64,000 nt of DNA, taken from NCBI GenBank assembly GCA_900188465.1, contig FZPE01000001.1, positions 62,001-126,000 on the forward strand, read 5' to 3'. The DNA is from Micrococcales bacterium KH10 (GTDB taxonomy: Bacteria; Actinomycetota; Actinomycetes; Actinomycetales; Cellulomonadaceae). The position numbers were made by a program, and so were the translations under genes. This document shows positions 1 to 64,000 of this stretch, piece after piece. Under the pieces are notes generated by a model that was given only the letters and a program-made list of their open reading frames with translations, did no database searches and was not told where the DNA came from. The first letter of the stretch is position 1, and each line of letters starts with the position of its first letter.

Positions 1-698
1 TAGCATCAACCGGCGCAGCCACCATCACAGCAGGTGACGTGGTCACCGTGACCGGAACGGTGAGCAGCGGACTGCGCAATAAGAAGCTGGTGTTGCAACG
101 TTCCGACAGCGGCACTTGGATCAACGTGCGTGAAGGCAATGCAGGCTCAGATGGCCGCTTCAGCCTGTCGGGTGCCGTTTACGGAGCGGGTTCAGGACGA
201 TCCCTCCGTGTCGTAGCACCAGGCAAGAAAACGAATGTGGCGGTCTCGCGTTCCTGGAACGTGGACGTCTATGGGTGGTTCTATCTTGAAGATACCAAGA
301 TGACGAACTGGTCAAATCTTGGCAGTATCCCGCGTGGACGAGTGGTGTTGTACGGAACGTCTTATCCGAATTCGGTGCGCCTCGAAAATAGGAATAGTGC
401 TCAATCACGGTGGGCAGAGTTCACCTTAGCGGGTGCATGCACAGATCTGCGGAGTGTGGCAGGTGTTGATGACTCTTCTTCATCAGGCGCAACCATGAGA
501 CTCGAAGTATTTGCTGACGAGGCCGCAGCCTTGCCTGCATTTGTGAAACGAGTCGGCGATACACCGGCTGAAATCAATGTCCCGATATCTGGTGCGTTCC
601 GGCTCAAGTTGCAGTCGACATGGCTAAGCGGTGGCAGCGGAAACAGCGGGTACGGTGATCCGCAAGTCCGTTGCCTTTCCCAACCGAACCCGCGCTGA
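1..698 (+). CDS. Secreted protein with Ig-like and NPCBM-like domains, 5' partial
   Basis: The reading frame is open to the left edge (first full codon at base 3), so the N-terminus and any signal peptide are outside the window. About 230 residues are visible. The first 75 look like a bacterial Ig-like beta domain of the type repeated in actinobacterial surface proteins. Residues from about 85 to the end resemble the NPCBM/NEW2 carbohydrate-binding module: Trp-rich start, GVDDSSSSGATMRLEVFAD in the middle and YGDPQVRC at the end. This suggests an exported protein binding glycans or the cell wall. No catalytic domain is visible. The domain call rests on recognised pattern only; a hairpin follows the stop. 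Confidence 0.6.
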   Translation, partial: ASTGAATITAGDVVTVTGTVSSGLRNKKLVLQRSDSGTWINVREGNAGSDGRFSLSGAVYGAGSGRSLRVVAPGKKTNVAVSRSWNVDVYGWFYLEDTKMTNWSNLGSIPRGRVVLYGTSYPNSVRLENRNSAQSRWAEFTLAGACTDLRSVAGVDDSSSSGATMRLEVFADEAAALPAFVKRVGDTPAEINVPISGAFRLKLQSTWLSGGSGNSGYGDPQVRCLSQPNPR

Positions 699-738
699 CG
701 CCATCTCCGCAGTCCGTGAGATTGAGTTCGCACATCTA

Positions 739-780
739 ACGGTGGTGTTCGTGCCCAGCATCGGGCGCGGACACCACCGT
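739..780 (+). terminator. Hairpin terminator after the NPCBM gene
   Basis: ACGGTGGTGT (739-748) and ACACCACCGT (771-780) form a perfect 10-bp stem. The 22-base interior can fold into a second small stem (GCCC/GGGC). It lies between the upstream stop and metK. There is no clear T-run, as is common in high-GC actinobacteria. Confidence 0.6.
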
Positions 781-823
781 CTCGCATAGGGGACACTTCC
801 CGTCCGCAACGTGGACTTAGGCG

Positions 824-829
824 TACCCT
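824..829 (+). promoter_or_regulatory. -10 hexamer for leaderless metK
   Basis: TACCCT lies 7 bases before the metK ATG, the spacing expected if transcription starts at the start codon. No convincing -35 is seen. Confidence 0.4.
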
Positions 830-836
830 TGTTCTC

Positions 837-2033
837 ATGCCCGATGACATGCGCCTGTTTACCTCTGAGTCAGTCACTGAGGGTCACCCAGACAAAATCT
901 GTGACCAGATCTCGGACGCGATTCTCGACTCGATCATCGAACAAGACCCGGCTGCTCGTGTAGCGGTTGAGACGATGGTGACCACGGGACTCGTTCATGT
1001 CGCAGGAGAGGTGACTACCGAGGCATACGTCGAAATCCCTCAGATCGTACGCAATGTGGTGCGCCGTATCGGATACACCTCCTCTGACATCGGCTTTGAC
1101 GGCTCATCGTGCGGCGTATCGGTATCCATCGGGCAGCAGTCGCCTGATATCGCACAGGGTGTCGATAAATCACTCGAACTGCGCACCGACGGCAGCGAGC
1201 ATGACCAATTCGACTACCAGGGCGCCGGCGACCAAGGCTTGATGTTCGGGTATGCCTGCGATGAGACACCTCAGTTGCTGCCGTTGCCGATCTGGACTGC
1301 TCACCGGCTAGCCGAACGGCTCGCAGTCGTGCGCAAAGAGGGAATCATCGAGGACTTGCGTCCCGACGGCAAGACTCAGGTCACCTTCGCATATGACGGA
1401 GACCGTCCCGTTGCCCTGGACACAGTCGTGCTCTCGACGCAGCACGGACCGGGATGGAGTCAAGAGCTTCTGGCAGCACAGATACGCGAACACGTCATCG
1501 TGCCTGTACTCGCTCAGGTGGAGCTTCCTACAACGGACGCGCAACTGATCATCAACCCCACCGGCACATTCGTCATCGGCGGCCCGCAAGGCGACGCGGG
1601 TTTGACCGGCCGCAAGATCATCGTGGACACCTACGGCGGTGCGGCACGCCATGGCGGGGGAGCCTTCAGCGGAAAGGACCCGTCGAAGGTCGACCGCTCT
1701 GCGGCCTACGCGACACGGTGGGTGGCGAAGAACGTAGTAGCAGCAGGGTTGGCCTCGCGCTGCGAGGTCCAGGTGGCGTACGCCATCGGACGAGCCCACC
1801 CCGTCGGCCTCTACGTCGAGACCTTTGGTACAGCAACTGTCGATGAGGCTGCGATCGTGCAAGCGATCAAAGAGGTGTTCGATCTGCGTCCTGCCGCAAT
1901 CGTGCACGATCTGGATCTGCTACGGCCCATCTACCAGGCTACGGCGGCCTATGGGCACTTTGGACGCGAACTCGACGATTTCACCTGGGAGAACACAGAC
2001 CGCACCGCTGATCTCCTCGCTGCGGTGAAATAG
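837..2033 (+). CDS. metK: S-adenosylmethionine synthetase
   Basis: This cytosolic enzyme makes S-adenosylmethionine from methionine and ATP. Its 398 residues are normal for the family. The N-terminal signature [16 protein letters not shown] (about residues 16-31), [12 protein letters not shown] (about 130) and [16 protein letters not shown] (about 273) are all intact; they cover the ATP, metal and triphosphate sites. The ATG at 837 has no Shine-Dalgarno sequence but a -10-like hexamer 7 bases upstream, so a leaderless message is likely. It is the first gene of the metK-priA-fmt-rsmB-rpe block common in actinobacteria. No SAM riboswitch is visible in the 138-base gap upstream. Confidence 0.97.
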
Positions 2034-2081
2034 TCCCTCAACTCGTCGCCGAATGTCACCGGGTTGTGGTGGGATATCTCC

Positions 2082-4256
2082 ATGACGGATTCGCATTTCG
2101 GTGATCAGCTGGCTCTGCCAGGGCTGCCGAAAGCGCGCGTGTCCAAACAGCGCCGTCAAGATGGTGTCGCCATTGCCAACACCAACCCGGTCGTCTCGGT
2201 TCTGCCTGACTTGACAGCGTTGCACCTTGATCGCCCCTTCGACTATCTGGTCCCAGAAGAGCTCGACACGCAAATCCAACCCGGGGTGCGGGTATCGGTG
2301 CGGTTTGGCGGTCGCACGGTAGACGCCACGGTGCTGTCCCGGAGTGAAGAATCGGACTTTGAGGGAAATCTGCAACCGATTCGCCGCCTGATCTCTGATG
2401 TCGTCATTGCGCCGCCCAGCACACTGACACTGTGCCGGGCGGTAGCCGACTACTACGCCACGAACATGGCTGAGGTACTAGGTGCAGCGATACCGCCTCG
2501 TCATGCCCGCACCGAGAAGGCTGTTCTAGCCCATGTGACTGGCGCCAACACCGAGCCGAAACAAGCACCACCTGACACCTCGCACGCGCTGTGGGCTGAT
2601 TACCACGGTGGGACGGCATTTCTCACCCGTCTGGCGGCGGGCCAATTGCTGCGGGCGGTATGGACCGTGCTGCCCAATGCCGAACACCCCACCGCGCCTT
2701 GGGTGCGCGGTATCGTCTCGGCGATCCGCACCGTTACCGATCTAGGGCGCGGAGCCCTCGTTGTCCTGCCCGACGATCGGGATGTCAACCGACTCCTTGC
2801 CGGGCTTCATCATGCGGGATTGAGCGAATGGTCGCTCGATGATCCCACAGGTGACGTGGTCCGGCTCCAAGCGAGCCAGGGGCCAGCGGCTCGCTACGGC
2901 GCGTATCTGGCTGCAACGCTCGGTCAGGCGCGGATCGTGATCGGCACGCGAGCCTCCGCCTACGCCCCGGTCGCGGACCTGGGGCTTATGGTGTGCTGGG
3001 ACGATGCCGACGATTCCCATATCGCGGAGCGGCACCCGCGTACCAGCACGGTCGAGATTCTCCGACTGCGCAGCGAGCTGGAGTCGGTGTCGCTCTTGGT
3101 GGCGGGGGTTGACCGGTCATTGCGGGTGCAACAGCTCATCGAATCTGGCTGGGCGCGCGGCGTCGAAGCCGACCGGGCGCTGACTCGTCGTTTTGCACCG
3201 CGCGTTCGAGTGATCACCGAAGCCGACCGCGAACAAGCCGGGGGAGAGGGCCACACCAGGCTTCCGCCGCAAGTGTGGCGAGTCCTGCGTGAAGGGCTCG
3301 ACCGCGGGCCTGTGCTTGTTCAAGTGCCGCGGGCGGGCTACATTCCGGCGTTGGCCTGCGCGGGCTGTCGCCAACAGGCCCACTGCAGAAATTGTGGCGG
3401 CCCGTTACAGCTCACCCAGGGAACAGTCCGTCATCAACAGATCGCCGCGGGAAGCGCACAGTGCGGCTGGTGCGGCACGTTGGGCGGCAACTGGCGGTGC
3501 CCCGACTGCGGGCAGACACACCTGCGGTCGATCCGAATCGGCTCCGCTCGTACCGCTGAGGAACTGGGACGAGCCTTCCCACGCACGCCGGTCAAACTAT
3601 CCGGCCTGGGCACCGCATCTGGCGTGATCGATGAAGTCAGCGAACGGCGATGCCTGGTGGTGGCGACTCCCGGGGCAGAACCCTATGCGCGCGGCGGCTA
3701 CACCGCGGCAGCCATTTTGGACGCAGACGTGATGACCAGCTTGCCGATGATGAATGCGGAGGCTGACGCGTTGCATCGATGGTTCATGGCTGCACATCTG
3801 GTTCGGCCTGCCCACACCGGAGGAAACGTCGCCATCGTGGGACAGGGGGCCACAGCAGCCTTACAGTCGCTTGTACGTTGGGATCCGGCAGGGTTCGCGA
3901 GCCGGGAACTGCTCGAACGCCATGAGGCAGGGCTGCCACCGGCTTATCGCATTGCCTCCGTCACGGGGGATTCGCTAGCCGTCGCAGAACTGCTGCGCAC
4001 TGTCGATTTCGACGACGACGTGCTCGTCCTGGGCCCGGCACCATTGCCTAGCCGAGATGAAAATCCACGACCAGGCACACAGGCTGAGCGGATCCCGCAG
4101 GAACAGACCATGCAGCCACAGGTGCGCGCATTGATCAAGGTGCCAGCGGTCAAGAGCGGGTATCTCGCCGCGACGCTGAAATCGGCATTGGGCAGTGCGA
4201 GCGCCGCACGCCGACTTGACCACATTCGGGTCGAACTGGACCCGACACGGCTCTAA
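2082..4256 (+). CDS. priA: Primosomal protein N' (PriA), actinobacterial degenerate form
   Basis: PriA reloads the replisome at stalled forks. The ATG at 2082 gives 724 residues. The N-terminal DNA-binding domain (about 35-110) is recognisable, and the eight-cysteine zinc region (about 425-485: CAGCRQQAHCRNCGG, then CGWCG and CPDCG) is complete. The helicase core is eroded: no Walker A GKT is visible where expected, and the DEAH box is replaced by WDDADD. Actinobacterial PriA proteins are known to be annotated as probable primosomal protein N' for this reason. It likely keeps a structural rather than a helicase role. It follows metK by 48 bases and precedes fmt. Confidence 0.9.
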   Translation: MTDSHFGDQLALPGLPKARVSKQRRQDGVAIANTNPVVSVLPDLTALHLDRPFDYLVPEELDTQIQPGVRVSVRFGGRTVDATVLSRSEESDFEGNLQPIRRLISDVVIAPPSTLTLCRAVADYYATNMAEVLGAAIPPRHARTEKAVLAHVTGANTEPKQAPPDTSHALWADYHGGTAFLTRLAAGQLLRAVWTVLPNAEHPTAPWVRGIVSAIRTVTDLGRGALVVLPDDRDVNRLLAGLHHAGLSEWSLDDPTGDVVRLQASQGPAARYGAYLAATLGQARIVIGTRASAYAPVADLGLMVCWDDADDSHIAERHPRTSTVEILRLRSELESVSLLVAGVDRSLRVQQLIESGWARGVEADRALTRRFAPRVRVITEADREQAGGEGHTRLPPQVWRVLREGLDRGPVLVQVPRAGYIPALACAGCRQQAHCRNCGGPLQLTQGTVRHQQIAAGSAQCGWCGTLGGNWRCPDCGQTHLRSIRIGSARTAEELGRAFPRTPVKLSGLGTASGVIDEVSERRCLVVATPGAEPYARGGYTAAAILDADVMTSLPMMNAEADALHRWFMAAHLVRPAHTGGNVAIVGQGATAALQSLVRWDPAGFASRELLERHEAGLPPAYRIASVTGDSLAVAELLRTVDFDDDVLVLGPAPLPSRDENPRPGTQAERIPQEQTMQPQVRALIKVPAVKSGYLAATLKSALGSASAARRLDHIRVELDPTRL

Positions 4257-4262
4257 CACTGC

Positions 4263-4268
4263 TAGGCT
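4263..4268 (+). promoter_or_regulatory. -10 hexamer for leaderless fmt
   Basis: TAGGCT lies 8 bases before the fmt ATG. The same hexamer precedes rpe, hisE, pafB and the membrane protein gene ending at 26229. Confidence 0.45.
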
Positions 4269-4276
4269 CGAACGCC

Positions 4277-5227
4277 ATGCGCATTCTGTTCGCAGGCACA
4301 CCAGACGTTGCCGTTCCCGCACTCGAAGCACTCCATGAGTCGGACCATGAGGTTGTCGCCGTGCTGACCCGCGCCGATGCTAGGCGTGGCCGGGGCCGTA
4401 CCCTGCATCCGTCACCGGTGAAGGAACGCGCGCTAGAACTTGGCATCGAAGTGCTGACCGATGCCCCACATGGAGACGAATTCCTGGCGAAGCTAGCCGA
4501 ACTTGAGGTCGATGTGGCTGCTGTGGTCGCATATGGTCAGATTCTTCGTCCCGAGATACTCGACGCTGTGCCGAACGGTTGGATCAACCTGCATTTTTCG
4601 GTACTACCTGCCTGGCGCGGGGCCGCGCCGGTACAACGGGCGATCATCTCCGGTGACGAGTTTTCTGGAGCAAGTACGTTCGTGATTGAACCTGAACTCG
4701 ACTCTGGTCCCATTATCGGCGTGATGACGCAGCGCATACCGAAGCGTGCTACCGCCGGCGACCTCCTCGATTCCCTTGCGCAAAGCGGAGCCGGGCTGCT
4801 CGTCAGAACAATGGATGCGGTGGCTGACGGCACAGTCTCGCCAGTCGAGCAATCGCCAGATGGCGTCAGCTACGCGCCAAAGCTCACAACGCAGGAAGGC
4901 TGCATCGCCTGGCAACAGCCAGCGCTGCACATCGATCGATTGGTGCGAGGGTTCACTCCGAACCCTGGCGCCTGGACCACATTGCCCGACGGAGCGCGGC
5001 TCGGCATCGGACCAGTTGAACTCGCCCAGGCGCAGCCTGCGGAAGTCACCGAACCGCTGGCACCGGGGCAAGTGCTCGTGACACGGCACGCGGTCTATGT
5101 CGGCACCGGGACCGTACCGGTGAAGTTGGGCGATGTGCGACCGCCCGGAAAACGCGCCATGGTCGCCGCGGACTGGGCCCGCGGCGCCCGGCTTTCACCC
5201 GAGACAGTACTGGGAGAACAATCATGA
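4277..5227 (+). CDS. fmt: Methionyl-tRNA formyltransferase
   Basis: It formylates initiator Met-tRNA using 10-formyltetrahydrofolate. The 316 residues match the family. The N-terminal Rossmann catalytic domain starts MRILFAGTPDVAVPALEAL. The active-site segment has NLHFSVLPAWRGAAP near residue 105, with the conserved His and a downstream ELDSGPI with the catalytic Asp. The C-terminal half is the tRNA-binding OB-like domain. The stop overlaps the rsmB start as ATGA, so the two are translationally coupled. The start at 4277 follows TAGGCT by 8 bases with no Shine-Dalgarno sequence. Confidence 0.97.
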   Translation: MRILFAGTPDVAVPALEALHESDHEVVAVLTRADARRGRGRTLHPSPVKERALELGIEVLTDAPHGDEFLAKLAELEVDVAAVVAYGQILRPEILDAVPNGWINLHFSVLPAWRGAAPVQRAIISGDEFSGASTFVIEPELDSGPIIGVMTQRIPKRATAGDLLDSLAQSGAGLLVRTMDAVADGTVSPVEQSPDGVSYAPKLTTQEGCIAWQQPALHIDRLVRGFTPNPGAWTTLPDGARLGIGPVELAQAQPAEVTEPLAPGQVLVTRHAVYVGTGTVPVKLGDVRPPGKRAMVAADWARGARLSPETVLGEQS

Positions 5228-6798
5228 GCCGTGATTCACAACCTGATGAACGCCATAATGAGCGACGTTACGAACGCCGGGAGGGCGCATCCTGGAACGA
5301 CCGCCGTGACCGCTCTCAAGAAGACGAGAACCGCAACCGGCACGGCCGACAGCGATCCTCTTCCCGCATGCGCGGCGAGAAGAACTACTCCAGCCAGGCC
5401 CCGAGTCAGCGTCGCCGAGTCAGTGACTCACCGCGAAATGTCGCTTTCGACGTGCTGTGCGATGTGGATGTGAAGGATGCGTACGCGAACTTGGTGCTGC
5501 CTAGTCGTCTGGCGCGAGCCGGGTTGAGCGGGCGCGACGCTGGATTCGCGACTGAGTTGGCATACGGCACACTGCGAATGCGCGGTAAATACGATGCAAT
5601 CTTGGCGGCTTGCGTGGACCGGCCGCTATCGGCTCTGGACAACAGTGTCGTCAACGCGCTGAGGTTGGGCTGCCACCAGCTCTTGGCGATGCGCGTGCCA
5701 CCGCACGCCGCGGTCTCGCAGACCGTCGCGCTGGTTCGGGAACGCGTCGGGGCCGGGCCGGGTCAGTTGGTCAACGCAGTGTTGCGCAAGGTCTCCGCCA
5801 AGTCGGCCGACGAGTGGGACGAAGAACTCAGCGCAGATATCGAGGACGATATCGAACGGCTCGCGGTGCTCGAGTCGCATCCGACCTGGGTGGTGCGGGC
5901 GTTACGCGGTGCGCTCGTGGCGCACGGCCGTGAATCCGGCGAAGTCAGCAGTTTGCTTACCGCCGACAACGAGGCGGCGACTGTCATGCTGGTGGCGCGG
6001 CCGCCGTTATCGACCCCGCAAGAGATTCTCGACGAAGTGCCGGGGACTCTGGCCGCGCAATACTCGCCGCTGGGTGTAGCGTCGCCATCGGTGGCCCCAC
6101 GTAATATCGGGCTGATCCGTAACGGGTTAGCTGGCGTTCAAGACGAAGGCAGTCAGCTGGTCGCGTTGGCGTTGGCCAACACGCCCATTGACGGTGACGA
6201 CGAGCGGTGGCTAGACATGTGTGCCGGCCCGGGCGGTAAGTCCGCACTTCTGGCGATGCTGGCCGCGCAGCGCGGTGCCCGGCTCGTTGCCAATGAGGTG
6301 AGCGAACATCGCACCCGGCTCGTTCAAGACAACCTGCAGGCAGTGCCAGCGGCCTCGGTCGAAGCGGTACGAACTGGCGATGGACGCGAAATCGGGGCTG
6401 ACGAGCCGGGGGCCTACGATCGTGTCCTTGTCGATGCGCCGTGCACCGGTCTGGGTGCGCTGCGCCGCCGCCCAGAAGCACGCTGGCGCAAAGAGCCCCG
6501 CGACGTGCCAGCCTTGGCCGCACTGCAGCGCGAACTGCTCGCCTCGGCTTTGGACGCGGTCCGTCCGGGTGGTGTCGTTGCCTATGTGACGTGCTCGCCG
6601 CACCACGCTGAGACCATTCTTCCGGTCGATGACGTGCTGGCGAAACGTGATGACGTGCAGTTGATCGACGCGGTACCTGTCGTGCAGGACGTTGCGGTGA
6701 ATCCGATTGAGCTCGGTGAGGGGCCGCGAGTGCAGCTCTGGCCGCATGTGCACCACACAGATGCGATGCATCTGGCCTTGCTGAGACGACTAGGCTGA
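5224..6798 (+). CDS. rsmB: 16S rRNA (cytosine-C5)-methyltransferase
   Basis: This SAM-dependent enzyme methylates C967 (E. coli numbering) of 16S rRNA. Of its 524 residues, the first 65 are a charged, Arg/Glu/Asn-rich disordered extension seen in actinobacterial orthologues. A NusB-like RNA-binding domain follows (about 70-190). The methyltransferase domain has a SAM-binding [10 protein letters not shown] (about 331), motif [20 protein letters not shown] (about 403) and catalytic TCSPHH (about 455). Both cysteines used by this family are present. It is coupled to fmt by a 4-base overlap, and rpe starts 5 bases after its stop. Confidence 0.95.
6791..6796 (+). promoter_or_regulatory. -10 hexamer for leaderless rpe
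   Basis: TAGGCT sits inside the last codons of rsmB, 7 bases before the rpe ATG. Confidence 0.45.
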
Positions 6799-6803
6799 TC
6801 GCT

Positions 6804-7466
6804 ATGAGTGTGCAGATCTCACCAAGTATCCTTTCGGCCGATTTCGCGAATCTGAAGGACGACCTCGCCGCGATCAAAGATGCCGACTGGGCCCACGTCG
6901 ATGTGATGGACAACCATTTCGTGCCCAACCTGACCTTGGGTCTTCCGGTGGTCGAACGTATTTGCCAGGTGAGCCCGATCCCCATCGATGCGCATCTGAT
7001 GATCGAAGACCCAGACCGGTGGGCGCCTCAGTACGCGGAGGCGGGCGCCGCCTCCGTGACTTTTCACGCTGAAGCGGCCACCGCACCGGTGCGCTTGGCG
7101 CGTGAACTGCGCCGCCTTGGCGCCCGTGCCGGTTTGGCATTGCGCCCGGCTACGCCCGTAGAGCCATTCTTGGATCTGCTCGGCGAAATCGACATGCTGT
7201 TGGTGATGACAGTGGAACCAGGGTTCGGCGGCCAGTCCTTCATCGAGTCGATGCTGCCCAAGATCGAACGGACTCGGGCGGCAATCAATGCAGCGAATCT
7301 GCCGGTCTGGTTGCAAGTCGACGGCGGTATCAGTCCGGCAACCATCGAACGAGCCGCCGCTGCGGGAGCTGACGTGTTCGTGGCAGGTTCAGCCGTCTAT
7401 GGCGCCGACGATATTCCTGATCGGATCGCACAACTACGCGAACAAGCAGCGCGGCACAGCCACTGA
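6804..7466 (+). CDS. rpe: Ribulose-phosphate 3-epimerase
   Basis: It interconverts ribulose 5-phosphate and xylulose 5-phosphate in the pentose phosphate pathway. The 220-residue TIM barrel begins [12 protein letters not shown]. It shows the metal/catalytic segments [37 protein letters not shown] and QVDGGI. Ribulose 5-phosphate is also the substrate of RibBA encoded 3 kb downstream, so the proximity makes metabolic sense. A short palindrome 130 bases after the stop may end the transcript. Confidence 0.97.
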
Positions 7467-7598
7467 CACGGCTGGGAATCTCCGGCTAGGGGCGCCCTGG
7501 AGCGGTCCGTAACGAATTTGGTGTGCAATGACCTAAGAATCTGGGTCAGACCCTTGATGATCGCGGCAATTAGTGGGATTGTCAGAAGGTGGACAGAT

Positions 7599-7618
7599 CG
7601 CACAAATTGTGCGGTTTT
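7599..7618 (+). terminator. Possible weak terminator after rpe
   Basis: CGCACAA-A-TTGTGCG (7599-7613) is a perfect 15-base palindrome followed by GGTTTT. It lies in the 243-base gap between rpe and the pilin gene. It could equally be a protein-binding site for the pilin promoter. Nothing else gene-like is seen in the gap. Confidence 0.35.
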
Positions 7619-7709
7619 GGACATATTTAGTCTGACTTTAGTTACCGAGACGGGCGGATGGCACCAACGTGGGTGCCAGTCGTTCGATAGCACTAGGAGG
7701 CAATGCCTC

Positions 7710-8144
7710 ATGCGCATTTACTTTCCACCACCTGACCACGATGCTTCCCGGAAGGACGCTGGCTTCACCCTGATTGAGATTCTGGTAGTGATCATCATCA
7801 TCGGGATTCTCGCCGCCATCGCCATTCCCATGTTCATGACCCAGCGGCAAAAAGCCGCTGACGCATCCATCCAAAGCGATCTACGAACCCTCGCCCACGC
7901 AGTCATCGCACTCGAGATCGACGAGAAGGAGGTGACATTAGACAACCTGAGTGACGGTGGAATACGACTGACGCCCGGAGTCAGCATCGCGGTGCACACC
8001 CATGGTGCCAGACACCATTGCCTACGGGGATCCAAGATCTCCGGCGCTACTGCCACCCGCGATTGGTTCTACACCACAGATTCTGGCCTGGACACCAGCC
8101 TCACCTCATGTTCGGGGGCAAGCCTGTTCAGCGTCACGAACTAG
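7710..8144 (+). CDS. Type IV pilin-like protein (prepilin)
   Basis: A 144-residue prepilin. An 18-residue charged leader ends in Gly18, followed by the class III signal GFTLIEILVVIIIIGILAA: cleavage after Gly18, mature Phe19, and Glu at mature position 5. A helix of about 20 hydrophobic residues follows, then a soluble head with two cysteines (CLRGSK and TSCSGA) that may pair. The ATG at 7710 is chosen because AGGAGG lies 9 bases upstream; longer in-frame starts would add an implausible leader. No prepilin peptidase, assembly ATPase or platform protein is nearby. It probably forms surface filaments or a pseudopilus with machinery encoded elsewhere. Confidence 0.85.
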   Translation: MRIYFPPPDHDASRKDAGFTLIEILVVIIIIGILAAIAIPMFMTQRQKAADASIQSDLRTLAHAVIALEIDEKEVTLDNLSDGGIRLTPGVSIAVHTHGARHHCLRGSKISGATATRDWFYTTDSGLDTSLTSCSGASLFSVTN

Positions 8145-8210
8145 CGCTGCGGTCCTGGTAGGACAATACGCCTGCGCTTGTGTGCGAAGATATTGGGTGG
8201 AAGTAACGAC

Positions 8211-8329
8211 ATGCTCTGGGATCGGTGAAAGCCCGAACCGGCGGTGATAGTCCGCGAACCGCGCGTCAGCGCGTGGTTGACTCGGTGAAATTCCGAGACC
8301 GACGGTAACAGTCCGGATGGGAAGAGCAT
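8211..8329 (+). ncRNA. FMN riboswitch (RFN element)
   Basis: The closing stem P1 is ATGCTCT (8211-8217) with AGAGCAT (8323-8329). Between them are the conserved RFN pieces: CCGGCGGTGATAGTCCGCGA (8238-8257), GGTGAAATTCCGA (8284-8296) and GACGGTAACAGTCCGGATGG (8301-8320). It precedes the riboflavin operon and should repress it when FMN is high. A G-rich Shine-Dalgarno (8386-8393) lies about 57 bases after P1 and could be sequestered, so translational control is likely. Confidence 0.95.
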
Positions 8330-8400
8330 TGGCGGTCGCGGCACTTTGGTGTCGCCATACTGCTATGCGCCCAGAGCCCTACCCCGGGGGGAGGCGCGTG

Positions 8401-9597
8401 GTGACTGTAGGGGATTGGGCCAAGGCCGACCTTGCCGAGATACCGGGCGGCGCAATCTCACTGGCACAAGCGCTCGACCTCGCTGTTGACTTCGCCCTAC
8501 GAGGACCTGGCGGTGGAGTAAACCCACAAGTCGGGTGCGTCCTGCTGACTCCTGTTACAGCAGCTGAAACCGGGGGAGCCCCGCGCTATCGTGTGCTGTC
8601 CTACGGGTGGCACGACGGTGCAGGCACTGCGCACGCTGAAGTCGCCGCGCTGCAACGTGCGCGGCGCAACAAGATTGACGTACGAGGCTGCACTGCGGTG
8701 GTCACATTACAGCCGTGCAACAGCACCGGGCGAACAGGTCCATGCGCCCAAGCGTTAAGCGACGCCCAGGTAGGCGCGGTTCACTACGCTGTCGGCGATC
8801 CAGCAGCGCAAACCGCACGGAGCGACCAACTATTGCGCTCACACGGGATAGCGGTTTGCGGCCCACGGGAACTCGTCGCACAAAGTGACGGCCCCTTCCC
8901 GGTTGAGGCCACGGCGAATGAGCACACGCAATCGATACGCGCAGCCGTCCAGCGTGCGGAAGAACTGGTGCGGCCCTGGTTGCATTCGCAACGACTGGGT
9001 CGCCCTTACGTGATTGCGAAGCAAGCGACCAGCCTGGACGGGAGAATCGCTGCGCCAGACGGCACCAGCCAATGGATCACCGGGCCGCGAGCACGCGAAC
9101 ACGCCCATCGGGTGCGCGCTCGTAGTGGAGCCATTTTGGTGGGAACGCAGACCGTGCTCACTGACAACCCGTCGCTGACGGCGCGCGACTGCGACGGATC
9201 GCTCACTCCAAGGCAACCGCATCGCATTGTGATGGGAAACCGTGATCTTCCCGCTGACGCACGTGTGCGAACTGTCCCCGGGGAACTGACGCACATTCGT
9301 AGCCACAACCCGCATGACGCAGTGAAGCAGTTATGGGAACAAGGCATCAGCAGTGTGATCGTTGAAGGTGGCAGCCACATATCGGCTGCATTCTTCGCGG
9401 CTGACCTCGTCGATGAAATACATACCTACCTGGCCCCGTTGGTCATGGGGGAGCGTTCTCGTTCTGCCATCGCAGATCTGGGAATCAAGACACTGAGCCA
9501 GGCTCCGCGATACCACTTGGCCCACGTAGCGCAATTAGGTGACGATGTCGTGCTGATCGCACGGCACGCCCGAGTAGTGACCCTGGAAGGTGCGTGA
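8401..9597 (+). CDS. ribD: Bifunctional riboflavin deaminase/reductase
   Basis: It performs the deamination and reduction of the pyrimidine intermediate in riboflavin synthesis. With the GTG at 8401 it has 398 residues. That start is chosen because GGGGGGAGG ends 7 bases upstream; an ATG at 8365 is in frame but has no such site and abuts the riboswitch. The deaminase half has zinc/catalytic HAE near residue 78 and PCNSTGRTGPC near 104. The reductase half starts near 205 (KQATSLDGRIAAPDG) and has a conserved VEGGSHISAAF segment. The usual LEPCNH reads LQPCNS here, a small oddity near the zinc site. First gene of the operon. Confidence 0.93.
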   Translation: MTVGDWAKADLAEIPGGAISLAQALDLAVDFALRGPGGGVNPQVGCVLLTPVTAAETGGAPRYRVLSYGWHDGAGTAHAEVAALQRARRNKIDVRGCTAVVTLQPCNSTGRTGPCAQALSDAQVGAVHYAVGDPAAQTARSDQLLRSHGIAVCGPRELVAQSDGPFPVEATANEHTQSIRAAVQRAEELVRPWLHSQRLGRPYVIAKQATSLDGRIAAPDGTSQWITGPRAREHAHRVRARSGAILVGTQTVLTDNPSLTARDCDGSLTPRQPHRIVMGNRDLPADARVRTVPGELTHIRSHNPHDAVKQLWEQGISSVIVEGGSHISAAFFAADLVDEIHTYLAPLVMGERSRSAIADLGIKTLSQAPRYHLAHVAQLGDDVVLIARHARVVTLEGA

Positions 9598-9599
9598 CG

Positions 9600-10202
9600 A
9601 TGTTCACCGGAATCATTGAAGAAATCGGTCTCGTAGTGCTCATCGAGCAACCCGAGCACGATGCCCGCGACGCACGGATCGTGGTGCGCGGCCCGCTCGT
9701 CACCCAGGACGTATCGCTCGGCGATTCGATCAGCGTCAACGGGGTCTGTCTGACCGTCACGAAGTTCGGAGATGGAGAGTTCACAGCGGACGTCATGCCC
9801 GAGACGATGCGGCGCACGACCTTGGGACTGCTCAGCTCCGGATCCGAAGTCAACCTCGAGCGAGCCGTGGCAGTCGGGGACCGGCTCGGAGGACATATCG
9901 TGCAAGGACATGTCGATACCGTGACGCGGTTGCGCAGTCGAACACCAGGTCCGCGATGGGATGAGCTTGTCTTCGATCTACCGCAAGACGTCGCGGCGCT
10001 AGTCGCCGAAAAAGGGTCCATCACGATAGACGGCGTGTCCCTGACCGTGAGCACCGTCACCAGGGACAGTTTCACGGTATCGCTCATCCCGGCGACCTTG
10101 GAGCACACGACCCTAGGCTCCCGTCAGGTGGAGGACAAGGTGAATATCGAAACTGACGTGGTGGCAAAACACGTCGCGCGGTTGAAGGAGTGGGATCGAT
10201 GA
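9600..10202 (+). CDS. ribE: Riboflavin synthase, alpha subunit
   Basis: It dismutates two 6,7-dimethyl-8-ribityllumazine molecules into riboflavin. The 200 residues hold two homologous lumazine-binding halves. The first has MFTGIIEEIG at the very start, VNGVCLTVT and the GGHIVQGHVD segment; the second has IDGVSLTVS. The ATG at 9600 matches the conserved N-terminus and lies 2 bases after the ribD stop, with GGAAGG about 10 bases upstream. Its stop overlaps the ribBA start as ATGA. Confidence 0.96.
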   Translation: MFTGIIEEIGLVVLIEQPEHDARDARIVVRGPLVTQDVSLGDSISVNGVCLTVTKFGDGEFTADVMPETMRRTTLGLLSSGSEVNLERAVAVGDRLGGHIVQGHVDTVTRLRSRTPGPRWDELVFDLPQDVAALVAEKGSITIDGVSLTVSTVTRDSFTVSLIPATLEHTTLGSRQVEDKVNIETDVVAKHVARLKEWDR

Positions 10203-11536
10203 GCCACACCGCAGGACAATCGCAACGAGAGTCGAACGGAGCCCCGGTGAACCTGACAGGTAATGAGACACTGCGACCTCAGTGGACGATCGCGGCAGCC
10301 CTGGAGGAACTGCGCAAAGGCCGACCTGTCCTCGTTGCCGACTCGCCGGAACGTGAAAACGAAGCCGACGTGATCTTCTCCGCCGACCGTGTCACCACTG
10401 AATGGGTCGGCTGGACGATTCGGCATTCTTCGGGATACTTGTGCGCCCCCATGCCTGGAACCCGGGCCGACCGATTGGCGCTGCCGCTCATGGTGCCGCA
10501 ATCAGAGGATCCGCGCCGCACGGCATACACGGTCACGGTCGATGCGGCCTCGGGGGTGAGCACCGGCATATCGGCGGCAGACCGGCACCGTACCCTCACC
10601 GTGCTCGCCGACCCCGATGCCACCGCAAAAGACCTCATCCGTCCCGGCCATGTTCTGCCACTGCGGGCAGTGCCCGGGGGGGTACTGCACCGTCCCGGAC
10701 ATACTGAAGCCGCGGTCGATCTGTGCCGCCTGGCGGGGGTCGGAGAAGTCGCGGGAATCGCCGAACTGGTCAAAGACGACGGCTCCATGATGCGCATGGA
10801 TGATGCAACCGCGCTGGCCGACAAAGAGGGCCTTGTCCTGATCACCATCGCAGACCTGATCGCATGGCGCCAAGCACACGACCCGATCGACGACTCCATC
10901 GACGACGATCCACAGCGGGAACGAGTCATTGCGAATCAGTCCGCTTTGCTCCCGACCGCACACGGCGATTTCCGCATTCATGGATACCGCGATCTGCGCA
11001 CTGGCGCAGGGCACGTGGCACTCGTCCCGCTCCAGGTGCCCGATCCGCACAAGGTTCCGCTGGTGCGATTGCATTCAGAATGCCTCACCGGCGACGCTTT
11101 CGGATCATTGCGCTGCGATTGCGGACCGCAGCTGCATGCCGCGATGGAGCGCATCGCCCGTCACGGAGGCGCACTCGTCTATCTACGAGGGCATGAGGGA
11201 CGAGGCATCGGTCTGTTGGCCAAAGTCAACGCCTATGCGCTGCAGGATCAGGGACGAGACACCGTCCAAGCCAATCTTGACCTGGGGTTGCCTGCCGACC
11301 GGCGCGAATATGGGGCAGCGGCCGCCATCCTGCATGAGCTCGGCCTCAGTGATATCCGCCTGTTGACCAATAATCCGACCAAGGCAGCCGGGCTGCGCGC
11401 CCACGGGATCAACGTCGTCAATGTGGTGCCTATCGAAGTGGGACGAAATATCCACAACGAGCACTATCTTGAAACGAAACGTACTCAAATGGGACATCTA
11501 CTGACACCGACCCCAGAACAGGAGACCACCGCATGA
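10199..11536 (+). CDS. ribBA: 3,4-dihydroxy-2-butanone-4-phosphate synthase / GTP cyclohydrolase II
   Basis: This bifunctional enzyme supplies both precursors of riboflavin: from ribulose 5-phosphate (N-terminal half) and from GTP (C-terminal half). The ATG at 10199 gives 445 residues and has AAGGAG upstream. RENEAD near residue 52 and RPGHVLPL mark the RibB half. The RibA half has the zinc cysteines in [15 protein letters not shown] near 294 and [10 protein letters not shown] near 333. It overlaps ribE by 4 bases and ribH by 4 bases, so the whole operon is translationally coupled. Confidence 0.97.
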
Positions 11537-12012
11537 GCGGCGCAGGAGCCCCGAAACTCGACCAGATCGACGGTACCGGCCTCAAGATCGCCGTGATCGC
11601 GGCGCAATGGCATCGCGAGGTGATGGATGGCCTCGTCGCTGGCGCTCAGCGTGCCCTCGCCGCTGCCGGTGTCGCCGACGCGCCGCTCATCCGCGTTCCA
11701 GGAGCCTTCGAACTGCCCGTCGCAGCACTGCATGCCGCCGAAGGGTCCTGCGATGCCGTCGTAGCGCTTGGAGTGGTTATTCGCGGTGACACTCCGCACT
11801 TCGACTACGTCTGCCAAGGAGCGACCAGCGGCCTGACCCAGGTTTCATTGAGCACTAAGAAACCGGTTGGCTTCGGTCTGCTCACCGTTGACACCGAAGA
11901 GCAAGCGCTGGCGCGCGCCGGTCTGGCAGGCAGCGCCGAGGACAAAGGCGCGGAGGCAGTCGAGGCGGTTCTCGCGACCTTGCAGGCGATTCTATCGATT
12001 CATCAGCCGTGA
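11533..12012 (+). CDS. ribH: 6,7-dimethyl-8-ribityllumazine synthase
   Basis: It condenses the RibA/RibD pyrimidine product with dihydroxybutanone phosphate. 159 residues. VPGAFELP (about 56-63) and [15 protein letters not shown] (about 80-94) contain the phosphate-binding loop and the catalytic His. It is the last gene of the rib operon. A weak hairpin lies just after its stop. Confidence 0.97.
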
Positions 12013-12022
12013 GCCCATCGGC

Positions 12023-12041
12023 CCATGCCTGTGGGCATTGG
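12023..12041 (+). terminator. Weak hairpin after ribH
   Basis: CCATGCC and GGCATTGG flank a TGTG loop, giving a 7-bp stem with one bulge. There is no T-run. It lies between ribH and the hisE -10 box and is a plausible weak terminator of the rib operon. Confidence 0.35.
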
Positions 12042-12062
12042 CATCGCAGGCATAAAAGCGTC

Positions 12063-12068
12063 TAGGCT
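12063..12068 (+). promoter_or_regulatory. -10 hexamer for leaderless hisE
   Basis: TAGGCT lies 6 bases before the hisE GTG; no Shine-Dalgarno sequence is present. Confidence 0.45.
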
Positions 12069-12074
12069 GTCACG

Positions 12075-12338
12075 GTGAAGACATTCGACGAGTTGTTCGC
12101 TGAGTTGAAGACCAAAGCCACCCAGCGCCCCGCGGGTTCGGGCACGGTGGCCGAACTCGACGCTGGTATTCATGCCATCGGCAAGAAGATCGCCGAAGAA
12201 GCCGGCGAAGTGTGGATTGCGTCGGAATACCAAGATGATGCCCAGCTTGCTGAGGAGATCTCACAGTTGATCTACCATCTTCAGGTGATGATGATCGCCC
12301 GCGGCCTCACCCCGCAGGACGTGTACCGTTACCTGTGA
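12075..12338 (+). CDS. hisE: Phosphoribosyl-ATP pyrophosphatase
   Basis: It hydrolyses phosphoribosyl-ATP to phosphoribosyl-AMP, the second step of histidine synthesis. At 87 residues it is the normal stand-alone size. It shows the all-alpha MazG-like core with [13 protein letters not shown] (about 38-50) and the metal-binding [14 protein letters not shown]. The GTG start is supported by the TAGGCT hexamer 6 bases upstream. hisG follows 65 bases later, the usual actinobacterial pairing. Confidence 0.95.
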
Positions 12339-12403
12339 GCGAGTCTTCGTCGCTTCCGTCGGCGCCCACGATCGCAGGGCGTCCACAACACTAGAGGATT
12401 ATT

Positions 12404-13249
12404 GTGTTACGTATCGCTGTGCCCAATAAGGGATCGTTGTCCGAGCCTGCATCGCAGATGCTTCGCGAAGCGGGATACCGCCAACGACGTGATTCGCGCG
12501 AACTCGTCCTTACCGACGCGGACAACGACGTAGAGTTCTTCTTCCTGCGTCCTCGCGACATCGCGGTTTACGTCGGCTCCGGCACAGTGAACGTCGGCAT
12601 CACCGGCCGCGATCTGCTGCTTGACTCCGGTTCGGATGCGCAAGAGCATCTGCCGCTGAACTTTGCGCGCTCCACCTTCCACTTTGCCGCGCCGCAGGGC
12701 GAATACCGCGATATCGCCGAACTTGACGGCAAACGCATCGCCACCTCGTACCCGCTGCTCGTCTTGAACTTCCTCAAGGACAAGGGCATCACCCCTGCTG
12801 ATGTGGTTCGTCTTGATGGCGCAGTCGAGACGGCCATCCGCCTTGGCGTCGCGGACGTGATTGCCGACGTGGTCGAGACCGGATCGACACTGCGCGCTGC
12901 TGGGCTGGAGATCTTTGGCGAGTCATTGCTCAGTTCTGAGGCGGTGCTCATCCGCGGCGCCAATGCCGATGACGCCGCTCTGGCGGTTTTGACCAGGCGG
13001 CTGCAGGGCGTGCTGACCGCGCGGCGCTTCGTTCTGATGGACTACGACGTTCCCACCGAGCTCGTTGAGGCTGCCGTCGCCGTGACGCCAGGGTTCGAAT
13101 CGCCAACCATCTCAGACCTGCATGACAGCGCCTGGAAGGCAGTGCGAGTGATGGTGCCGCGCGACAAGACCAACCAGATCATGGATGCGCTGCACGACCT
13201 GGGTGCACGAGCGGTGCTCGTGACCTCGATCCTGGCAAGCCGCGTTTAA
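12404..13249 (+). CDS. hisG: ATP phosphoribosyltransferase, long form
   Basis: It commits PRPP and ATP to histidine synthesis. The 281 residues indicate the long, homohexameric form that carries its own C-terminal regulatory ACT-like domain (about 210-281, [20 protein letters not shown]), so no HisZ partner is needed. The catalytic part has [11 protein letters not shown] at the start and the PRPP-binding [15 protein letters not shown] (about 162-176). The GTG start is preceded by AGAGGA 7 bases upstream. Feedback inhibition by histidine is known for this form. Confidence 0.96.
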
Positions 13250-13275
13250 ACCCTGGTAACTGAGCGACCGAAGCG

Positions 13276-15189
13276 TCAGCGGTGATTGTCTTTGCTGTGA
13301 CGGTGCCGTGGCTTGTCCTCGCGGCGACCGCCGCGAGCGTCGTCGTGCCGATTCTTGCGGTTGTCGTCGTAACGCTTCCGCGGGCCCTCATCAACCTGCA
13401 GCTGCAGCGGACGTCCACCGACCTTGGCGCGACCGATGCGCTTGATCTGCCCAGGGTTCAGCGGTGTTGAGATGTCAACGAGCGCGAAGGAGCCGAACAT
13501 CGCGATCTTGCCGATATCAGCGCCACGCAATCCGCCCTCATTGGTGATAGCACCGACAATGCCGCGTGGTTCCGCACCGGTGTCAAAACCCACAGAGACC
13601 CGATAGCGCGTCGCATCAGCGGGGGTGCGGTGCGGTTTCGGGTGACGAGCACCGGGGGAGTCGTCGCGCACTTGCCGTCCGTGGCCGCGCATCTCGCGTC
13701 GGCCTGAATCGCCCCAACTCGAGTCATCTCGAGAACCACGGCGCTGATCGCGTTTGAAGTCGCGCCTGGTGGACCGGTCCACATCGTCACGTGCGCCACG
13801 CTTCGGCGGCTGTTGTGCGGCTGTGATCTCATCGTGTGCGGCTTGTTCTGCGACGCGACGAGCCGATGGTCCGTCATCGCCGACACCGAGGGCGAGCACG
13901 GCGGCCACGACATCGTTGATGTCAGCACCGGTGGTCTCCGCATGCTCTCGGACCAGACGGCGGTACATGTCGAGACGGCCCGCCGGGATACGCTCCGACA
14001 CCTGCTCCAGGAGCTTCTTCGTGCGGTGCGCTGATACGTCAGCAGGGGAGGGCACGGCGGTCTCAACCAACTGAGTGCGGATCGTGCGTTCGATGTGGCG
14101 CAGTTTGTTGCGTTCCTGCGGAGTGACAAATGTCATGGCGATACCGGTGCGTCCGGCACGGCCGGTACGGCCGATACGGTGGACGTAAGCCTCGGCTTCG
14201 CGCGGCACATCAAAATTGACGACGAGCCCGATGCGCTCGACGTCGAGGCCACGTGCCGCAACATCGGTCGCTACCAGGACATCGAGTTGTCCGTTGCGCA
14301 ACCGGTCAACGATCTTCTCGCGTTCCCGCTGTGCGACGTCGCCACTGATGGTGGCGGCAGAGACCCCGCGAGCAACCAATTCGACGCCGACCTCTTCGGC
14401 CGCCGCACGCGTGCGGCAGAACACGATGGCTGCTTCGGCATCCGTGGTGGCCAAGATCCGGGACAGGGCGCCGACCTTGTGTCGAAAAGGTACGACCGCG
14501 AAGCGCTGTTCGACGCTGGTGACAGTCGAAGACTGCCGGGATACCGCGATCTCGACCGGGTCAACCAGGTGTTCCTGGGCGACTTTGCGGATAGCCGGCG
14601 GCATAGTGGCGGAAAACAATGCGACCTGACGTTGCTCCGGGGCTTGCCGGAAGATCGTGTCGACGTCCTCGGCGAAGCCCATCCGGAGCATCTCGTCGGC
14701 CTCGTCCAAGACGAGCATCTTCACCGATGAGAAGTTTGCGGTGCCCTTGTCAAGGTGGTCCATGACGCGCCCAGGAGTACCAACTAGTACCTGGGCACCG
14801 TTGCGCAGAGCGTAGATCTGCTGGCCGTAGGGCGCGCCACCGTAGACAGCCACGACGTTGACCCCACCGAGGTGAGAGGCCAATTCACTGATCGCATCAG
14901 CCACCTGCATGGCCAGTTCGCGGGTCGGCGTGAGCACCACGGCTTGCAATTGAGGCAAAGAAGGGTCGATCAGACTCAACAGTGGCAAGCCGAATGCGGC
15001 AGTCTTGCCGGTGCCGGTCTGTGCGATTCCCGTGATGTCGCGACCCGCTAACAGGGGTGGAATAGCCGCCAACTGGATATCAGTCGGTTGTGTGAAGCCC
15101 AAATCTGTCACGGCCTTCAGCAGCGAGTCAGGCAGATCGAGGTCAGCAAAGGTCGCCGACACGCTGGAATTTTCAATAGTGGACGTCAC
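13276..15189 (-). CDS. deaD: DEAD-box ATP-dependent RNA helicase (DeaD/CsdA type)
   Basis: An RNA helicase of 637 residues acting in ribosome assembly and RNA turnover, often cold-induced. Motifs in order: AQTGTGKT (about 56-63), PTRELA, GTPGRVMDH, VLDEADEM (about 161), SAT, and ARGLDVERI and HRIGRTGRAG in the second RecA domain. After residue 430 comes an Arg/Asp-rich linker, a DbpA-type RNA-binding domain (about 510-580, including RGIVGAITNEGGLRGADIG) and a basic His/Arg/Lys tail. The gene runs convergent to hisG. The 227 bases before the next gene hold an ATGAT/ATCAT inverted repeat (15283-15298) but no gene. Confidence 0.93.
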   Translation of the reverse strand: MTSTIENSSVSATFADLDLPDSLLKAVTDLGFTQPTDIQLAAIPPLLAGRDITGIAQTGTGKTAAFGLPLLSLIDPSLPQLQAVVLTPTRELAMQVADAISELASHLGGVNVVAVYGGAPYGQQIYALRNGAQVLVGTPGRVMDHLDKGTANFSSVKMLVLDEADEMLRMGFAEDVDTIFRQAPEQRQVALFSATMPPAIRKVAQEHLVDPVEIAVSRQSSTVTSVEQRFAVVPFRHKVGALSRILATTDAEAAIVFCRTRAAAEEVGVELVARGVSAATISGDVAQREREKIVDRLRNGQLDVLVATDVAARGLDVERIGLVVNFDVPREAEAYVHRIGRTGRAGRTGIAMTFVTPQERNKLRHIERTIRTQLVETAVPSPADVSAHRTKKLLEQVSERIPAGRLDMYRRLVREHAETTGADINDVVAAVLALGVGDDGPSARRVAEQAAHDEITAAQQPPKRGARDDVDRSTRRDFKRDQRRGSRDDSSWGDSGRREMRGHGRQVRDDSPGARHPKPHRTPADATRYRVSVGFDTGAEPRGIVGAITNEGGLRGADIGKIAMFGSFALVDISTPLNPGQIKRIGRAKVGGRPLQLQVDEGPRKRYDDNRKNRHDDARGGRREDKPRHRHSKDNHR

Positions 15190-15416
15190 GCAAGGATCGC
15201 TTTCGAAATGGGAGATAGAAGTCTTAGATCAGCAACCGCTGATAGCGTCATATAGCGCCTGGAAGTGCGGTGCATAGCAGAGATGATGTAGCTATCATAC
15301 GCGTGCCAAGGCCCATACGACTACTACTTGATGTGGGATTGCGCACGTCGCAAGGTGTTGAATGGGCTTTGAGGTGACAGAATAAACCCGGAACACTTCA
15401 CCGACATGGGGGCATA

Positions 15417-16019
15417 GTGGACGAATCTGACACTGGTCGTGACCGTATTGTCACGGTGCCGAACATCATCAGTGTGATCCGGCTGATCCTCATGTTGGTC
15501 TTCGGTGTGCTGGTCGTTCGTGGTGCGGACGTGGCCGCAATCGTGGTGCTCGGTATTGCAGCCAGCAGTGACTGGATTGACGGTGTGCTGGCGCGCAAAC
15601 TCAACCAGGTGACTCGACTAGGGCAATTGCTCGACCCCGCGGCGGACCGGCTGCTCATCATGGTGTCGGTACTGGCCATGGCCTACCGCGAGGTCATTCC
15701 CTGGTGGCTCATAGTGGTGATCCTGGTACGTGAAGTGATCGTCGGACTGCTGCTGCTCGTCCTGCAACGGCGCGGCCATGGCAACGGTCTGCCGGTGTCT
15801 CTAGTAGGCAAGACGGGCACCTTCATGCTCATGGTGGCCTTCCCGCTGCTGTTGCTCGCTCATATCGTGGGCGGTGAGGAATCCCTGCTCTGGGCTGCGG
15901 GATGGGCCATGATGTGGTGGGGGATCGGCGTTTACTGGTTCGCCGGGCTGACCTATTTCCGCCAAGGAAGTCAGATGCTGCGCGCACGCCACGTGAAGCC
16001 GGTTCTCGAGGTGTCCTGA
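15417..16019 (+). CDS. pgsA: CDP-alcohol phosphatidyltransferase (phosphatidylglycerophosphate synthase-like)
   Basis: A 200-residue membrane enzyme that transfers a phosphatidyl group from CDP-diacylglycerol to an alcohol, probably glycerol 3-phosphate. The family signature is intact at about residues 53-78: D-x-x-D-G-x-x-A-R, then G-x3-D-x3-D (SDWIDGVLARKLNQVTRLGQ and LLDPAADR). Four to five further hydrophobic helices follow. The exact acceptor cannot be read from sequence. The stop TGA overlaps the following ATG (TGATG), coupling it to the DUF881 gene. This position before DUF881-sbp-DUF881-garA is conserved in actinobacteria. Confidence 0.85.
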   Translation: MDESDTGRDRIVTVPNIISVIRLILMLVFGVLVVRGADVAAIVVLGIAASSDWIDGVLARKLNQVTRLGQLLDPAADRLLIMVSVLAMAYREVIPWWLIVVILVREVIVGLLLLVLQRRGHGNGLPVSLVGKTGTFMLMVAFPLLLLAHIVGGEESLLWAAGWAMMWWGIGVYWFAGLTYFRQGSQMLRARHVKPVLEVS

Positions 16020-16888
16020 TGGCCGACAAAGATGATCGAACACCGGCACGGAACTCGATGACGCTCCTGACCGAGGTAATGAATCATCCACTGGATCAGG
16101 GCTATGTGGAGGCTAAATCGCGTCCCCACGGTCATCGCAAACAGCGGCCCACAGCCATTGCACTGCGCATGATCGTCGCAATATTCGTTGGTCTGTGCAT
16201 CACGGCGGCAGTTCTGGAGCTGCGGTCGCCTCGTCCCGCCGTGACCCAAGCCCGTACCTTGCTCGGAGACGAGATCATCGCGAAACGCGATCTCGTCGAG
16301 GCGCTGGAGGATCAGAACGACTACCTGCGCTACGAGATCGAACAGGCATCAAATCGGCTGCTGTACGGTGACGAGGGACAGGCGATCAAACCCACGTCAG
16401 CCGATACCTTGGCCGTTGGCAGCGAATCCGTATCTGGACCGGGAATCGTGATCACCCTCAACGACGGAAATGTCGAGCGAGATCCCGACGCCGCACGGGT
16501 CCAAGACACGGACTTACAACTCGTCATCAATGAACTATGGGATGCCGGTGCCGAAGCCATCGCGATTAATGGACACCGGCTCGGACCCCGGTCCGCGATC
16601 CGCGGCGCTGGCGGCGCCGTCCTGGTGGACTTGACAGCCGTCGTCTCGCCGTTCGAGATCAGCGCCATCGGATCCACCAACACGTTGCAGGTCGCCTTGG
16701 CGCGCTCACAAACAGCCGATCATCTCAGCCGGCTGAACGCCACCTACGGCATCACATTCAAAGTGGTGGGGGAAACGAGCCTGACATTGGCGAGCGAACC
16801 TGTGGCAAATCTGCAGGTTGCGGGTGTGCCAGTTGGGGAATCCTCGGTAGGCTCAGTACCGGAAGAAATGCCGCAAGGTGTTCGATGA
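16019..16888 (+). CDS. DUF881 membrane-anchored protein
   Basis: 289 residues from the ATG at 16019, which overlaps the preceding stop. A cytoplasmic N-terminus of about 55 residues is followed by one transmembrane helix (IVAIFVGLCITAAVLEL). Next is a coiled-coil stretch with many Glu/Arg (about 85-120), then the DUF881 domain containing GPGIVITLNDG and INELWDAGAEAIAINGHRL. DUF881 proteins are conserved beside cell-division and cell-wall genes in Gram-positive bacteria; their role is unknown. A second DUF881 gene lies 375 bases downstream with sbp between them, so the two may form one envelope complex. Confidence 0.85.
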   Translation: MADKDDRTPARNSMTLLTEVMNHPLDQGYVEAKSRPHGHRKQRPTAIALRMIVAIFVGLCITAAVLELRSPRPAVTQARTLLGDEIIAKRDLVEALEDQNDYLRYEIEQASNRLLYGDEGQAIKPTSADTLAVGSESVSGPGIVITLNDGNVERDPDAARVQDTDLQLVINELWDAGAEAIAINGHRLGPRSAIRGAGGAVLVDLTAVVSPFEISAIGSTNTLQVALARSQTADHLSRLNATYGITFKVVGETSLTLASEPVANLQVAGVPVGESSVGSVPEEMPQGVR

Positions 16889-16927
16889 TGGCAATGTTGC
16901 TACTGACGTAGTGATGAAGGGATCCAG

Positions 16928-17260
16928 ATGCTCCCAATCCTTGGCCTGATAGTCGGGGTGGTACTCGGGCTGGCGTTTGAGCCGAGCGTCCCTGTCGCGT
17001 TGCAGCCGTACCTGCCGATTGCGGTGGTGGCTGCACTAGACGCGCTATTCGGAGGGTTCCGTGCTGTCCTCGATGGGCTGTTCGACGACAAGGTGTTCTT
17101 GGTGTCGTTCCTTTCCAACGTCACGATCGCGGCTTTGATCGTGTTCCTGGGGGACCAGCTAGGTGTCGGCACGCAACTGTCGACCGGTGTGGTCGTGGTG
17201 CTCGGAATCAGAATCTTCTCTAACGCGGCTGCCATCCGGCGGCACCTGTTTAAGGCATGA
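16928..17260 (+). CDS. sbp: Small basic protein (Sbp) family membrane protein
   Basis: 110 residues with three hydrophobic helices, starting MLPILGLIVGVVLGL. It has the family's characteristic central segment AVVAALDALFGGFRAVLDGLF. AAGGGAT-like purines lie before the ATG (GAAGGGAT about 5 bases upstream). Sbp genes sit between two DUF881 genes in many actinobacteria and next to division genes in Bacillus; function is unknown. The following DUF881 start is 3 bases after the stop. Confidence 0.85.
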   Translation: MLPILGLIVGVVLGLAFEPSVPVALQPYLPIAVVAALDALFGGFRAVLDGLFDDKVFLVSFLSNVTIAALIVFLGDQLGVGTQLSTGVVVVLGIRIFSNAAAIRRHLFKA

Positions 17261-17263
17261 AGC

Positions 17264-18082
17264 GTGGACGAAGCCGATAGGAATGGGCCGGGACACCACC
17301 GTGCGGATCGGGTAGACGACCCCGAGGTATCCACGCCGTCGACGCCGCGTCATGGCGGACATGCCTCATCGTCGCGAAGTCGACCGCACCGAATCTGGCG
17401 GGCGATGGCCCCGCGTTTGAGCCGATCGCAGCTCTTGGCAGCGTTACTATGCGCGGTAGTGGGTTTCGCCGGTGTGGTGCAGGTGAACCAGGCGCAGTCC
17501 GATGGGCTGGCGAGCCTGCGCCAGGGTGACCTTGTGCGACTTCTGGACGAGGTCTCGCAGCGAACCGAGGCGCTAGAAAGCGAGCGGCAAGAACTGCAAG
17601 AGCAACTCACGTTGTTGCAGGAAAGCTCTTCTGCGGCTCAGGCGGCGGCTGAAGCGAATCGGGAGGCAGCGCTGACGCAGGGCATCCTTTCGGGGCGGAT
17701 CGCGGCACGCGGACCGGGGGTGACCTTGACGATTGACGGGCCGGTCACGGCGGCCGCGATGGTCAATGTGCTTCAGGAATTCCGCAATGCCGGAGCCGAA
17801 GCGATGTCGATCAACGATGTCAGAGTCGTCCTGACAACATCCTTCGCAGAATCGGCGACGGGTTTGGTCGTAGATCACACTGAACTCTCAGAGCCATACA
17901 TCTGGCGCGCGATCGGCGATCCATCGACTTTGCAGCCCGCACTCGAAATACCGGGCGGAGCCTTGGCGACCTTGCGCAACCTAGGCGCTGAGGTCCGCCT
18001 CACTGCGGTCGATGAACTGAATGTGACAGCGACCAGGACGCCCACGGATCCGAGTTACGCGGTACCCACTGGACGGCGGTGA
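17264..18082 (+). CDS. DUF881 membrane-anchored protein, second copy
   Basis: 272 residues. A long cytoplasmic N-terminus (about 55 residues, His/Arg/Ser-rich) precedes one transmembrane helix (LLAALLCAVVGFAGVVQV). A clear Glu/Gln-rich coiled coil follows (about 85-130). The DUF881 domain has GPGVTLTIDGPV and LQEFRNAGAEAMSINDVRV, the same pattern as the gene at 16019, indicating an old duplication around sbp. Start chosen at GTG 17264, directly after the sbp stop. A 150-base gap before garA has a TAGAGT hexamer at 18171. Confidence 0.83.
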   Translation: MDEADRNGPGHHRADRVDDPEVSTPSTPRHGGHASSSRSRPHRIWRAMAPRLSRSQLLAALLCAVVGFAGVVQVNQAQSDGLASLRQGDLVRLLDEVSQRTEALESERQELQEQLTLLQESSSAAQAAAEANREAALTQGILSGRIAARGPGVTLTIDGPVTAAAMVNVLQEFRNAGAEAMSINDVRVVLTTSFAESATGLVVDHTELSEPYIWRAIGDPSTLQPALEIPGGALATLRNLGAEVRLTAVDELNVTATRTPTDPSYAVPTGRR

Positions 18083-18232
18083 CAACGCGAGCACTCATGG
18101 TGCGGTGCTGATATGACGATCAGGGTCACAGAGATCTCATCGTGATAGGCATGGGTATCGCCGTTCGCGATAGAGTTGAACTTCAGGCGACGAGCAGTCG
18201 CGTGATCACCAGTACGAGTTAGGCCAGGGGAG

Positions 18233-18703
18233 ATGATGAACTCAAAGCCGATTGAGCGACAGCCGGAGGCCGGCAAAGCCTCAAATGTCGACACCACGTT
18301 GTCTTTGGGAGTACCGGAAGAGGTAGAACACACTCGTCCGCTCATCTCGTTGTCACCGCACGAGGCCGCGCTGCTCAAAGCACTGCCCGATGGAGCGGCG
18401 ATGTTGATCTCGCACCACGGGCCGGCGGCGGGATCACGCTTCTTGCTCGATACCGACCGGATCACAGTGGGACGTTCCGAATCTGCCGATATTTTCCTGG
18501 ACGATTTCACCGTGTCCCGTAAGCACGCGATTTTCGAGAGTATTGCCGATGGCGGTTTCCGGGTGCGTGATGTCGGTTCGCTCAACGGTACCTATCTCAA
18601 CCGGGAACGGATTGACGAGGCCGTGCTGAGCGCGGGCGACGAGGTGCAAATCGGTAAGTTCCGTTTGACCTATCACACGCGTGACGATGGAGCATCAGCG
18701 TAG
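18233..18703 (+). CDS. garA: FHA-domain signalling protein (GarA/OdhI-like)
   Basis: 156 residues. The FHA domain (about 65-145) has the phosphothreonine-binding signature VGRSESADIFLDD, SRKHA and GSLNGTYLN. In mycobacteria and corynebacteria GarA/OdhI is phosphorylated on an N-terminal threonine by Ser/Thr kinases and then controls 2-oxoglutarate metabolism. The conserved threonine pair appears here as VDTTLSLG (about 19-26). GGGGAG precedes the ATG. The stop overlaps the GTG of the ftsR gene by one base. The order garA-MerR-MerR is the usual one. Confidence 0.9.
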   Translation: MMNSKPIERQPEAGKASNVDTTLSLGVPEEVEHTRPLISLSPHEAALLKALPDGAAMLISHHGPAAGSRFLLDTDRITVGRSESADIFLDDFTVSRKHAIFESIADGGFRVRDVGSLNGTYLNRERIDEAVLSAGDEVQIGKFRLTYHTRDDGASA

Positions 18704-19539
18704 TGGCGGAATCGCTTGGGCGGGCAGACTTCCGCAATGACCGGCTTGATGCTGCACTGAACCGCATACGGCCCGAAGGGGGAGCGGACGCTCGTAGTGG
18801 CGCTCGTGCGATCGACAAGGATGACCACCGTGAGGCAGAGCGATGGCCGCGGGGCATCTCGCGCCGCGCCACCATGCGGATCTCTGATGTCCTGGCTGCG
18901 CTGCGGGTCGAATTCCCAGCGGTGAGTCACTCCAAACTACGGTTTTTAGAGGAACAAGGACTCGTCGAACCGGTGCGCACCCCATCCGGTTACCGGCAGT
19001 ACAGTCCGGCTGACGTCGAGCGGCTACGTTTTGTGCTCACCGAACAGCGTGATCGCTATCTGCCGCTGAAGGTGATCAAAGAGAAGCTCGCTGAACTCGA
19101 TGCTGGGGTAGCGGGACGTGATCAACCTCTGATTCCTCACCTGGTCAGTCGCGATGGCGAGACCGCGCAGGTCGCCGTTTCGATGGAGGTGTCATCGGTT
19201 GCGGAGCGCACGGGTGTCCCGGTTGACCTGATCAATGATTTGGTGTCGCAGGGGATCGTCACGCTCGACGAGTCTGATCGGCTTTCGCCGTGGGACGAGG
19301 ATGTCGTTAAATTGTGCGCCTCGTTGAGCGAACACGGTATTGATGCGCGTCACCTTCGGATCATGCGATCTGGTGCGATGCGTCAGGCGGATGTCATTGG
19401 TCAATCGGTTCGTACCGTCGGACGCGCCGCGTCGCCGTCAGCGCAGGCGCAGCGGGCGGCTATCGCGGCGGAATTGGCAGAAGTGTGTGGACAGTTGCAT
19501 TTGTCGTGGCTTCGGCAGGGTGTAGCGGAAACGCAGTGA
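18703..19539 (+). CDS. ftsR: MerR-family regulator FtsR
   Basis: 278 residues with a poorly conserved, charged N-terminus of about 60 residues. A MerR helix-turn-helix follows, starting near ISDVLAALRVEFPAVSHSKL and containing FLEEQGLVEPVRTPSGYRQY. It matches the family next to garA (Rv1828 in M. tuberculosis), whose corynebacterial member activates ftsZ. No metal-binding cysteines are seen in the C-terminal half. The GTG start overlaps the garA stop. The bifunctional nuclease gene usual between the two MerR genes is absent. Confidence 0.85.
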   Translation: MAESLGRADFRNDRLDAALNRIRPEGGADARSGARAIDKDDHREAERWPRGISRRATMRISDVLAALRVEFPAVSHSKLRFLEEQGLVEPVRTPSGYRQYSPADVERLRFVLTEQRDRYLPLKVIKEKLAELDAGVAGRDQPLIPHLVSRDGETAQVAVSMEVSSVAERTGVPVDLINDLVSQGIVTLDESDRLSPWDEDVVKLCASLSEHGIDARHLRIMRSGAMRQADVIGQSVRTVGRAASPSAQAQRAAIAAELAEVCGQLHLSWLRQGVAETQ

Positions 19540-19542
19540 TCG

Positions 19543-19579
19543 GTTGAAGTTGAGCGAGTAAGTTCAACTTCAAGTTGAA
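19543..19579 (+). promoter_or_regulatory. Palindromic operator upstream of the second merR gene
   Basis: TTCAACTT-C-AAGTTGAA (19563-19579) is a perfect 17-base palindrome. A further half-site-like GTTGAAGTTGA lies at 19543-19553. It sits in the 220 bases before the merR gene and resembles MerR-type operators, so autoregulation or control by FtsR is the likely role. No gene is seen in the rest of the gap. Confidence 0.55.
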
Positions 19580-19759
19580 GGTAAGACACGCCGACACGAC
19601 ACGCCGAGGTGATGTCGTTGATCTGGGCGGGGTATAGCCGTAGGTTGTGCTGTAGCACCGCATCAACCGGTGTGACATGCCGCCTCATTGAGAGCTTTCA
19701 GGCCACGGCAGTGGCATGATTAGTTCAAGGTGGTAACCCAGATCGCATCGGAGGACCCC

Positions 19760-20335
19760 GTGAGCCAGAACCCGCCCAGCAACAATGCTGATCAGTCGCG
19801 CCCGATTCGGACACAGGGGTTGCTATTCGACGAAGACCTTCCTGATCTAGATGACGCAGAAGGTTATCGCGGTCCGATTGCGTGCCGTGCGGCAGGGATT
19901 ACGTACCGCCAACTAGATTATTGGGCTCGCACTGGGTTGGTGGAGCCGACGGTGCGCTCGGCCACGGGCTCTGGAACTCACCGTCTCTATAGCTTCCGAG
20001 ACATCCTTGTGCTCAAGATCGTCAAGCGACTGCTGGACACGGGCGTTTCGCTGCAGCAGATCCGGGTTGCGGTCGGTCACTTGCGGGAACGCGGGGTCGA
20101 GGACTTGGCGCAGATCACTTTGATGAGCGATGGTGCTTCGGTATACGAATGCATGTCCGCGGACGAGGTTATCGACCTGGTACAGGGCGGTCAGGGCGTG
20201 TTCGGCATTGCTGTGGGCCGGGTATGGCGTGAGATCGAAGGAACGCTGGCTGAATTGCCCACCGAACGACTCGAAGACGACCTGGCTCAGGTAGACGAGT
20301 TGTCAGCACGTCGCAAGCGCCGCGAAGCGGTCTAG
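19760..20335 (+). CDS. MerR-family transcriptional regulator (Rv1830-like)
   Basis: 191 residues from the GTG at 19760, which has GGAGGA 5 bases upstream; an in-frame GTG at 19730 is the alternative. The MerR domain (about 35-110) contains GITYRQLDYWARTGLVEP, the Arg-rich wing and LLDTGVSLQQIRVAVGHL. The C-terminal part (about 110-190) has no effector cysteines. It is the second MerR protein of the garA block in actinobacteria. A perfect palindrome lies upstream. The VOC gene starts 5 bases after its stop. Confidence 0.85.
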   Translation: MSQNPPSNNADQSRPIRTQGLLFDEDLPDLDDAEGYRGPIACRAAGITYRQLDYWARTGLVEPTVRSATGSGTHRLYSFRDILVLKIVKRLLDTGVSLQQIRVAVGHLRERGVEDLAQITLMSDGASVYECMSADEVIDLVQGGQGVFGIAVGRVWREIEGTLAELPTERLEDDLAQVDELSARRKRREAV

Positions 20336-20340
20336 CTCGT

Positions 20341-20595
20341 GTGGATCAACGGCTGCACTTTCTCACCCTAGCGACCCCAGATCTCGATGCGGCGTTGAGT
20401 TTCTATCGAGACGGTTTGGGCTGGACGGTGTTCCATCATGAGCCGGGAGAGATCATTTTCTTCCAGACTGCGCAGGAAGGTGCGTTCGGCGGCGTCTTCC
20501 ACGGACACGCAGCCGACCCGAATGGTGTCATCTGGGAGATCGCGCATAACCCTGGATGGCGCATCAGCGACGAGGGCTCAGCGATCTTCGAGTAG
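20341..20595 (+). CDS. VOC (glyoxalase-like) protein with internal deletion
   Basis: Only 84 residues, against about 125-140 for this family. The N-terminus (RLHFLTLATPDLDAALSFYR to GEIIFFQ) and the C-terminus (FGGVFHGHAADPNGVIWEIA, HNPGWRI) both match full-length VOC proteins. The middle, which should carry the second beta module, linker and part of the active-site wall, is missing in frame at about residue 40. The product is probably inactive as an enzyme, though a folded fragment is possible. It lies 5 bases after the merR stop and is likely co-transcribed. Confidence 0.75.
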   Translation: MDQRLHFLTLATPDLDAALSFYRDGLGWTVFHHEPGEIIFFQTAQEGAFGGVFHGHAADPNGVIWEIAHNPGWRISDEGSAIFE

Positions 20596-20934
20596 TCCAT
20601 TCTGGAACAAGTCGGGACGGTACTGCGAGACAAGCGATCTCTTCCGATGAGGGAGTGCCGATCAGTAACGAGTTGGTCACAGGGTATTGACAAATGACAT
20701 AACGTACATTATCGGCTTTTTGTAGTAGCGGTGGAATGGCGGATTGGGACGACCTCTCGGGAACTTCGACGGTTGCCGCAAAACAGTGCTCTGATCGTCT
20801 GATTACCGTTGTCGGGCTTGCCTGACTACAATGGTGTGTCGGTTCTTGTGTGCGGATCGCGGAACAAACGCAGCATCGGATATGTTGCACACTCGTGAGA
20901 ATCAATTCATTGCCAATGCTTCAGGAGGCATCGC
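20596..20934. other. Intergenic region upstream of rbpA
   Basis: These 339 bases have no credible gene. A TTGACA (20687-20692) has only weak -10 partners. TACAAT (20827-20832) is the best -10 and would give an rbpA 5' leader of about 100 bases. AGGAGG lies just before the rbpA GTG. I looked for the SigR-type GGAAT...GTT pair known for rbpA in Streptomyces and did not find a convincing one. Confidence 0.5.
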
Positions 20935-21285
20935 GTGGCAGATCGTTCACTTAGGGGTATGTCCATCGGCTCCAAGAGCATGGAGTCGGATGAGGGTGTT
21001 GAGTTTGCGCCTCGTCAGGAAGCAACCTATGACTGCCCGAATGGACACACCATCGTGTTGCCGTTCGCAACGGACGCTGAACTGCCCCCAGCGTGGGAAT
21101 GCCGTTGTGGCGCCGAAGCCGCACTGCGTAGCCCAGAAGAACTCCCTGATTCAGAAGAAAAGCCGGTGAAGCCGGTTCGCACCCACTGGGACATGCTGCT
21201 GGAACGTCGTAGTGAAGAAGAGCTTCAGGTGCTGTTGGACGAACGTCTCGAGTTGCTCCGTGCTGGAAAACTGCGCCGCGGCTGA
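20935..21285 (+). CDS. rbpA: RNA polymerase-binding protein RbpA
   Basis: An actinobacterial transcription activator that binds RNA polymerase and the principal sigma factor. 116 residues. The N-terminal tail is followed by the zinc-ribbon-like core with CPNGHTIVLPFA and WECRCGAEA (three cysteines visible). A basic linker (KPVKPVRTHWDMLLERRS) and the sigma-interacting helix EEELQVLLDERLELLR come last. The GTG start has AGGAGG 7 bases upstream. A strong terminator hairpin follows. It is monocistronic. Confidence 0.97.
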   Translation: MADRSLRGMSIGSKSMESDEGVEFAPRQEATYDCPNGHTIVLPFATDAELPPAWECRCGAEAALRSPEELPDSEEKPVKPVRTHWDMLLERRSEEELQVLLDERLELLRAGKLRRG

Positions 21286-21313
21286 GGGCGGTACTCCCAC
21301 TAACTAATTCGTG

Positions 21314-21357
21314 CGTGGTGTGTGACGACCGCAAGGTCGTTACACACCACGTTCTTT
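21314..21357. terminator. Strong terminator between convergent rbpA and ppm1
   Basis: CGTGGTGTGTGACGACC (21314-21330) pairs with GGTCGTTACACACCACG (21335-21351) around a GCAA loop. This gives 17 pairs including one G-T wobble, followed by TTCTTT. It can serve both converging genes. Confidence 0.93.
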
Positions 21358-21402
21358 CATGTCAGAGCATCCGTGATACACGCGACGTGTTGTGACATAA
21401 CG

Positions 21403-22170
21403 TCATTGCTTTCGGTTGCGACGTTCCGCCCCAATGATCTGCCTCGCCCGGTGCTTCAATCCCCAGGCCGTGACTCGCACCAGTGACTCTCGTACGATCT
21501 TGTTGCTCATTTTCGACTGGCCTGCGTGACGTTCCACAAAGACGATGGGGACCTCGATAACCCGCTCCCCCGCTTGGATCAATCGCCAGACCATATCCAC
21601 CTGGAAGCAATACCCCTGGGACGCAATGGACCCTAAGTTCATTTTGGTCAATGCCTCGGTCCGATACGCACGGAAACCGCCCGTAGCGTCACCAATCGGC
21701 ATCCCCAGGACAATTCGGACATATCTGTTGCCGGCACGCGAAAGATACTGGCGGCGTCGCGGCCAATTCTGTGTCGCTCCCCCGCTGATCCAGCGCGAAC
21801 CGAGCACTGCTGCGGCATCGGGGTAGGCGGCCAGTACCCGCAGCAACTTCGGCAGGTCTTCCGGTCGGTGTGAACCGTCAGCGTCCATCTCGACCAAGAC
21901 GTCGTAGCCGCGTTCCAGTCCCCAACGGATCCCTGCCACATAGGCGGTGCCTAATCCTTGTTTGCCGCTACGGTGCAACACCTGAATACGTTCATCTTCA
22001 TCGGCCAGGCGGTCCGCGATGAGACCCGTCCCGTCCGGGCTAGCGTCATCAATGACGAGGATATTGATCTCTGGTGCCTGATCGAGCACACCCGCAACTG
22101 TCACTGGAAGTGTGGTCGCTTCATTAAAGGTGGGCATCATGACAAGGACACGAGCATCTTCGGTTGTCAT
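21403..22170 (-). CDS. ppm1: Polyprenol monophosphomannose synthase
   Basis: A family 2 glycosyltransferase that moves mannose from GDP-mannose to polyprenyl phosphate, the lipid donor for protein mannosylation and lipoglycans. 255 residues. It shows PTFNEATTLP, IDDASPDGT, GKQGLGTAY, the metal-binding EMDADGSHRPEDLP and GDATGGFRAY, all typical of DPM1-like enzymes. There are no transmembrane segments, so it is a peripheral membrane enzyme. In mycobacteria this domain is fused or paired with Lnt; here lnt lies separately at 35.9 kb. Confidence 0.92.
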   Translation of the reverse strand: MTTEDARVLVMMPTFNEATTLPVTVAGVLDQAPEINILVIDDASPDGTGLIADRLADEDERIQVLHRSGKQGLGTAYVAGIRWGLERGYDVLVEMDADGSHRPEDLPKLLRVLAAYPDAAAVLGSRWISGGATQNWPRRRQYLSRAGNRYVRIVLGMPIGDATGGFRAYRTEALTKMNLGSIASQGYCFQVDMVWRLIQAGERVIEVPIVFVERHAGQSKMSNKIVRESLVRVTAWGLKHRARQIIGAERRNRKQ

Positions 22171-22177
22171 GAGCGAG

Positions 22178-22183
22178 ACACTA
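22178..22183 (-). promoter_or_regulatory. -10 hexamer for leaderless ppm1
   Basis: TAGTGT on the minus strand, 7 bases before the ppm1 ATG. Confidence 0.4.
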
Positions 22184-22224
22184 CTCCTTGTACGGCACTG
22201 AACAGGCAGATATCTGGGCGCACA

Positions 22225-25149
22225 TCAAATGCCCGAGTAAGAGACTACGCCACGACGAATCGAATCCATGGCCTGTAGCGCACAACCGCGCAATTTCGTC
22301 TCAGTAGCCACCGTGGCGATCTGGTCGAGCACATCGAGCACCTGCTTGCACCACCGCACGAAATCACCTGCGGAAAGCTCTGATTCGCGCAGTACGGCAT
22401 CCAGATTGCGACCGGATGACCAGCGATGGATTGGCGCGACAATCCCTAATTCAGGCCGTGGAGTCGGATCTAGCTTCGACTCTTCTTCCAGGTCCTCTAA
22501 CTCGGACCACAGCCGGAACGTGTCGTCGAGGGCATGTGCCAGCACGCCCTTCGGGCCGCCTGGAATATACAGATCCCCCATGGTCTCGCGGCGACCCTCA
22601 TAGACTGTTGCCGCTACTACAGCGGCCAGTTGTGGCGGGTTCAACCTGGACCACGCGCCGGTTCGAAGACACTGCGCGATCAGCAGGTCTTTTTCCGAGT
22701 AAATGCGGCGCAGCATCGCACCATCCTCGGTAAGGGTCAATTCGGAATCATTGCGGGAGGCGTACCCCAACGCGACCAGTACCGAACATACTCGGTCGAA
22801 TCGCAGCGCGATGGAACTCGTCCGCCCTTCAATACGAGACAACAGGCGACGATGCTCTTTTTCCAACGATGAGTACCGGTGTGCCCAGCGTTCATGCGTG
22901 TCGCGTTCTGGGCAATGGTGGCAGGGATGAGAACGAATCTGGGTGCGCAGTTTGTCAATACGGTCATTGACCGCGTTTCGGGACGAGTTCTCCGCTGCGC
23001 TTTGCCGCGTGACATCGGCGTGCCTCGACGAACTGCCGCCCTCTGAGCGCGCTTTGCGTCCAGCGCGTACTGCGCTGCGGGCGGCAGCGGAGAGGTCATT
23101 GCGATCAGCTGCTTTTCGCGGATTGAAGTTGCGCGGTACTCGAACCCGCGTCGCCACGGCGAAATCTTGCATGAGATCACGTGCCGAGAGGTATTTGAGC
23201 TGTTTGCCGTCGGTCAGGACGGCCACGTTGGCGCCTTCAAACCGCAATTCGGCGGGAGCGACTACAACGACGAAGGAACTGCGTCGTTTGCCGAATATCT
23301 CCAGCACGTCACCTCGGCGGACTTTTTCGAGGCGCCGGGACAGATCTTTGAGTTGGGTGGCGGTGCGTTCTTTCCGTGCGTCTTTTTCTATTCGCGAGAG
23401 TTCTTGCCGCAACCGGTGGTACTCGTTGTAATCTCCTAAATCGCAACTGGCGGCGGCGCGATATCCGTCGAGGGCCTGTTGCTGTTCGGCCGCCTGACGC
23501 GCCAGTCCCACCACGCCCCGGTCAGCCTGGAACTGTGCAAAGGACATCTCCAGCACATCGCGAGAACGCTGGACACCGACCTGGGCGATCAAGTTGGCCG
23601 ACATGTTGTAGGTCGGCAGGAAACTTGAACGCAAGGGATAGGTACGAGTCGAGGTCAGCCCAACCACATGATGCGGATCCAGCCCGGGCGCGTCGACGAT
23701 GACAGCATGTCCCTCGATGTCGATGCCTCGACGTCCCGCCCGACCCGTCAGTTGGGTGTACTCCCCCGGCGTGATGTCGACATGCGCTGTGCCATCCCAT
23801 TTGACGAGCTTTTCCAACACCACGGTGCGAGCTGGCATATTGATTCCAAGCGCAAGCGTCTCGGTGGCGAAGACCACTTTGATGAGCCCTGAGACGAAGA
23901 GTTCTTCAACGACCTCTTTGAACAGTGGCAACATGCCTGCATGGTGAGCTGCGATACCGCGTTCCAAACCCATCAGCCAGGTGTCATAGCGCAGTGCGGC
24001 AAGATCGGCCGCAGGCAAATGATTGCAGCGGGATTCCACATAGTCGACGATCTCAGTTTGCTCAGCCTGTGTGGTCAGTCGCAGTCCGGCGGCCAGACAT
24101 TGTTCGACGGCACTCTCACATCCGTTGCGCGAGAAGATGAAGTAGATGGCCGGCAGGAGTTCTTCTTCGCCGAGCAGATCGATGATGGTGTAGCGCGACG
24201 GCGCGCGACGCGAGCCTAAGTGATTGCCGCCAGTACGCTCAGGTCTACTGTGGCGATGGCGTTCTCTGCCGCCGTGGCGACGACGCGGGTTGCGGCTGGG
24301 TCCGCGTCCGCTTTCGCCGCGGGTACGGAACAAAGCCAACAGGTCGGCATTGACCTCGTACTGCTGAATGGGCTCAGTTGCGGTATCCCCTCCCCTGGTG
24401 TATCTCGGCGGTTCCTCGGTCTCGTCGTGCTCAGAGTATTGATAGAGGTCGACAAGTTGGAGGGTGCTGAGTCCTTCGGAGTCGGTCTGCCGGTTGGTCA
24501 CGAGGTGCTGCCATAACGGCACTGGACGCCGGTCTGAGACCACGACGTCGACATCACCGCGTACCTCTTGGAGCCAGGCGCCGAATTCCTCCACATTGGA
24601 AACCGTGGCGGAGAGCGCGATGACCTGCACCGATGCGGCCAGGTGCAAGATGACTTCTTCCCATACCGGTCCGCGGAACCGGTCCGCGAGGTAATGGACC
24701 TCATCCATGACGACGTAGCCGAGGGTGTCCAGCCCGGACGAACCGGCGTAGAGCATATTGCGAAGCACTTCGGTGGTCATCACCACGATGGGCGCATCGC
24801 CATTGATCGTGGTGTCACCAGTCAACAGACCAACTGAATCTTCGCCGTGCTGGCGGACAAGGTCGTGGTACTTCTGATTACTCAACGCCTTGATGGGAGT
24901 GGTGTAGAAAGCCCTGAAGCCGCGTTGGAGCGCCAAATACACCGCGAACTCCCCCACCACGGTCTTGCCTGCGCCTGTGGGCGCTGCCACGAGCACTGAG
25001 GCACCGCGCTCGATCGATTGGCAGCCCTGTTGCTGAAAATCATCGAGTTCATACGGCAGTGTCGTTAGAAACCTGCCGAACTCGCTGCGTTCGGCAGCAC
25101 GGCGCTGGCGATCGCGCGCATATCGTTCCGCCGGCGAGAGGTTGTCCAC
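22225..25149 (-). CDS. helY: Ski2-like DEAD/DEAH helicase HelY
   Basis: 974 residues. The N-terminal RecA domains have APTGAGKT (about 54-61), TTPIKALSNQK, the DEVHY Walker B, SAT, and later TGRAGRRGID. A middle insertion rich in Arg, Gly and His (about 285-320) is poorly conserved. The C-terminus has the DSHCT-like domain of Mtr4/Ski2 helicases (RTGAWSRLNPPQLAAVVAA). The mycobacterial orthologue is next to tatC-tatA, as here. It probably acts in RNA processing. The start is GTG, 8 bases after the tatC stop. Confidence 0.93.
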   Translation of the reverse strand: MDNLSPAERYARDRQRRAAERSEFGRFLTTLPYELDDFQQQGCQSIERGASVLVAAPTGAGKTVVGEFAVYLALQRGFRAFYTTPIKALSNQKYHDLVRQHGEDSVGLLTGDTTINGDAPIVVMTTEVLRNMLYAGSSGLDTLGYVVMDEVHYLADRFRGPVWEEVILHLAASVQVIALSATVSNVEEFGAWLQEVRGDVDVVVSDRRPVPLWQHLVTNRQTDSEGLSTLQLVDLYQYSEHDETEEPPRYTRGGDTATEPIQQYEVNADLLALFRTRGESGRGPSRNPRRRHGGRERHRHSRPERTGGNHLGSRRAPSRYTIIDLLGEEELLPAIYFIFSRNGCESAVEQCLAAGLRLTTQAEQTEIVDYVESRCNHLPAADLAALRYDTWLMGLERGIAAHHAGMLPLFKEVVEELFVSGLIKVVFATETLALGINMPARTVVLEKLVKWDGTAHVDITPGEYTQLTGRAGRRGIDIEGHAVIVDAPGLDPHHVVGLTSTRTYPLRSSFLPTYNMSANLIAQVGVQRSRDVLEMSFAQFQADRGVVGLARQAAEQQQALDGYRAAASCDLGDYNEYHRLRQELSRIEKDARKERTATQLKDLSRRLEKVRRGDVLEIFGKRRSSFVVVVAPAELRFEGANVAVLTDGKQLKYLSARDLMQDFAVATRVRVPRNFNPRKAADRNDLSAAARSAVRAGRKARSEGGSSSRHADVTRQSAAENSSRNAVNDRIDKLRTQIRSHPCHHCPERDTHERWAHRYSSLEKEHRRLLSRIEGRTSSIALRFDRVCSVLVALGYASRNDSELTLTEDGAMLRRIYSEKDLLIAQCLRTGAWSRLNPPQLAAVVAATVYEGRRETMGDLYIPGGPKGVLAHALDDTFRLWSELEDLEEESKLDPTPRPELGIVAPIHRWSSGRNLDAVLRESELSAGDFVRWCKQVLDVLDQIATVATETKLRGCALQAMDSIRRGVVSYSGI

Positions 25150-25157
25150 ATGTGCCC

Positions 25158-25946
25158 CTAAATGGTGGTCAATGAGTCGTCCGATAACAACGCCTGCTGG
25201 CGGCGATCGGCTGATCGGTCATGCAGTAAGCACAGTCCCAGCGCAACGACATAGAGCAGACAGATAGGCAAGGCAACCAAGATCATTGTCCAAGCGTCGG
25301 GAGTCGGGGTCATCACCGCGGCGAATGTAAACGCGACCACTACAGCCCAGCGCCACCCTTTTGCCCAGGTGGAAGCCCGCACGAGGCCCGCAAGGTTGAT
25401 CACCACCATCACAACCGGCAGCACGAATGCCAGACCAAACGCGATCATCAGCCGCAGCACGAAACTTAAATACAACTGTGCGTCAGCCAGGTTTGTCGAA
25501 CCGTGCGGAACAAATTCGGTCAGCACCAGTACGGCGTGCGGCAGAAGCAACCAGCCCAAACTCGCACCAATGAGAAACATAGGCACCGCAGTGAAGACGA
25601 ATGCCAACGAGTAGCGGCGTTCTTTGCGGTTCAGACCGGGGGTGACGAATGCCCAAAACTGATAGAGCCACCATGGCGATGTCACCAACAGACCGATGAA
25701 CAGCGACACTTTGAGCCGCACATCGAAGGCTGAAAGCAGCGTTGAGAAGTTGATGTTGATAATCGTGTCATCACGGGCAGCAGCATCAAGCAGAGGCTGC
25801 TGAATGGCGTCGAAAACCGGGGTAAATAGAAACCAACCACCCACGGCGCCGAGCACCACTCCCAGCACCGCTAACAGCAGGCGTCTGCGGAACTCAGCAA
25901 AATGAGCCGCAAGCGGCATCCGCCGCTCAGGATTGCGTTTGGCCAC
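25158..25946 (-). CDS. tatC: Twin-arginine translocase subunit TatC
   Basis: The receptor subunit of the Tat pathway for folded proteins. 262 residues with six hydrophobic segments. The conserved N-terminal MPLAAHFAEFRRRLLLAVLG contains the HxxELRxR-like signal-binding site. The Pro-rich periplasmic and central loops (FVTPGLNRKERRY) are present. It follows tatA by 13 bases. No tatB is seen, as usual when TatA serves both roles or tatB lies elsewhere. Confidence 0.96.
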   Translation of the reverse strand: MAKRNPERRMPLAAHFAEFRRRLLLAVLGVVLGAVGGWFLFTPVFDAIQQPLLDAAARDDTIININFSTLLSAFDVRLKVSLFIGLLVTSPWWLYQFWAFVTPGLNRKERRYSLAFVFTAVPMFLIGASLGWLLLPHAVLVLTEFVPHGSTNLADAQLYLSFVLRLMIAFGLAFVLPVVMVVINLAGLVRASTWAKGWRWAVVVAFTFAAVMTPTPDAWTMILVALPICLLYVVALGLCLLHDRSADRRQQALLSDDSLTTI

Positions 25947-25959
25947 CGCTACTTTAACT

Positions 25960-26166
25960 TCAGTCCTGGTTGGTGTTTCCGGAATTGCCGGGCGTGTTTG
26001 AGGACGAGTTCTTGCCGTCGTCTTCGGAGAGTTCTTTCATCTCCTTCTTGAAGATCTTCATCGACTGCCCGAGGTTCTTCGCGATCATCGGTAGTCGTGT
26101 GGCACCCAAGACGAGAATCAAAACGACGATTAACACTACCCAGTGGCTCGGATTCCTGAGGCCCAC
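25960..26166 (-). CDS. tatA: Twin-arginine translocase subunit TatA
   Basis: 68 residues: a short N-terminus, one transmembrane helix (WVVLIVVLILVLGATRLP), a glycine-containing hinge, an amphipathic helix (MIAKNLGQSMKIFKKEMKEL), and a disordered Ser/Asn-rich tail. GGAGACG precedes the GTG. It forms the Tat pore with TatC. Confidence 0.95.
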   Translation of the reverse strand: MGLRNPSHWVVLIVVLILVLGATRLPMIAKNLGQSMKIFKKEMKELSEDDGKNSSSNTPGNSGNTNQD

Positions 26167-26228
26167 GATGCTCGTCTCCTAAAAGTGTGGCGTTATAGCG
26201 GTATTTAGTCTAGTAGACCAAAATGGGG

Positions 26229-26537
26229 TTACTCATTGAAAGTAGACCATTGTTGCCAGCGGATCCGATGCCGGTCATATTTGGCATCGCGACGGGCGTA
26301 CTTGGCTCTGCGTCGTTCCTCTCGGTACTCGCGGGCAGCGGCGATATCCCCCAGCGCAGTGACGGGACGTGGTCGGGTGCCGATATTCGGGTCGACCTGG
26401 TCCAGCCGGTCGAAGACTGCGAGACAATCGTCAGCTGTCTTGATCAGGTTCGCGCCACGGCGCCATAGCCAAATACCAAGTACGACGTAACCCGCTAACG
26501 ATGCAACGACCAGCGTCACCCAAATCCACCACCACAC
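26229..26537 (-). CDS. Small single-pass membrane protein in the Tat/Paf cluster
   Basis: 102 residues: Trp-rich start MWWWIWVTLVVASLAGYVVL as one transmembrane helix, then a highly basic cytoplasmic part with many Arg/Lys/Asp (REYREERRRAKYARRDAKYD). I do not recognise a named family. It lies between pafC and tatA. Its GTG is supported by TAGGCT 6 bases upstream, so it probably has its own leaderless transcript feeding into tatA-tatC-helY. Confidence 0.75.
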   Translation of the reverse strand: MWWWIWVTLVVASLAGYVVLGIWLWRRGANLIKTADDCLAVFDRLDQVDPNIGTRPRPVTALGDIAAAREYREERRRAKYARRDAKYDRHRIRWQQWSTFNE

Positions 26538-26543
26538 CCCTAC

Positions 26544-26549
26544 AGCCTA
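26544..26549 (-). promoter_or_regulatory. -10 hexamer for the Trp-rich membrane protein gene
   Basis: TAGGCT on the minus strand, 6 bases before the GTG at 26537. Confidence 0.45.
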
Positions 26550-26575
26550 GTAGATGAGGCGCGTCACGGCGTGAG

Positions 26576-27544
26576 TCAGAGGCTGTACTGTGTCAGCGCC
26601 GCCGTTGCCTGAGTCGCGGCCGCCTCGGCTACCTCGGGTGGTGTGATGGCGATGATGTGATCGGCATTCTCGAGAATCAGCCGCCGGAGCCAATCCAGGT
26701 TGGTGATCTGCAGTTCCACGGTGAACGAGTCGTCATCGTGCTCTTCGAGCCAGGTATACGGGATGGTCTCAGGGATGACTCGTCCAGAATTACGCAATCG
26801 CAGCCGGACCGACGCCATGGGTGATCCCAGGACCAGGGCGTTCCCGTCGGGCAGGTCGAAATCGGAGACGGTGTGGGTCACAGGATCGGCGAGAACCTGT
26901 ATCCGTTGAATCCGGTCGAGTCGGAACCGGCGCAGATCCTGGGCGGTCAGACACCAGGAATCAAGATAACGGCGCCCTTCCAGGTGGCGTACCTGGAGCG
27001 GCTCAATGACTCGTTGAAGTTGTCGATCGCCAGCATCGATGTAGTCGATGCGGACTCGCCGATGTTCTCGCAGAGCTTGCTGCAGGGTCTCGATCACGGC
27101 GGGATTCACCGAATCCTGCCAGGCGAAGTCGACGACATCCGCGATATTGAGCTCGTCATCGCTGAGATGCTCCAACGCGTCGTCGATGAGCGCAGTGACC
27201 GCTTCAGCGTGCGGATCACGTTCCGAAGCTGCGCGAAGCGCCTGCAGACAGGCAGCCAACGCGATGGATTCGCGGTCAGTGAGCCGAAAGGTCTGAGGCA
27301 ATCCCTGGCCCTGTTCCAGCCGGACAATGCCGTCGTCGATGGCAAAGGCATCGAAGTCGATCAAATCTTGATGCTGACCGCCAGGGCGGCCTGAAACCCA
27401 CAGCAGGTCTATATCCGCACGGATTTGTTCCACCGGCACATCGAAGCGTGCCGCCAACTCGTCCAAGGAAGCCTCGGACACGCGATCCAGGTATGCCAGC
27501 AGCCCTAGCAGTCGAACGAGACGTTCAGGATTGCTCTCAGCCAT
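26576..27544 (-). CDS. pafC: Transcriptional regulator PafC
   Basis: PafC works with PafB as the activator of the LexA-independent DNA-damage response in mycobacteria. 322 residues from the ATG at 27544, which has GGAAGGAG upstream. The N-terminal winged helix (NPERLVRLLGLLAYLDRVSE) is followed by a WYL-type domain with the RFRLDRIQRI motif and a WCX C-terminal extension. The WYL triad itself reads YLDSWCL here. Its start overlaps the pafB stop by 8 bases. The proteasome genes usually upstream are not in this window. Confidence 0.93.
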   Translation of the reverse strand: MAESNPERLVRLLGLLAYLDRVSEASLDELAARFDVPVEQIRADIDLLWVSGRPGGQHQDLIDFDAFAIDDGIVRLEQGQGLPQTFRLTDRESIALAACLQALRAASERDPHAEAVTALIDDALEHLSDDELNIADVVDFAWQDSVNPAVIETLQQALREHRRVRIDYIDAGDRQLQRVIEPLQVRHLEGRRYLDSWCLTAQDLRRFRLDRIQRIQVLADPVTHTVSDFDLPDGNALVLGSPMASVRLRLRNSGRVIPETIPYTWLEEHDDDSFTVELQITNLDWLRRLILENADHIIAITPPEVAEAAATQATAALTQYSL

Positions 27545-28553
27545 GACGCTCCTTCCCGTCGGTTTCGGGGTCGCCCAACGCGCACGCTTGCGATAGCAGA
27601 TCAATCACGCGGTCGCGTAGTTCGGCAGGTTCGATGACGACGAGCGCATCGCCATATCCAGCTATCTGGCGAGCAAAGACATCCAGATGCGTGAACTCGA
27701 CTTCCAACTGGTCACGACCGTTATCAAGCGGTGCGATGGCAGTGGCACGATTGCGCAACTCGCCCGCGCGGCCTTGTTTCGCGATCAGGGTGGCGACAGA
27801 TACTGTCCGGGCCGAAATCGACTGGGCGGCCTCGTCGATGATCTGTGCAGCAGGGATCGTGTACGCACCTTCCGGACCGACCAACTGCACCTTCTTGACG
27901 ATGCGTTCGAAGTGGAACAACCGAGTGTCGTCACGGTCGACGTCATGCCCGACCAGGTACCAGCCGGATGTGCGCACCGCGATGCGCCAGGGCTGGACGT
28001 GTCGGCGCGTCAATTCGCCGCTGAAGCGGCCACGGTACTCGAATTTGACCGCGCGACGCGTCGAGATGGCCTCGGTGAAAGCCTCGTATGCCGGGTCGTT
28101 GTCAGTCGACAGTGCCACAGAGTCCGGCAGTAGGCCCGCGGCCAGCATCGAAGCGTCGGTGTCGCCGCCGAGCCCGAGTGCGCGCAGCTTGATCAATGCT
28201 GTGGTGATATCGCGTCCGGGGGCCGCTGCGCGCCACAGGTTTGCTGCGATTCCCATGACCGTGATGTCGGTGGCGGTCAATTCGCGCAATCGTGTGGTTT
28301 CGTTCGGGACCTCGACCCGGTAGCCGATCTCTTCACCGTGACCGTCCGTACCGATGGTCACCAGCGTGAAGCCGAGCTCTCGCAGCAATTGCTTGTCACG
28401 TTCGAACATCCGGTCGAAGGCGTTGTCATTGACATCTGCGTCATATCCAGTGACATGTCGCCGAATGTCGCGCTTGGTCATAGGCACCGTTGTATGCAGC
28501 AATGCCAAGGCAAGACTGAGTAGACGTTCAGACGGTGTGATTCGCGCGGCCAC
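27537..28553 (-). CDS. pafB: Transcriptional regulator PafB
   Basis: 338 residues. An N-terminal helix-turn-helix (SERLLSLALALLHTTVPMTK) is followed by a WYL domain containing SGWYLVGHDVDRDDTRLFHF and the FERI motif, and a C-terminal WCX part. Two in-frame GTGs exist, at 28559 and 28553. I prefer 28553 because TAGGCT ends 6 bases before it; at 28559 the hexamer would touch the start codon. It is the first gene of pafB-pafC. Confidence 0.93.
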   Translation of the reverse strand: MAARITPSERLLSLALALLHTTVPMTKRDIRRHVTGYDADVNDNAFDRMFERDKQLLRELGFTLVTIGTDGHGEEIGYRVEVPNETTRLRELTATDITVMGIAANLWRAAAPGRDITTALIKLRALGLGGDTDASMLAAGLLPDSVALSTDNDPAYEAFTEAISTRRAVKFEYRGRFSGELTRRHVQPWRIAVRTSGWYLVGHDVDRDDTRLFHFERIVKKVQLVGPEGAYTIPAAQIIDEAAQSISARTVSVATLIAKQGRAGELRNRATAIAPLDNGRDQLEVEFTHLDVFARQIAGYGDALVVIEPAELRDRVIDLLSQACALGDPETDGKERHG

Positions 28554-28559
28554 AGCCAC

Positions 28560-28580
28560 AGCCTATAGGTGAAGTAGCGT
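28560..28580. promoter_or_regulatory. Back-to-back -10 boxes for pafB and the DUF3866 gene
   Basis: On the minus strand TAGGCT (28560-28565) stands 6 bases before the pafB GTG. On the plus strand TAGCGT (28575-28580) stands 7 bases before the GTG at 28588. The core CCTATAGG is itself palindromic. Each -35 must lie inside or beyond the other gene's start. Confidence 0.45.
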
Positions 28581-28587
28581 GTATCTC

Positions 28588-29748
28588 GTGATCCAATGGC
28601 GGCGTGGGAAAATTACGGCACTTCGGCGCTCCTGGCCGGGTGCTGCAGAGCTTGATGTGGAACTCGACGACGGCGAGACGGTGCGGGCGCTCGCCTACCC
28701 CGAACTCGTCGGTAGACCCGAGGTCGGCAACGATGTCTTGTTGAACACTTCGGCGTTGGCGCGCGGACTGGGGACCGGCGGCTATGCCTTTGTCGTGGCC
28801 ATCGTCGATGCACACGGCCTGCGCGGCGCCGATGAAGCGCCGCGCAGTGCGGGCCACCTGGTGAAGGCTCGCTACACCCCGTTGCAGTCGATGGTGCTGT
28901 CGGTCGATGAGCAAGACTCGCCTCACCACGATCTGCTTCGAGACGCCGACAGCATCGATGGACTTCCGGTTGTCGTCGCTGATCTGCACTCCGCGCTTCC
29001 TGCAATCATCGCCGGTGCGCGGGCGGCCTTTGGCCGTGACGGATCAGACCAGGGACGAGGCCGTCCGCCCCGTATCGCTTATGTGATGACGGATGGCGGT
29101 GCGTTACCGCTGTGGTTCTCTCGTACGGTCGCCGGTCTGCAAGCAGTCGATTGGATCGACACCACCTTGACCTGCGGCCAGGCCTTCGGCGGTGATCTGG
29201 AAGCAGTCACCTTGCATTCGGCGCTACTCGCTGCCCATCTGGTTTGCGAGGCCGACCTGGTGGTGGTGACACAGGGACCAGGCAACCTAGGCACCGACAC
29301 GCGCTGGGGGTTCTCCGGCGTTGCCGTCGGCGATGCGATCAATGCCGTTGCCGCCTTGCAGGGTCGACCTATCGCGACTTTGCGCATGTCCCAGGCCGAT
29401 GCGCGGGACCGGCATCTAGGGATCTCGCACCATTCCGTGACCGCTTATGGACGAGTTGCCTGCCGCCCGGCAGACCTGGTGCTTCCGCCAGAACCCGCCG
29501 CCTTGCCGCCGTGGTGGCACCGCAATGTCGCAGAACGCATAGCAGGGCTGGTCGCACCTGTCGGTCTGCATCGGTCAGTGGCGTGCCCGGACGCTGATTT
29601 CTCGGCGATTCTCGCCGACGTGCCGGTCACCTTGTCAACGATGGGCCGAGGTCTACTCGAGGACGAACTGTCATTCACAGCTGCGGCCGCCGCCGGATAC
29701 TGGGCCGGGCAATGTGCCGCGCAGCGTCATCCGGATCGGTCGTCATGA
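28588..29748 (+). CDS. DUF3866 family protein
   Basis: 386 residues from the GTG at 28588 (an upstream GTG at 28579 is possible). This conserved actinobacterial family starts VIQWRRGKI, then RSWPGAAELDVELDDGE, LGTGGYAFVVA, GHLVKARYTPLQ and TQGPGNLGTDTRWGFSG. Its function is unknown. The composition suggests a soluble Rossmann-like protein. It is divergent from pafB and coupled by ATGA to a membrane glycosyltransferase, so an envelope role is possible but unproven. Confidence 0.85.
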   Translation: MIQWRRGKITALRRSWPGAAELDVELDDGETVRALAYPELVGRPEVGNDVLLNTSALARGLGTGGYAFVVAIVDAHGLRGADEAPRSAGHLVKARYTPLQSMVLSVDEQDSPHHDLLRDADSIDGLPVVVADLHSALPAIIAGARAAFGRDGSDQGRGRPPRIAYVMTDGGALPLWFSRTVAGLQAVDWIDTTLTCGQAFGGDLEAVTLHSALLAAHLVCEADLVVVTQGPGNLGTDTRWGFSGVAVGDAINAVAALQGRPIATLRMSQADARDRHLGISHHSVTAYGRVACRPADLVLPPEPAALPPWWHRNVAERIAGLVAPVGLHRSVACPDADFSAILADVPVTLSTMGRGLLEDELSFTAAAAAGYWAGQCAAQRHPDRSS

Positions 29749-31025
29749 CGAGTTCAACCGGACCTGCGCACACTCGCGACCGATCACTGGACAAGACGCG
29801 AGATCTCGCTCACCAGCCGTGGCTCCCCTGGGCGGCATTCGCCTTGGTCCACATCATCGTGTCGATCCAGGGTCTGCTTCGTCCGGGCGTGCTGGCCGAT
29901 ATCGAGTTGTATTCCTGGTGGGTCGAGTCGGGCATTGTTGACGGAGTATGGCCAGTTCTGAGCGCGGACGGACCGTTTGCGGAGTGGGTCTACCCCATCA
30001 TGGCGCTGGTGCCGATGGTGGTCGCCTACGGTCTCAGTACCGTACTGGGTGTGCATCTGGCTTGGCTGGTGCTCGCCACTGGGGCCAGTGCCGTTGCCTT
30101 CGGCATGTTGCGACGCGACAGCACAACCACGGTCGGTTCGTGGTTCTGGCTGTCATTCGTGTTGCTGTCGGGGCCGATCGCGTTGGCGCGACTCGATATT
30201 TTCGTGGCGGTATCGGTGTGCGTCGCCCTTTGCGTTCGCCTGTCGCATCCGTGGCTGGCAGCGGTGCTGCTGACCGTTGGCGCGTGGATCAAAGTGGTGC
30301 CGGGTATGGTGCTATGGCCCTTGGTGGTCAGCACCCGGTCTTGGCTGCGACGAGTCATCGTCCCCGCGCTGGCGGTGTGCTTCACGGTGGGGGTGCTCGT
30401 CGCCCTCACCGGCGCCCTGCCGCGGGTGTTGAGTTTCCTTGGGGCTCAATCGGATCGTGGTCTGCAAGCAGAATCAGTCGGAGCCTCGGCGGTGCAGGTG
30501 ATCGCACAGTTCGCCGATCCTGCCGTCATCGCATTCAACGAGGAGATATCCACCTATGAGATCACTGGTGGGATCGCTGAACACGTTGTCAAGGTCATTC
30601 CGTGGCTGCTGATCGTAGCCACGTTGTCGATCATGTCTTTGGTGTGGCGAGCCCGCGCAAACCCCAGTGAAGTCATGACCTGGGGCGCGCTGGCGCTGCT
30701 GACTTGGGCGATTATCGGTAACAAAGTGGGATCGCCGCAGTTCCAGATCTGGCTCCTGGCCCCTATCGCCTTCGGGCTTTCACAACAGCTGTGGCGTCAG
30801 CGTTGGCGGCTGGTAGCCGGATTGGCATTGGCGGCGGCCGGACTGACGCAGTTGGTCTATCCGGTGTTCTATTCCGAGTTGCTGCGCTTACACGGCGGCG
30901 CAGTCGCACTGCTGGCAGTGCGTAACCTTCTTGTGTTGATCATCGGGGTGATTGCCATGAGGTCACTGTGGCAACTGGGCGGGAGCACTCGTCGTCAAAG
31001 CACGCTTCACAAGATGTCGTCATAA
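29745..31025 (+). CDS. Polytopic membrane glycosyltransferase-like protein (DUF2029/GT87-like)
   Basis: 426 residues with about ten hydrophobic helices. The first extracytoplasmic loop is acidic (ADIELYSWWVESGIVDG), as in GT-C fold mannosyltransferases that use polyprenyl-phosphate mannose. GAWIKVVPGMVLWPL and NKVGSPQFQIWLLAP resemble conserved GT87 segments. The likely donor is made by Ppm1, encoded 8 kb away. The ATG at 29745 overlaps the DUF3866 stop; the longer frame from 29712 is rejected. Confidence 0.75.
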   Translation: MTSSTGPAHTRDRSLDKTRDLAHQPWLPWAAFALVHIIVSIQGLLRPGVLADIELYSWWVESGIVDGVWPVLSADGPFAEWVYPIMALVPMVVAYGLSTVLGVHLAWLVLATGASAVAFGMLRRDSTTTVGSWFWLSFVLLSGPIALARLDIFVAVSVCVALCVRLSHPWLAAVLLTVGAWIKVVPGMVLWPLVVSTRSWLRRVIVPALAVCFTVGVLVALTGALPRVLSFLGAQSDRGLQAESVGASAVQVIAQFADPAVIAFNEEISTYEITGGIAEHVVKVIPWLLIVATLSIMSLVWRARANPSEVMTWGALALLTWAIIGNKVGSPQFQIWLLAPIAFGLSQQLWRQRWRLVAGLALAAAGLTQLVYPVFYSELLRLHGGAVALLAVRNLLVLIIGVIAMRSLWQLGGSTRRQSTLHKMSS

Positions 31026-31079
31026 CGATGTGTGATGGATTCGATATCGCCCAGAAACGTTTTTCAGCTCCGGAACCGG

Positions 31080-31085
31080 TAACCT
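31080..31085 (+). promoter_or_regulatory. -10 hexamer for leaderless glgP
   Basis: TAACCT, 7 bases before the glgP GTG; no Shine-Dalgarno sequence. Confidence 0.4.
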
Positions 31086-31092
31086 TTGTCTC

Positions 31093-33555
31093 GTGACTGA
31101 GCCCACTGTGAATCCCCCCGCAACTGTTGAATCTTTCACGGCCGACTTTTTGTCGCGCCTGGAGAACTCTCGAGGCGTCGACCTAGAGTCCGCCAGCAGC
31201 AACGACCTTTACAACGCACTGGCATGGTCAGTGCGCAAAGCGCTGATCGGTCGTTGGCTGGAGACCACGAAACGCCGCCGCCAGCTCAAGGCCAAGACTG
31301 TGGCTTACCTTTCGGCTGAGTACCTGCTAGGGGCCCAACTGAATAACGCGCTGCAGGCAGCCGGATTGGAGCAGGTCGCGCGGGAGGCGATGGCTGGTCT
31401 GGGCCTTGACTTCGATCACCTCGCCCAGCAGGAAGTCGAACCAGGGCTGGGCAATGGCGGTCTTGGCAGATTGGCAGCATGCTTCGTCGACTCGCTCGCC
31501 ACGTTGGACATTCCCGCGATCGGTTACGGAATCCGCTACGAATACGGAATCTTCCGACAGACCTTCGTCAATGGACGTCAGGCAGAGCAGCCGGACAATT
31601 GGCTGGAAATGGGTTCGCCCTGGGAATTCCCGCACCCAGAGTCGTCCGTCACCGTCCACTTTGGCGGACACGTGGAACACGTCGCCGATGAGGGCGGTGC
31701 GGATCAGGCCATCTGGCACCCAGGCTGGGAAGTCCAAGCGGTCCCCTACAACTACTTGGTTCCCGGTTACGGCACCGAGAACGTCAACTCGTTGCGATTG
31801 TGGAGCGCCAAGGCCACGCAGTCCTTCGACCTGCAGATCTTCAACTCCGGTGACTACGAGTCCGCAGTTCGCGCTCAAACCTTCGCTGAGAACATCTCCA
31901 AGGTCCTTTACCCGGAAGACTCGACACCACAGGGCAAGGAGCTGCGACTGCAGCAGCAGTACTTCTTCGTCGCGGCATCGCTTGCCGATCTGATTCGCGA
32001 GGTCGGAACCTCGCACGAAGAACTCCGCACGCTGCCCGAGCGTGTCACCTTTCAGCTCAACGACACCCACCCCGTCATCGCCATCCCGGAGCTCATGCGT
32101 CTGCTGGTCGATGAATACGGCATGGTGTGGGACGAAGCCTGGGACATCACCCGGCAGGTATTCAACTACACCTGCCACACGCTGTTGCCGGAGGCGCTTG
32201 AGGTCTGGGCGGTTGACCTGCTTGGACGGCTCCTGCCCCGCCACCTCGAGATCATCTTCGAGATCAACGACCTCTTCGTCGAAGAGTTGCGGCGCGACCG
32301 TCCGGGCGACGAACTGCGAGTACGTCGCATGTCGATCGTCCAGGAACAGCCCTTCCGTGCGGTGCGGATGGCTCACTTGGCCACCGTCGGCTCAACCAAA
32401 GTCAACGGCGTAGCCGCTCTGCACTCAGAACTGCTCAAGGACAAGGTGCTGGTCGACTTCTCGGAGCTATGGCCGCAGAAGTTCACCAATGTGACGAACG
32501 GTGTCACCCCGCGACGCTTCGTACGGTTGTCCAACCCGGGTCTGACTGGCCTGCTGGATGAGACGATCGGTACCGGATGGGTCAAGGACCTCAGCGAGTT
32601 GGCCAAACTTGAACCGCTGGCTGAGGACGCCGATTTCCGCTCGAGATTCCGAGCCGTGAAGCAGGCCAATAAGGACCGTCTGGTCGAGGTGCTGCGAGAA
32701 CGCGATGGAATCGAGTTGCCATCCGACGCGATCTTCGATGTCATGGTCAAGCGCCTGCACGAATACAAGCGCCAGATGCTCAAACTGCTCCACGTGGTCA
32801 CCTTGTACAACAAGGTCGTCAAGGGCGAACTGGACCCGATGTCGATCACGCCGCGCGTCGTCATCTTCGGAGCGAAGGCTGCTCCGGGCTATCTGATGGC
32901 CAAGGAGATCATCGCGTTGATCAACGCTGTCGGTGCCACGATCAACTCAGACCCACGCCTGGCCGGTCGCCTCAAGATCGCTTTCCCGGCGAACTACAAC
33001 GTGACATTGGCTGAAAAGCTGATCCCTGCCGCGGATGTGTCGGAACAGATCTCGTTGGCTGGCAAGGAAGCATCTGGAACCGGCAACATGAAGTTCGCTC
33101 TCAACGGCGCCTTGACCATTGGAACCCTCGACGGGGCCAACGTTGAGATTCGCGAACTGGTCGGCGAGGACAACTTCTTCCTCTTCGGCCTGACCGAGCC
33201 GGAAGTCGCCGACCTGCAAGCGACCGGTTATGTCTCTGCCAAGTATTACGAGTCGAATGCCTCGCTGCGCGGAGCCATCGATCTGATCGCCTCGGGCGCA
33301 TTCTCGAATGGCGACCGCACAACATTCGAAGGGATCGTCTCAGATCTGCTCTGGCATGACCGCTTCCTCGTATTGGCGGACTACCAGGCTTACATTGAAG
33401 CCCAAGAACGCCTGGAGACCGCCTTCGCGGACCGTGAAGCCTGGACCCGTTCCGCCATCCTGAACGTGGCACGTACCGGGTTCTTCTCGTCGGACCGCTC
33501 CATCAAGGACTACCTGGACCGGATCTGGCACGCAGCGCCGATGCCGCTGCGGTAA
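31093..33555 (+). CDS. glgP: Alpha-glucan (glycogen) phosphorylase
   Basis: It releases glucose 1-phosphate from glycogen using pyridoxal phosphate. The 820 residues match the bacterial enzymes. The N-terminal part has LGNGGLGRLAACFVDSLATL (about 119-138). The C-terminal PLP site EASGTGNMKFALNG (about 659-672) contains the Schiff-base lysine. ERVTFQLNDTHPVIAIPELM and VFNYTCHTLLPEALEVW are also typical. The GTG start lies 7 bases after TAACCT. It is convergent with yciO. No other glycogen gene is in the window. Confidence 0.96.
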   Translation: MTEPTVNPPATVESFTADFLSRLENSRGVDLESASSNDLYNALAWSVRKALIGRWLETTKRRRQLKAKTVAYLSAEYLLGAQLNNALQAAGLEQVAREAMAGLGLDFDHLAQQEVEPGLGNGGLGRLAACFVDSLATLDIPAIGYGIRYEYGIFRQTFVNGRQAEQPDNWLEMGSPWEFPHPESSVTVHFGGHVEHVADEGGADQAIWHPGWEVQAVPYNYLVPGYGTENVNSLRLWSAKATQSFDLQIFNSGDYESAVRAQTFAENISKVLYPEDSTPQGKELRLQQQYFFVAASLADLIREVGTSHEELRTLPERVTFQLNDTHPVIAIPELMRLLVDEYGMVWDEAWDITRQVFNYTCHTLLPEALEVWAVDLLGRLLPRHLEIIFEINDLFVEELRRDRPGDELRVRRMSIVQEQPFRAVRMAHLATVGSTKVNGVAALHSELLKDKVLVDFSELWPQKFTNVTNGVTPRRFVRLSNPGLTGLLDETIGTGWVKDLSELAKLEPLAEDADFRSRFRAVKQANKDRLVEVLRERDGIELPSDAIFDVMVKRLHEYKRQMLKLLHVVTLYNKVVKGELDPMSITPRVVIFGAKAAPGYLMAKEIIALINAVGATINSDPRLAGRLKIAFPANYNVTLAEKLIPAADVSEQISLAGKEASGTGNMKFALNGALTIGTLDGANVEIRELVGEDNFFLFGLTEPEVADLQATGYVSAKYYESNASLRGAIDLIASGAFSNGDRTTFEGIVSDLLWHDRFLVLADYQAYIEAQERLETAFADREAWTRSAILNVARTGFFSSDRSIKDYLDRIWHAAPMPLR

Positions 33556-33580
33556 AAACTCGTTGTGGTGGGCCGAATAC

Positions 33581-34201
33581 TCACTCGAAACGACTCGGAT
33601 CACCGGCGCCGATACGGACGACCTCCGGAGCGCCGGTGGTCCAGTCAATGACCGTCGTCGGGTCAGTGCCGCATTCGCCTGTGTCGATGACAGCGTCGAC
33701 ACTGTGATCGAGTTCTTCCTTCACCGTCCAACCATCGGTCATGACATCGGTTTGGTTCGGCATGATCAGCGTCGAAGACAAGATCGGCTCTCCCATTTCC
33801 GCGAGCAATGACTGCACCACTGTGTAATCGGGAATCCGCACGCCCACAGTCTTCTTCTTGGGGTGTGCCATACGTCGGGGCACTTCTGAGGTGGCGCGCA
33901 GAATAAAGGTATACGGGCCGGGAGTTGCGGCTTTGATCGCCCGAAACTCTGAATTGTCAAGGTAGACGAACTGCCCTAGTTGCGCGAAGTCCTTGCAGAC
34001 CAACGTGAAGTGATGTTTGTCGTCGAGCTTGCGGATCGTGCGGATCCGGCCCAGAGCGTCGGCGTTGCCTAACGCGGCTCCGAGGGCATAGCCCGAGTCT
34101 GTTGGATAAGCGATCAATCCGCCATCGCGAAGGATCTCTGCGACCTTGCCGATAGTTCGTGTCTGCGGGTTTTCCGGGTGAACATCAAAATATTGCGCCA
34201 T
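33581..34201 (-). CDS. yciO: YciO/YrdC-domain protein (Sua5/TsaC superfamily)
   Basis: 206 residues from the ATG at 34201, the same length as E. coli YciO. It starts MAQYFDVHPENPQTRTIGK and keeps YPTDSGYALG, DKHHFTLVCKDF, TPGPYTFILRAT and VGVRIPDY. The superfamily makes threonylcarbamoyl-AMP for tRNA t6A, but the YciO branch has different substrate handling and an uncertain role. Longer in-frame starts add 70 residues without similarity. TACCGT lies 6 bases before the chosen ATG. Confidence 0.9.
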   Translation of the reverse strand: MAQYFDVHPENPQTRTIGKVAEILRDGGLIAYPTDSGYALGAALGNADALGRIRTIRKLDDKHHFTLVCKDFAQLGQFVYLDNSEFRAIKAATPGPYTFILRATSEVPRRMAHPKKKTVGVRIPDYTVVQSLLAEMGEPILSSTLIMPNQTDVMTDGWTVKEELDHSVDAVIDTGECGTDPTTVIDWTTGAPEVVRIGAGDPSRFE

Positions 34202-34207
34202 GAACCC

Positions 34208-34213
34208 ACGGTA
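34208..34213 (-). promoter_or_regulatory. -10 hexamer for leaderless yciO
   Basis: TACCGT on the minus strand, 6 bases before the ATG at 34201. Confidence 0.4.
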
Positions 34214-34295
34214 GTACCCGCAGATGAAGTACGCCACGATAACGTCTTGGTGCGTTGGGTTGTGACACGAGGACGAGCGCTTCCGCTCCGTGGTA

Positions 34296-34322
34296 CTGAT
34301 GTGACTGATGTGACTGATGTGA
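34296..34322. repeat. Three tandem copies of CTGATGTGA
   Basis: Three perfect 9-base copies lie in the divergent region between yciO and the LGFP protein gene. They fall near where the -35 regions of either gene could lie. A length-variable regulatory or slippage-prone site is possible. Confidence 0.8.
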
Positions 34323-34363
34323 CTAGTGAGACAAGTTTTTAGGTGTATGTCAGAATCGTAGGG

Positions 34364-35929
34364 ATGGATTCTTCGCGCGAAACTCAAGTACCTATGCTCA
34401 ACGACAGTCAATCGAAACGAAGTGGCGGCCGTCTCGGCGGCTTGTTCATGGTCTTTATGCTGGCCGTGACCACCGCAATCGCGGCAGCACCGCTTGCTGT
34501 GGAACCGACCACTGCGGCCGCGGTCGAGATCAAGCCCATCGCAAAAGCCAATGGCTTCGATCCGGGCAATATCGTCTCGGATGCGGTTTTCTTCGATGGG
34601 AACGCCCTGACTGCCAAACAGGTCCAGGCATTCCTCAAAGCACGGGTACCGAAGTGCAACACCAGTGATTCAGGACCGACTTGCCTTCGTAACCACAGGC
34701 AGGCGACTCCGACCATCCCGGCCGACCAGTACTGCAAGAAGTACAAGGGCGGTGCGAACGAGAAAGCGTCGAAGATCATCGCCAAGGTGGGTAAGGCCTG
34801 CGGAGTCTCGCAAAAGGCGCTCCTGGTGCTCCTGGAAAAAGAGCAGTCCCTGGTCACTGCAGGATCTACCGCAACCAATGTGCCCACCGAATACAAGTAC
34901 CGGCACGCTACCGGCTTCGCCTGCCCCGATACCGCGCCGTGTGATCCGCAGTACGAGGGAATCTTCTACCAGTTGTACTACGGGGCTCGGCAGTACCAAC
35001 GTTACGCCTCAGACAGCTTCTACAACTGGTACAGCATTGGTGCCAACAGCATCATGCAACACCCGCGAGTCGCCACCAGCAACCCCGGTAAATGCACTCG
35101 GGTCAATGTCAATATCAAGAACCAAGCCACTGTCGGCCTTTACTTTTACACCCCGTACGTGCCCAATAGCGCCGCACTACAAAACCTGTACGGCACCGGT
35201 GACGAATGCTCGTCCTATGGAAACCGTAATTTCTGGCGTATCTTCACCGACTGGTTCGGCTCGACCCAGGTTCCGGTACGTGGAGCCATCCAGGAATATT
35301 GGATCAGCCACCGATCCCATGCGGGCGCTCTGGGCGTCCCACGGTCGCGCCAGCAATGCAACGGCAAGGGCTTTTGCGTACAGAACTTCCAAGGCGGATA
35401 TGTCGCAAACAATAAGAAGGGCAAGAGCTTCCCAGTCGCCCCTGCGGTCGCGACTGTCTGGCAGCAGTCCGGCGGCGTCGGGGGCAGCCTCGGTTGGCCG
35501 CGCAAGACCGTCAAGTGCTCGAAGAACGGCAAGAGGTGCCACCAGCGCTTTGACGGCGGTCACGTGGCTGTCTCCCCCAAAGGCAACTTCATCGTTCCGG
35601 CAAAGCTGGCGAAGGCATGGCGCAAGGATAAAGCTCACCGCGGAACGGTCGGGATGCCGCGCAAAGTCGCAAAATGCAACGTCAACGGACGCTGCCGTCA
35701 GCAGTTCGCCAACGGCTTCATCGCGAACCGCGCCGGCAAGCCCGCACATGTGATCCCCACGGGCAAGCGCTGGAACAAGAACCGTAAACGACTCGGCTTC
35801 CCGAAGTCAGACCAGAAGTGCTCGAAGGCCAACAAGAAGGGCAACCGCCGGTGTGTCCAGAAGTTTGCTCACGGCAAGATCATTAAGACCCGCGCGGGCA
35901 AGGTCAAAGTTCGCGTGACGAAGAAGTGA
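34364..35929 (+). CDS. Secreted protein with conserved N-terminal domain and four LGFP-like repeats
   Basis: 521 residues from the ATG at 34364 (an ATG at 34394 and a GTG at 34343 are alternatives). A Sec signal peptide runs to about residue 50 (LFMVFMLAVTTAIAAAPLAV). Residues 55-320 form a conserved actinobacterial extracellular domain (GFDPGNIVSDAVFFDG, LEKEQSLVTAG, ACPDTAPCDPQYEGIF, NQATVGLYFYTPYVPN), sometimes annotated as hemagglutinin-like. Residues 320-521 hold four LGFP-type repeats (LGVP, LGWP, VGMP, LGFP), associated with cell-wall attachment. Each contains a close cysteine pair. The C-terminus is very Lys/Arg-rich. Function unknown; the 3' end overlaps lnt by 26 bases, tail to tail. 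Confidence 0.8.
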   Translation: MDSSRETQVPMLNDSQSKRSGGRLGGLFMVFMLAVTTAIAAAPLAVEPTTAAAVEIKPIAKANGFDPGNIVSDAVFFDGNALTAKQVQAFLKARVPKCNTSDSGPTCLRNHRQATPTIPADQYCKKYKGGANEKASKIIAKVGKACGVSQKALLVLLEKEQSLVTAGSTATNVPTEYKYRHATGFACPDTAPCDPQYEGIFYQLYYGARQYQRYASDSFYNWYSIGANSIMQHPRVATSNPGKCTRVNVNIKNQATVGLYFYTPYVPNSAALQNLYGTGDECSSYGNRNFWRIFTDWFGSTQVPVRGAIQEYWISHRSHAGALGVPRSRQQCNGKGFCVQNFQGGYVANNKKGKSFPVAPAVATVWQQSGGVGGSLGWPRKTVKCSKNGKRCHQRFDGGHVAVSPKGNFIVPAKLAKAWRKDKAHRGTVGMPRKVAKCNVNGRCRQQFANGFIANRAGKPAHVIPTGKRWNKNRKRLGFPKSDQKCSKANKKGNRRCVQKFAHGKIIKTRAGKVKVRVTKK

Positions 35930-37568
35930 TTCTACGCTGGCGGATTCCGAGCACCACGACACTGCCGAAGGCCACGACGATACTCAGCCATATGATCGCC
36001 GGTCCAACGGTCATCGCCGGTGTGACGGTTGTGCTCAGGTGTATGTCCTGAATCATCGCCCCCGGTTCATACCAGGGCAATTCCGCGGCAGTCGAACCAT
36101 CGGCACGGATGATTGCGCTGATTCCAACGGTCGAAATATTGACGAGGTCCCGGCCGGTCTCGATAGCACGCACTCGTGCCATGGCCAGTTGCTGTGCCGA
36201 TTCGTCTGTTCTGCCGAAGTCTCCGTTGTTGCTCTGAGCGACGATGAGCTGTCCCCCGTCGCGCACAATGCGCTGGGCGACATCGTCATAGGCGATGTCG
36301 AAACAGATCGCGACTCCGATGGTCGCGCCATCGCCAACCGCCATCACTGGCGATCGCTGGCCGAATTCGTAGTGACGGCCCACCATTCCGATGAGGTCAG
36401 GGACAATACGGCTGTAGAACTCGCGGTGCGGCACATACTCCCCGAATGGGACGGGATGCAGCTTGTCGTAGATCGCAGACGGCTGCTGTGCGCCGACGGG
36501 CCACAGCAGTGAACTGTTGTAGTACTTGCCGTCACGGTGGGTGATGGTCCCAAATGTGACGGGCGCCTGTAGCGAGTCGGTCAGATCGGTGAAGATCTTC
36601 CGGGTCGACTCATCGCGCAGCGGGTCGATATCGGTGCCGTCTTCCGGCCAGATCACGAGATCGACCTGTTCCGGTACATGTTCGGCCGTCGCGGCCAGCT
36701 GAGCGGCTAACAGGTCGCCACGTTCGCGCTCACTGAAATAGCCTGCCGGGCCGGCTCCTTGTACTGCTGCCACCCGCAACATGCCCTCGGATCGTTGCGG
36801 GAAGACCGGGACAAGCATCATCGCGACGATGACTGTCATCCAGCCGATGGCGCAAATGCGAATGGTCAACTGCCGGCGAGGTGTCGGTCGTTCCCTCGTC
36901 GAACCATCCTGTGTCCCTGCTTTTCGCTGCAGGATCATATGCGTACATAGTGACTTGGCCCATTGGTACACAAGAGCGGCTAAGGCTGCAATCGCAAAGG
37001 AGAGCCCCGGGGCGCCCCACCACGACAAGGTGGGTGCAAACCATCCTTCCGACTGTGAGAAGGAAAGCCTTGCCCACGAGAAACCGCCGTACGGCCAGGA
37101 TGAAGCGACTGTTTCGCGAACCAGCCACCAACTGGCGACTATCAATGGATAGGCGACAAAGCGGCCCGCGATCCCGGAGAATTGACGGTGTAGAAGACGG
37201 ATGGAAACAGACCATCCGGCAGCTATCGCGGCAAAGATCAGTGCCTGTGACAACGAGAGCGCCACCCACGGAATCGGACCCAAGTACAGCGTTGCCCAGT
37301 AAATATGTACAAGATAGAACACCAGTGAAGCAGTGAACCCGATCAGGATGCTTCGCCAGACGGTTTGACCGTCCAGGGCAGCGATGATCAAAGCGGTGCC
37401 GATGATTGCGCACGGCCACCATCCGACAGCGGGAAAGGCAAGATCGAGAATCAGCCCACCCGCGACACCGAGTATCAGACGGAAAAGCAACGACTGAGAT
37501 GACCGCCAGTGCAGACGAGATGCGACAGGGGTCGAATCGGATGCAGTAAAGGCTTCGACAGAGGGCAC
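35904..37568 (-). CDS. lnt: Apolipoprotein N-acyltransferase
   Basis: It adds the third acyl chain to lipoproteins at the membrane. 554 residues with six to seven hydrophobic helices, then a nitrilase-like extracytoplasmic domain. The catalytic triad is visible: Glu in VIWPEDGTDIDPL (about 305), Lys in IYDKLHPVPFGEYVPH (about 375) and Cys in VAICFDIAYDD (about 422). A last helix (VGPAIIWLSIVVAFGSVVVL) anchors the C-terminus. The GTG start follows TAGCGT by 7 bases. In mycobacteria the gene is fused to ppm1; here it is free. Confidence 0.94.
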   Translation of the reverse strand: MPSVEAFTASDSTPVASRLHWRSSQSLLFRLILGVAGGLILDLAFPAVGWWPCAIIGTALIIAALDGQTVWRSILIGFTASLVFYLVHIYWATLYLGPIPWVALSLSQALIFAAIAAGWSVSIRLLHRQFSGIAGRFVAYPLIVASWWLVRETVASSWPYGGFSWARLSFSQSEGWFAPTLSWWGAPGLSFAIAALAALVYQWAKSLCTHMILQRKAGTQDGSTRERPTPRRQLTIRICAIGWMTVIVAMMLVPVFPQRSEGMLRVAAVQGAGPAGYFSERERGDLLAAQLAATAEHVPEQVDLVIWPEDGTDIDPLRDESTRKIFTDLTDSLQAPVTFGTITHRDGKYYNSSLLWPVGAQQPSAIYDKLHPVPFGEYVPHREFYSRIVPDLIGMVGRHYEFGQRSPVMAVGDGATIGVAICFDIAYDDVAQRIVRDGGQLIVAQSNNGDFGRTDESAQQLAMARVRAIETGRDLVNISTVGISAIIRADGSTAAELPWYEPGAMIQDIHLSTTVTPAMTVGPAIIWLSIVVAFGSVVVLGIRQRRITSSSREL

Positions 37569-37575
37569 GGGCTAT

Positions 37576-37581
37576 ACGCTA
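37576..37581 (-). promoter_or_regulatory. -10 hexamer for leaderless lnt
   Basis: TAGCGT on the minus strand, 7 bases before the lnt GTG, in the 28-base gap after the upstream transporter gene. Confidence 0.4.
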
Positions 37582-37596
37582 GCGGCTCTGGCTGTG

Positions 37597-39153
37597 TTAG
37601 ACGTCGATGCCGAGCGCCCAACGCCCCAAAGTCGCGACCGTCAAAGGCACCAGCACCACTGTCAGGGCGCTCAGAGGCGCTCCGGCGCGGAAGAGCTGGG
37701 GAACTTTGACGTATCCCGATGAGATCGCAATGGCGTTGGGTGGAGTCGCAGCCGGCATCATGAAGGTGCATGCGGCGGTCAAAGCGACTGGCACCGTCAG
37801 CAACAGTGGTGAGGCATTCAAGGACAGTGCGACACCGCCCATGATCGGGAGCAGAGTCGCGGCAGCGGCGGTGTTCGACATGAACTCTGTCAGAGCCAGC
37901 GTGATAAGGCAGACCACTATGAGCAGTAGCAGATTCGGCAGGTTGGCTGCTGCCTGGGTGCGACTTCCGATCCAATCGGCAAGGCCAGACGCGGTGATTT
38001 GCGATGCCAACGCGAGACCTCCGCCAAAGAGCAGCAAGATGCCCCATGGAAGTTCTTTCGTGTACGGCCATGAAAGGATCCGCGTACCGCGCTCCTCACC
38101 GGAGGGAAGGAGGAACAGCGCCAGGAAGGCAATCATTGCGATCACTTCATCGCTGAGCGGGGTGTCGGGCCACACTAGCGGCAGCAATACCCACGACGCC
38201 GCCGTGATGCCAAAGATGATCATGACCCGTTTCTCGGCACGGCCAACCGGACCGAGCCGTTCGAGCTCGTCCGCGATCAGTGATTTCTCGTCGGCCAGTG
38301 GCTCGTCATTGGTCTTGAACAGAACTTTTGCAAGCCAGACCCAGGCGATGAAAAGGAATACCACCGTCAATGGCACGCCTACCGCCATCCACTGCACCAT
38401 TGAAATGCTGATGCCGTAGGTGGCTGACAGATACCCCACGAGCAACGCGTTGGGCGGACTAGCGATGATGGTGCCGAACGAGCCGATGGTCGCGGCGTAG
38501 GCGATGCCGAGCATGAGTGCGGCGGATAACTTCTTGTCCGAACCGCCGCGTCGAGCATTGAGCGTTGCCAACACGGATGAACCGATGGGAAGCATCATGA
38601 CCGCGGTGGCGGTATTCGATACCCACATCGAAATCAGTGCGGTGGCGACCATGAAGCCGAGTACGAGCCGAGAAGGCCGAGTTCCCGAGAACCGCAGCAC
38701 TGTCAGCGCGATTCTGCGGTGCAACTGCCACCGCTGCATCGCGATGGCCAGTGCGAAGCCTCCCAGGAATAGGAAGATCACAGGGTTGGCATATGCAGTG
38801 GTGACATCACCAGTGGGAATACCGCCGAGCGCAGGGAAGACGATGACCGGCAGTACGGCGGTGACGGCCAACGGCACTGCTTCCGTCATCCACCACAGGC
38901 CCATCCAGATCAGCAGTGCTGCCGTCAGGGCAGCGGCGCGATCACCACCGCCCAAGAGTGACAGATCGGAGACCTCTTGCAGGCTGGTGACATCGGGCAT
39001 CGTGAAGAACACGATGACGGCGGCGAGCGGGCCAAGCGTTAGACCAAGACGTTTCCTGCCGATGCGGCGCAGTCGACGAAGAGATCGAGCGGCCAGGCTA
39101 CGGCTGGCTTCCCGTGGCTTAGTGAAGATAACGAGTTTTTGATCGGGTTGCAT
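37597..39153 (-). CDS. DASS/SLC13 family dicarboxylate:sodium symporter
   Basis: 518 residues, about twelve hydrophobic helices. The two sodium- and substrate-binding repeats of the DASS family are clear: VSNTATAVMMLPIGSS (about 176) and MSNTAAAATLLPIMGG (about 425). TPPNAIAISSGYV near the end is also typical. It probably imports C4-dicarboxylates or citrate with sodium. A basic N-terminal tail of about 40 residues precedes the first helix. The ArsR-like gene upstream on the same strand could control it, but the 110-base gap leaves this open. Confidence 0.9.
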   Translation of the reverse strand: MQPDQKLVIFTKPREASRSLAARSLRRLRRIGRKRLGLTLGPLAAVIVFFTMPDVTSLQEVSDLSLLGGGDRAAALTAALLIWMGLWWMTEAVPLAVTAVLPVIVFPALGGIPTGDVTTAYANPVIFLFLGGFALAIAMQRWQLHRRIALTVLRFSGTRPSRLVLGFMVATALISMWVSNTATAVMMLPIGSSVLATLNARRGGSDKKLSAALMLGIAYAATIGSFGTIIASPPNALLVGYLSATYGISISMVQWMAVGVPLTVVFLFIAWVWLAKVLFKTNDEPLADEKSLIADELERLGPVGRAEKRVMIIFGITAASWVLLPLVWPDTPLSDEVIAMIAFLALFLLPSGEERGTRILSWPYTKELPWGILLLFGGGLALASQITASGLADWIGSRTQAAANLPNLLLLIVVCLITLALTEFMSNTAAAATLLPIMGGVALSLNASPLLLTVPVALTAACTFMMPAATPPNAIAISSGYVKVPQLFRAGAPLSALTVVLVPLTVATLGRWALGIDV

Positions 39154-39263
39154 TGGCGGCCTTTGTCGTCATGTGTCCCGGACAACTCATAGGTTACCGC
39201 CGCACGGCCAGTCTGAACTGGGACGATCGGACGAGGCGACACCCGACGCAGTGGTAGGCGACA

Positions 39264-39872
39264 TCACTTGTCAGTGCTGGTGAGCTGCTGAAACGCGGTA
39301 CGCGGATCCTTGGGCACGACCGACCACAGCACCTCGACGCGTGATGCGGCCGGACCGCCGTTGCGTCGGTGACGACTGATCTGCGCGTAACGCTCTAGCA
39401 GAGAGTCGAGTTCACCACCCAGATCACGGATCTCCTGATCGGTCAGCGTGAGGCTTTCCATCACCAGGACACGGTAGGGGTCGTCCTGGCGGTGATCTGG
39501 GGTTTGCGCGGCACGCTCGTTGAGCACACCGATCATGCGTTGTTGCATAGGGCGCATGTGGGAGTCGATGAGAGACACATGCCCCTGGGAGTCAGCGTCG
39601 TCGCTGGCTTTGATGACGTAATCGTCTGCACATGCGCGCCACGGGCGGCCGCGGCCGTCTCCCGCGTCAGAACTGCGTCTGACGATGCCGTGCCGCTCGA
39701 GTTCGCGGAGGTGATAACTCATCGCACTCGGTGATGCGCCGGAGATCTCGGCCAATTGGGTCGCAGTCATCGCCCGCTGCGTGGCATACAACTCGTCGAC
39801 GGCGAGAAAACGCACCGGGCTTGTCATAGCGCGCACCGCCGCGGGGTCAGAAATAATTAATCTACTTGCCAT
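39264..39872 (-). CDS. ArsR-type winged-helix transcriptional regulator
   Basis: 202 residues from the ATG at 39872, which has GAAAG upstream. The N-terminal winged helix (about 10-85) reads SPVRFLAVDELYATQRAMTA, then TQLAEISGASPSAMSYHLRE and LERHGIVRRS. This is the ArsR arrangement with a helix-turn-helix 20-domain style and no metal cysteines. The C-terminal 110 residues are helical with no known ligand pocket. Proteins of this type occur next to transporters. Target unknown; the DASS gene downstream is the first candidate. Confidence 0.8.
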   Translation of the reverse strand: MASRLIISDPAAVRAMTSPVRFLAVDELYATQRAMTATQLAEISGASPSAMSYHLRELERHGIVRRSSDAGDGRGRPWRACADDYVIKASDDADSQGHVSLIDSHMRPMQQRMIGVLNERAAQTPDHRQDDPYRVLVMESLTLTDQEIRDLGGELDSLLERYAQISRHRRNGGPAASRVEVLWSVVPKDPRTAFQQLTSTDK

Positions 39873-39900
39873 AGCATTGCTTTCATAGCACGGAAGTGTT

Positions 39901-39939
39901 AATGGTGCCCGTTGACACAATCGGTCAACGGGCACCATT
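39901..39939. terminator. Perfect 16-bp hairpin between katA and the ArsR-like gene
   Basis: AATGGTGCCCGTTGAC (39901-39916) pairs exactly with GTCAACGGGCACCATT (39924-39939) around ACAATCG. It lies 93 bases after the katA stop and 29 bases before the ArsR-like start. Termination of katA is the simplest role. It leaves little room for the next promoter, so attenuation or read-through control is possible. Confidence 0.75.
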
Positions 39940-40032
39940 GGAGTATCGCAACTAGCCGACCTGTGTGCGAGTTCGTCTCATGTTGAACTTCGACGTTCGC
40001 AACAGAAGCCGCACTTTTGCAGTGCTAACGGA

Positions 40033-41502
40033 TCAGTTCTGCGCTTGCTTGGCAGCTCGCACGACGGACTCGACGCGAGCACCCAGATCAGCGTCGACGT
40101 TCTTCCAGTACTGGAAGACACGCTCCAAGATGGCTCCGTCAGTGACAGCGACCACATGACCCGAAATATTCGACACGAGGCGGTCGCGCGCGGCGTCGTC
40201 GAGTACTTCGCGCACCAGGGTGCCGGCCTGGATGAAGTCGTTGTCGTCCGGGCGGAGGGTGTATGCCTGGCGGACGAACTCCGTGTCGGCAGTCCAAGCA
40301 TCAGCCTCAGTGACCAGACTTACGTCTGCGTGCGGGCCGCCGAAGGAGTTGGGGGCATATTCAGGCTGTGAGGCCGGGTAGTTGTGCGGGTTCATCGCGC
40401 CGTCTCGTGAGTACGAGCTCGTGGTCGTAGCGTGTGGTGCATTGACCGGCAGCTTCGCGTAGTTCGCGCCGATACGGTAGCGGTGCGTGTCCGGGTATGC
40501 AAAGACACGTCCGAGCAGCATCTTGTCCGGGGACAAGCCGATACCGGGAACCAGTGACGAAGGCGAGAACGCCGCCTGTTCGATCTCTGAGAAGAAGTCC
40601 TGCGGGTTGCGGTTGAGTTCGAGGACACCGACCTCGATGAGCGGGTAGTCCTTCTGCGACCAGACCTTGGTCAGGTCGAAGGGGTTGAAGCGGTAGGTGC
40701 GAGCCTCGTCATAAGGCATGATCTGTACCTTCAGAGTCCAGCGCGGGAAGTCGCCTGCTTCAATCGAGTTGAACAGGTCAGCGCGGTGGTAGTCAGGGTC
40801 GGTTCCGGCCTTGTGGTCGGCCTCGTCCTGGGTGAAGAACTCAATGCCCTGCTGGGTCTTGAAGTGGTACTTGACCCAGAACTTCTCGCCTGCCGCGTTG
40901 ATCCACTGGTAGGTGTGCGAACCGAACCCGTCCATGTGGCGCCAAGTGCGTGGAATGCCGCGGTCTCCCATCAGCCAGGTGACCTGGTGTGCGGAGGCCG
41001 GAACCTGAGTCCAGAAATCCCACTGCATGTTGTTGTCGCGCAGACCTGATTGCGAGCGGCGCTTCTGCGAGTGGATGAAGTCCGGGAACTGGATGGCGTC
41101 ACGAATGAAGAACACCGGAGTGTTGTTGCCGACCAGGTCGTAGTTGCCCTCGGTGGTGTAGAACTTCAGCGCGAAGCCGCGTGGGTCGCGCCAGGTGTCA
41201 GGTGACCCCTGCTCCCCCGCCACCGTGGAGAACCGCAACAGCGTTTCAGTCTCCGCGCCAGGCTGGAAGACAGCGGCTTTGGTGTACTTACTGACATCCG
41301 CAGTGACCTTGAAGGTTCCGAAGGCGCCGGCGCCCTTCGCGTGGACGACGCGCTCGGGCACGCGCTCACGGTTGAAGTGTGCGAGCTTTTCGACGAGGTA
41401 GTGGTCATGCAGCAGTACTGGACCGTTGGGGCCAACGGTCAAGGAGTGCTGGTCGGAACCAACGGGGGCGCCGAAGTCATTGGTGGTGGGCTGGGAGGTC
41501 AT
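40033..41502 (-). CDS. katA: Monofunctional heme catalase
   Basis: It disproportionates hydrogen peroxide. 489 residues, the small-subunit (clade 3) size. The distal His is in [14 protein letters not shown] (about 53-66), the conserved Asn in [15 protein letters not shown], and the heme-ligand Tyr in [14 protein letters not shown] (about 333-346). AGGAAGA precedes the ATG. It lies 36 bases downstream of fur, so the two form one peroxide-responsive operon, as furA-katG does in mycobacteria. Confidence 0.97.
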
Positions 41503-41538
41503 TCGTCTTCCTGTTCTGTTTTCTCGTGGAATCTAAGG

Positions 41539-41985
41539 TCAGGCTGGGGATGGGGCGTCACTCATGGAGGCTGCCCGGCAACGCGAGCAGATCCCCCAGT
41601 AGGTCACTTCGGACTCGTCTATGTGAAAGTCGAAGTGTTCGGTGATGTCCAGGCAAGGTTGTTTGCCGGTTGCGCAAGGGATGTCATGGACTTCTCCGCA
41701 ATTGCGGCACACCAGGTGGTGGTGGTTGTCCTTGACGTCAATCTCGTATCGAGCGGCTGAGGCGCCGGCTGGATCCAGGCAGCGGATGATGCGTGCTTGG
41801 GTCAAGGCGGCTAACGCGTCATACACGGTCTGCACCGAAATTGAGCCGAGCGCATTGCGGCAACTATGGGCAACTTCATCTGCCGTGGCGTGCGGCGATT
41901 CTTCAAGAGCGCCCAGCACAGCAAGACGCGGCTGCGTGACACGCAAACCGGCTTGACGCAATGTGCTGGTGAAGGAATCTGACAC
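41539..41985 (-). CDS. fur: Fur-family regulator (peroxide/iron sensor)
   Basis: 148 residues. The winged helix (TLRQAGLRVTQPRLAVLGAL, ATADEVAHSC) is followed by the dimerisation domain with the metal-binding HHHLVCRNCGEVHDIPC and a second CSRC pair near the end. Co-transcription with katA points to a FurA/PerR-like peroxide sensor rather than an iron-uptake Fur. The GTG start has TATGCT 6 bases upstream. It is divergent from crcB1. Confidence 0.93.
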   Translation of the reverse strand: MSDSFTSTLRQAGLRVTQPRLAVLGALEESPHATADEVAHSCRNALGSISVQTVYDALAALTQARIIRCLDPAGASAARYEIDVKDNHHHLVCRNCGEVHDIPCATGKQPCLDITEHFDFHIDESEVTYWGICSRCRAASMSDAPSPA

Positions 41986-41991
41986 ACTGTC

Positions 41992-41997
41992 AGCATA
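41992..41997 (-). promoter_or_regulatory. -10 hexamer for leaderless fur-katA
   Basis: TATGCT on the minus strand, 6 bases before the fur GTG. ATTATTCCAG-type AT-rich sequence just to the right could carry the Fur operator. Confidence 0.42.
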
Positions 41998-42062
41998 GTG
42001 CCTTTTCTGGAATTATTCCAGTTAGTACTCATGGGACTGGTCGAAATCGATGAGATTGGACA

Positions 42063-42068
42063 TACGAT
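42063..42068 (+). promoter_or_regulatory. -10 hexamer for leaderless crcB1
   Basis: TACGAT, 7 bases before the in-frame GTG at 42076. It decides the start between several possible codons. Confidence 0.4.
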
Positions 42069-42075
42069 AGGGCTT

Positions 42076-42513
42076 GTGCGCGGCAGCCCTCACCCTTTTC
42101 GCCTCTCCGTGGTGAACGTGGCAGTGGTGTTTCTCGGCGGTGGCGTCGGCACGCTGCTCCGCGCGGCATTCGAAGATCGTTTCGCTCCCCCGCTCGGACA
42201 ATCGTGGCCGTGGGTGACGTGGCTGATCAATGTCATCGGCTGCATGGCACTGGGTGTCATCACGGGTGTCATCGCGACTCGACCACTGCCCTCCTACCGT
42301 CATCGTGTGCTGTACCTGTGCGTCACCACTGGTCTTCTCGGCGGCTTTACGACCTATAGCACTTACGTGCTCGAGGCAGTTGAACTTGGCGGTGGTGGCC
42401 TCCTCCTGGTGGCGCTCGGTTACGCTGCTTCGTCGATTGTCGTGGGCATCGCAGGTGTTGCTGGCGGCTATCTGGTTGGTCGGCGGGCTGTGAGGGAGGT
42501 CGAGTCCTCGTGA
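42076..42513 (+). CDS. crcB1: Fluoride exporter CrcB/Fluc, first subunit
   Basis: 145 residues from the GTG at 42076 (the frame extends to 41998). Four helices with the family pattern: GGGVGTLLRAAFED, WLINVIGCMALG with the pore Asn, and TTGLLGGFTTYSTYVLE with the sodium-coordinating GGFTTYS loop. Two adjacent crcB genes are usual in Gram-positive bacteria and make a heterodimer. It overlaps crcB2 by four bases. No fluoride riboswitch is recognisable upstream. Confidence 0.92.
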   Translation: MRGSPHPFRLSVVNVAVVFLGGGVGTLLRAAFEDRFAPPLGQSWPWVTWLINVIGCMALGVITGVIATRPLPSYRHRVLYLCVTTGLLGGFTTYSTYVLEAVELGGGGLLLVALGYAASSIVVGIAGVAGGYLVGRRAVREVESS

Positions 42514-42878
42514 TGGTGCTGATCGGACTTGGGGGCGCGTTCGGCGCTGTGCTGCGGTATCTGGTGGACGCTGGTGTCAAGAAGCGCACCCAGCATCTGT
42601 CCGTTCCAGTGGGGCTGATCGTGGTCAACGTCAGTGCGTGCCTGCTGATGGGTGTGGTGTACGGCTGGCTGGCGGGGCGGGAACACGAGGCGGTGTGGTT
42701 GAGTGTGCTCGGCACCGGATTCTTAGGCGGTTACTCGACTTTTGGCTCGGCGATGCTGGAGTCGTTTCAACTGTTGCGCGGCGGTCGTCCGGTGGCGGCG
42801 CTCATCCATTCGACTGGAATGCTTGCTGCGAGCTGGGGTGCGCTTATGGTTGGTCTCGCAGTTTCCTTGGTTCTTTAG
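42510..42878 (+). CDS. crcB2: Fluoride exporter CrcB/Fluc, second subunit
   Basis: 122 residues, four helices. GGAFGAVLRYLVD, GLIVVNVSACLLMG and GTGFLGGYSTFGSAMLES show the Fluc signature with pore Asn, phenylalanine-box and GGYSTFGS loop. The GTG overlaps the crcB1 stop, so equal expression is expected. Confidence 0.93.
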   Translation: MMVLIGLGGAFGAVLRYLVDAGVKKRTQHLSVPVGLIVVNVSACLLMGVVYGWLAGREHEAVWLSVLGTGFLGGYSTFGSAMLESFQLLRGGRPVAALIHSTGMLAASWGALMVGLAVSLVL

Positions 42879-42888
42879 TCCTCTTGGA

Positions 42889-42913
42889 AACCATACCCCC
42901 AGGGGGTATGGTT
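42889..42913. promoter_or_regulatory. CsoR copper-response operator
   Basis: AACCATACCCCC and GGGGGTATGGTT flank a single A, a perfect 25-base palindrome. This matches the GC-tract palindrome with TA(C/G)-rich flanks known for CsoR. It lies 36 bases before copA, whose operon ends in csoR. Confidence 0.92.
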
Positions 42914-42948
42914 GAGCGGTAGGGAAAATTCAGGACGAGGAGCCACGC

Positions 42949-45207
<2,259 letters not shown>

Positions 45208-45250
45208 GCACAGACCTTCCAACCGAATTGATGAAAGACGAGCACCGATC

Positions 45251-45613
45251 ATGACCGAAGCAACTCAGACCACTGAAACAGCAGACGATTGCGGGTGCGC
45301 AGCCGCCGACGCCGCAGCCGAAACGCCTCATCACCATGGCTATATGGGTGACAAAGTGCGCTACCTGGCCCGGTTGCGCCGGATCGAAGGGCAAGTACGA
45401 GGCATTCACCGCATGGTCGACGAGGAAAAGTACTGCATCGACATCCTCACCCAAATCTCGGCGCTTACTTCCGCACTGGAGAATGTCGCACTAGGCCTGC
45501 TCGATGACCATATGCGGCACTGCGTGGCAGATGCCGCTCGACTGGGCGGCGCGGCTGCCGAGGAGAAGTTCACCGAAGCCGCACAGGCTATCGCACGGCT
45601 CGTCAAGTCATGA
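45251..45613 (+). CDS. csoR: Copper-sensing repressor CsoR
   Basis: 120 residues, all helical. The copper-binding C-H-C set is present: Cys in KYCIDILTQ, His and Cys in DHMRHCVADAA. RLRRIEGQVRGIHRMV is the DNA-binding face. A His/Cys-containing N-terminal tail (CGCAAADAAAETPHHHGY) adds possible metal ligands. It lies 43 bases after copA and should repress its own operon through the palindrome at 42889-42913. Confidence 0.95.
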   Translation: MTEATQTTETADDCGCAAADAAAETPHHHGYMGDKVRYLARLRRIEGQVRGIHRMVDEEKYCIDILTQISALTSALENVALGLLDDHMRHCVADAARLGGAAAEEKFTEAAQAIARLVKS

Positions 45614-45624
45614 CGGGTTGTTGG

Positions 45625-46509
45625 TCACAGGTGCTTTCCGCCTGTCACCGGCAGGATGGCGCCCGAGACGTATGACGCGGCCTCAGAGGCGAGATAGACG
45701 TACGCGCCCGCCAGTTCGGCAGGCTGACCCGCTCGGCCAAGTGGTGTGTCCTGCCCAAACTTGGGCAGCTTGTCGGGCCAGCCGGTGGCCGGGATCAGCG
45801 GTGTCCAAATTGGTCCTGGTGCCACGGCATTGACGCGGATTCCATTCGGTCCTTGCTGATTGGACAGCGCTTGAGTGAATGCGACCAGTGCCGCCTTCGT
45901 CATCGCGTAGTCAATGAGCGCATCTGACGGGTTATATCCCTGGATCGAGGCGGTGACAATGACCGAACTGCCTGGTGCCAGGTGAGGTAGCGCTGCTCTG
46001 ACCAGCCAGAAGGTGCCATACAAGTTGGTCTTCATCACCCGATCGAACTCGTCGGTGTCCATCTGGTCCAGATCGGGGCGATTTCGCTGGTAGGCCGCGT
46101 TGGCGATGACGATGTCCAGTCCGCCCAGAGTCTCGACCGTCTGGTCGACGAGATGTTGGTTGTGGGACTCGTCTCGCACGTCTCCGGGCAATAGCAGGGC
46201 GCGCCTGCCAGCCTTCTCGATCCATTCTTTGGTGGTCTGCGCATCGGGTTCCTCCTGAGGAAGGTAGCCGATGGCCACGTCAGCGCCCTCGCGGGCGAAG
46301 GCGATGGCCACGGCGCGACCTGTACCTGAATCCCCTCCCGTGATCAGGGCGCGCTTGCCGGTCAATCGCGCTGCACCTAGGTAAGTGTCTTCGCCGTGAT
46401 CGGGTGCGGGGTGAGTCTGTTCAGTCAGGCCCGGTGGCGCGATGTCCGCGGGCGGAAAGCCGTCCTGGTGATATTTCGTGGTCGGATTGTCGAAAGACTG
46501 CTCGGTCAT
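45625..46509 (-). CDS. SDR-family oxidoreductase (general-stress type, YghA/YdaD-like)
   Basis: 294 residues from the ATG at 46509, preceded by AGGGGGC. A 45-residue N-terminal extension (YHQDGFPPADIAPPGLTEQT) typical of the YghA/GSP39 branch precedes the Rossmann domain. Motifs: NAD-binding TGGDSGTGRAVA, IANAAYQ, catalytic Ser in VTASIQGY and YAMTKAA with Tyr and Lys. The substrate is unknown; relatives are stress-induced. It is convergent with csoR. Confidence 0.9.
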   Translation of the reverse strand: MTEQSFDNPTTKYHQDGFPPADIAPPGLTEQTHPAPDHGEDTYLGAARLTGKRALITGGDSGTGRAVAIAFAREGADVAIGYLPQEEPDAQTTKEWIEKAGRRALLLPGDVRDESHNQHLVDQTVETLGGLDIVIANAAYQRNRPDLDQMDTDEFDRVMKTNLYGTFWLVRAALPHLAPGSSVIVTASIQGYNPSDALIDYAMTKAALVAFTQALSNQQGPNGIRVNAVAPGPIWTPLIPATGWPDKLPKFGQDTPLGRAGQPAELAGAYVYLASEAASYVSGAILPVTGGKHL

Positions 46510-46682
46510 GGCGATGCCCCCTGTGATGCGTCTCTTTCGTATCGGCGATGACTGCATCCGATATCTTCGACACTAGAAAGGTCAGCGGCATCCGGCAACT
46601 GGGCGGATCTGATTCGTTACGCGGCCTGATGGGTCATCTGATCGACACCTTGAATGATTGCGCTGATTCGTCGTGTGCCGCC

Positions 46683-46688
46683 TAACAT
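46683..46688 (+). promoter_or_regulatory. -10 hexamer for the P-loop kinase gene
   Basis: TAACAT, 6 bases before the GTG at 46695. An overlapping GAGAGG could also act as a ribosome site if a longer transcript exists. Confidence 0.35.
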
Positions 46689-46694
46689 CGAGAG

Positions 46695-47429
46695 GTGACG
46701 ACGAAACCCTCTAGGAATGCGCTCGACCGAGACCAGCCGTCAGAGCCGTCTGGCGCCCCACAGGTGTTGGCTTCATCCGGACAGATACTGGAACGATGCG
46801 AGCGGTTGATTCGCGACGGACAGCGGCTGATGCTCGGCATTGCAGGAACCCCGGGTGTGGGAAAGTCGTACTTCACCGAATGGCTGTCCACACAGTTTCC
46901 AGGCGGTGCGACGATTGTCCCGTTCGACGGATTTCATCTCAGCAACGAACTCTTGGCCGCCAAAGGACTGGCGCAGGTCAAAGGGCATATCGATACCTTT
47001 GACCTGCCGGGCTTCAGGTCGCTATTGCAACGTCTTCGCAGCCAAGACGAAGATGTCGTGTACGCGCCGAAGTATGTGCGTGACATTGAGGAGTCGGTCG
47101 GGTCGGCCGTCGAGATACCACGCGACGCTCAAGTGCTGATCGTCGAAGGCAACTATCTGCTCGCCGATCATCCGGACCTGGCACGGTCACGCGAATGCTT
47201 GGACGAGGTGTGGTATCTGGAAACGGACGACGAAACCAGGGTGAAGCGTCTTATCCAACGTCATATCCAGTTCGGAAAGTCCGCGCAGGCAGCCCGCGAT
47301 TGGGTGATGAACAGCGATGAGGCCAACGCGGCGTTCATCCGGTCGACGCGCCATCGTGCCGACTACGTCGTTGCCTACTCAGAATCGTTGCTTGACACCG
47401 GAAACGAAGAGTCGACAACAAGCGCGTGA
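46695..47429 (+). CDS. P-loop nucleoside/nucleotide kinase-like protein (PanK/FrcK-like)
   Basis: 244 residues. The Walker A GIAGTPGVGKSYFTE lies at about 55-69. VPFDGFHLSNELLAAKG, APKYVRDIEESVG and LIVEGNYLLADHPDLA are typical of the uridine-kinase/pantothenate-kinase-like group often annotated as nucleoside/nucleotide kinase or fructokinase FrcK. The lid carries RLIQRHIQFGKSAQAARDWV. The true substrate cannot be decided from sequence. The first 40 residues are variable. Confidence 0.85.
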   Translation: MTTKPSRNALDRDQPSEPSGAPQVLASSGQILERCERLIRDGQRLMLGIAGTPGVGKSYFTEWLSTQFPGGATIVPFDGFHLSNELLAAKGLAQVKGHIDTFDLPGFRSLLQRLRSQDEDVVYAPKYVRDIEESVGSAVEIPRDAQVLIVEGNYLLADHPDLARSRECLDEVWYLETDDETRVKRLIQRHIQFGKSAQAARDWVMNSDEANAAFIRSTRHRADYVVAYSESLLDTGNEESTTSA

Positions 47430-47460
47430 AGCTAGTCAGCGACTGTGATTGACGGTCGCC

Positions 47461-47486
47461 GATTACGCGTTGAGCATGATTACGCG
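47461..47486. repeat. Direct repeat of GATTACGCG
   Basis: Two perfect 9-base copies at 47461-47469 and 47478-47486, offset 17 bases, upstream of the DJ-1/PfpI gene. This could be a direct-repeat regulator site. Confidence 0.5.
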
Positions 47487-47502
47487 ACTCAAAGCGCGGG
47501 CT

Positions 47503-47541
47503 CTTTCGGTTCGAGAAAAGATGGAATGACGGTACCGAAAG
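47503..47541. promoter_or_regulatory. Inverted repeat upstream of the DJ-1/PfpI gene
   Basis: CTTTCGGT (47503-47510) and ACCGAAAG (47534-47541) are perfect arms 23 bases apart. The right arm overlaps the region just before the Shine-Dalgarno AAAGGAACGG. It could be an operator, or a hairpin that limits translation. Confidence 0.45.
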
Positions 47542-47554
47542 AAAGGAACGGACC

Positions 47555-48103
47555 ATGAGCCACCTGACCGGAAAGACGGTCGCCTTCCTCGCAACCAACG
47601 GATTCGAGGATTCCGAATTGACGAGCCCTTGGCGGGCCGTGACCGAACACGGCGCTGCGGCCGAACTCCTGTCCACAGATTTAGGCACCATCGCAGGCAA
47701 GCACGGCCATCAGATCGATGTCGACGTCACGACCGCTGCGGCCGATCCTTCTCGTTATGATGCCCTCGTTCTGCCTGGTGGAGTCGTCAACTCAGACGAT
47801 ATCCGGCTCGACGACAAGGCAGTCGCCTTTGTACGCGAGATTTTCGCCGCCGGTAAGCCGGTGGGAGTGATCTGCCACGGCGGATGGATACTGGCCGACG
47901 CCGATGTGCTCGATGGGCGCACGATCACCTCCTACCCGAGTTTGCGCACAGATCTGCGCAACGCCGGTGCCTTGTGGATCGATGAAGAGGTCGTGGTCGA
48001 TCAAGGTCTGGTATCGAGCCGGACTCCCGCCGACCTGTCGGCTTTCAATGACAAACTGGTAGAAGAAATCGGGGAAGGACCTCACGCTGGACAAACCGCA
48101 TAG
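47555..48103 (+). CDS. DJ-1/PfpI family protein
   Basis: 182 residues. It has the PfpI/YhbO pattern: LATNGFEDSELTSPW with the acid residue (Glu near 18), VLPGGVVNSDDIR, and the nucleophile elbow VICHGGW with Cys near 106. Members act as general-stress proteins, proposed deglycases or proteases; the activity is debated. AAAGGAACGG precedes the ATG. The 3' end overlaps the topoisomerase gene by 17 bases if the latter starts at CTG 48087. Confidence 0.9.
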   Translation: MSHLTGKTVAFLATNGFEDSELTSPWRAVTEHGAAAELLSTDLGTIAGKHGHQIDVDVTTAAADPSRYDALVLPGGVVNSDDIRLDDKAVAFVREIFAAGKPVGVICHGGWILADADVLDGRTITSYPSLRTDLRNAGALWIDEEVVVDQGLVSSRTPADLSAFNDKLVEEIGEGPHAGQTA

Positions 48104-49073
48104 GACTCGTGGCCTGCGACGAGTTGACGTAGACAGTCCGGGATTCTCACGGCGTCGCGCCGGACGCGGGTTCTGGTATGCGGACGAGTCGGGCAAGAGG
48201 ATTGATGATCCTGGCATACGGCAGCGCATTGCGGAGTTGGCCATTCCCCCGGCGTGGGATGACGTATGGATCTCTCCGATCGCGAACGGACACATACTTG
48301 CCGCCGGGATAGACGATGCGGGTCGGCGTCAGTACATCTACCACCCGGATTGGATCCGGCAGCACAGCGCGGCCAAGTTCGAACGAATGCTCGACTTGGC
48401 CGCGGCGTTGCCTCGTATCCGCGCTCGTGTGACTCGCGACCTGAAGAAGAACGAGTCACCACGAGAGCAATGCTTGGCTGCCGCAGTTCGACTCATCGAT
48501 CTCGGCTCCCTTCGAGTCGGCGATCGTCGTCACACCACGATGACGGGCAACCGGGGCCTGACCACGCTGCTGTGTCGACATGTCGACTGCGCTGGCGAAG
48601 TGGTGACACTCGACTTTATCGGCAAGAGCGGACAGCCGTGGCATGTTCAGATCCGCGACGAGCTGCTCGCGGCGACATTGCGCGGAATGTCGGATGGGCG
48701 CTCGGAACGTGCCGTACTCCTTGCATACCGTGACGGCCGCAGATGGCGCCCGCTACGCGGCGCCGAGATCAATGAGTACATCCAGCAGATCAGTGACACC
48801 GAATGCACCTCTAAGGACTTCCGAACCCTCGAGGGCTCGATGATCGCGGCAACGGAACTGGCGCGAATCGGACCGATGTCGAAGAAGCGGGACCAGGACG
48901 AGGCGATCGGCAAGGCCGTGTCCCACGTGGCAAACCGGCTGGGGAACACGGCGTCCGTTGCCCGGCAGAACTACATCAGTCCGCGAATCATCGAACGGTA
49001 TCGCGCCGGGGCGGTGCTGGACTTGGCGCGACCGCCGATCAGAGCGCTACGGGAGTTGCTGGAGGACTCGTAG
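48087..49073 (+). CDS. DNA topoisomerase IB, with probable CTG start
   Basis: It relaxes DNA through a 3'-phosphotyrosyl intermediate. The conserved N-terminal domain (GLRRVDVDSPGFSRRRAGRG, FWYADESGKRIDDPGIR) reads in frame from 48087, but no ATG, GTG or TTG occurs there before TTG 48237. A CTG at 48087 has GGGGAAGGA 7 bases upstream and gives 328 residues, the family's size. Catalytic residues: Arg/Lys in LRVGDRRHTTMTGNRGLTTL and LDFIGKSGQ, Arg in KDFRTLEGSM, Asn in LGNTASVARQ and Tyr in QNYISPRII. It is likely coupled to the DJ-1/PfpI gene upstream. Confidence 0.87.
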   Translation: MDKPHRTRGLRRVDVDSPGFSRRRAGRGFWYADESGKRIDDPGIRQRIAELAIPPAWDDVWISPIANGHILAAGIDDAGRRQYIYHPDWIRQHSAAKFERMLDLAAALPRIRARVTRDLKKNESPREQCLAAAVRLIDLGSLRVGDRRHTTMTGNRGLTTLLCRHVDCAGEVVTLDFIGKSGQPWHVQIRDELLAATLRGMSDGRSERAVLLAYRDGRRWRPLRGAEINEYIQQISDTECTSKDFRTLEGSMIAATELARIGPMSKKRDQDEAIGKAVSHVANRLGNTASVARQNYISPRIIERYRAGAVLDLARPPIRALRELLEDS

Positions 49074-49145
49074 CACGACCCATAGGGGGTGCCCACCTGT
49101 GCTTGAAAATCCCTTGTATAAATACCTATGAAGGCATAATTACGC

Positions 49146-49151
49146 TACGAT
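49146..49151 (+). promoter_or_regulatory. -10 hexamer for leaderless marR
   Basis: TACGAT, 6 bases before the GTG at 49158. Upstream, GTAT-AA-ATAC (49115-49124) is a short inverted repeat where a MarR dimer could bind. Confidence 0.42.
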
Positions 49152-49157
49152 TACCGA

Positions 49158-49619
49158 GTGGATGAAAACGACGGTTTCGAACGTAGCCGCGGTGAAGCGC
49201 TTGCTGAACTGGGGGAACTCATCATGAGCATCGCCCGCATCATGCGTGATCGTGGCCCTGTCGATTCGCGGATCGTAGCCGTCACAGAACTGGAACGACT
49301 GGTAATCCGGGACCTTTATCAGTATCCAGGGAGCAGTCCGTCGGAGTTGAGTGCACGCGTCAAGATGAAGAGCAGTAATACGAGCGCGATCTTGCGTACC
49401 TTAGAGGCCAAGGGCTTTGTCGAACGTCACCCTGATCAACAGGATGGCCGCTCGTCACGAATCTTTTTGACCGACCTGGCACACGAATCAATTGCACTAG
49501 TGCAAAGCGAAACAAGTAGTTTGCTCGCCGCACTCAACTTCGACGGCACTGAACTCGACCGCGTGGTGCAGGCTTTCAGCGACTTCGAAGCGAGCCTGCT
49601 CAGCGAATCTAACGTTTAG
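49158..49619 (+). CDS. MarR-family transcriptional regulator
   Basis: 153 residues. Winged helix with TELERLVIRDLYQYPGSSPS, ARVKMKSSNTSAILRTLEAK and FVERHPDQQDGRSSRIFLTD, the usual recognition helix and Asp-x-Arg wing. Flanking helices form the dimer interface. The GTG at 49158 is supported by TACGAT 6 bases upstream. It is convergent (10-base gap) with the PPDK-like gene and may regulate only itself or distant genes. Confidence 0.9.
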   Translation: MDENDGFERSRGEALAELGELIMSIARIMRDRGPVDSRIVAVTELERLVIRDLYQYPGSSPSELSARVKMKSSNTSAILRTLEAKGFVERHPDQQDGRSSRIFLTDLAHESIALVQSETSSLLAALNFDGTELDRVVQAFSDFEASLLSESNV

Positions 49620-49629
49620 GCCCGGACAG

Positions 49630-52173
49630 TCATGAGTCGATTTCGACCGTGCAGACCATGCGTTGTGCCACGACATCCGAGTAGAGGACCAGATCGGTGA
49701 ACTCTGCGACGTGAATGATGTCCCCCAGCGTGGACTCGGGCAGAATCTCGGTGAGTTTATTGGGTTGGTCTGTGATCAATTCTGGCTGGAAGCTCGCCGA
49801 TTGGCGGGACTGGTCAATCGCGGCGAAGAAGACCCCGGACTCGACAAGGTCTTGGAAGAAGTGCGACCCGAAGCTCAAATCAGGTAGGAAGTCCAGCGAT
49901 GGGTCAGTGACTTCGACCAGCACCGCGGCGTGATCAATCTCAGCGAAGTGCACCGGCACACCTAGTTCGGTGGTGCTCGTTCCCCATCGTCCCGGTCCGA
50001 TCACCATAGGGCTGCGCCCAGCGAGCGACTGGTTCAACTCCCCCAGCTGTCGTGCCACGGCATAGCGTTGTGGCTGACTCAACTGCAGATATCGCTCAGG
50101 TCTGACGAGCACCACGGTGTCGATGGGAAGCTGCACATTCCCGCCCATGAATCCGCCGTCAGCGGTCATCAGGCAGCGTGCGGGGTCGGTTTCGGGCAGC
50201 GTCACCGAGTCCCCGATGCCACGAGTCTGCAGCGGGCGGCACTGCACCAGACAGACCCGGTACTGCCCATCGGGGGTGAGATTGACCGTGAACTCGATAT
50301 CGACGGGATAGTCGTAGGCCTGCGACAGACAACTGAGCAAAGTGCGCATGTACTCACTGAAATCTGACGACAGCAGTCCGTTGAAATCGCAGATCTGCGG
50401 CGGCTTGGTGAAAGTGCGGCCGAGTTCGCGCAACCAGCGGATCTGGTTGAAATCTGTCGACAAGAACAAAGACCAGTCCATGTCGATCTGGGAGATGTTC
50501 CCCATCGGCTCGGTGATCAAGTCGTTGTCGGGCAGGCTGAGCACATCGACCATACGCTGGCTGTACTTGCCGGCGTCGTCGAGCGCCACCGGGCTGCGTA
50601 GCGGTTGATCAAGGCTGACAATCCGGGCGTAGTCGTTGGAAAGGTGGTCGACGGCCCTCGTCCCCAATCCCACGACCAATCGCAGGGCTCCCGCGCTCGG
50701 GTCGATGTCTGAGGCGAAGACGTACAGATTATGTGAGTTTCCAACACCGCCGGCGTGCGGAAAGAACAGATCCCCGTGGTGGTCACCGGAAACACGTTGG
50801 ACGAGCACCGCCATCTGCTCGTCATTGGTACTGAGCTGACGGTTCTCGCGATATCGCAGTGCCTCGTTGCTCATCGAGGACGAGTACACCGCGCGGACGG
50901 CCTTCTCAAATGCGCGTAGGCGCTGTTCCGGGCTGCCCTGGTTGGCGCAGAACGTGCTGTCGTACTTTCCGGCGAAGGCGTTGCCGAAGTTGTCTTCGAG
51001 CAGCGAGCTGGAACGCACGATGATGGGTGACTGACCAAAATATTCCAGCAATCGTAAGAAGCGTTCCCGGATCGTGGGCGGGAACTCCCCCTGCCCCAGC
51101 AACTCATGGAGTTGGGCGCCGACCTTGTAGTAGCCTTCGGGGGTTTTCTGAGCCATCCACAGTTTCCACCAGCCGTTGGCAATGATGTAGGTCAAGAACA
51201 GATCAGAGCCCAGGTAGAACGAGTCGTGTGCTTCGAGTTTGGGGGCAAGTGCCGGATTGGCTGCTGCGATGGCCCGTGCCGTGAGCATACCGACGCTCTT
51301 GCCGCCGATGTACCCGGTCCCGATCTCGCGGTCGGCGATGGCCAGCAGGTCCGTCAGCGAGAGATGCCTCTTCGCGAGGTCGACCATGCGGCCGTAGCGC
51401 CCGAGCAGCAATCCGGTCAGTGCTTCTTTTGATTCCTGCTGCGCGGCCGTGTCGCTTGAGGCGAGGGCGGCGAATCCGCGGTCGATCAGGACCCGCCACC
51501 GATCTTGTGGCTCACGCTGCTGTGAGACCCGACCGAACAAGCGGGAGGTTTCCTCGCTTGAGGTGACGGGAAGCGCCTGCGAATGGTCGAGCCGATGCGG
51601 AAAGAACATCGTCGGCGAATAGCGGTTCCAGACTTTGTGCGCGTGCACGTAAGTCGCACTGGCGACATTGTGCAGGTCCAGGAGCAGTTGGGTGGTTTCG
51701 CGAATTCCCGCGACGGTCTCAAAGGTGTGCTGGCTGCGTAACAGGCAAAAGTAGGCGATGGTGTCGAGTTCGTAGAGGTACGGGCAGGTCACTTTGAAGA
51801 AGTTCATGACCATGAGGTCGGAACACCAGCGATCCAGCAGATCTGTCAGCGAGTCGAAGACGTAATAGACGCCTTCTCCCTCGTCTGAGAGAATCCGGTG
51901 CACTGTGGAGGCGAACGTCTCGAAGCCGGGCGTCGGGTCGAGTTCGTAGACGTGTACACCGGTGAGGTCATCGAGCAACGGTTCATGATCCGCGAACCGG
52001 ATATAGACCGTGCGACGCCCCTCGTCCCCTGCCTGACGGACGAAGTGCTGGACCATGACCTTGAAGTCGGCAAGTTGATCGATCTGCCACACGACATTGT
52101 CGCCGAGCCGTAGATTATCGATGACTGCGTCAACTCCGAGATGACCGGTGCTGCGGCGGCGATAGTCCTCCAT
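49630..52173 (-). CDS. Fusion of KaiC-like domain with PEP synthase-type ATP-grasp domain
   Basis: 847 residues. Residues 1-200 look like a degenerate RecA/KaiC domain: GDNVVWQIDQLADFKVMVQH where Walker A should be, and a Walker B-like YYVFDSLTDLLDRW. From about 285 (GTGYIGGKSVGMLTARAIAA) to 660 lies a PPDK_N-type ATP-grasp domain with SPIIVRSSSLLEDNFG and FAGKYDSTF. A C-terminal part has VIGPGRWGTSTTELGVPVHF and SHFFQDLVESGVFFAAI. The phosphohistidine swivel domain and PEP barrel of true PEP synthase/PPDK are missing. It may phosphorylate an unknown acceptor. TAAAGT lies 6 bases before the ATG. Confidence 0.8.
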   Translation of the reverse strand: MEDYRRRSTGHLGVDAVIDNLRLGDNVVWQIDQLADFKVMVQHFVRQAGDEGRRTVYIRFADHEPLLDDLTGVHVYELDPTPGFETFASTVHRILSDEGEGVYYVFDSLTDLLDRWCSDLMVMNFFKVTCPYLYELDTIAYFCLLRSQHTFETVAGIRETTQLLLDLHNVASATYVHAHKVWNRYSPTMFFPHRLDHSQALPVTSSEETSRLFGRVSQQREPQDRWRVLIDRGFAALASSDTAAQQESKEALTGLLLGRYGRMVDLAKRHLSLTDLLAIADREIGTGYIGGKSVGMLTARAIAAANPALAPKLEAHDSFYLGSDLFLTYIIANGWWKLWMAQKTPEGYYKVGAQLHELLGQGEFPPTIRERFLRLLEYFGQSPIIVRSSSLLEDNFGNAFAGKYDSTFCANQGSPEQRLRAFEKAVRAVYSSSMSNEALRYRENRQLSTNDEQMAVLVQRVSGDHHGDLFFPHAGGVGNSHNLYVFASDIDPSAGALRLVVGLGTRAVDHLSNDYARIVSLDQPLRSPVALDDAGKYSQRMVDVLSLPDNDLITEPMGNISQIDMDWSLFLSTDFNQIRWLRELGRTFTKPPQICDFNGLLSSDFSEYMRTLLSCLSQAYDYPVDIEFTVNLTPDGQYRVCLVQCRPLQTRGIGDSVTLPETDPARCLMTADGGFMGGNVQLPIDTVVLVRPERYLQLSQPQRYAVARQLGELNQSLAGRSPMVIGPGRWGTSTTELGVPVHFAEIDHAAVLVEVTDPSLDFLPDLSFGSHFFQDLVESGVFFAAIDQSRQSASFQPELITDQPNKLTEILPESTLGDIIHVAEFTDLVLYSDVVAQRMVCTVEIDS

Positions 52174-52179
52174 GGGTCA

Positions 52180-52185
52180 ACTTTA
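52180..52185 (-). promoter_or_regulatory. -10 hexamer for the KaiC-like/PPDK fusion gene
   Basis: TAAAGT on the minus strand, 6 bases before the ATG at 52173, in the 23-base gap after nhaA. Confidence 0.42.
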
Positions 52186-52196
52186 CGGTGCGAGGG

Positions 52197-53486
52197 CTAG
52201 AGCGAGGCCAGACGCCGGTAGCGGCGATTGCGTGCGACTAGGAGGATCGATGCCAGAATCGAGGCGAGCACGGAGGCCAGGAGAATCGCGACCTTTGCCT
52301 CGTCATGTTCAGGCAGGTCGGCGGAGAAACTCAACTCTGCCACCAACAACGACACGGTGAACCCGATGCCAGCGAGCAGACCGATGCCGGTCAGATCGAT
52401 CCAGGTGATCGAGCGGTCTAGCTTGCTTCGAGTGAAGGCGGTCATCAGCCAGGTCGTGATCAGGATTCCAAGGGGCTTGCCGAAGACGAGTCCGGCAATG
52501 ACCGCGATGGTCACAGGGTGAGTCAGCGAGGACCCGAGGCCTGCAAGACCGCCGAAGTTCACTCCGGCGGCGAAGAACGCGAACACCGGTACTGCGATGC
52601 CTGCGGAAAAGGGCCGGAACCTGAAGTCGAAGATCTCGGCGAGACCAGGGATATCGGTACGAGCGCCCGGTGCGCTATTGCTGTAACGGACGGGTACAGC
52701 GAAACCAAGCAGGACTCCTGCCACCGTGGCGTGAACACCGGAGGCGTGAATGAGCGTCCAGGCCGCCAGACCTAGCGGCAGCAGTATGACCCAAGCGCCG
52801 AAGCCGTGGCGGCTGAAGAAATCGCGGAATCGGTGTGAGACGACTCCGTAGATTCCGACCACCGCCAAGCCGATCAGTAGCGGCACAAACTCAATATGGG
52901 CGGTGTAGAACACGGCGATGATCGTGACGGCGATCAGGTCATCGACGACAGCGAGAGTGAGTAAGAAAATCCGCAGTGCTGGCGGCAGATGGGATCCGAT
53001 GATGGCTAGCACGGCGACTGCGAAAGCAATATCGGTGGCCGTTGGGATGGCCCACCCTTGGTGCAGTTCGCGGTGGGAATGGACGACAGCGATGTAGATC
53101 AGCGCGGGTACAGCAACCCCGCCCGCAGCCGCAACGATCGGGACGATGGAGGTGCGCAGGTCACGCAGGCTTCCTACGATGAACTCTCGTTTGAGCTCTA
53201 GCCCGACCAGGAAGAAGAAGATGGCGAGCAAGCCGTCGGCAGCCCACGCCCCCAACGGCAATCGCAGATGCCAGGGCTCATAGCCGATTTCGAAGTTGCG
53301 CAGTGCGAAATAGCTTTCAGTCGCAGGCGAGTTGGCCCAGACCAGTGCGATGACGGCTGCTGCGACGAGGAGCACACCACCGGTTGTCTCTTTGCGCAGC
53401 ACGTGTGAGACACGCTGAAGCATGGTGGACGGTTTGGCGTTGGTGCCGGGTTGGGCTGAGTTGGAAGAGACTGTCGTGGCAGGCAT
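52197..53486 (-). CDS. nhaA: Na+/H+ antiporter NhaA
   Basis: It exchanges sodium for protons at the membrane. 429 residues, about twelve helices. LVGLELKREFIVGSLRD, AIPTATDIAFAVAVLAIIGS and LAVVDDLIAVTIIAVFYT contain the family signatures; the VVDDL pair corresponds to the two essential Asp residues of E. coli NhaA (163/164). FGKPLGILITTWL lies in the C-terminal half. The first 25 residues are a polar tail. GGAG precedes the ATG. It is divergent from the ABC-F gene. Confidence 0.95.
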   Translation of the reverse strand: MPATTVSSNSAQPGTNAKPSTMLQRVSHVLRKETTGGVLLVAAAVIALVWANSPATESYFALRNFEIGYEPWHLRLPLGAWAADGLLAIFFFLVGLELKREFIVGSLRDLRTSIVPIVAAAGGVAVPALIYIAVVHSHRELHQGWAIPTATDIAFAVAVLAIIGSHLPPALRIFLLTLAVVDDLIAVTIIAVFYTAHIEFVPLLIGLAVVGIYGVVSHRFRDFFSRHGFGAWVILLPLGLAAWTLIHASGVHATVAGVLLGFAVPVRYSNSAPGARTDIPGLAEIFDFRFRPFSAGIAVPVFAFFAAGVNFGGLAGLGSSLTHPVTIAVIAGLVFGKPLGILITTWLMTAFTRSKLDRSITWIDLTGIGLLAGIGFTVSLLVAELSFSADLPEHDEAKVAILLASVLASILASILLVARNRRYRRLASL

Positions 53487-53656
53487 GGAAAACTCCGTCG
53501 GGGTCGGCAGAACATCAAGTGTCGACCAGACTTCCCGACGCGCCGGAAAACAACTTTACCGTGCTGGTAGCCTGATATTCATGTGGACATCGCACTGACC
53601 CGACCTGCGTCTGAGGCACAGCCCGGCAGGTTTCCCCTGTCTTGCGAGAGTTTGTC

Positions 53657-55258
53657 ATGTCTGCGTTCCAGCCCATCACTGTCCAGAACCTCAGCGTTTC
53701 TTTTGCTGATCGTTTCGTCCTGAAAGACGTCTCATTTTCGGTTTCTCCTGGTGAGCGGGTCGCGCTCGTTGGTGAGAATGGCGTCGGAAAATCCACTGTG
53801 TTGCGGGCTATCGCCGACACTTTGGACGATACCGCTCGATCTACCGGTCGGATTTCCCGCCCGCTCGACTTGGTGTGGCTGGATCAGGAGCCTCCATTCG
53901 CAGATGAGACCACGGTTGCCGAAGCAATCGAGTCAGTCCTGGCCCCGCTGCACCGCGCGGTTCAAGAGGTCGAAGAACTGTCACAGCGACTCGACGATCC
54001 GGCTGCTGCGGCTCGTTTCGACGAGGTGCTGTCTTGGGCCGAGTCGCATGATGCCTGGGATGTCGATCGGCGTGCGCAGTTGTTACGGGACGAGTTCGCG
54101 TTAGCCGATATCGACCCTGGGCGACAGGTCGGTACGTTGTCAGGTGGCCAGCGCAGCCGGTTGGCATTGGCCACCGTGCTCTCCCGCCGCCCCGATGCGC
54201 TATTGCTTGACGAGCCGACAAATCACCTTGATGACGCAACCCTCGAATTGCTGGCCGAGCACCTCTGTGCGCTTGCCACAGTGGTGCTGTTCGCCAGCCA
54301 TGATCGCGTCTTCCTCGATGATGTGGCCACGGCCTTAATCGACTTGGATGCCACGGTGTTCGGTACTGACGGTATGGGCGGTCGTCGTTTCGGCGGTGGC
54401 TGGACCGACTACGAGCAGGCTCGTGTAGCGGCAAGACGGCGCTGGGAAGAGCAGTACGCCTTAGAACAAGAAGAACTGAAGCGACTGCGGGCCGCGACCA
54501 GGATCGGCGCGGACAAGATTGCCCACAATCGGGGCCCACGTGACAACGACAAGTTCATCTACAAGTTCAAAGGTGCCAACGTTGACCGGGCGTTGGCTCG
54601 ACGTAAGCACGATGCTGAACGGGCATTAGCTGAAGCGCAGGAGAGACAGGTATCGAAACCGCCACGCGAACTGGAATTCACCGCTCGGTTGGTCGCTAAT
54701 ACTGCGCCAGGACCGATGATCATGGGAACTGGGCTAGTCGTGTCAGGACGGCTGCGTCTGGACGAGTTCGTCGTGGACGCTGGCGAACATGTGCTGGTGA
54801 CCGGTCCCAATGGGGCTGGTAAATCCACGCTACTGGGGGTTTTGGCGCAACGTATCCCCCTTGATGCGGGTTCGCTCGCGGTAACGACCGAACGGATTGC
54901 GGAACTCACGCAGGACCCGTACTTCGCCGATCTGTCGCGTACTCCCCTGCAGTTATATGAGCCACTAGAAAAGCTAGGCTTTCCCGCGCTGCGCGAGTTC
55001 GGCCTGCTTCATATGCGCGATGCTGTTCGCCCCATTGGCGCCCTGTCCGTGGGACAGCGGCGGCGATTCGCACTGGCGGTGATCATTGCGACGTCACCGG
55101 AATTGCTGTTGTTGGACGAGCCCACCAACCACATTTCGCTAGCACTCGCCAGCGAGTTGGAAGAGGCGATGGGAATCTCAGCGGGCACGATCGTCGTGGC
55201 GTCACACGACCGCTGGTTGCGGCGGCGCTGGACCGGACGAGAGATCACGTTGGCCTAG
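53657..55258 (+). CDS. ABC-F family ATP-binding protein
   Basis: 533 residues with two ABC domains and no membrane part, so it acts on the ribosome (translation factor or antibiotic protection) rather than in transport. Domain 1: ALVGENGVGKSTVLRA, LSGGQRSRLALA, LLLDEPTNHLDD. A basic coiled linker follows (about 255-330). Domain 2: VTGPNGAGKSTLLGVL, SVGQRRRFALAV, LLLDEPTNHISLAL. The ATG at 53657 is chosen because the family starts just before the first strand. The subfamily cannot be fixed by eye. Confidence 0.92.
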   Translation: MSAFQPITVQNLSVSFADRFVLKDVSFSVSPGERVALVGENGVGKSTVLRAIADTLDDTARSTGRISRPLDLVWLDQEPPFADETTVAEAIESVLAPLHRAVQEVEELSQRLDDPAAAARFDEVLSWAESHDAWDVDRRAQLLRDEFALADIDPGRQVGTLSGGQRSRLALATVLSRRPDALLLDEPTNHLDDATLELLAEHLCALATVVLFASHDRVFLDDVATALIDLDATVFGTDGMGGRRFGGGWTDYEQARVAARRRWEEQYALEQEELKRLRAATRIGADKIAHNRGPRDNDKFIYKFKGANVDRALARRKHDAERALAEAQERQVSKPPRELEFTARLVANTAPGPMIMGTGLVVSGRLRLDEFVVDAGEHVLVTGPNGAGKSTLLGVLAQRIPLDAGSLAVTTERIAELTQDPYFADLSRTPLQLYEPLEKLGFPALREFGLLHMRDAVRPIGALSVGQRRRFALAVIIATSPELLLLDEPTNHISLALASELEEAMGISAGTIVVASHDRWLRRRWTGREITLA

Positions 55259-55284
55259 GCATTCCGGCAGTTGCCCCGCAGCCG

Positions 55285-55767
55285 CTAACTCAGCCAGTCC
55301 TCGATGGTCTCGATGATCTCTGGCGCATCGGGGACGACCGTGGGGCGAAAACGTCGGATTCGACCGTCAGGGTGCACTAGAAACTTCTCGAAATTCCATT
55401 TGACCTGCCCCGCTTTGCCCTCGTCATCGGCGGTCTGCGTGAGTTCCTGGTAAAGCGGGTGCGCATGCTTGCCATTGACCTTGATTTTTTCAGTCATCGG
55501 GAATGTGACGCCCCAAGTCGTCGAGCAATACTCCGCGATCTTGTCTTCTGACCCGAGTTCTTGCAGAAACTGATTGCTGGGGCAGCCGATGACGGTGAAC
55601 CCGCGGTCAGCGTAGCGTCGCTGCAATGCTTCGAGTTGTTCGTATTGCGGGGCCAGCCCGCAGCGGGAGGCCACATTGACGACGAGCGCGACCTTGTCAC
55701 CGACAAGTTTCCCGAACGTGGTTCTCTCACCAGTGAGCGTGGTGAGTTCAATTGTCGTGAGGTCCAT
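55285..55767 (-). CDS. Glutathione peroxidase family protein (thioredoxin-dependent type)
   Basis: 160 residues. It reduces peroxides using a catalytic Cys (NVASRCGLAPQYEQL, about 31-45). The Gln and Trp/Asn partners are in GCPSNQFLQ and QVKWNFEKFLV. Actinobacteria lack glutathione, so thioredoxin or mycothiol-linked donors are more likely. GGGAGAAG precedes the ATG. It is convergent with the ABC-F gene. Confidence 0.94.
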   Translation of the reverse strand: MDLTTIELTTLTGERTTFGKLVGDKVALVVNVASRCGLAPQYEQLEALQRRYADRGFTVIGCPSNQFLQELGSEDKIAEYCSTTWGVTFPMTEKIKVNGKHAHPLYQELTQTADDEGKAGQVKWNFEKFLVHPDGRIRRFRPTVVPDAPEIIETIEDWLS

Positions 55768-55832
55768 GTTCTTCTCCCTGGTGATCTGTTCGCGGTGGCA
55801 CAGATTCCTTCATAGGACCGTAAGGTCAGGCA

Positions 55833-56630
55833 TCACCGTCCGCGTGCGTATCCATTGCGTTCGGCGCCGAATCGCTTCTGCTCCAGGCGGTAGACACGGT
55901 TGTACGCAGCCCGTCCTGGGCCGCTTCGCGCAATCCCATGGCTGACATTGAGACCTTGTGAGGATTTCTCCTGCAGCACCACATTAAAGGTGCCGCGGTA
56001 CGCCTTGTGTTTGCTGGTCTGCTTTCCGGTACAACGCGGTGTGGCGGCGTTGACCCGGCAAGTGTCGCGCACCGTCACCTTGGTCTTCTTGCCCTTCTTC
56101 GAGGTCAAGGTGATCACTATGCGAGACGACCACGAACTGGCGTTGCTCTTGGTTGTCGCGACTCGTTTTCCAGCACTTCCATTGGTGTTACGGAAGGTGG
56201 TTGTGCGCTTCATCTGCTTCTTCTTGGAGACGGTCTTCTGCTGGAAGCGCACGGTCTTGGTCTTGAAAGCACGTCGCCCGGCAGCGGTATAGACCTCGGT
56301 AGCGGTGTGAGTGCGTTTGACCAGGCGTTCGGTGTGCGTGGACCAGAGGTCGGCAGTGTTCTTGCTCAACTTGAGGGTGATGGAGTGCCGCCCGGTATCA
56401 AGGTCCGATACCCATACCGTGCAATAGGTTTTCTTCTCTTGGTTATCGAGATAGGCGCCCACCGAATAGCCCTGCGGAATCGTCACCCCGTGTTTGTTGA
56501 GCAGGTTCTCGGCACGCGAGGTGTCACACTTGGGTGTGCTGGCTGCTGCCGTTGCGGGAACCGCGACGGCCATGCCTGTGGCAAGAATCGACAAAAGGGC
56601 AATACCGGCAAAACCTCGCAGCTTCTTCAT
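55833..56630 (-). CDS. Secreted basic protein of unknown function
   Basis: 265 residues. Clear Sec signal peptide (MKKLRGFAGIALLSILATGM to about residue 32). The mature part is strongly Lys/Arg/Thr-rich with four cysteines (PKCDTS, TYCTVW, DTCRVN, PRCTGK), probably two disulfides. TERLVKRTHTATEVYTAAGR and KKKQMKRTTTFRNTNG show the alternating basic/Thr pattern of a beta-rich extracellular domain. I recognise no family. The start has TAGAGT 8 bases upstream. It is divergent from the gene at 56678. Confidence 0.7.
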   Translation of the reverse strand: MKKLRGFAGIALLSILATGMAVAVPATAAASTPKCDTSRAENLLNKHGVTIPQGYSVGAYLDNQEKKTYCTVWVSDLDTGRHSITLKLSKNTADLWSTHTERLVKRTHTATEVYTAAGRRAFKTKTVRFQQKTVSKKKQMKRTTTFRNTNGSAGKRVATTKSNASSWSSRIVITLTSKKGKKTKVTVRDTCRVNAATPRCTGKQTSKHKAYRGTFNVVLQEKSSQGLNVSHGIARSGPGRAAYNRVYRLEQKRFGAERNGYARGR

Positions 56631-56638
56631 ACGATCTA

Positions 56639-56644
56639 ACTCTA
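56639..56644 (-). promoter_or_regulatory. -10 hexamer for the secreted basic protein gene
   Basis: TAGAGT on the minus strand, 8 bases before the ATG at 56630. Confidence 0.35.
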
Positions 56645-56677
56645 CTGGTGTCCGAGAAGAGAACAGGAAGCGGATAG

Positions 56678-57541
56678 ATGAATCCGGCGTTAATTACCCG
56701 TAACCAGACGTGGTGCGCTGAGCTGATCGCGCTCGGCGGCGGAATCCACCAAGACGATGGACCGTTGTTGACTGCCGAGGATGAGGCCACTCAACAGGCC
56801 GACGTGGAGCGTTACTTGGCAATGCTCGACGAGCTTCCCCACAACATCGACGCAGATGTCATCGCCGCGGTGCTCTGGTCACTCCATTCGATTGAGGATT
56901 ACGGCATTTATCAGGCTGCTTACAGCGTGCTGTCCCAGACTGAGCCGGCACTCTTCGGCCAGGTCGCCGCTCGAGTGCTTCCTGACTGGCTCGCGAAGAA
57001 TGGCGATCATGACAGTATCCAGACTGCTTTGATGGGCATTGTCGAGGACGAGTGCCAACCGGCTTTCCTGGATGGTGCGAAACGATGGGACGATGACGAG
57101 CGCGCCATCGTGCGAAGCGCGTTGACTCGGTGGCTTCGGGAAGACGAGAGTTGGCTGCCCATCTGCGAAGCCTTGGGCGTCGCTGCGCCTGAGACCACGC
57201 TCGACCCCATCCCCGACGACTGGTCTGCGGATTGGAAGTCCGCCGCTGAGACATTTCGGGCCACCGGCGCCGTGAATCTCGCCTGGCTGGACGAACGGGA
57301 TTTCGCAGGCAACTTCGACCGTGTCTTCGCGCTGATCGAGCTAGGTCACGGGGAGCGATGGCGTGATGTCGCTGATCTGCTGAATCCGCTGCTGGTTCGC
57401 AGACGTAAGGAGATCCCCCGTTTTATCGAGTCACTCGCCGCATTGCCCGCTGACCGCCGGGGCCGGATACTTGCCGCGATCCAACGCGCTCGGCCAGATA
57501 CCGGGACCTTTCTCGCTGACTTGCTGCGTAACGTCGGCTAG
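56678..57541 (+). CDS. Acidic helical protein of unknown function (HEAT-like)
   Basis: 287 residues, acidic, Trp-rich and predicted all-helical, with no signal peptide or transmembrane helix. Repeating helix pairs (SLHSIEDYGIYQAAYSVLSQ, FGQVAARVLPDWLAKNGDHD, RSALTRWLREDESWLPICEA) suggest a HEAT-like scaffold. AGGAAGCGG precedes the ATG. It is divergent from the secreted basic protein gene, with 47 bases between starts. No function assigned. An immunity-like or scaffold role is only a guess from the acidic/basic pairing. Confidence 0.7.
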   Translation: MNPALITRNQTWCAELIALGGGIHQDDGPLLTAEDEATQQADVERYLAMLDELPHNIDADVIAAVLWSLHSIEDYGIYQAAYSVLSQTEPALFGQVAARVLPDWLAKNGDHDSIQTALMGIVEDECQPAFLDGAKRWDDDERAIVRSALTRWLREDESWLPICEALGVAAPETTLDPIPDDWSADWKSAAETFRATGAVNLAWLDERDFAGNFDRVFALIELGHGERWRDVADLLNPLLVRRRKEIPRFIESLAALPADRRGRILAAIQRARPDTGTFLADLLRNVG

Positions 57542-57618
57542 TCGTTCGTAGCGGAACGCGGCGGCCTCGGTCGAGTTCATAGCCTGATTGTAGATTTCGG
57601 ACCGTGGTGCGCCTACCG

Positions 57619-57930
57619 TTACGGCAGTTGACTGACCCCGAGGTAGTGGAGCACTGCGAGCACTCGTCGATGGTCGCCGTCTGCTTGGGCGAGGCACAAT
57701 TTGGTGAAAATCGCCGAGACGTATTTCTCGACTGTTCCAAGCGAGACGTGCAGCGCCTGCCCGATGGCAGCATTGGAACGTCCCTGTGCCGTCAACTCCA
57801 GAGCCTCACGCTCACGTGCCGCGATCGCCACCGTGTGCCCGCGTCCAGTGAGCAACTCGCTCAACGCGAGTCGCAGAATCGCGGAATCCTCGGCGATAGC
57901 GAGCTTCATCGGTGACGGTTCTCCCTTCAT
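57619..57930 (-). pseudogene. LuxR-type response regulator with receiver domain deleted
   Basis: 103 residues instead of about 215. The N-terminus is a normal receiver start (MKLAIAEDSAILRLALSELL, GRGHTV). At about residue 36 it jumps directly to the output helix-turn-helix (AREREALELTAQGRSNAAIG, VEKYVSAIFTKL, DGDHRRVLAVLHYL). Roughly 110 residues are missing in frame, including the phosphorylated Asp, Thr and Lys. A DNA-binding stub may still be made. The start may be 57909 rather than 57930. It lies 48 bases downstream of the broken kinase. Confidence 0.8.
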
Positions 57931-57978
57931 CGACCGCTCGAATGGCCGTCTCGTTCGGTTGTCGGCTGGTATCTGGCT

Positions 57979-58718
57979 CTATTGATCCATAGCCGGGTGG
58001 TCCGTCACCAGGTTACGGGGCAACGTCACGGTGATGATCGTTGGTCCCCCTTCTGGTGAATCGATCGTAACGTTACCGCCCACGCTTCCTGCTCGCTCTC
58101 GGACTGACGCCAATCCGCGTGCACCGCCTCGTCCTTCATCGCGCACCGCGAGGATCAAAAACTCGCCTTCAGTGCGGACAGCGAGCTCTGCGCGATCCGC
58201 ACCGGAATGCTTCGCGACGTTATTGAGCAGTTCCGCGGCGTAGTAATAAGCGACTGTTTCTACGGCGTCGGTGACCTCGTCCCTGATCTGCGCATCGAGG
58301 GCGACCGGCAGCGCGGAACGGGATGCGAGCGTCTGCAACGCAGTGTGTAGTCCCGCATCAAGAGCCGCGGGATGGATGCCGCGTACTAGCGAACGCAGAT
58401 CGGTCAGCGCATCCTTGGAAGTGTCGTGAGCAGCGGCGATGCTCGCCGCGATGGAGTCTGCCGATTCGCCCGATTCGAGCCGATCTCGTACATCTCCGAG
58501 TTTCATGGCGATGGCGACGAGTTGCGCCTGGGTGACATCGTGGAGCACAGGTATCCGAAGGCATGCCAGGTGGTGCCGCGGAACAGGGCAAGAAACGGCG
58601 CACGCCGCATGGTGAACAGCGGTGCCGAGGCGAGTGTCGAACGGACCGGCGCTTGATCGTTCGCGAATGAGACCGTGGGTCGCGATTGGCTGATAGTGAG
58701 TGATGTCATATCTTTCAT
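57979..58718 (-). pseudogene. Histidine kinase remnant, sensor region deleted and frameshifted
   Basis: Two pieces in different frames. The first (from ATG 58718 or 58709) keeps the cytoplasmic start of a PspC-like sensor kinase, ending ALFRGTTWHAFGYL. At about 58550 the frame changes into the catalytic half, open from GTG 58548: LHDVTQAQLVAIAMKLG (His box with the phospho-acceptor His), ELLNNVAKHSGA (N box) and GRGGARGLASVRERAG (G box). The four-helix membrane sensor and linker are missing. About 190 residues remain in the second frame. It pairs with the deleted response regulator. Confidence 0.75.
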
Positions 58719-58894
58719 GCTTCCAGTCGTGCCCGTGCCGCTGATACCCGGTACAGGCCCAACATTACTGGGGGTTAACCCCCAGTCGCATGCGTGAGTC
58801 AGCACTGACATCTCGCGATTGAACTGTGTGTCTTGCCATGTGAAATCGTCGCCTTGGTTTCGCTCCCCGGTCCGTGGCTGCTGACCCCTCGTCA

Positions 58895-58900
58895 TACAGT
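58895..58900 (+). promoter_or_regulatory. -10 hexamer for the flavin reductase-like gene
   Basis: TACAGT, 6 bases before the ATG at 58907. Confidence 0.4.
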
Positions 58901-58906
58901 GGGAGC

Positions 58907-59722
58907 ATGATCGAGCAGGACGAGCGCGACGTTGCCAGTAAACACCGTGTGATTGAGCCCAGCGTGCTGTATGTGGGCACACCGGTCTACCTGGTGGCGA
59001 CGCAGAACCCTGACGGCAGCGCGAACCTGGCTCCTGCTTCAAGTCACTTCGCCCTGGGGCGGATGCTGGTGCTGGGGTTGGAAGAAGGTGGCCAGTCACT
59101 CGATAACCTCCGGCGCCATCGCGAGTTGACGGTGAACTTCCCGGCGGCCTCGCAATGGACTCATGTGGAGCGACTTGCCGGGGTGACCGGCAAGAATCCG
59201 GTGCCCGCCGATAAGGCGGAGCAGTATGAGTTTGAGCCCCACAAGTTTCAACGTGCTGGGCTGAGCCCGGAGCCTTCTGAACTCGTGTCGGTTCCACGTG
59301 TGGCTCAGGCTCCGCTGCAACTCGAAGCGCGGGTGCGCCGCATCACCCCCGGAGTCGCAGGGATTTACGGCATGGTCGAGGCGGAGGTCGTTCGAGTTCA
59401 CGCCGCGGAGAATATCGCCGTGGCAGGGACGAACCACATCAATCCCGACGCATGGCACCCGCTGATCTACTCGTACCGGCATTTCTATGACCGCGGTGGC
59501 GAGGTCGGCTGGACGCGAAAGAGTCCCCTGGCGACTCCCCCGGCGGCTGTCGACCGCTGGGAGACGGCGGGCGGACAGTGGCGGGTGGTATCGGTGGACG
59601 AGCACTCCGCCACAGTGGAGTTAAGTCGCTGTGATGGCGGAGAAGTCGCCGAGATCCTCACGCTGTCGAGTGAACACGAGATTCGTTGGGCACGAGTACA
59701 ACTCGCCATCGAAGGTGGCTAA
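58907..59722 (+). CDS. Flavin reductase-like domain protein (flavoredoxin type)
   Basis: 271 residues from the ATG at 58907; TACAGT 6 bases upstream decides this start over GTG 58874. An FMN-binding split-barrel fold is indicated by TPVYLVATQNPDGSANLAPA, SSHFALGRMLVLGLE and a GVTGKNPVP loop. The C-terminal 60 residues form a separate small beta domain. It probably binds FMN and may act on a small molecule; the substrate is unknown. Its stop overlaps that of the GyrI-like gene on the other strand. Confidence 0.8.
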   Translation: MIEQDERDVASKHRVIEPSVLYVGTPVYLVATQNPDGSANLAPASSHFALGRMLVLGLEEGGQSLDNLRRHRELTVNFPAASQWTHVERLAGVTGKNPVPADKAEQYEFEPHKFQRAGLSPEPSELVSVPRVAQAPLQLEARVRRITPGVAGIYGMVEAEVVRVHAAENIAVAGTNHINPDAWHPLIYSYRHFYDRGGEVGWTRKSPLATPPAAVDRWETAGGQWRVVSVDEHSATVELSRCDGGEVAEILTLSSEHEIRWARVQLAIEGG

Positions 59723-60351
59723 GTCCGCACGTCCGTCTGGATCACCGGCTGTCGCAAAATAGTGCGCAGTTTCTCGGGTGCTACTTTGCGGGGATCGGAC
59801 AGGTAGATCTCGTGGTGTTTGCCCGTCATGGTCATGCTGTGCGATGGGATGAACTCGTTATGCATCTCGGCGAGGACGTCGGCCTCGTCGTCGTATGAAC
59901 CGATATGCAGTGTCTGAACGCACTGTCCCTCGAACAAGGTCTCGAATCGCACCTCATCGAGGCGGTGTGGCGGGTTCTTTTTGCCCGCTTGCTCACGTGC
60001 CTGATCGACGAGCTTTGCCTCAACCCAGTCTGGAACCATGATCATCATGGTCCAGTCCCATTTGGCTTTGTTGCGTCCGGTGGTGAACGAGGCCATGTCC
60101 TCGGCCCACCACAATCCCTCGAGTGGTGGCACGACATAATCGCGGTCGAGTTCTCGTTTGCTGGCGAATTTGAGCTTGTATGCAATCGGGTAAAGAGCAG
60201 CGAGGGCATCGGCATATGACTGCGAAGTATTCGGGTCTCCGTGGCCATCGATCATCAGATACTGCATGGCAGGCACGTCGAGGATGCGGAACTGACCATG
60301 TTTCGCCTGGTAGCTATCCAGGGTCTTCTTGAAGTCGACTTTGCTGGCCAT
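59719..60351 (-). CDS. GyrI-like small-molecule-binding domain protein
   Basis: 210 residues from the ATG at 60351, with a purine-rich GAAGGACGGGGG upstream. It starts MASKVDFKKTLDSYQAKHGQ, with LMIDGHGDPN, LYPIAYKLKFASKR and a Trp-rich LEGLWWAEDMASF. This stand-alone GyrI/SHV-type domain family has proposed ligand-binding or hydrolase activity. It is convergent with the flavin reductase-like gene. Starts further upstream would add 40 residues without similarity. Confidence 0.85.
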   Translation of the reverse strand: MASKVDFKKTLDSYQAKHGQFRILDVPAMQYLMIDGHGDPNTSQSYADALAALYPIAYKLKFASKRELDRDYVVPPLEGLWWAEDMASFTTGRNKAKWDWTMMIMVPDWVEAKLVDQAREQAGKKNPPHRLDEVRFETLFEGQCVQTLHIGSYDDEADVLAEMHNEFIPSHSMTMTGKHHEIYLSDPRKVAPEKLRTILRQPVIQTDVRT

Positions 60352-60462
60352 AGGGCCCCCGTCCTTCTGCTGGTGAGCATCGTGCACCGATGAGATCAAC
60401 GTAGCAGTGATCGCGGCGGCATCGTCTAGCGGTTTCCCCGCGCCCGACATCTGACCGACCAG

Positions 60463-60468
60463 TACGAT
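60463..60468 (+). promoter_or_regulatory. -10 hexamer for the gene at 60476
   Basis: TACGAT, 7 bases before the GTG at 60476. It supports a once-functional gene there. Confidence 0.35.
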
Positions 60469-60475
60469 CAAGCGC

Positions 60476-60738
60476 GTGAAGGAGGGTGAGATCGCCGCGC
60501 TGCGGCGGCGTTGGGATACGGATTGGCGGACTTGCGCGGCCTTGTGGCCGGTAAGCAGGGCATTGACCTCAAGTACGTGGTGCTGGAACGCCTTGATCTC
60601 AGTTTTGCTCGCGGTGCGATCAATATATTCGAGTCAGAACTGGTCGATTGCTCATTCGATCAGACGATCTTCTCGGCAGCGAAGACAACTTGTCACTCGA
60701 CCCGCAAGACGAGCCCAAGTGACCTAGAGGCGCTTTGA
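60476..60738 (+). pseudogene. Frameshifted pentapeptide-repeat-like gene
   Basis: The frame from GTG 60476 starts plausibly (VKEGEIAALRRRWDTDW). By about 60515 the sensible protein continues in another frame (LADLRGLVAGKQGIDLKYVV, LERLDLSFARGAINIFESEL, VDCSFDQTIFSA). That second part has the A/L-x-L/F spacing of pentapeptide-repeat proteins. Neither frame alone looks like a whole protein, and both are short. I read it as a decayed gene; a short functional product from the second frame is less likely. Confidence 0.45.
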
Positions 60739-60802
60739 GCCGCAGGTTTAAGCATGTCCTGACGTCCTTGTACTGATTTATTTTCATATGCTCGCTTGCA
60801 TG

Positions 60803-60820
60803 TGTAAGATAAAACTTACA
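60803..60820. promoter_or_regulatory. ArsR-type operator over the -10 box
   Basis: TGTAAG-ATAAAA-CTTACA is a perfect inverted repeat. The putative -10 TAAGAT (60805-60810) lies inside it, so repressor binding would block transcription of the three-gene module that starts at 60844. Confidence 0.75.
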
Positions 60821-60843
60821 TAAGGAGGTGAGGTCTTACGGAT

Positions 60844-61194
60844 ATGGACGAGAACGGTGTTCACCATCTGCCGGATGTGCTCAGCGCACTCAATCACCCC
60901 TTGCGCCTCAATGTCATCGCTGCGCTGAGTCAAGAGCGCAAGTACGTCAGCGAGTTAGCGAGAGAACTAGGCATCAGTCGGCCGTTGCTCTATATGCATT
61001 TGGAAAGGCTTGAGAAGGCAGGACTCGTCCAAGGCTCTTTGGAACTGTCTGCCGAGGGAAAAGCGATCAAGTGGTATTCGCTGAAGCCGTTTGACATCCG
61101 GATCAACCTGGAAACGGTGCTGGCCGCTTTAGCTCAGACCCAACCTCCAACATCGCAAGGAAATGCCGAAATGAAAGGTAACCCCAATGAGTGA
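60844..61194 (+). CDS. ArsR-family repressor
   Basis: 116 residues. Winged helix: LPDVLSALNHPLRLNVIAAL, YVSELARELGISRPLLYMHL and LEKAGLVQGSLE, then AIKWYSLKPFDI. No cysteine-based metal site is present, so the ligand is unknown. An in-frame stop at 60829 fixes the ATG at 60844. AAGGAGG is 15 bases upstream, rather far, with GGTGAGG closer. It should repress itself through the palindrome at 60803-60820. The next gene starts within its last codons. Confidence 0.9.
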   Translation: MDENGVHHLPDVLSALNHPLRLNVIAALSQERKYVSELARELGISRPLLYMHLERLEKAGLVQGSLELSAEGKAIKWYSLKPFDIRINLETVLAALAQTQPPTSQGNAEMKGNPNE

Positions 61195-61429
61195 CTCATG
61201 GCTCGCGATCACATACGTCGCGATCTTCGCCGTTATCGGAGGTGTTGTGAGTGTGTGGCTGCTCGCGCGCGCCCGCAAGACTCAGTTACAACAGACTGCC
61301 GAAAATGCGGAACAGTACCGTGCTGCTCTTGCCTCACAGTCGGCAACTAATGAGCGGCTTGCCAAAGAACTGGCGGGAATCAACGAACGTCTCGCTGCTG
61401 TCGAGAAGCTGCTGCGCGATGTCGGCTAG
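61187..61429 (+). CDS. Small membrane protein with coiled coil
   Basis: 80 residues: one N-terminal transmembrane helix (WLAITYVAIFAVIGGVVSVW), then a cytoplasmic coiled coil rich in Ala, Glu and Gln (TAENAEQYRAALASQSATNE, RLAKELAGINERLAAVEKLL). It overlaps the ArsR gene by 8 bases and the next gene by 11 bases, so it is tightly coupled to both. I know no characterised relative. Confidence 0.8.
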   Translation: MSDSWLAITYVAIFAVIGGVVSVWLLARARKTQLQQTAENAEQYRAALASQSATNERLAKELAGINERLAAVEKLLRDVG

Positions 61430-61943
61430 TGACCGCGGCAGATCAGCGCGGTCGAGTGTCGTTCCTCGGTGGTTCTTCGCCGCCGCGGCTTTCTGGCTGC
61501 TGATCGCGGCGGCGGCCCTCGCCAACGCCACATCTCTGCCCGTCCGGGCGGATGCCCTTGCCGCATTGCTCGGTGCAACGGCTTTTATGCACGGACTCTA
61601 CTTCCGTCGTTGGCTAGTGGCGGGACCACTCGCGGGAATGGCTCTGCTCGCAGCTGCAGCGCTAGCCTTCGAAGTTGGGCTTGGTCACGACAACACCGTC
61701 TATCAGGGCGGTCCGGCTGACGCTATGGGAATCCGGGTGATCTGGATTTCCCTACTCGCCATCGTCAGCGCTGTTATCGCCTGGGCGTTCTGGCTCCACG
61801 GGCGCCTGTTGCGGTGGCGCCGTGAAAACCCGTCTGCTGTCACGCCGCTTGATGCGGCTGACGGCGGTGAAGTAGCACGGCTCACCAAAGCGGCTGCTGA
61901 GCGAGTCGGCTCGATCGAGGAACTGCTCAGCCCTTCGTCGTGA
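61419..61943 (+). CDS. Four-helix membrane protein of the ArsR module
   Basis: 174 residues with four hydrophobic helices: WFFAAAAFWLLIAAAALANA, ALAALLGATAFMHGLYF, LVAGPLAGMALLAAAALAFE and VIWISLLAIVSAVIAWAFWL. A cytoplasmic tail of about 45 residues ends EVARLTKAAAERVGSIEELL. The ATG at 61419 overlaps the preceding gene. No known family recognised. Together with the coiled-coil protein it may form a regulated membrane complex. A strong hairpin follows. Confidence 0.75.
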   Translation: MSASDRGRSARSSVVPRWFFAAAAFWLLIAAAALANATSLPVRADALAALLGATAFMHGLYFRRWLVAGPLAGMALLAAAALAFEVGLGHDNTVYQGGPADAMGIRVIWISLLAIVSAVIAWAFWLHGRLLRWRRENPSAVTPLDAADGGEVARLTKAAAERVGSIEELLSPSS

Positions 61944-61951
61944 GCACCCAG

Positions 61952-61984
61952 CGCGTACTGCCTGACACAGGCAGTACGCGGTGT
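61952..61984. terminator. Terminator between convergent membrane-module and marR genes
   Basis: CGCGTACTGCCTG (61952-61964) pairs perfectly with CAGGCAGTACGCG (61968-61980) around ACA: 13 bp, followed by GTGTTTAG. It lies between the two stops and can act in both directions. Confidence 0.9.
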
Positions 61985-62458
61985 TTAGTCTGCGGGTGCT
62001 GTAACAGGAGAGGTTTGCTCAGCTGCACGAAGCACTGCTCGCATGCCGCGAGTGAGCGCTCGTAAGTCTTCTAGCGGAATTTCCGCGAGCGGCCCTTCGT
62101 CGAGTTTGGGGCGCGAGGTCAGGATCCGGTGGATGGTCTCGCGGCCGGTAGTCGTGGCCCGTACCTGACGAATGCGCCGATCGCGCGGGTCCTCGGATCG
62201 CTCGATCATGTCGTGGGCTTCGAGCCGATCGAGGATTCCCGAGATCGTAGCCAGCGAAACCCCCAGTGTCTCAGCAAGGCGCTGACCGGTGGAGTCGCCG
62301 TCGGTGGCGATCAGAATGGCCAAGACCTTGAGCTGTTGAATGGTCAGGTCAATCTCCAGCAGGTGCTGCAACATGCGCGGCACCGCGGAGCTCTCCCACG
62401 CGTCTTGCAGAGCTAGTAACTCATCGATGAGTTGATTGCGCTCGTCAGACCTGTCCAT
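61985..62458 (-). CDS. MarR-family regulator of the RND exporter
   Basis: 157 residues from the ATG at 62458, with AGGGGAT upstream. Winged helix: LLEIDLTIQQLKVLAILIAT, GQRLAETLGVSLATISGILD and DMIERSEDPRDRRIRQVRAT. Its divergent neighbour is an RND exporter, and the 136 bases between starts contain nested inverted repeats. This is the classic layout of a drug- or ligand-responsive repressor and its target. Confidence 0.9.
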   Translation of the reverse strand: MDRSDERNQLIDELLALQDAWESSAVPRMLQHLLEIDLTIQQLKVLAILIATDGDSTGQRLAETLGVSLATISGILDRLEAHDMIERSEDPRDRRIRQVRATTTGRETIHRILTSRPKLDEGPLAEIPLEDLRALTRGMRAVLRAAEQTSPVTAPAD

Positions 62459-62503
62459 ATCCCCTGCCACGCGAATCCTCAGGACTCTCCTCAACTTATT
62501 TCA

Positions 62504-62556
62504 TTAGCCTTATGCTAACCTTTAGCCTCGCACTAAGGGTTAGGTTACCCCTAACC
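62504..62556. promoter_or_regulatory. Nested inverted repeats in the marR/RND intergenic region
   Basis: Three overlapping inverted repeats of TTAG/CTAA type: TTAGC-N5-GCTAA (62504-62518), CTAACCTTTAG with CTAAGGGTTAG (62515-62543, one mismatch), and GGTTAG-N7-CTAACC (62538-62556). They are likely sites of the divergent MarR protein. Their GGTTAG/CTAACC halves also resemble DtxR/IdeR iron boxes. Confidence 0.7.
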
Positions 62557-62594
62557 TCCTCATCTTCTCACTCATCCTCCCACCGGCGGTGCCT

Positions 62595-64000
62595 ATGTTT
62601 CGACTAGCCAAAGTCAGCCTTGCCAACCGCGCGCTCGTCGCGCTTCTCACGATCGTCATTACGGGCTTCGGCCTGTTCTCGATGACGGAACTCAAACAAG
62701 AGCTCATTCCGTCCATCGAGTTCCCTGCTTCGCAGATCATCACGGTTGTGCCGGGCGCGAGTCCCGAAGTGATGGACGAGCAGGTCAGTTTGCCGCTGTC
62801 TCAGGCAGTCCAGGACCTCGCCGATGTCGAAAGCGTCGTCGCAAGCTCCTCGAGCTCGATCTCCATGATCTCGGTGTCCTACCGATATGGATCTGACACT
62901 GACGCGCTGAAGACTTCGGTATCTGAGGCCATCGCCGCGATCGAAGCAAACCTCCCCGAAGGGGCAGATCCAGAGATCATGTCCGGGTCGAGTTCGGCGA
63001 TCCCGGTCATGTTCCTGACAGCAGCCAGCGACACTGTGACTTCGACCGAACTATCCAGTGTCGTGGCCAAGAATGTCGTGCCGACGATTGAGGCTGTCGA
63101 CGGCGTGCGTGGTGCGACCGCCTCTGGTCTGGAGGCAGAGCGCATCGTCATTGCACCGACACCGGCTGCGATGGCACAGGGAATCTCGCCGATCACCATC
63201 AGTGAGGCACTCAAGGCGAATGGCGTGACCATTCCGATGGGCACCGTGCACCGCGACGGTCTCGATCTGCCTGTGCAAGGTGGTGACCCGATCACGCAGA
63301 TCGACCAACTGGAGCTGATCCCCCTTGCCTCCCCCACCGACCCAGGTCAGATCGTCACATTGGGTGAGATCGCCGAGGTGACCAAGCAGGTCGAGGAAGC
63401 CACGAGCATCACCCGGACCAACGGCAGTGAAGCCGTGTCCATCATGGTCATGGCCACCCAAGACGCCGATATCGTCGCGGTCTCCCACGGGGTGCAGGAT
63501 GCCATCGGCGAACTCAATGCGGAACTCGGCGACGTCAACCTGGCTGTGATCTTCGACCAGGGCCCGTTCATCGAGGAATCGATCCACCACCTTGCCATCA
63601 AGGGCGGATTGGGACTGGTCTTCGCGATCATCGTGATCCTGGTCTTCTTGTTCTCGGTTCGCTCCACACTGGTCACGGCCGTGTCCATTCCACTGTCCGT
63701 GCTGGTCACCTTCGTCGGCCTGCATCTGGGCGGGCATTCGCTCAATATGCTCACGCTGGGGGCGTTGACGATTGCGATCGGGCGAATCGTGGACGACTCG
63801 ATCGTGGTGATCGAGAACATCAAACGACATCTGGGCTATGGCAAGGAGAAGAAGGAAGCCATTCTCACCGGTGTGCGTGAGGTCGTCGGCGCCATCACCT
63901 CGTCCACGTTGACCACGGTTGCGGTATTCCTTCCGATTGCGGTTGTCGGCGGGCTTGTCGGCGAACTCTTCGCACCATTCGCGTTGACGGTCACAATCGC
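62595..64000 (+). CDS. RND-family efflux transporter permease (AcrB/SwrC-like), 3' partial
   Basis: 468 residues are visible and the frame runs off the right edge; full members have about 1000-1050. It starts MFRLAKVSLANRALVALLTI (TM1), followed by the porter domain (LKQELIPSIEFPASQIITVV, PGASPEVMDEQVSLPLSQAV). TM2-TM5 are present, with the family's GRIVDDSIVVIENIKRHL in TM4, the proton-relay Asp pair. The HAE1/SwrC group exports hydrophobic drugs or lipopeptides. There is no Shine-Dalgarno sequence but a pyrimidine-rich leader. Probably repressed by the divergent MarR protein. Confidence 0.93.
   Translation, partial: MFRLAKVSLANRALVALLTIVITGFGLFSMTELKQELIPSIEFPASQIITVVPGASPEVMDEQVSLPLSQAVQDLADVESVVASSSSSISMISVSYRYGSDTDALKTSVSEAIAAIEANLPEGADPEIMSGSSSAIPVMFLTAASDTVTSTELSSVVAKNVVPTIEAVDGVRGATASGLEAERIVIAPTPAAMAQGISPITISEALKANGVTIPMGTVHRDGLDLPVQGGDPITQIDQLELIPLASPTDPGQIVTLGEIAEVTKQVEEATSITRTNGSEAVSIMVMATQDADIVAVSHGVQDAIGELNAELGDVNLAVIFDQGPFIEESIHHLAIKGGLGLVFAIIVILVFLFSVRSTLVTAVSIPLSVLVTFVGLHLGGHSLNMLTLGALTIAIGRIVDDSIVVIENIKRHLGYGKEKKEAILTGVREVVGAITSSTLTTVAVFLPIAVVGGLVGELFAPFALTVTI

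Follow-up and report, generated by a model that had tools for sequence, protein, structure and literature searches.

The window, i.e., the whole stretch of 64,000 nucleotides of Micrococcales bacterium KH10 DNA that was analysed, contains three overlapping open reading frames on the plus strand, as had been claimed in the preliminary description. The first gene (A, 60844–61194) encodes an ArsR-type winged-helix regulator of 116 amino acids, the second (B, 61187–61429) a single-pass membrane protein of 80 amino acids with a predicted cytoplasmic coiled-coil tail, and the third (C, 61419–61943) a putative four-helix membrane protein of 174 amino acids that appears to be lineage-specific. A and B share 8 bases (61187–61194), B and C 11 bases (61419–61429). 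Upstream of the trio lies a GyrI-like gene, and downstream a convergent gene of the MarR type. The GC content around A is 0.51–0.53 compared with 0.60 for the window, which together with the narrow spread of C fits, but does not prove, a recent acquisition; A is absent at E 1e-8 from the three other genomes of the genus. A clean empty site in a sister species was considered and rejected: of three such species, one has the GyrI-like neighbour (70% identity), but not in synteny. Elsewhere in the window, at 8209–8331 on the plus strand, there is an FMN riboswitch (RF00050, 97.6 bits).

The assignment of A to the ArsR-type helix-turn-helix proteins is borne out by its HTH_5 match (50.1 bits at a cut-off of 22, E 2.6e-13), and its structural model (pLDDT 87) resembles ArsR folds, with Phr of Pyrococcus and NolR as the nearest and SrnR (7p6f) also among the predicted fold neighbours. 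Across 26 sequences, VSELAR...SRPLLYMHLERLE hardly varies, and it is largely kept in the Bacillota proteins. Judged by model score and Cys ligands only, A does not qualify as an ArsR/SmtB metalloregulator (HTH_metalloreg, 45.2 against 55 bits), and since Cys is absent from 93 of 97 A proteins, that of the window included, thiolate-based metal sensing is unlikely. The PadR-like family PF03551 was likewise matched below its cut-off (21.7 against 27 bits).

B possesses one transmembrane helix according to hydropathy, followed by the coiled-coil tail. Lysine and arginine residues are more numerous behind the helix than before it in all 97 B proteins, and the tail is thus predicted to be cytoplasmic. 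Among 28 sequences, R45 and L76 never vary and R35, E73 and R77 hardly do, with E73, L76 and R77 located in the tail. Both membrane proteins had been described as unrecognised, and this holds: in Pfam and NCBIfam, no family is matched above cut-off by B, by the 28 B members or by C. At one locus (L079:1500–2155), two B-like genes stand in tandem behind one A. The four helices ascribed to C come from a model of low confidence (pLDDT 61).

The operator candidate is a palindrome of perfect six-base arms at 60803–60820 (TGTAAG-ATAAAA-CTTACA), which covers the -10-like hexamer TAAGAT (60805–60810, plus strand) of the presumed promoter, again as first described; the best -35 candidate of the window agrees with the consensus in 4 of 6 positions and is weak. 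A Shine-Dalgarno-like element, AAGGAGGTGA, precedes A at 60822–60831 (plus strand). Behind C, a terminator-like hairpin (61952–61980, plus strand) has a stem of 13 pairs, but its tail, GTGTTTAGTC, is T-poor and a scan yielded 2 such sites versus 2.1 in shuffled sequences; the "strong terminator" of the preliminary description is thus confirmed only in part.

The palindrome is the sole match in the window at up to two mismatches; yet 45 of 100 shuffles also yield one, so that the window alone is no proof of an operator, and it is the comparison across the family that supplies the proof. In the roughly 200 bases ahead of A, the pattern TGTMAG-N6-CTKACA (up to two mismatches) is present at 52 of the 64 close loci, at 21 of the 35 distant ones and at all 4 from Bacillota, compared with 1.2 to 2.5% of upstream sequences shuffled in two-base blocks; as the close set had served to derive the pattern by eye, the distant set is the fair test. 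A TTGACA-like -35 hexamer at 15–17 bases accompanies 44 of 77 proximal family operators (2 in the shifted control), which places the -10 box in the first arm of the operator and marks the palindrome as a repressor site. In the 2.8-Mb genome the exact operator occurs once, at the promoter of the operon itself, and 12 further sites with one mismatch do not exceed the 17 of a reversed control pattern, giving no sign of a wider regulon in this genome. Nineteen other genomes hold 18 exact sites (control: 6), nine of which were placed by coordinates at A–B promoters. Of the remaining nine, three, from genomes that belong to a single genus (G188, G208 and G227; loci L140, L142 and L148), have the core TGTAAG-N6-CTTACA in front of a different ArsR gene, and thus the motif marks a wider ArsR group.

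A second exact site is present on the Niallia plasmid, where no gene start is evident, and loci with a TrkA gene (L036, L038, L043, L044 and others) carry one about 150–185 bases upstream of A in addition to the proximal site. At the Bacillota loci L103, L104, L105 and L113, the operator ends about 2 bases ahead of the annotated ATG of A, which suggests either a leaderless mRNA or a wrongly assigned start.

Judged by gene content across genomes, the conserved unit is the A–B pair, shared by Actinomycetota and plasmids of Bacillota, and not the trio that had been put forward as the module. B lies directly downstream of A in 70 of 77 A-led loci, and A immediately upstream of B, on the same strand, in all 29 B-led loci other than the window; homologues standing singly among unrelated neighbours, named at the outset as what would speak against the trio, are thus seen for B in 0 of 29 and for A in 7 of 77 cases (L004, L005, L013, L017, L032, L051 and L111), and largely so for C as a member of the trio. 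Both genes are present in 97 of the 104 loci of the combined set, from which L073, L074 and L114 had been dropped as copies. An A-led contig scan gave 64 loci, in 58 of which the B profile places B directly behind A; the 58 relatives of the window from its own order gave two A loci, both with B; a B-like gene is present in every one of the eight plasmid records that the search with A brought up, of which five belong to Bacillota (Niallia, Peribacillus, Paenisporosarcina and two Exiguobacterium); and a phylum-wide A-led search of 396 genomes, in which at most 11 candidates of each were scored and which is no census, added three loci, two with B. Independently of A, a B-profile search of 296 genomes of the class pointed to 40 places in 35 genomes (own genome included), comprising 30 loci with that of the window, two more seen in L079 and L110, and eight weak or duplicate places kept outside the count.

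In the Bacillota, B is identified by its position, its anatomy and weak profile scores: with the A1 profile, three proteins reach 0.0016, 0.0002 and 0.006, and L104 and L105 give no match at 0.01. The B proteins of these last two share 44 and 47% identity with the B of L103. A–B junctions overlap by 4 bases (-4) in 55 of 96 cases and by one base (-1) in 18 of 96, and translation is therefore probably coupled. The evolutionary distances of A and B correlate at 0.83, the largest value of 500 permutations being 0.15. Six Streptomyces contigs (L016/L026, L028/L034, L024/L050, L013/L059, L017/L055 and L032/L058) each carry two A loci about 11–13 kb apart in opposite orientation, three of these pairs facing each other and three facing away.

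C has one clear homologue, in L033 (37% identity over 114 residues), which derives from an uncultured actinobacterium; among the loci seen, the window and L033 alone share C. They are sisters in both trees (support 96/88 for A and 100/95 for B, to be read with a long-branch warning). Further homologues of C were found neither in the 58 relatives of the window nor on plasmids, and 394 genomes of the class (own genome excluded) gave two partial matches inside long frames (E 3e-4 and 7e-4), which were taken as chance. A relationship of C with the Sensor family PF13796, found at the same position elsewhere, was rejected (no Pfam match; hhalign probability 0.15 versus 0.49 for the reversed control). 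A resemblance of its tail to the coiled coil of B is unsupported, the 11.0 and 10.8 bits obtained staying below the 11.7 of the best shuffled tail.

Elsewhere the place of C is taken by unrelated, often membrane-related genes, and by comparison of these sequences the third gene is interchangeable cargo. Among 89 loci with a third open reading frame (window and two duplicates included), Sensor-type genes occur at at least 21 loci (PF13796 in the three tested; 20 at -4 behind B) and, by reading of the frame list, often precede an ABC ATPase. TrkA genes follow at at least 12 loci (gap 129–232, perhaps a separate unit), zinc-type dehydrogenase genes at at least 11, MMPL genes at at least 8, a mixed cluster (tested member: an ABC ATPase) at at least 6, beta-lactamase-like genes at at least 5, and TauD genes at at least 2. 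At least 22 loci have singleton third genes, Toastrack at L101 among them, and two have antisense frames, i.e., a wrong frame. Family names were taken from tested representatives, and all these counts are lower bounds, since third genes were picked mechanically and in the wrong frame in some cases (e.g., L009, L033 and L054). A Streptomyces decoyicus plasmid (L150, NZ_CP108348 48000–68000) bears two A–B pairs within one natural-product-like cluster with genes for tryptophan halogenase, SbnA/SbnB, adenylation and MbtH; one pair precedes TauD, adenylation and MbtH, the other directly precedes Sensor, ABC ATPase and an FtsX-like permease.

From the position and conservation of the operator, we conclude that A very probably represses its own promoter, so that the compact, probably self-repressed unit initially described holds. 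It is likewise highly probable that A and B work together. Whether the pair forms a two-protein switch, in which the membrane partner of an autorepressor reports the state of the membrane to A, we regard as an evenly balanced question. In such a switch, a dimer of A would bind the palindrome over the -10 box and hold its own operon low, while B, residing in the membrane with its coiled-coil tail in the cytoplasm, would contact A; this contact is suggested by near-obligate pairing, gene overlap and co-divergence. Upon membrane disturbance or exposure to a membrane-active compound, B would, on the model of SdpI and SdpR, most likely keep A at the membrane and thereby cause de-repression. That B acts on A at all is slightly favoured, and sequestration as the means, an argument by analogy, is less probable than that. 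The genes behind B would constitute the response; here this would be C, co-expressed with the switch and either guarding the membrane or completing the sensor.

The frequently membrane-related cargo (Sensor, ABC, MMPL, TrkA) speaks for the switch. Against it count the seven A-led loci without B, which indicate that A can manage alone, and soluble cargo such as dehydrogenase, luciferase-like and TauD proteins, which gives no hint of a membrane signal; the same holds for the operator core in front of other ArsR genes and the weak profile scores of B in the Bacillota pairs. B could simply be the effector in stand-alone pairs. The regulated membrane module of the preliminary description fits the wider evidence, while the stress signal likened to it can only be supposed, Toastrack, a domain of envelope-stress operons, being carried by only one tested locus, L101.

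An ordinary ArsR operon, with A as the sole sensor of a ligand that is small or hydrophobic and with B and the third gene as effectors only, e.g., membrane stabilisers or exporters, is a possible reading to which we give a minor yet real chance. ArsR regulators usually sense their ligand themselves, the modelled fold of A is that of a complete ArsR protein, B is missing from 7 of 77 A-led loci, and the pairs on Bacillota plasmids have no evident further cargo. What is harder to reconcile with it is that the effectors differ between loci while B persists, that B, conserved in its charged tail, hardly has the size of an obvious effector, and that A has nearly no Cys.

Very improbable is a descent of the module from the phage-shock envelope-stress system with B as a true PspB homologue. 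The anatomy is alike (N-terminal transmembrane helix, cytoplasmic helix), the PspB model PF06667 is weakly matched by 2 of 28 B members and, with the best score, by the B of Peribacillus (E 0.001; 19.5 bits against a cut-off of 25.6), and a PspC model matches P0002 at E 0.00087 (19.2 of 104 bits). However, tails shuffled by heptads equalled or exceeded the hhalign scores of PspB in 2 of 20 (A4) and 3 of 20 (A1) controls, homology is accordingly unsupported, PF06667 was found in none of 100 genomes of the phylum, the E. coli control being positive, and a PspA- or PspF-like neighbour was not incidentally noticed; with the failed control, this support for a membrane-stress role is lost. A toxin-antitoxin-like pair, with B as a membrane-active peptide held in check by A, is hardly credible. 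The small size and overlap of the two genes, an operator directed at themselves and a patchy distribution (35 of 296 genomes, plasmids) would suit it, but the pair stands at the head of operons with transporter and enzyme genes and of a biosynthetic cluster, the conserved part of B is a charged coiled-coil tail, PADLOC has no match for B or C, and no viral or phage relative of A was found.

Returning to the switch, our broadest and more tentative proposal, which we put somewhat short of an even chance, is that A and B are a widespread, undescribed membrane-to-gene signalling dyad of Actinomycetota and Bacillota, or "one and a half component" system. B would report membrane damage or membrane-active natural products to A, and exporters, MMPL transporters, enzymes and natural-product genes would be placed under this portable switch; the sub-lineage of the window would then be a rare one that has C as a membrane effector of its own. 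The pair has stayed together in two phyla, its operator is readable and its cargo interchangeable, and it would make a simple system to test. If the proposal is true, the control of many exporters and MMPL genes that are still uncharacterised would become predictable, and inducers of natural-product loci might be traced, compare the pairs on the S. decoyicus plasmid. Searches of open PMC papers gave no description of an ArsR regulator with a B-like partner; the pair may be described elsewhere.

Apart from two-component systems and anti-sigma factors, few routes are known to lead from the membrane to a plain DNA-binding repressor. SrnR-SrnQ also combines an ArsR regulator with a partner protein, SrnQ being soluble. 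With the ArsR/SmtB metalloregulators, Phr and NolR, A shares the fold, the DNA-binding helix and an operator in its own promoter, but it differs in its scarcity of Cys, its sub-threshold HTH_metalloreg score and its near-obligate membrane partner. B shares with PspB an N-terminal transmembrane helix and a cytoplasmic helical tail of like length, whereas homology is unsupported, and regulator and neighbours differ. In Bacillus subtilis, according to a review, the membrane protein SdpI sequesters the autorepressor SdpR at the membrane (PMC1626106); an autorepressor and a membrane protein in one two-gene operon are common to both systems, SdpR representing an ArsR family named in NCBIfam, but SdpI is polytopic, whereas B has one transmembrane helix and a coiled coil, and A stays below the cut-off of the SdpR model (NF033789, 27.8 against 100 bits). 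In the HAAS-PadR dyad, proposed as an alternative to two-component systems, a stand-alone winged-helix regulator is always coupled to a partner suggested to convey a membrane-linked signal; the main text of the paper does not mention ArsR (PMC11237479). That regulator is PadR rather than ArsR, HAAS is a larger helical domain than B, and the list of ten families for P0002 (E up to 1) contains no HAAS-type partner (DUF1700, DUF1129, DUF1048). By analogy, the best reading of the A–B pair is that of a variant standing beside SdpR-SdpI and HAAS-PadR.
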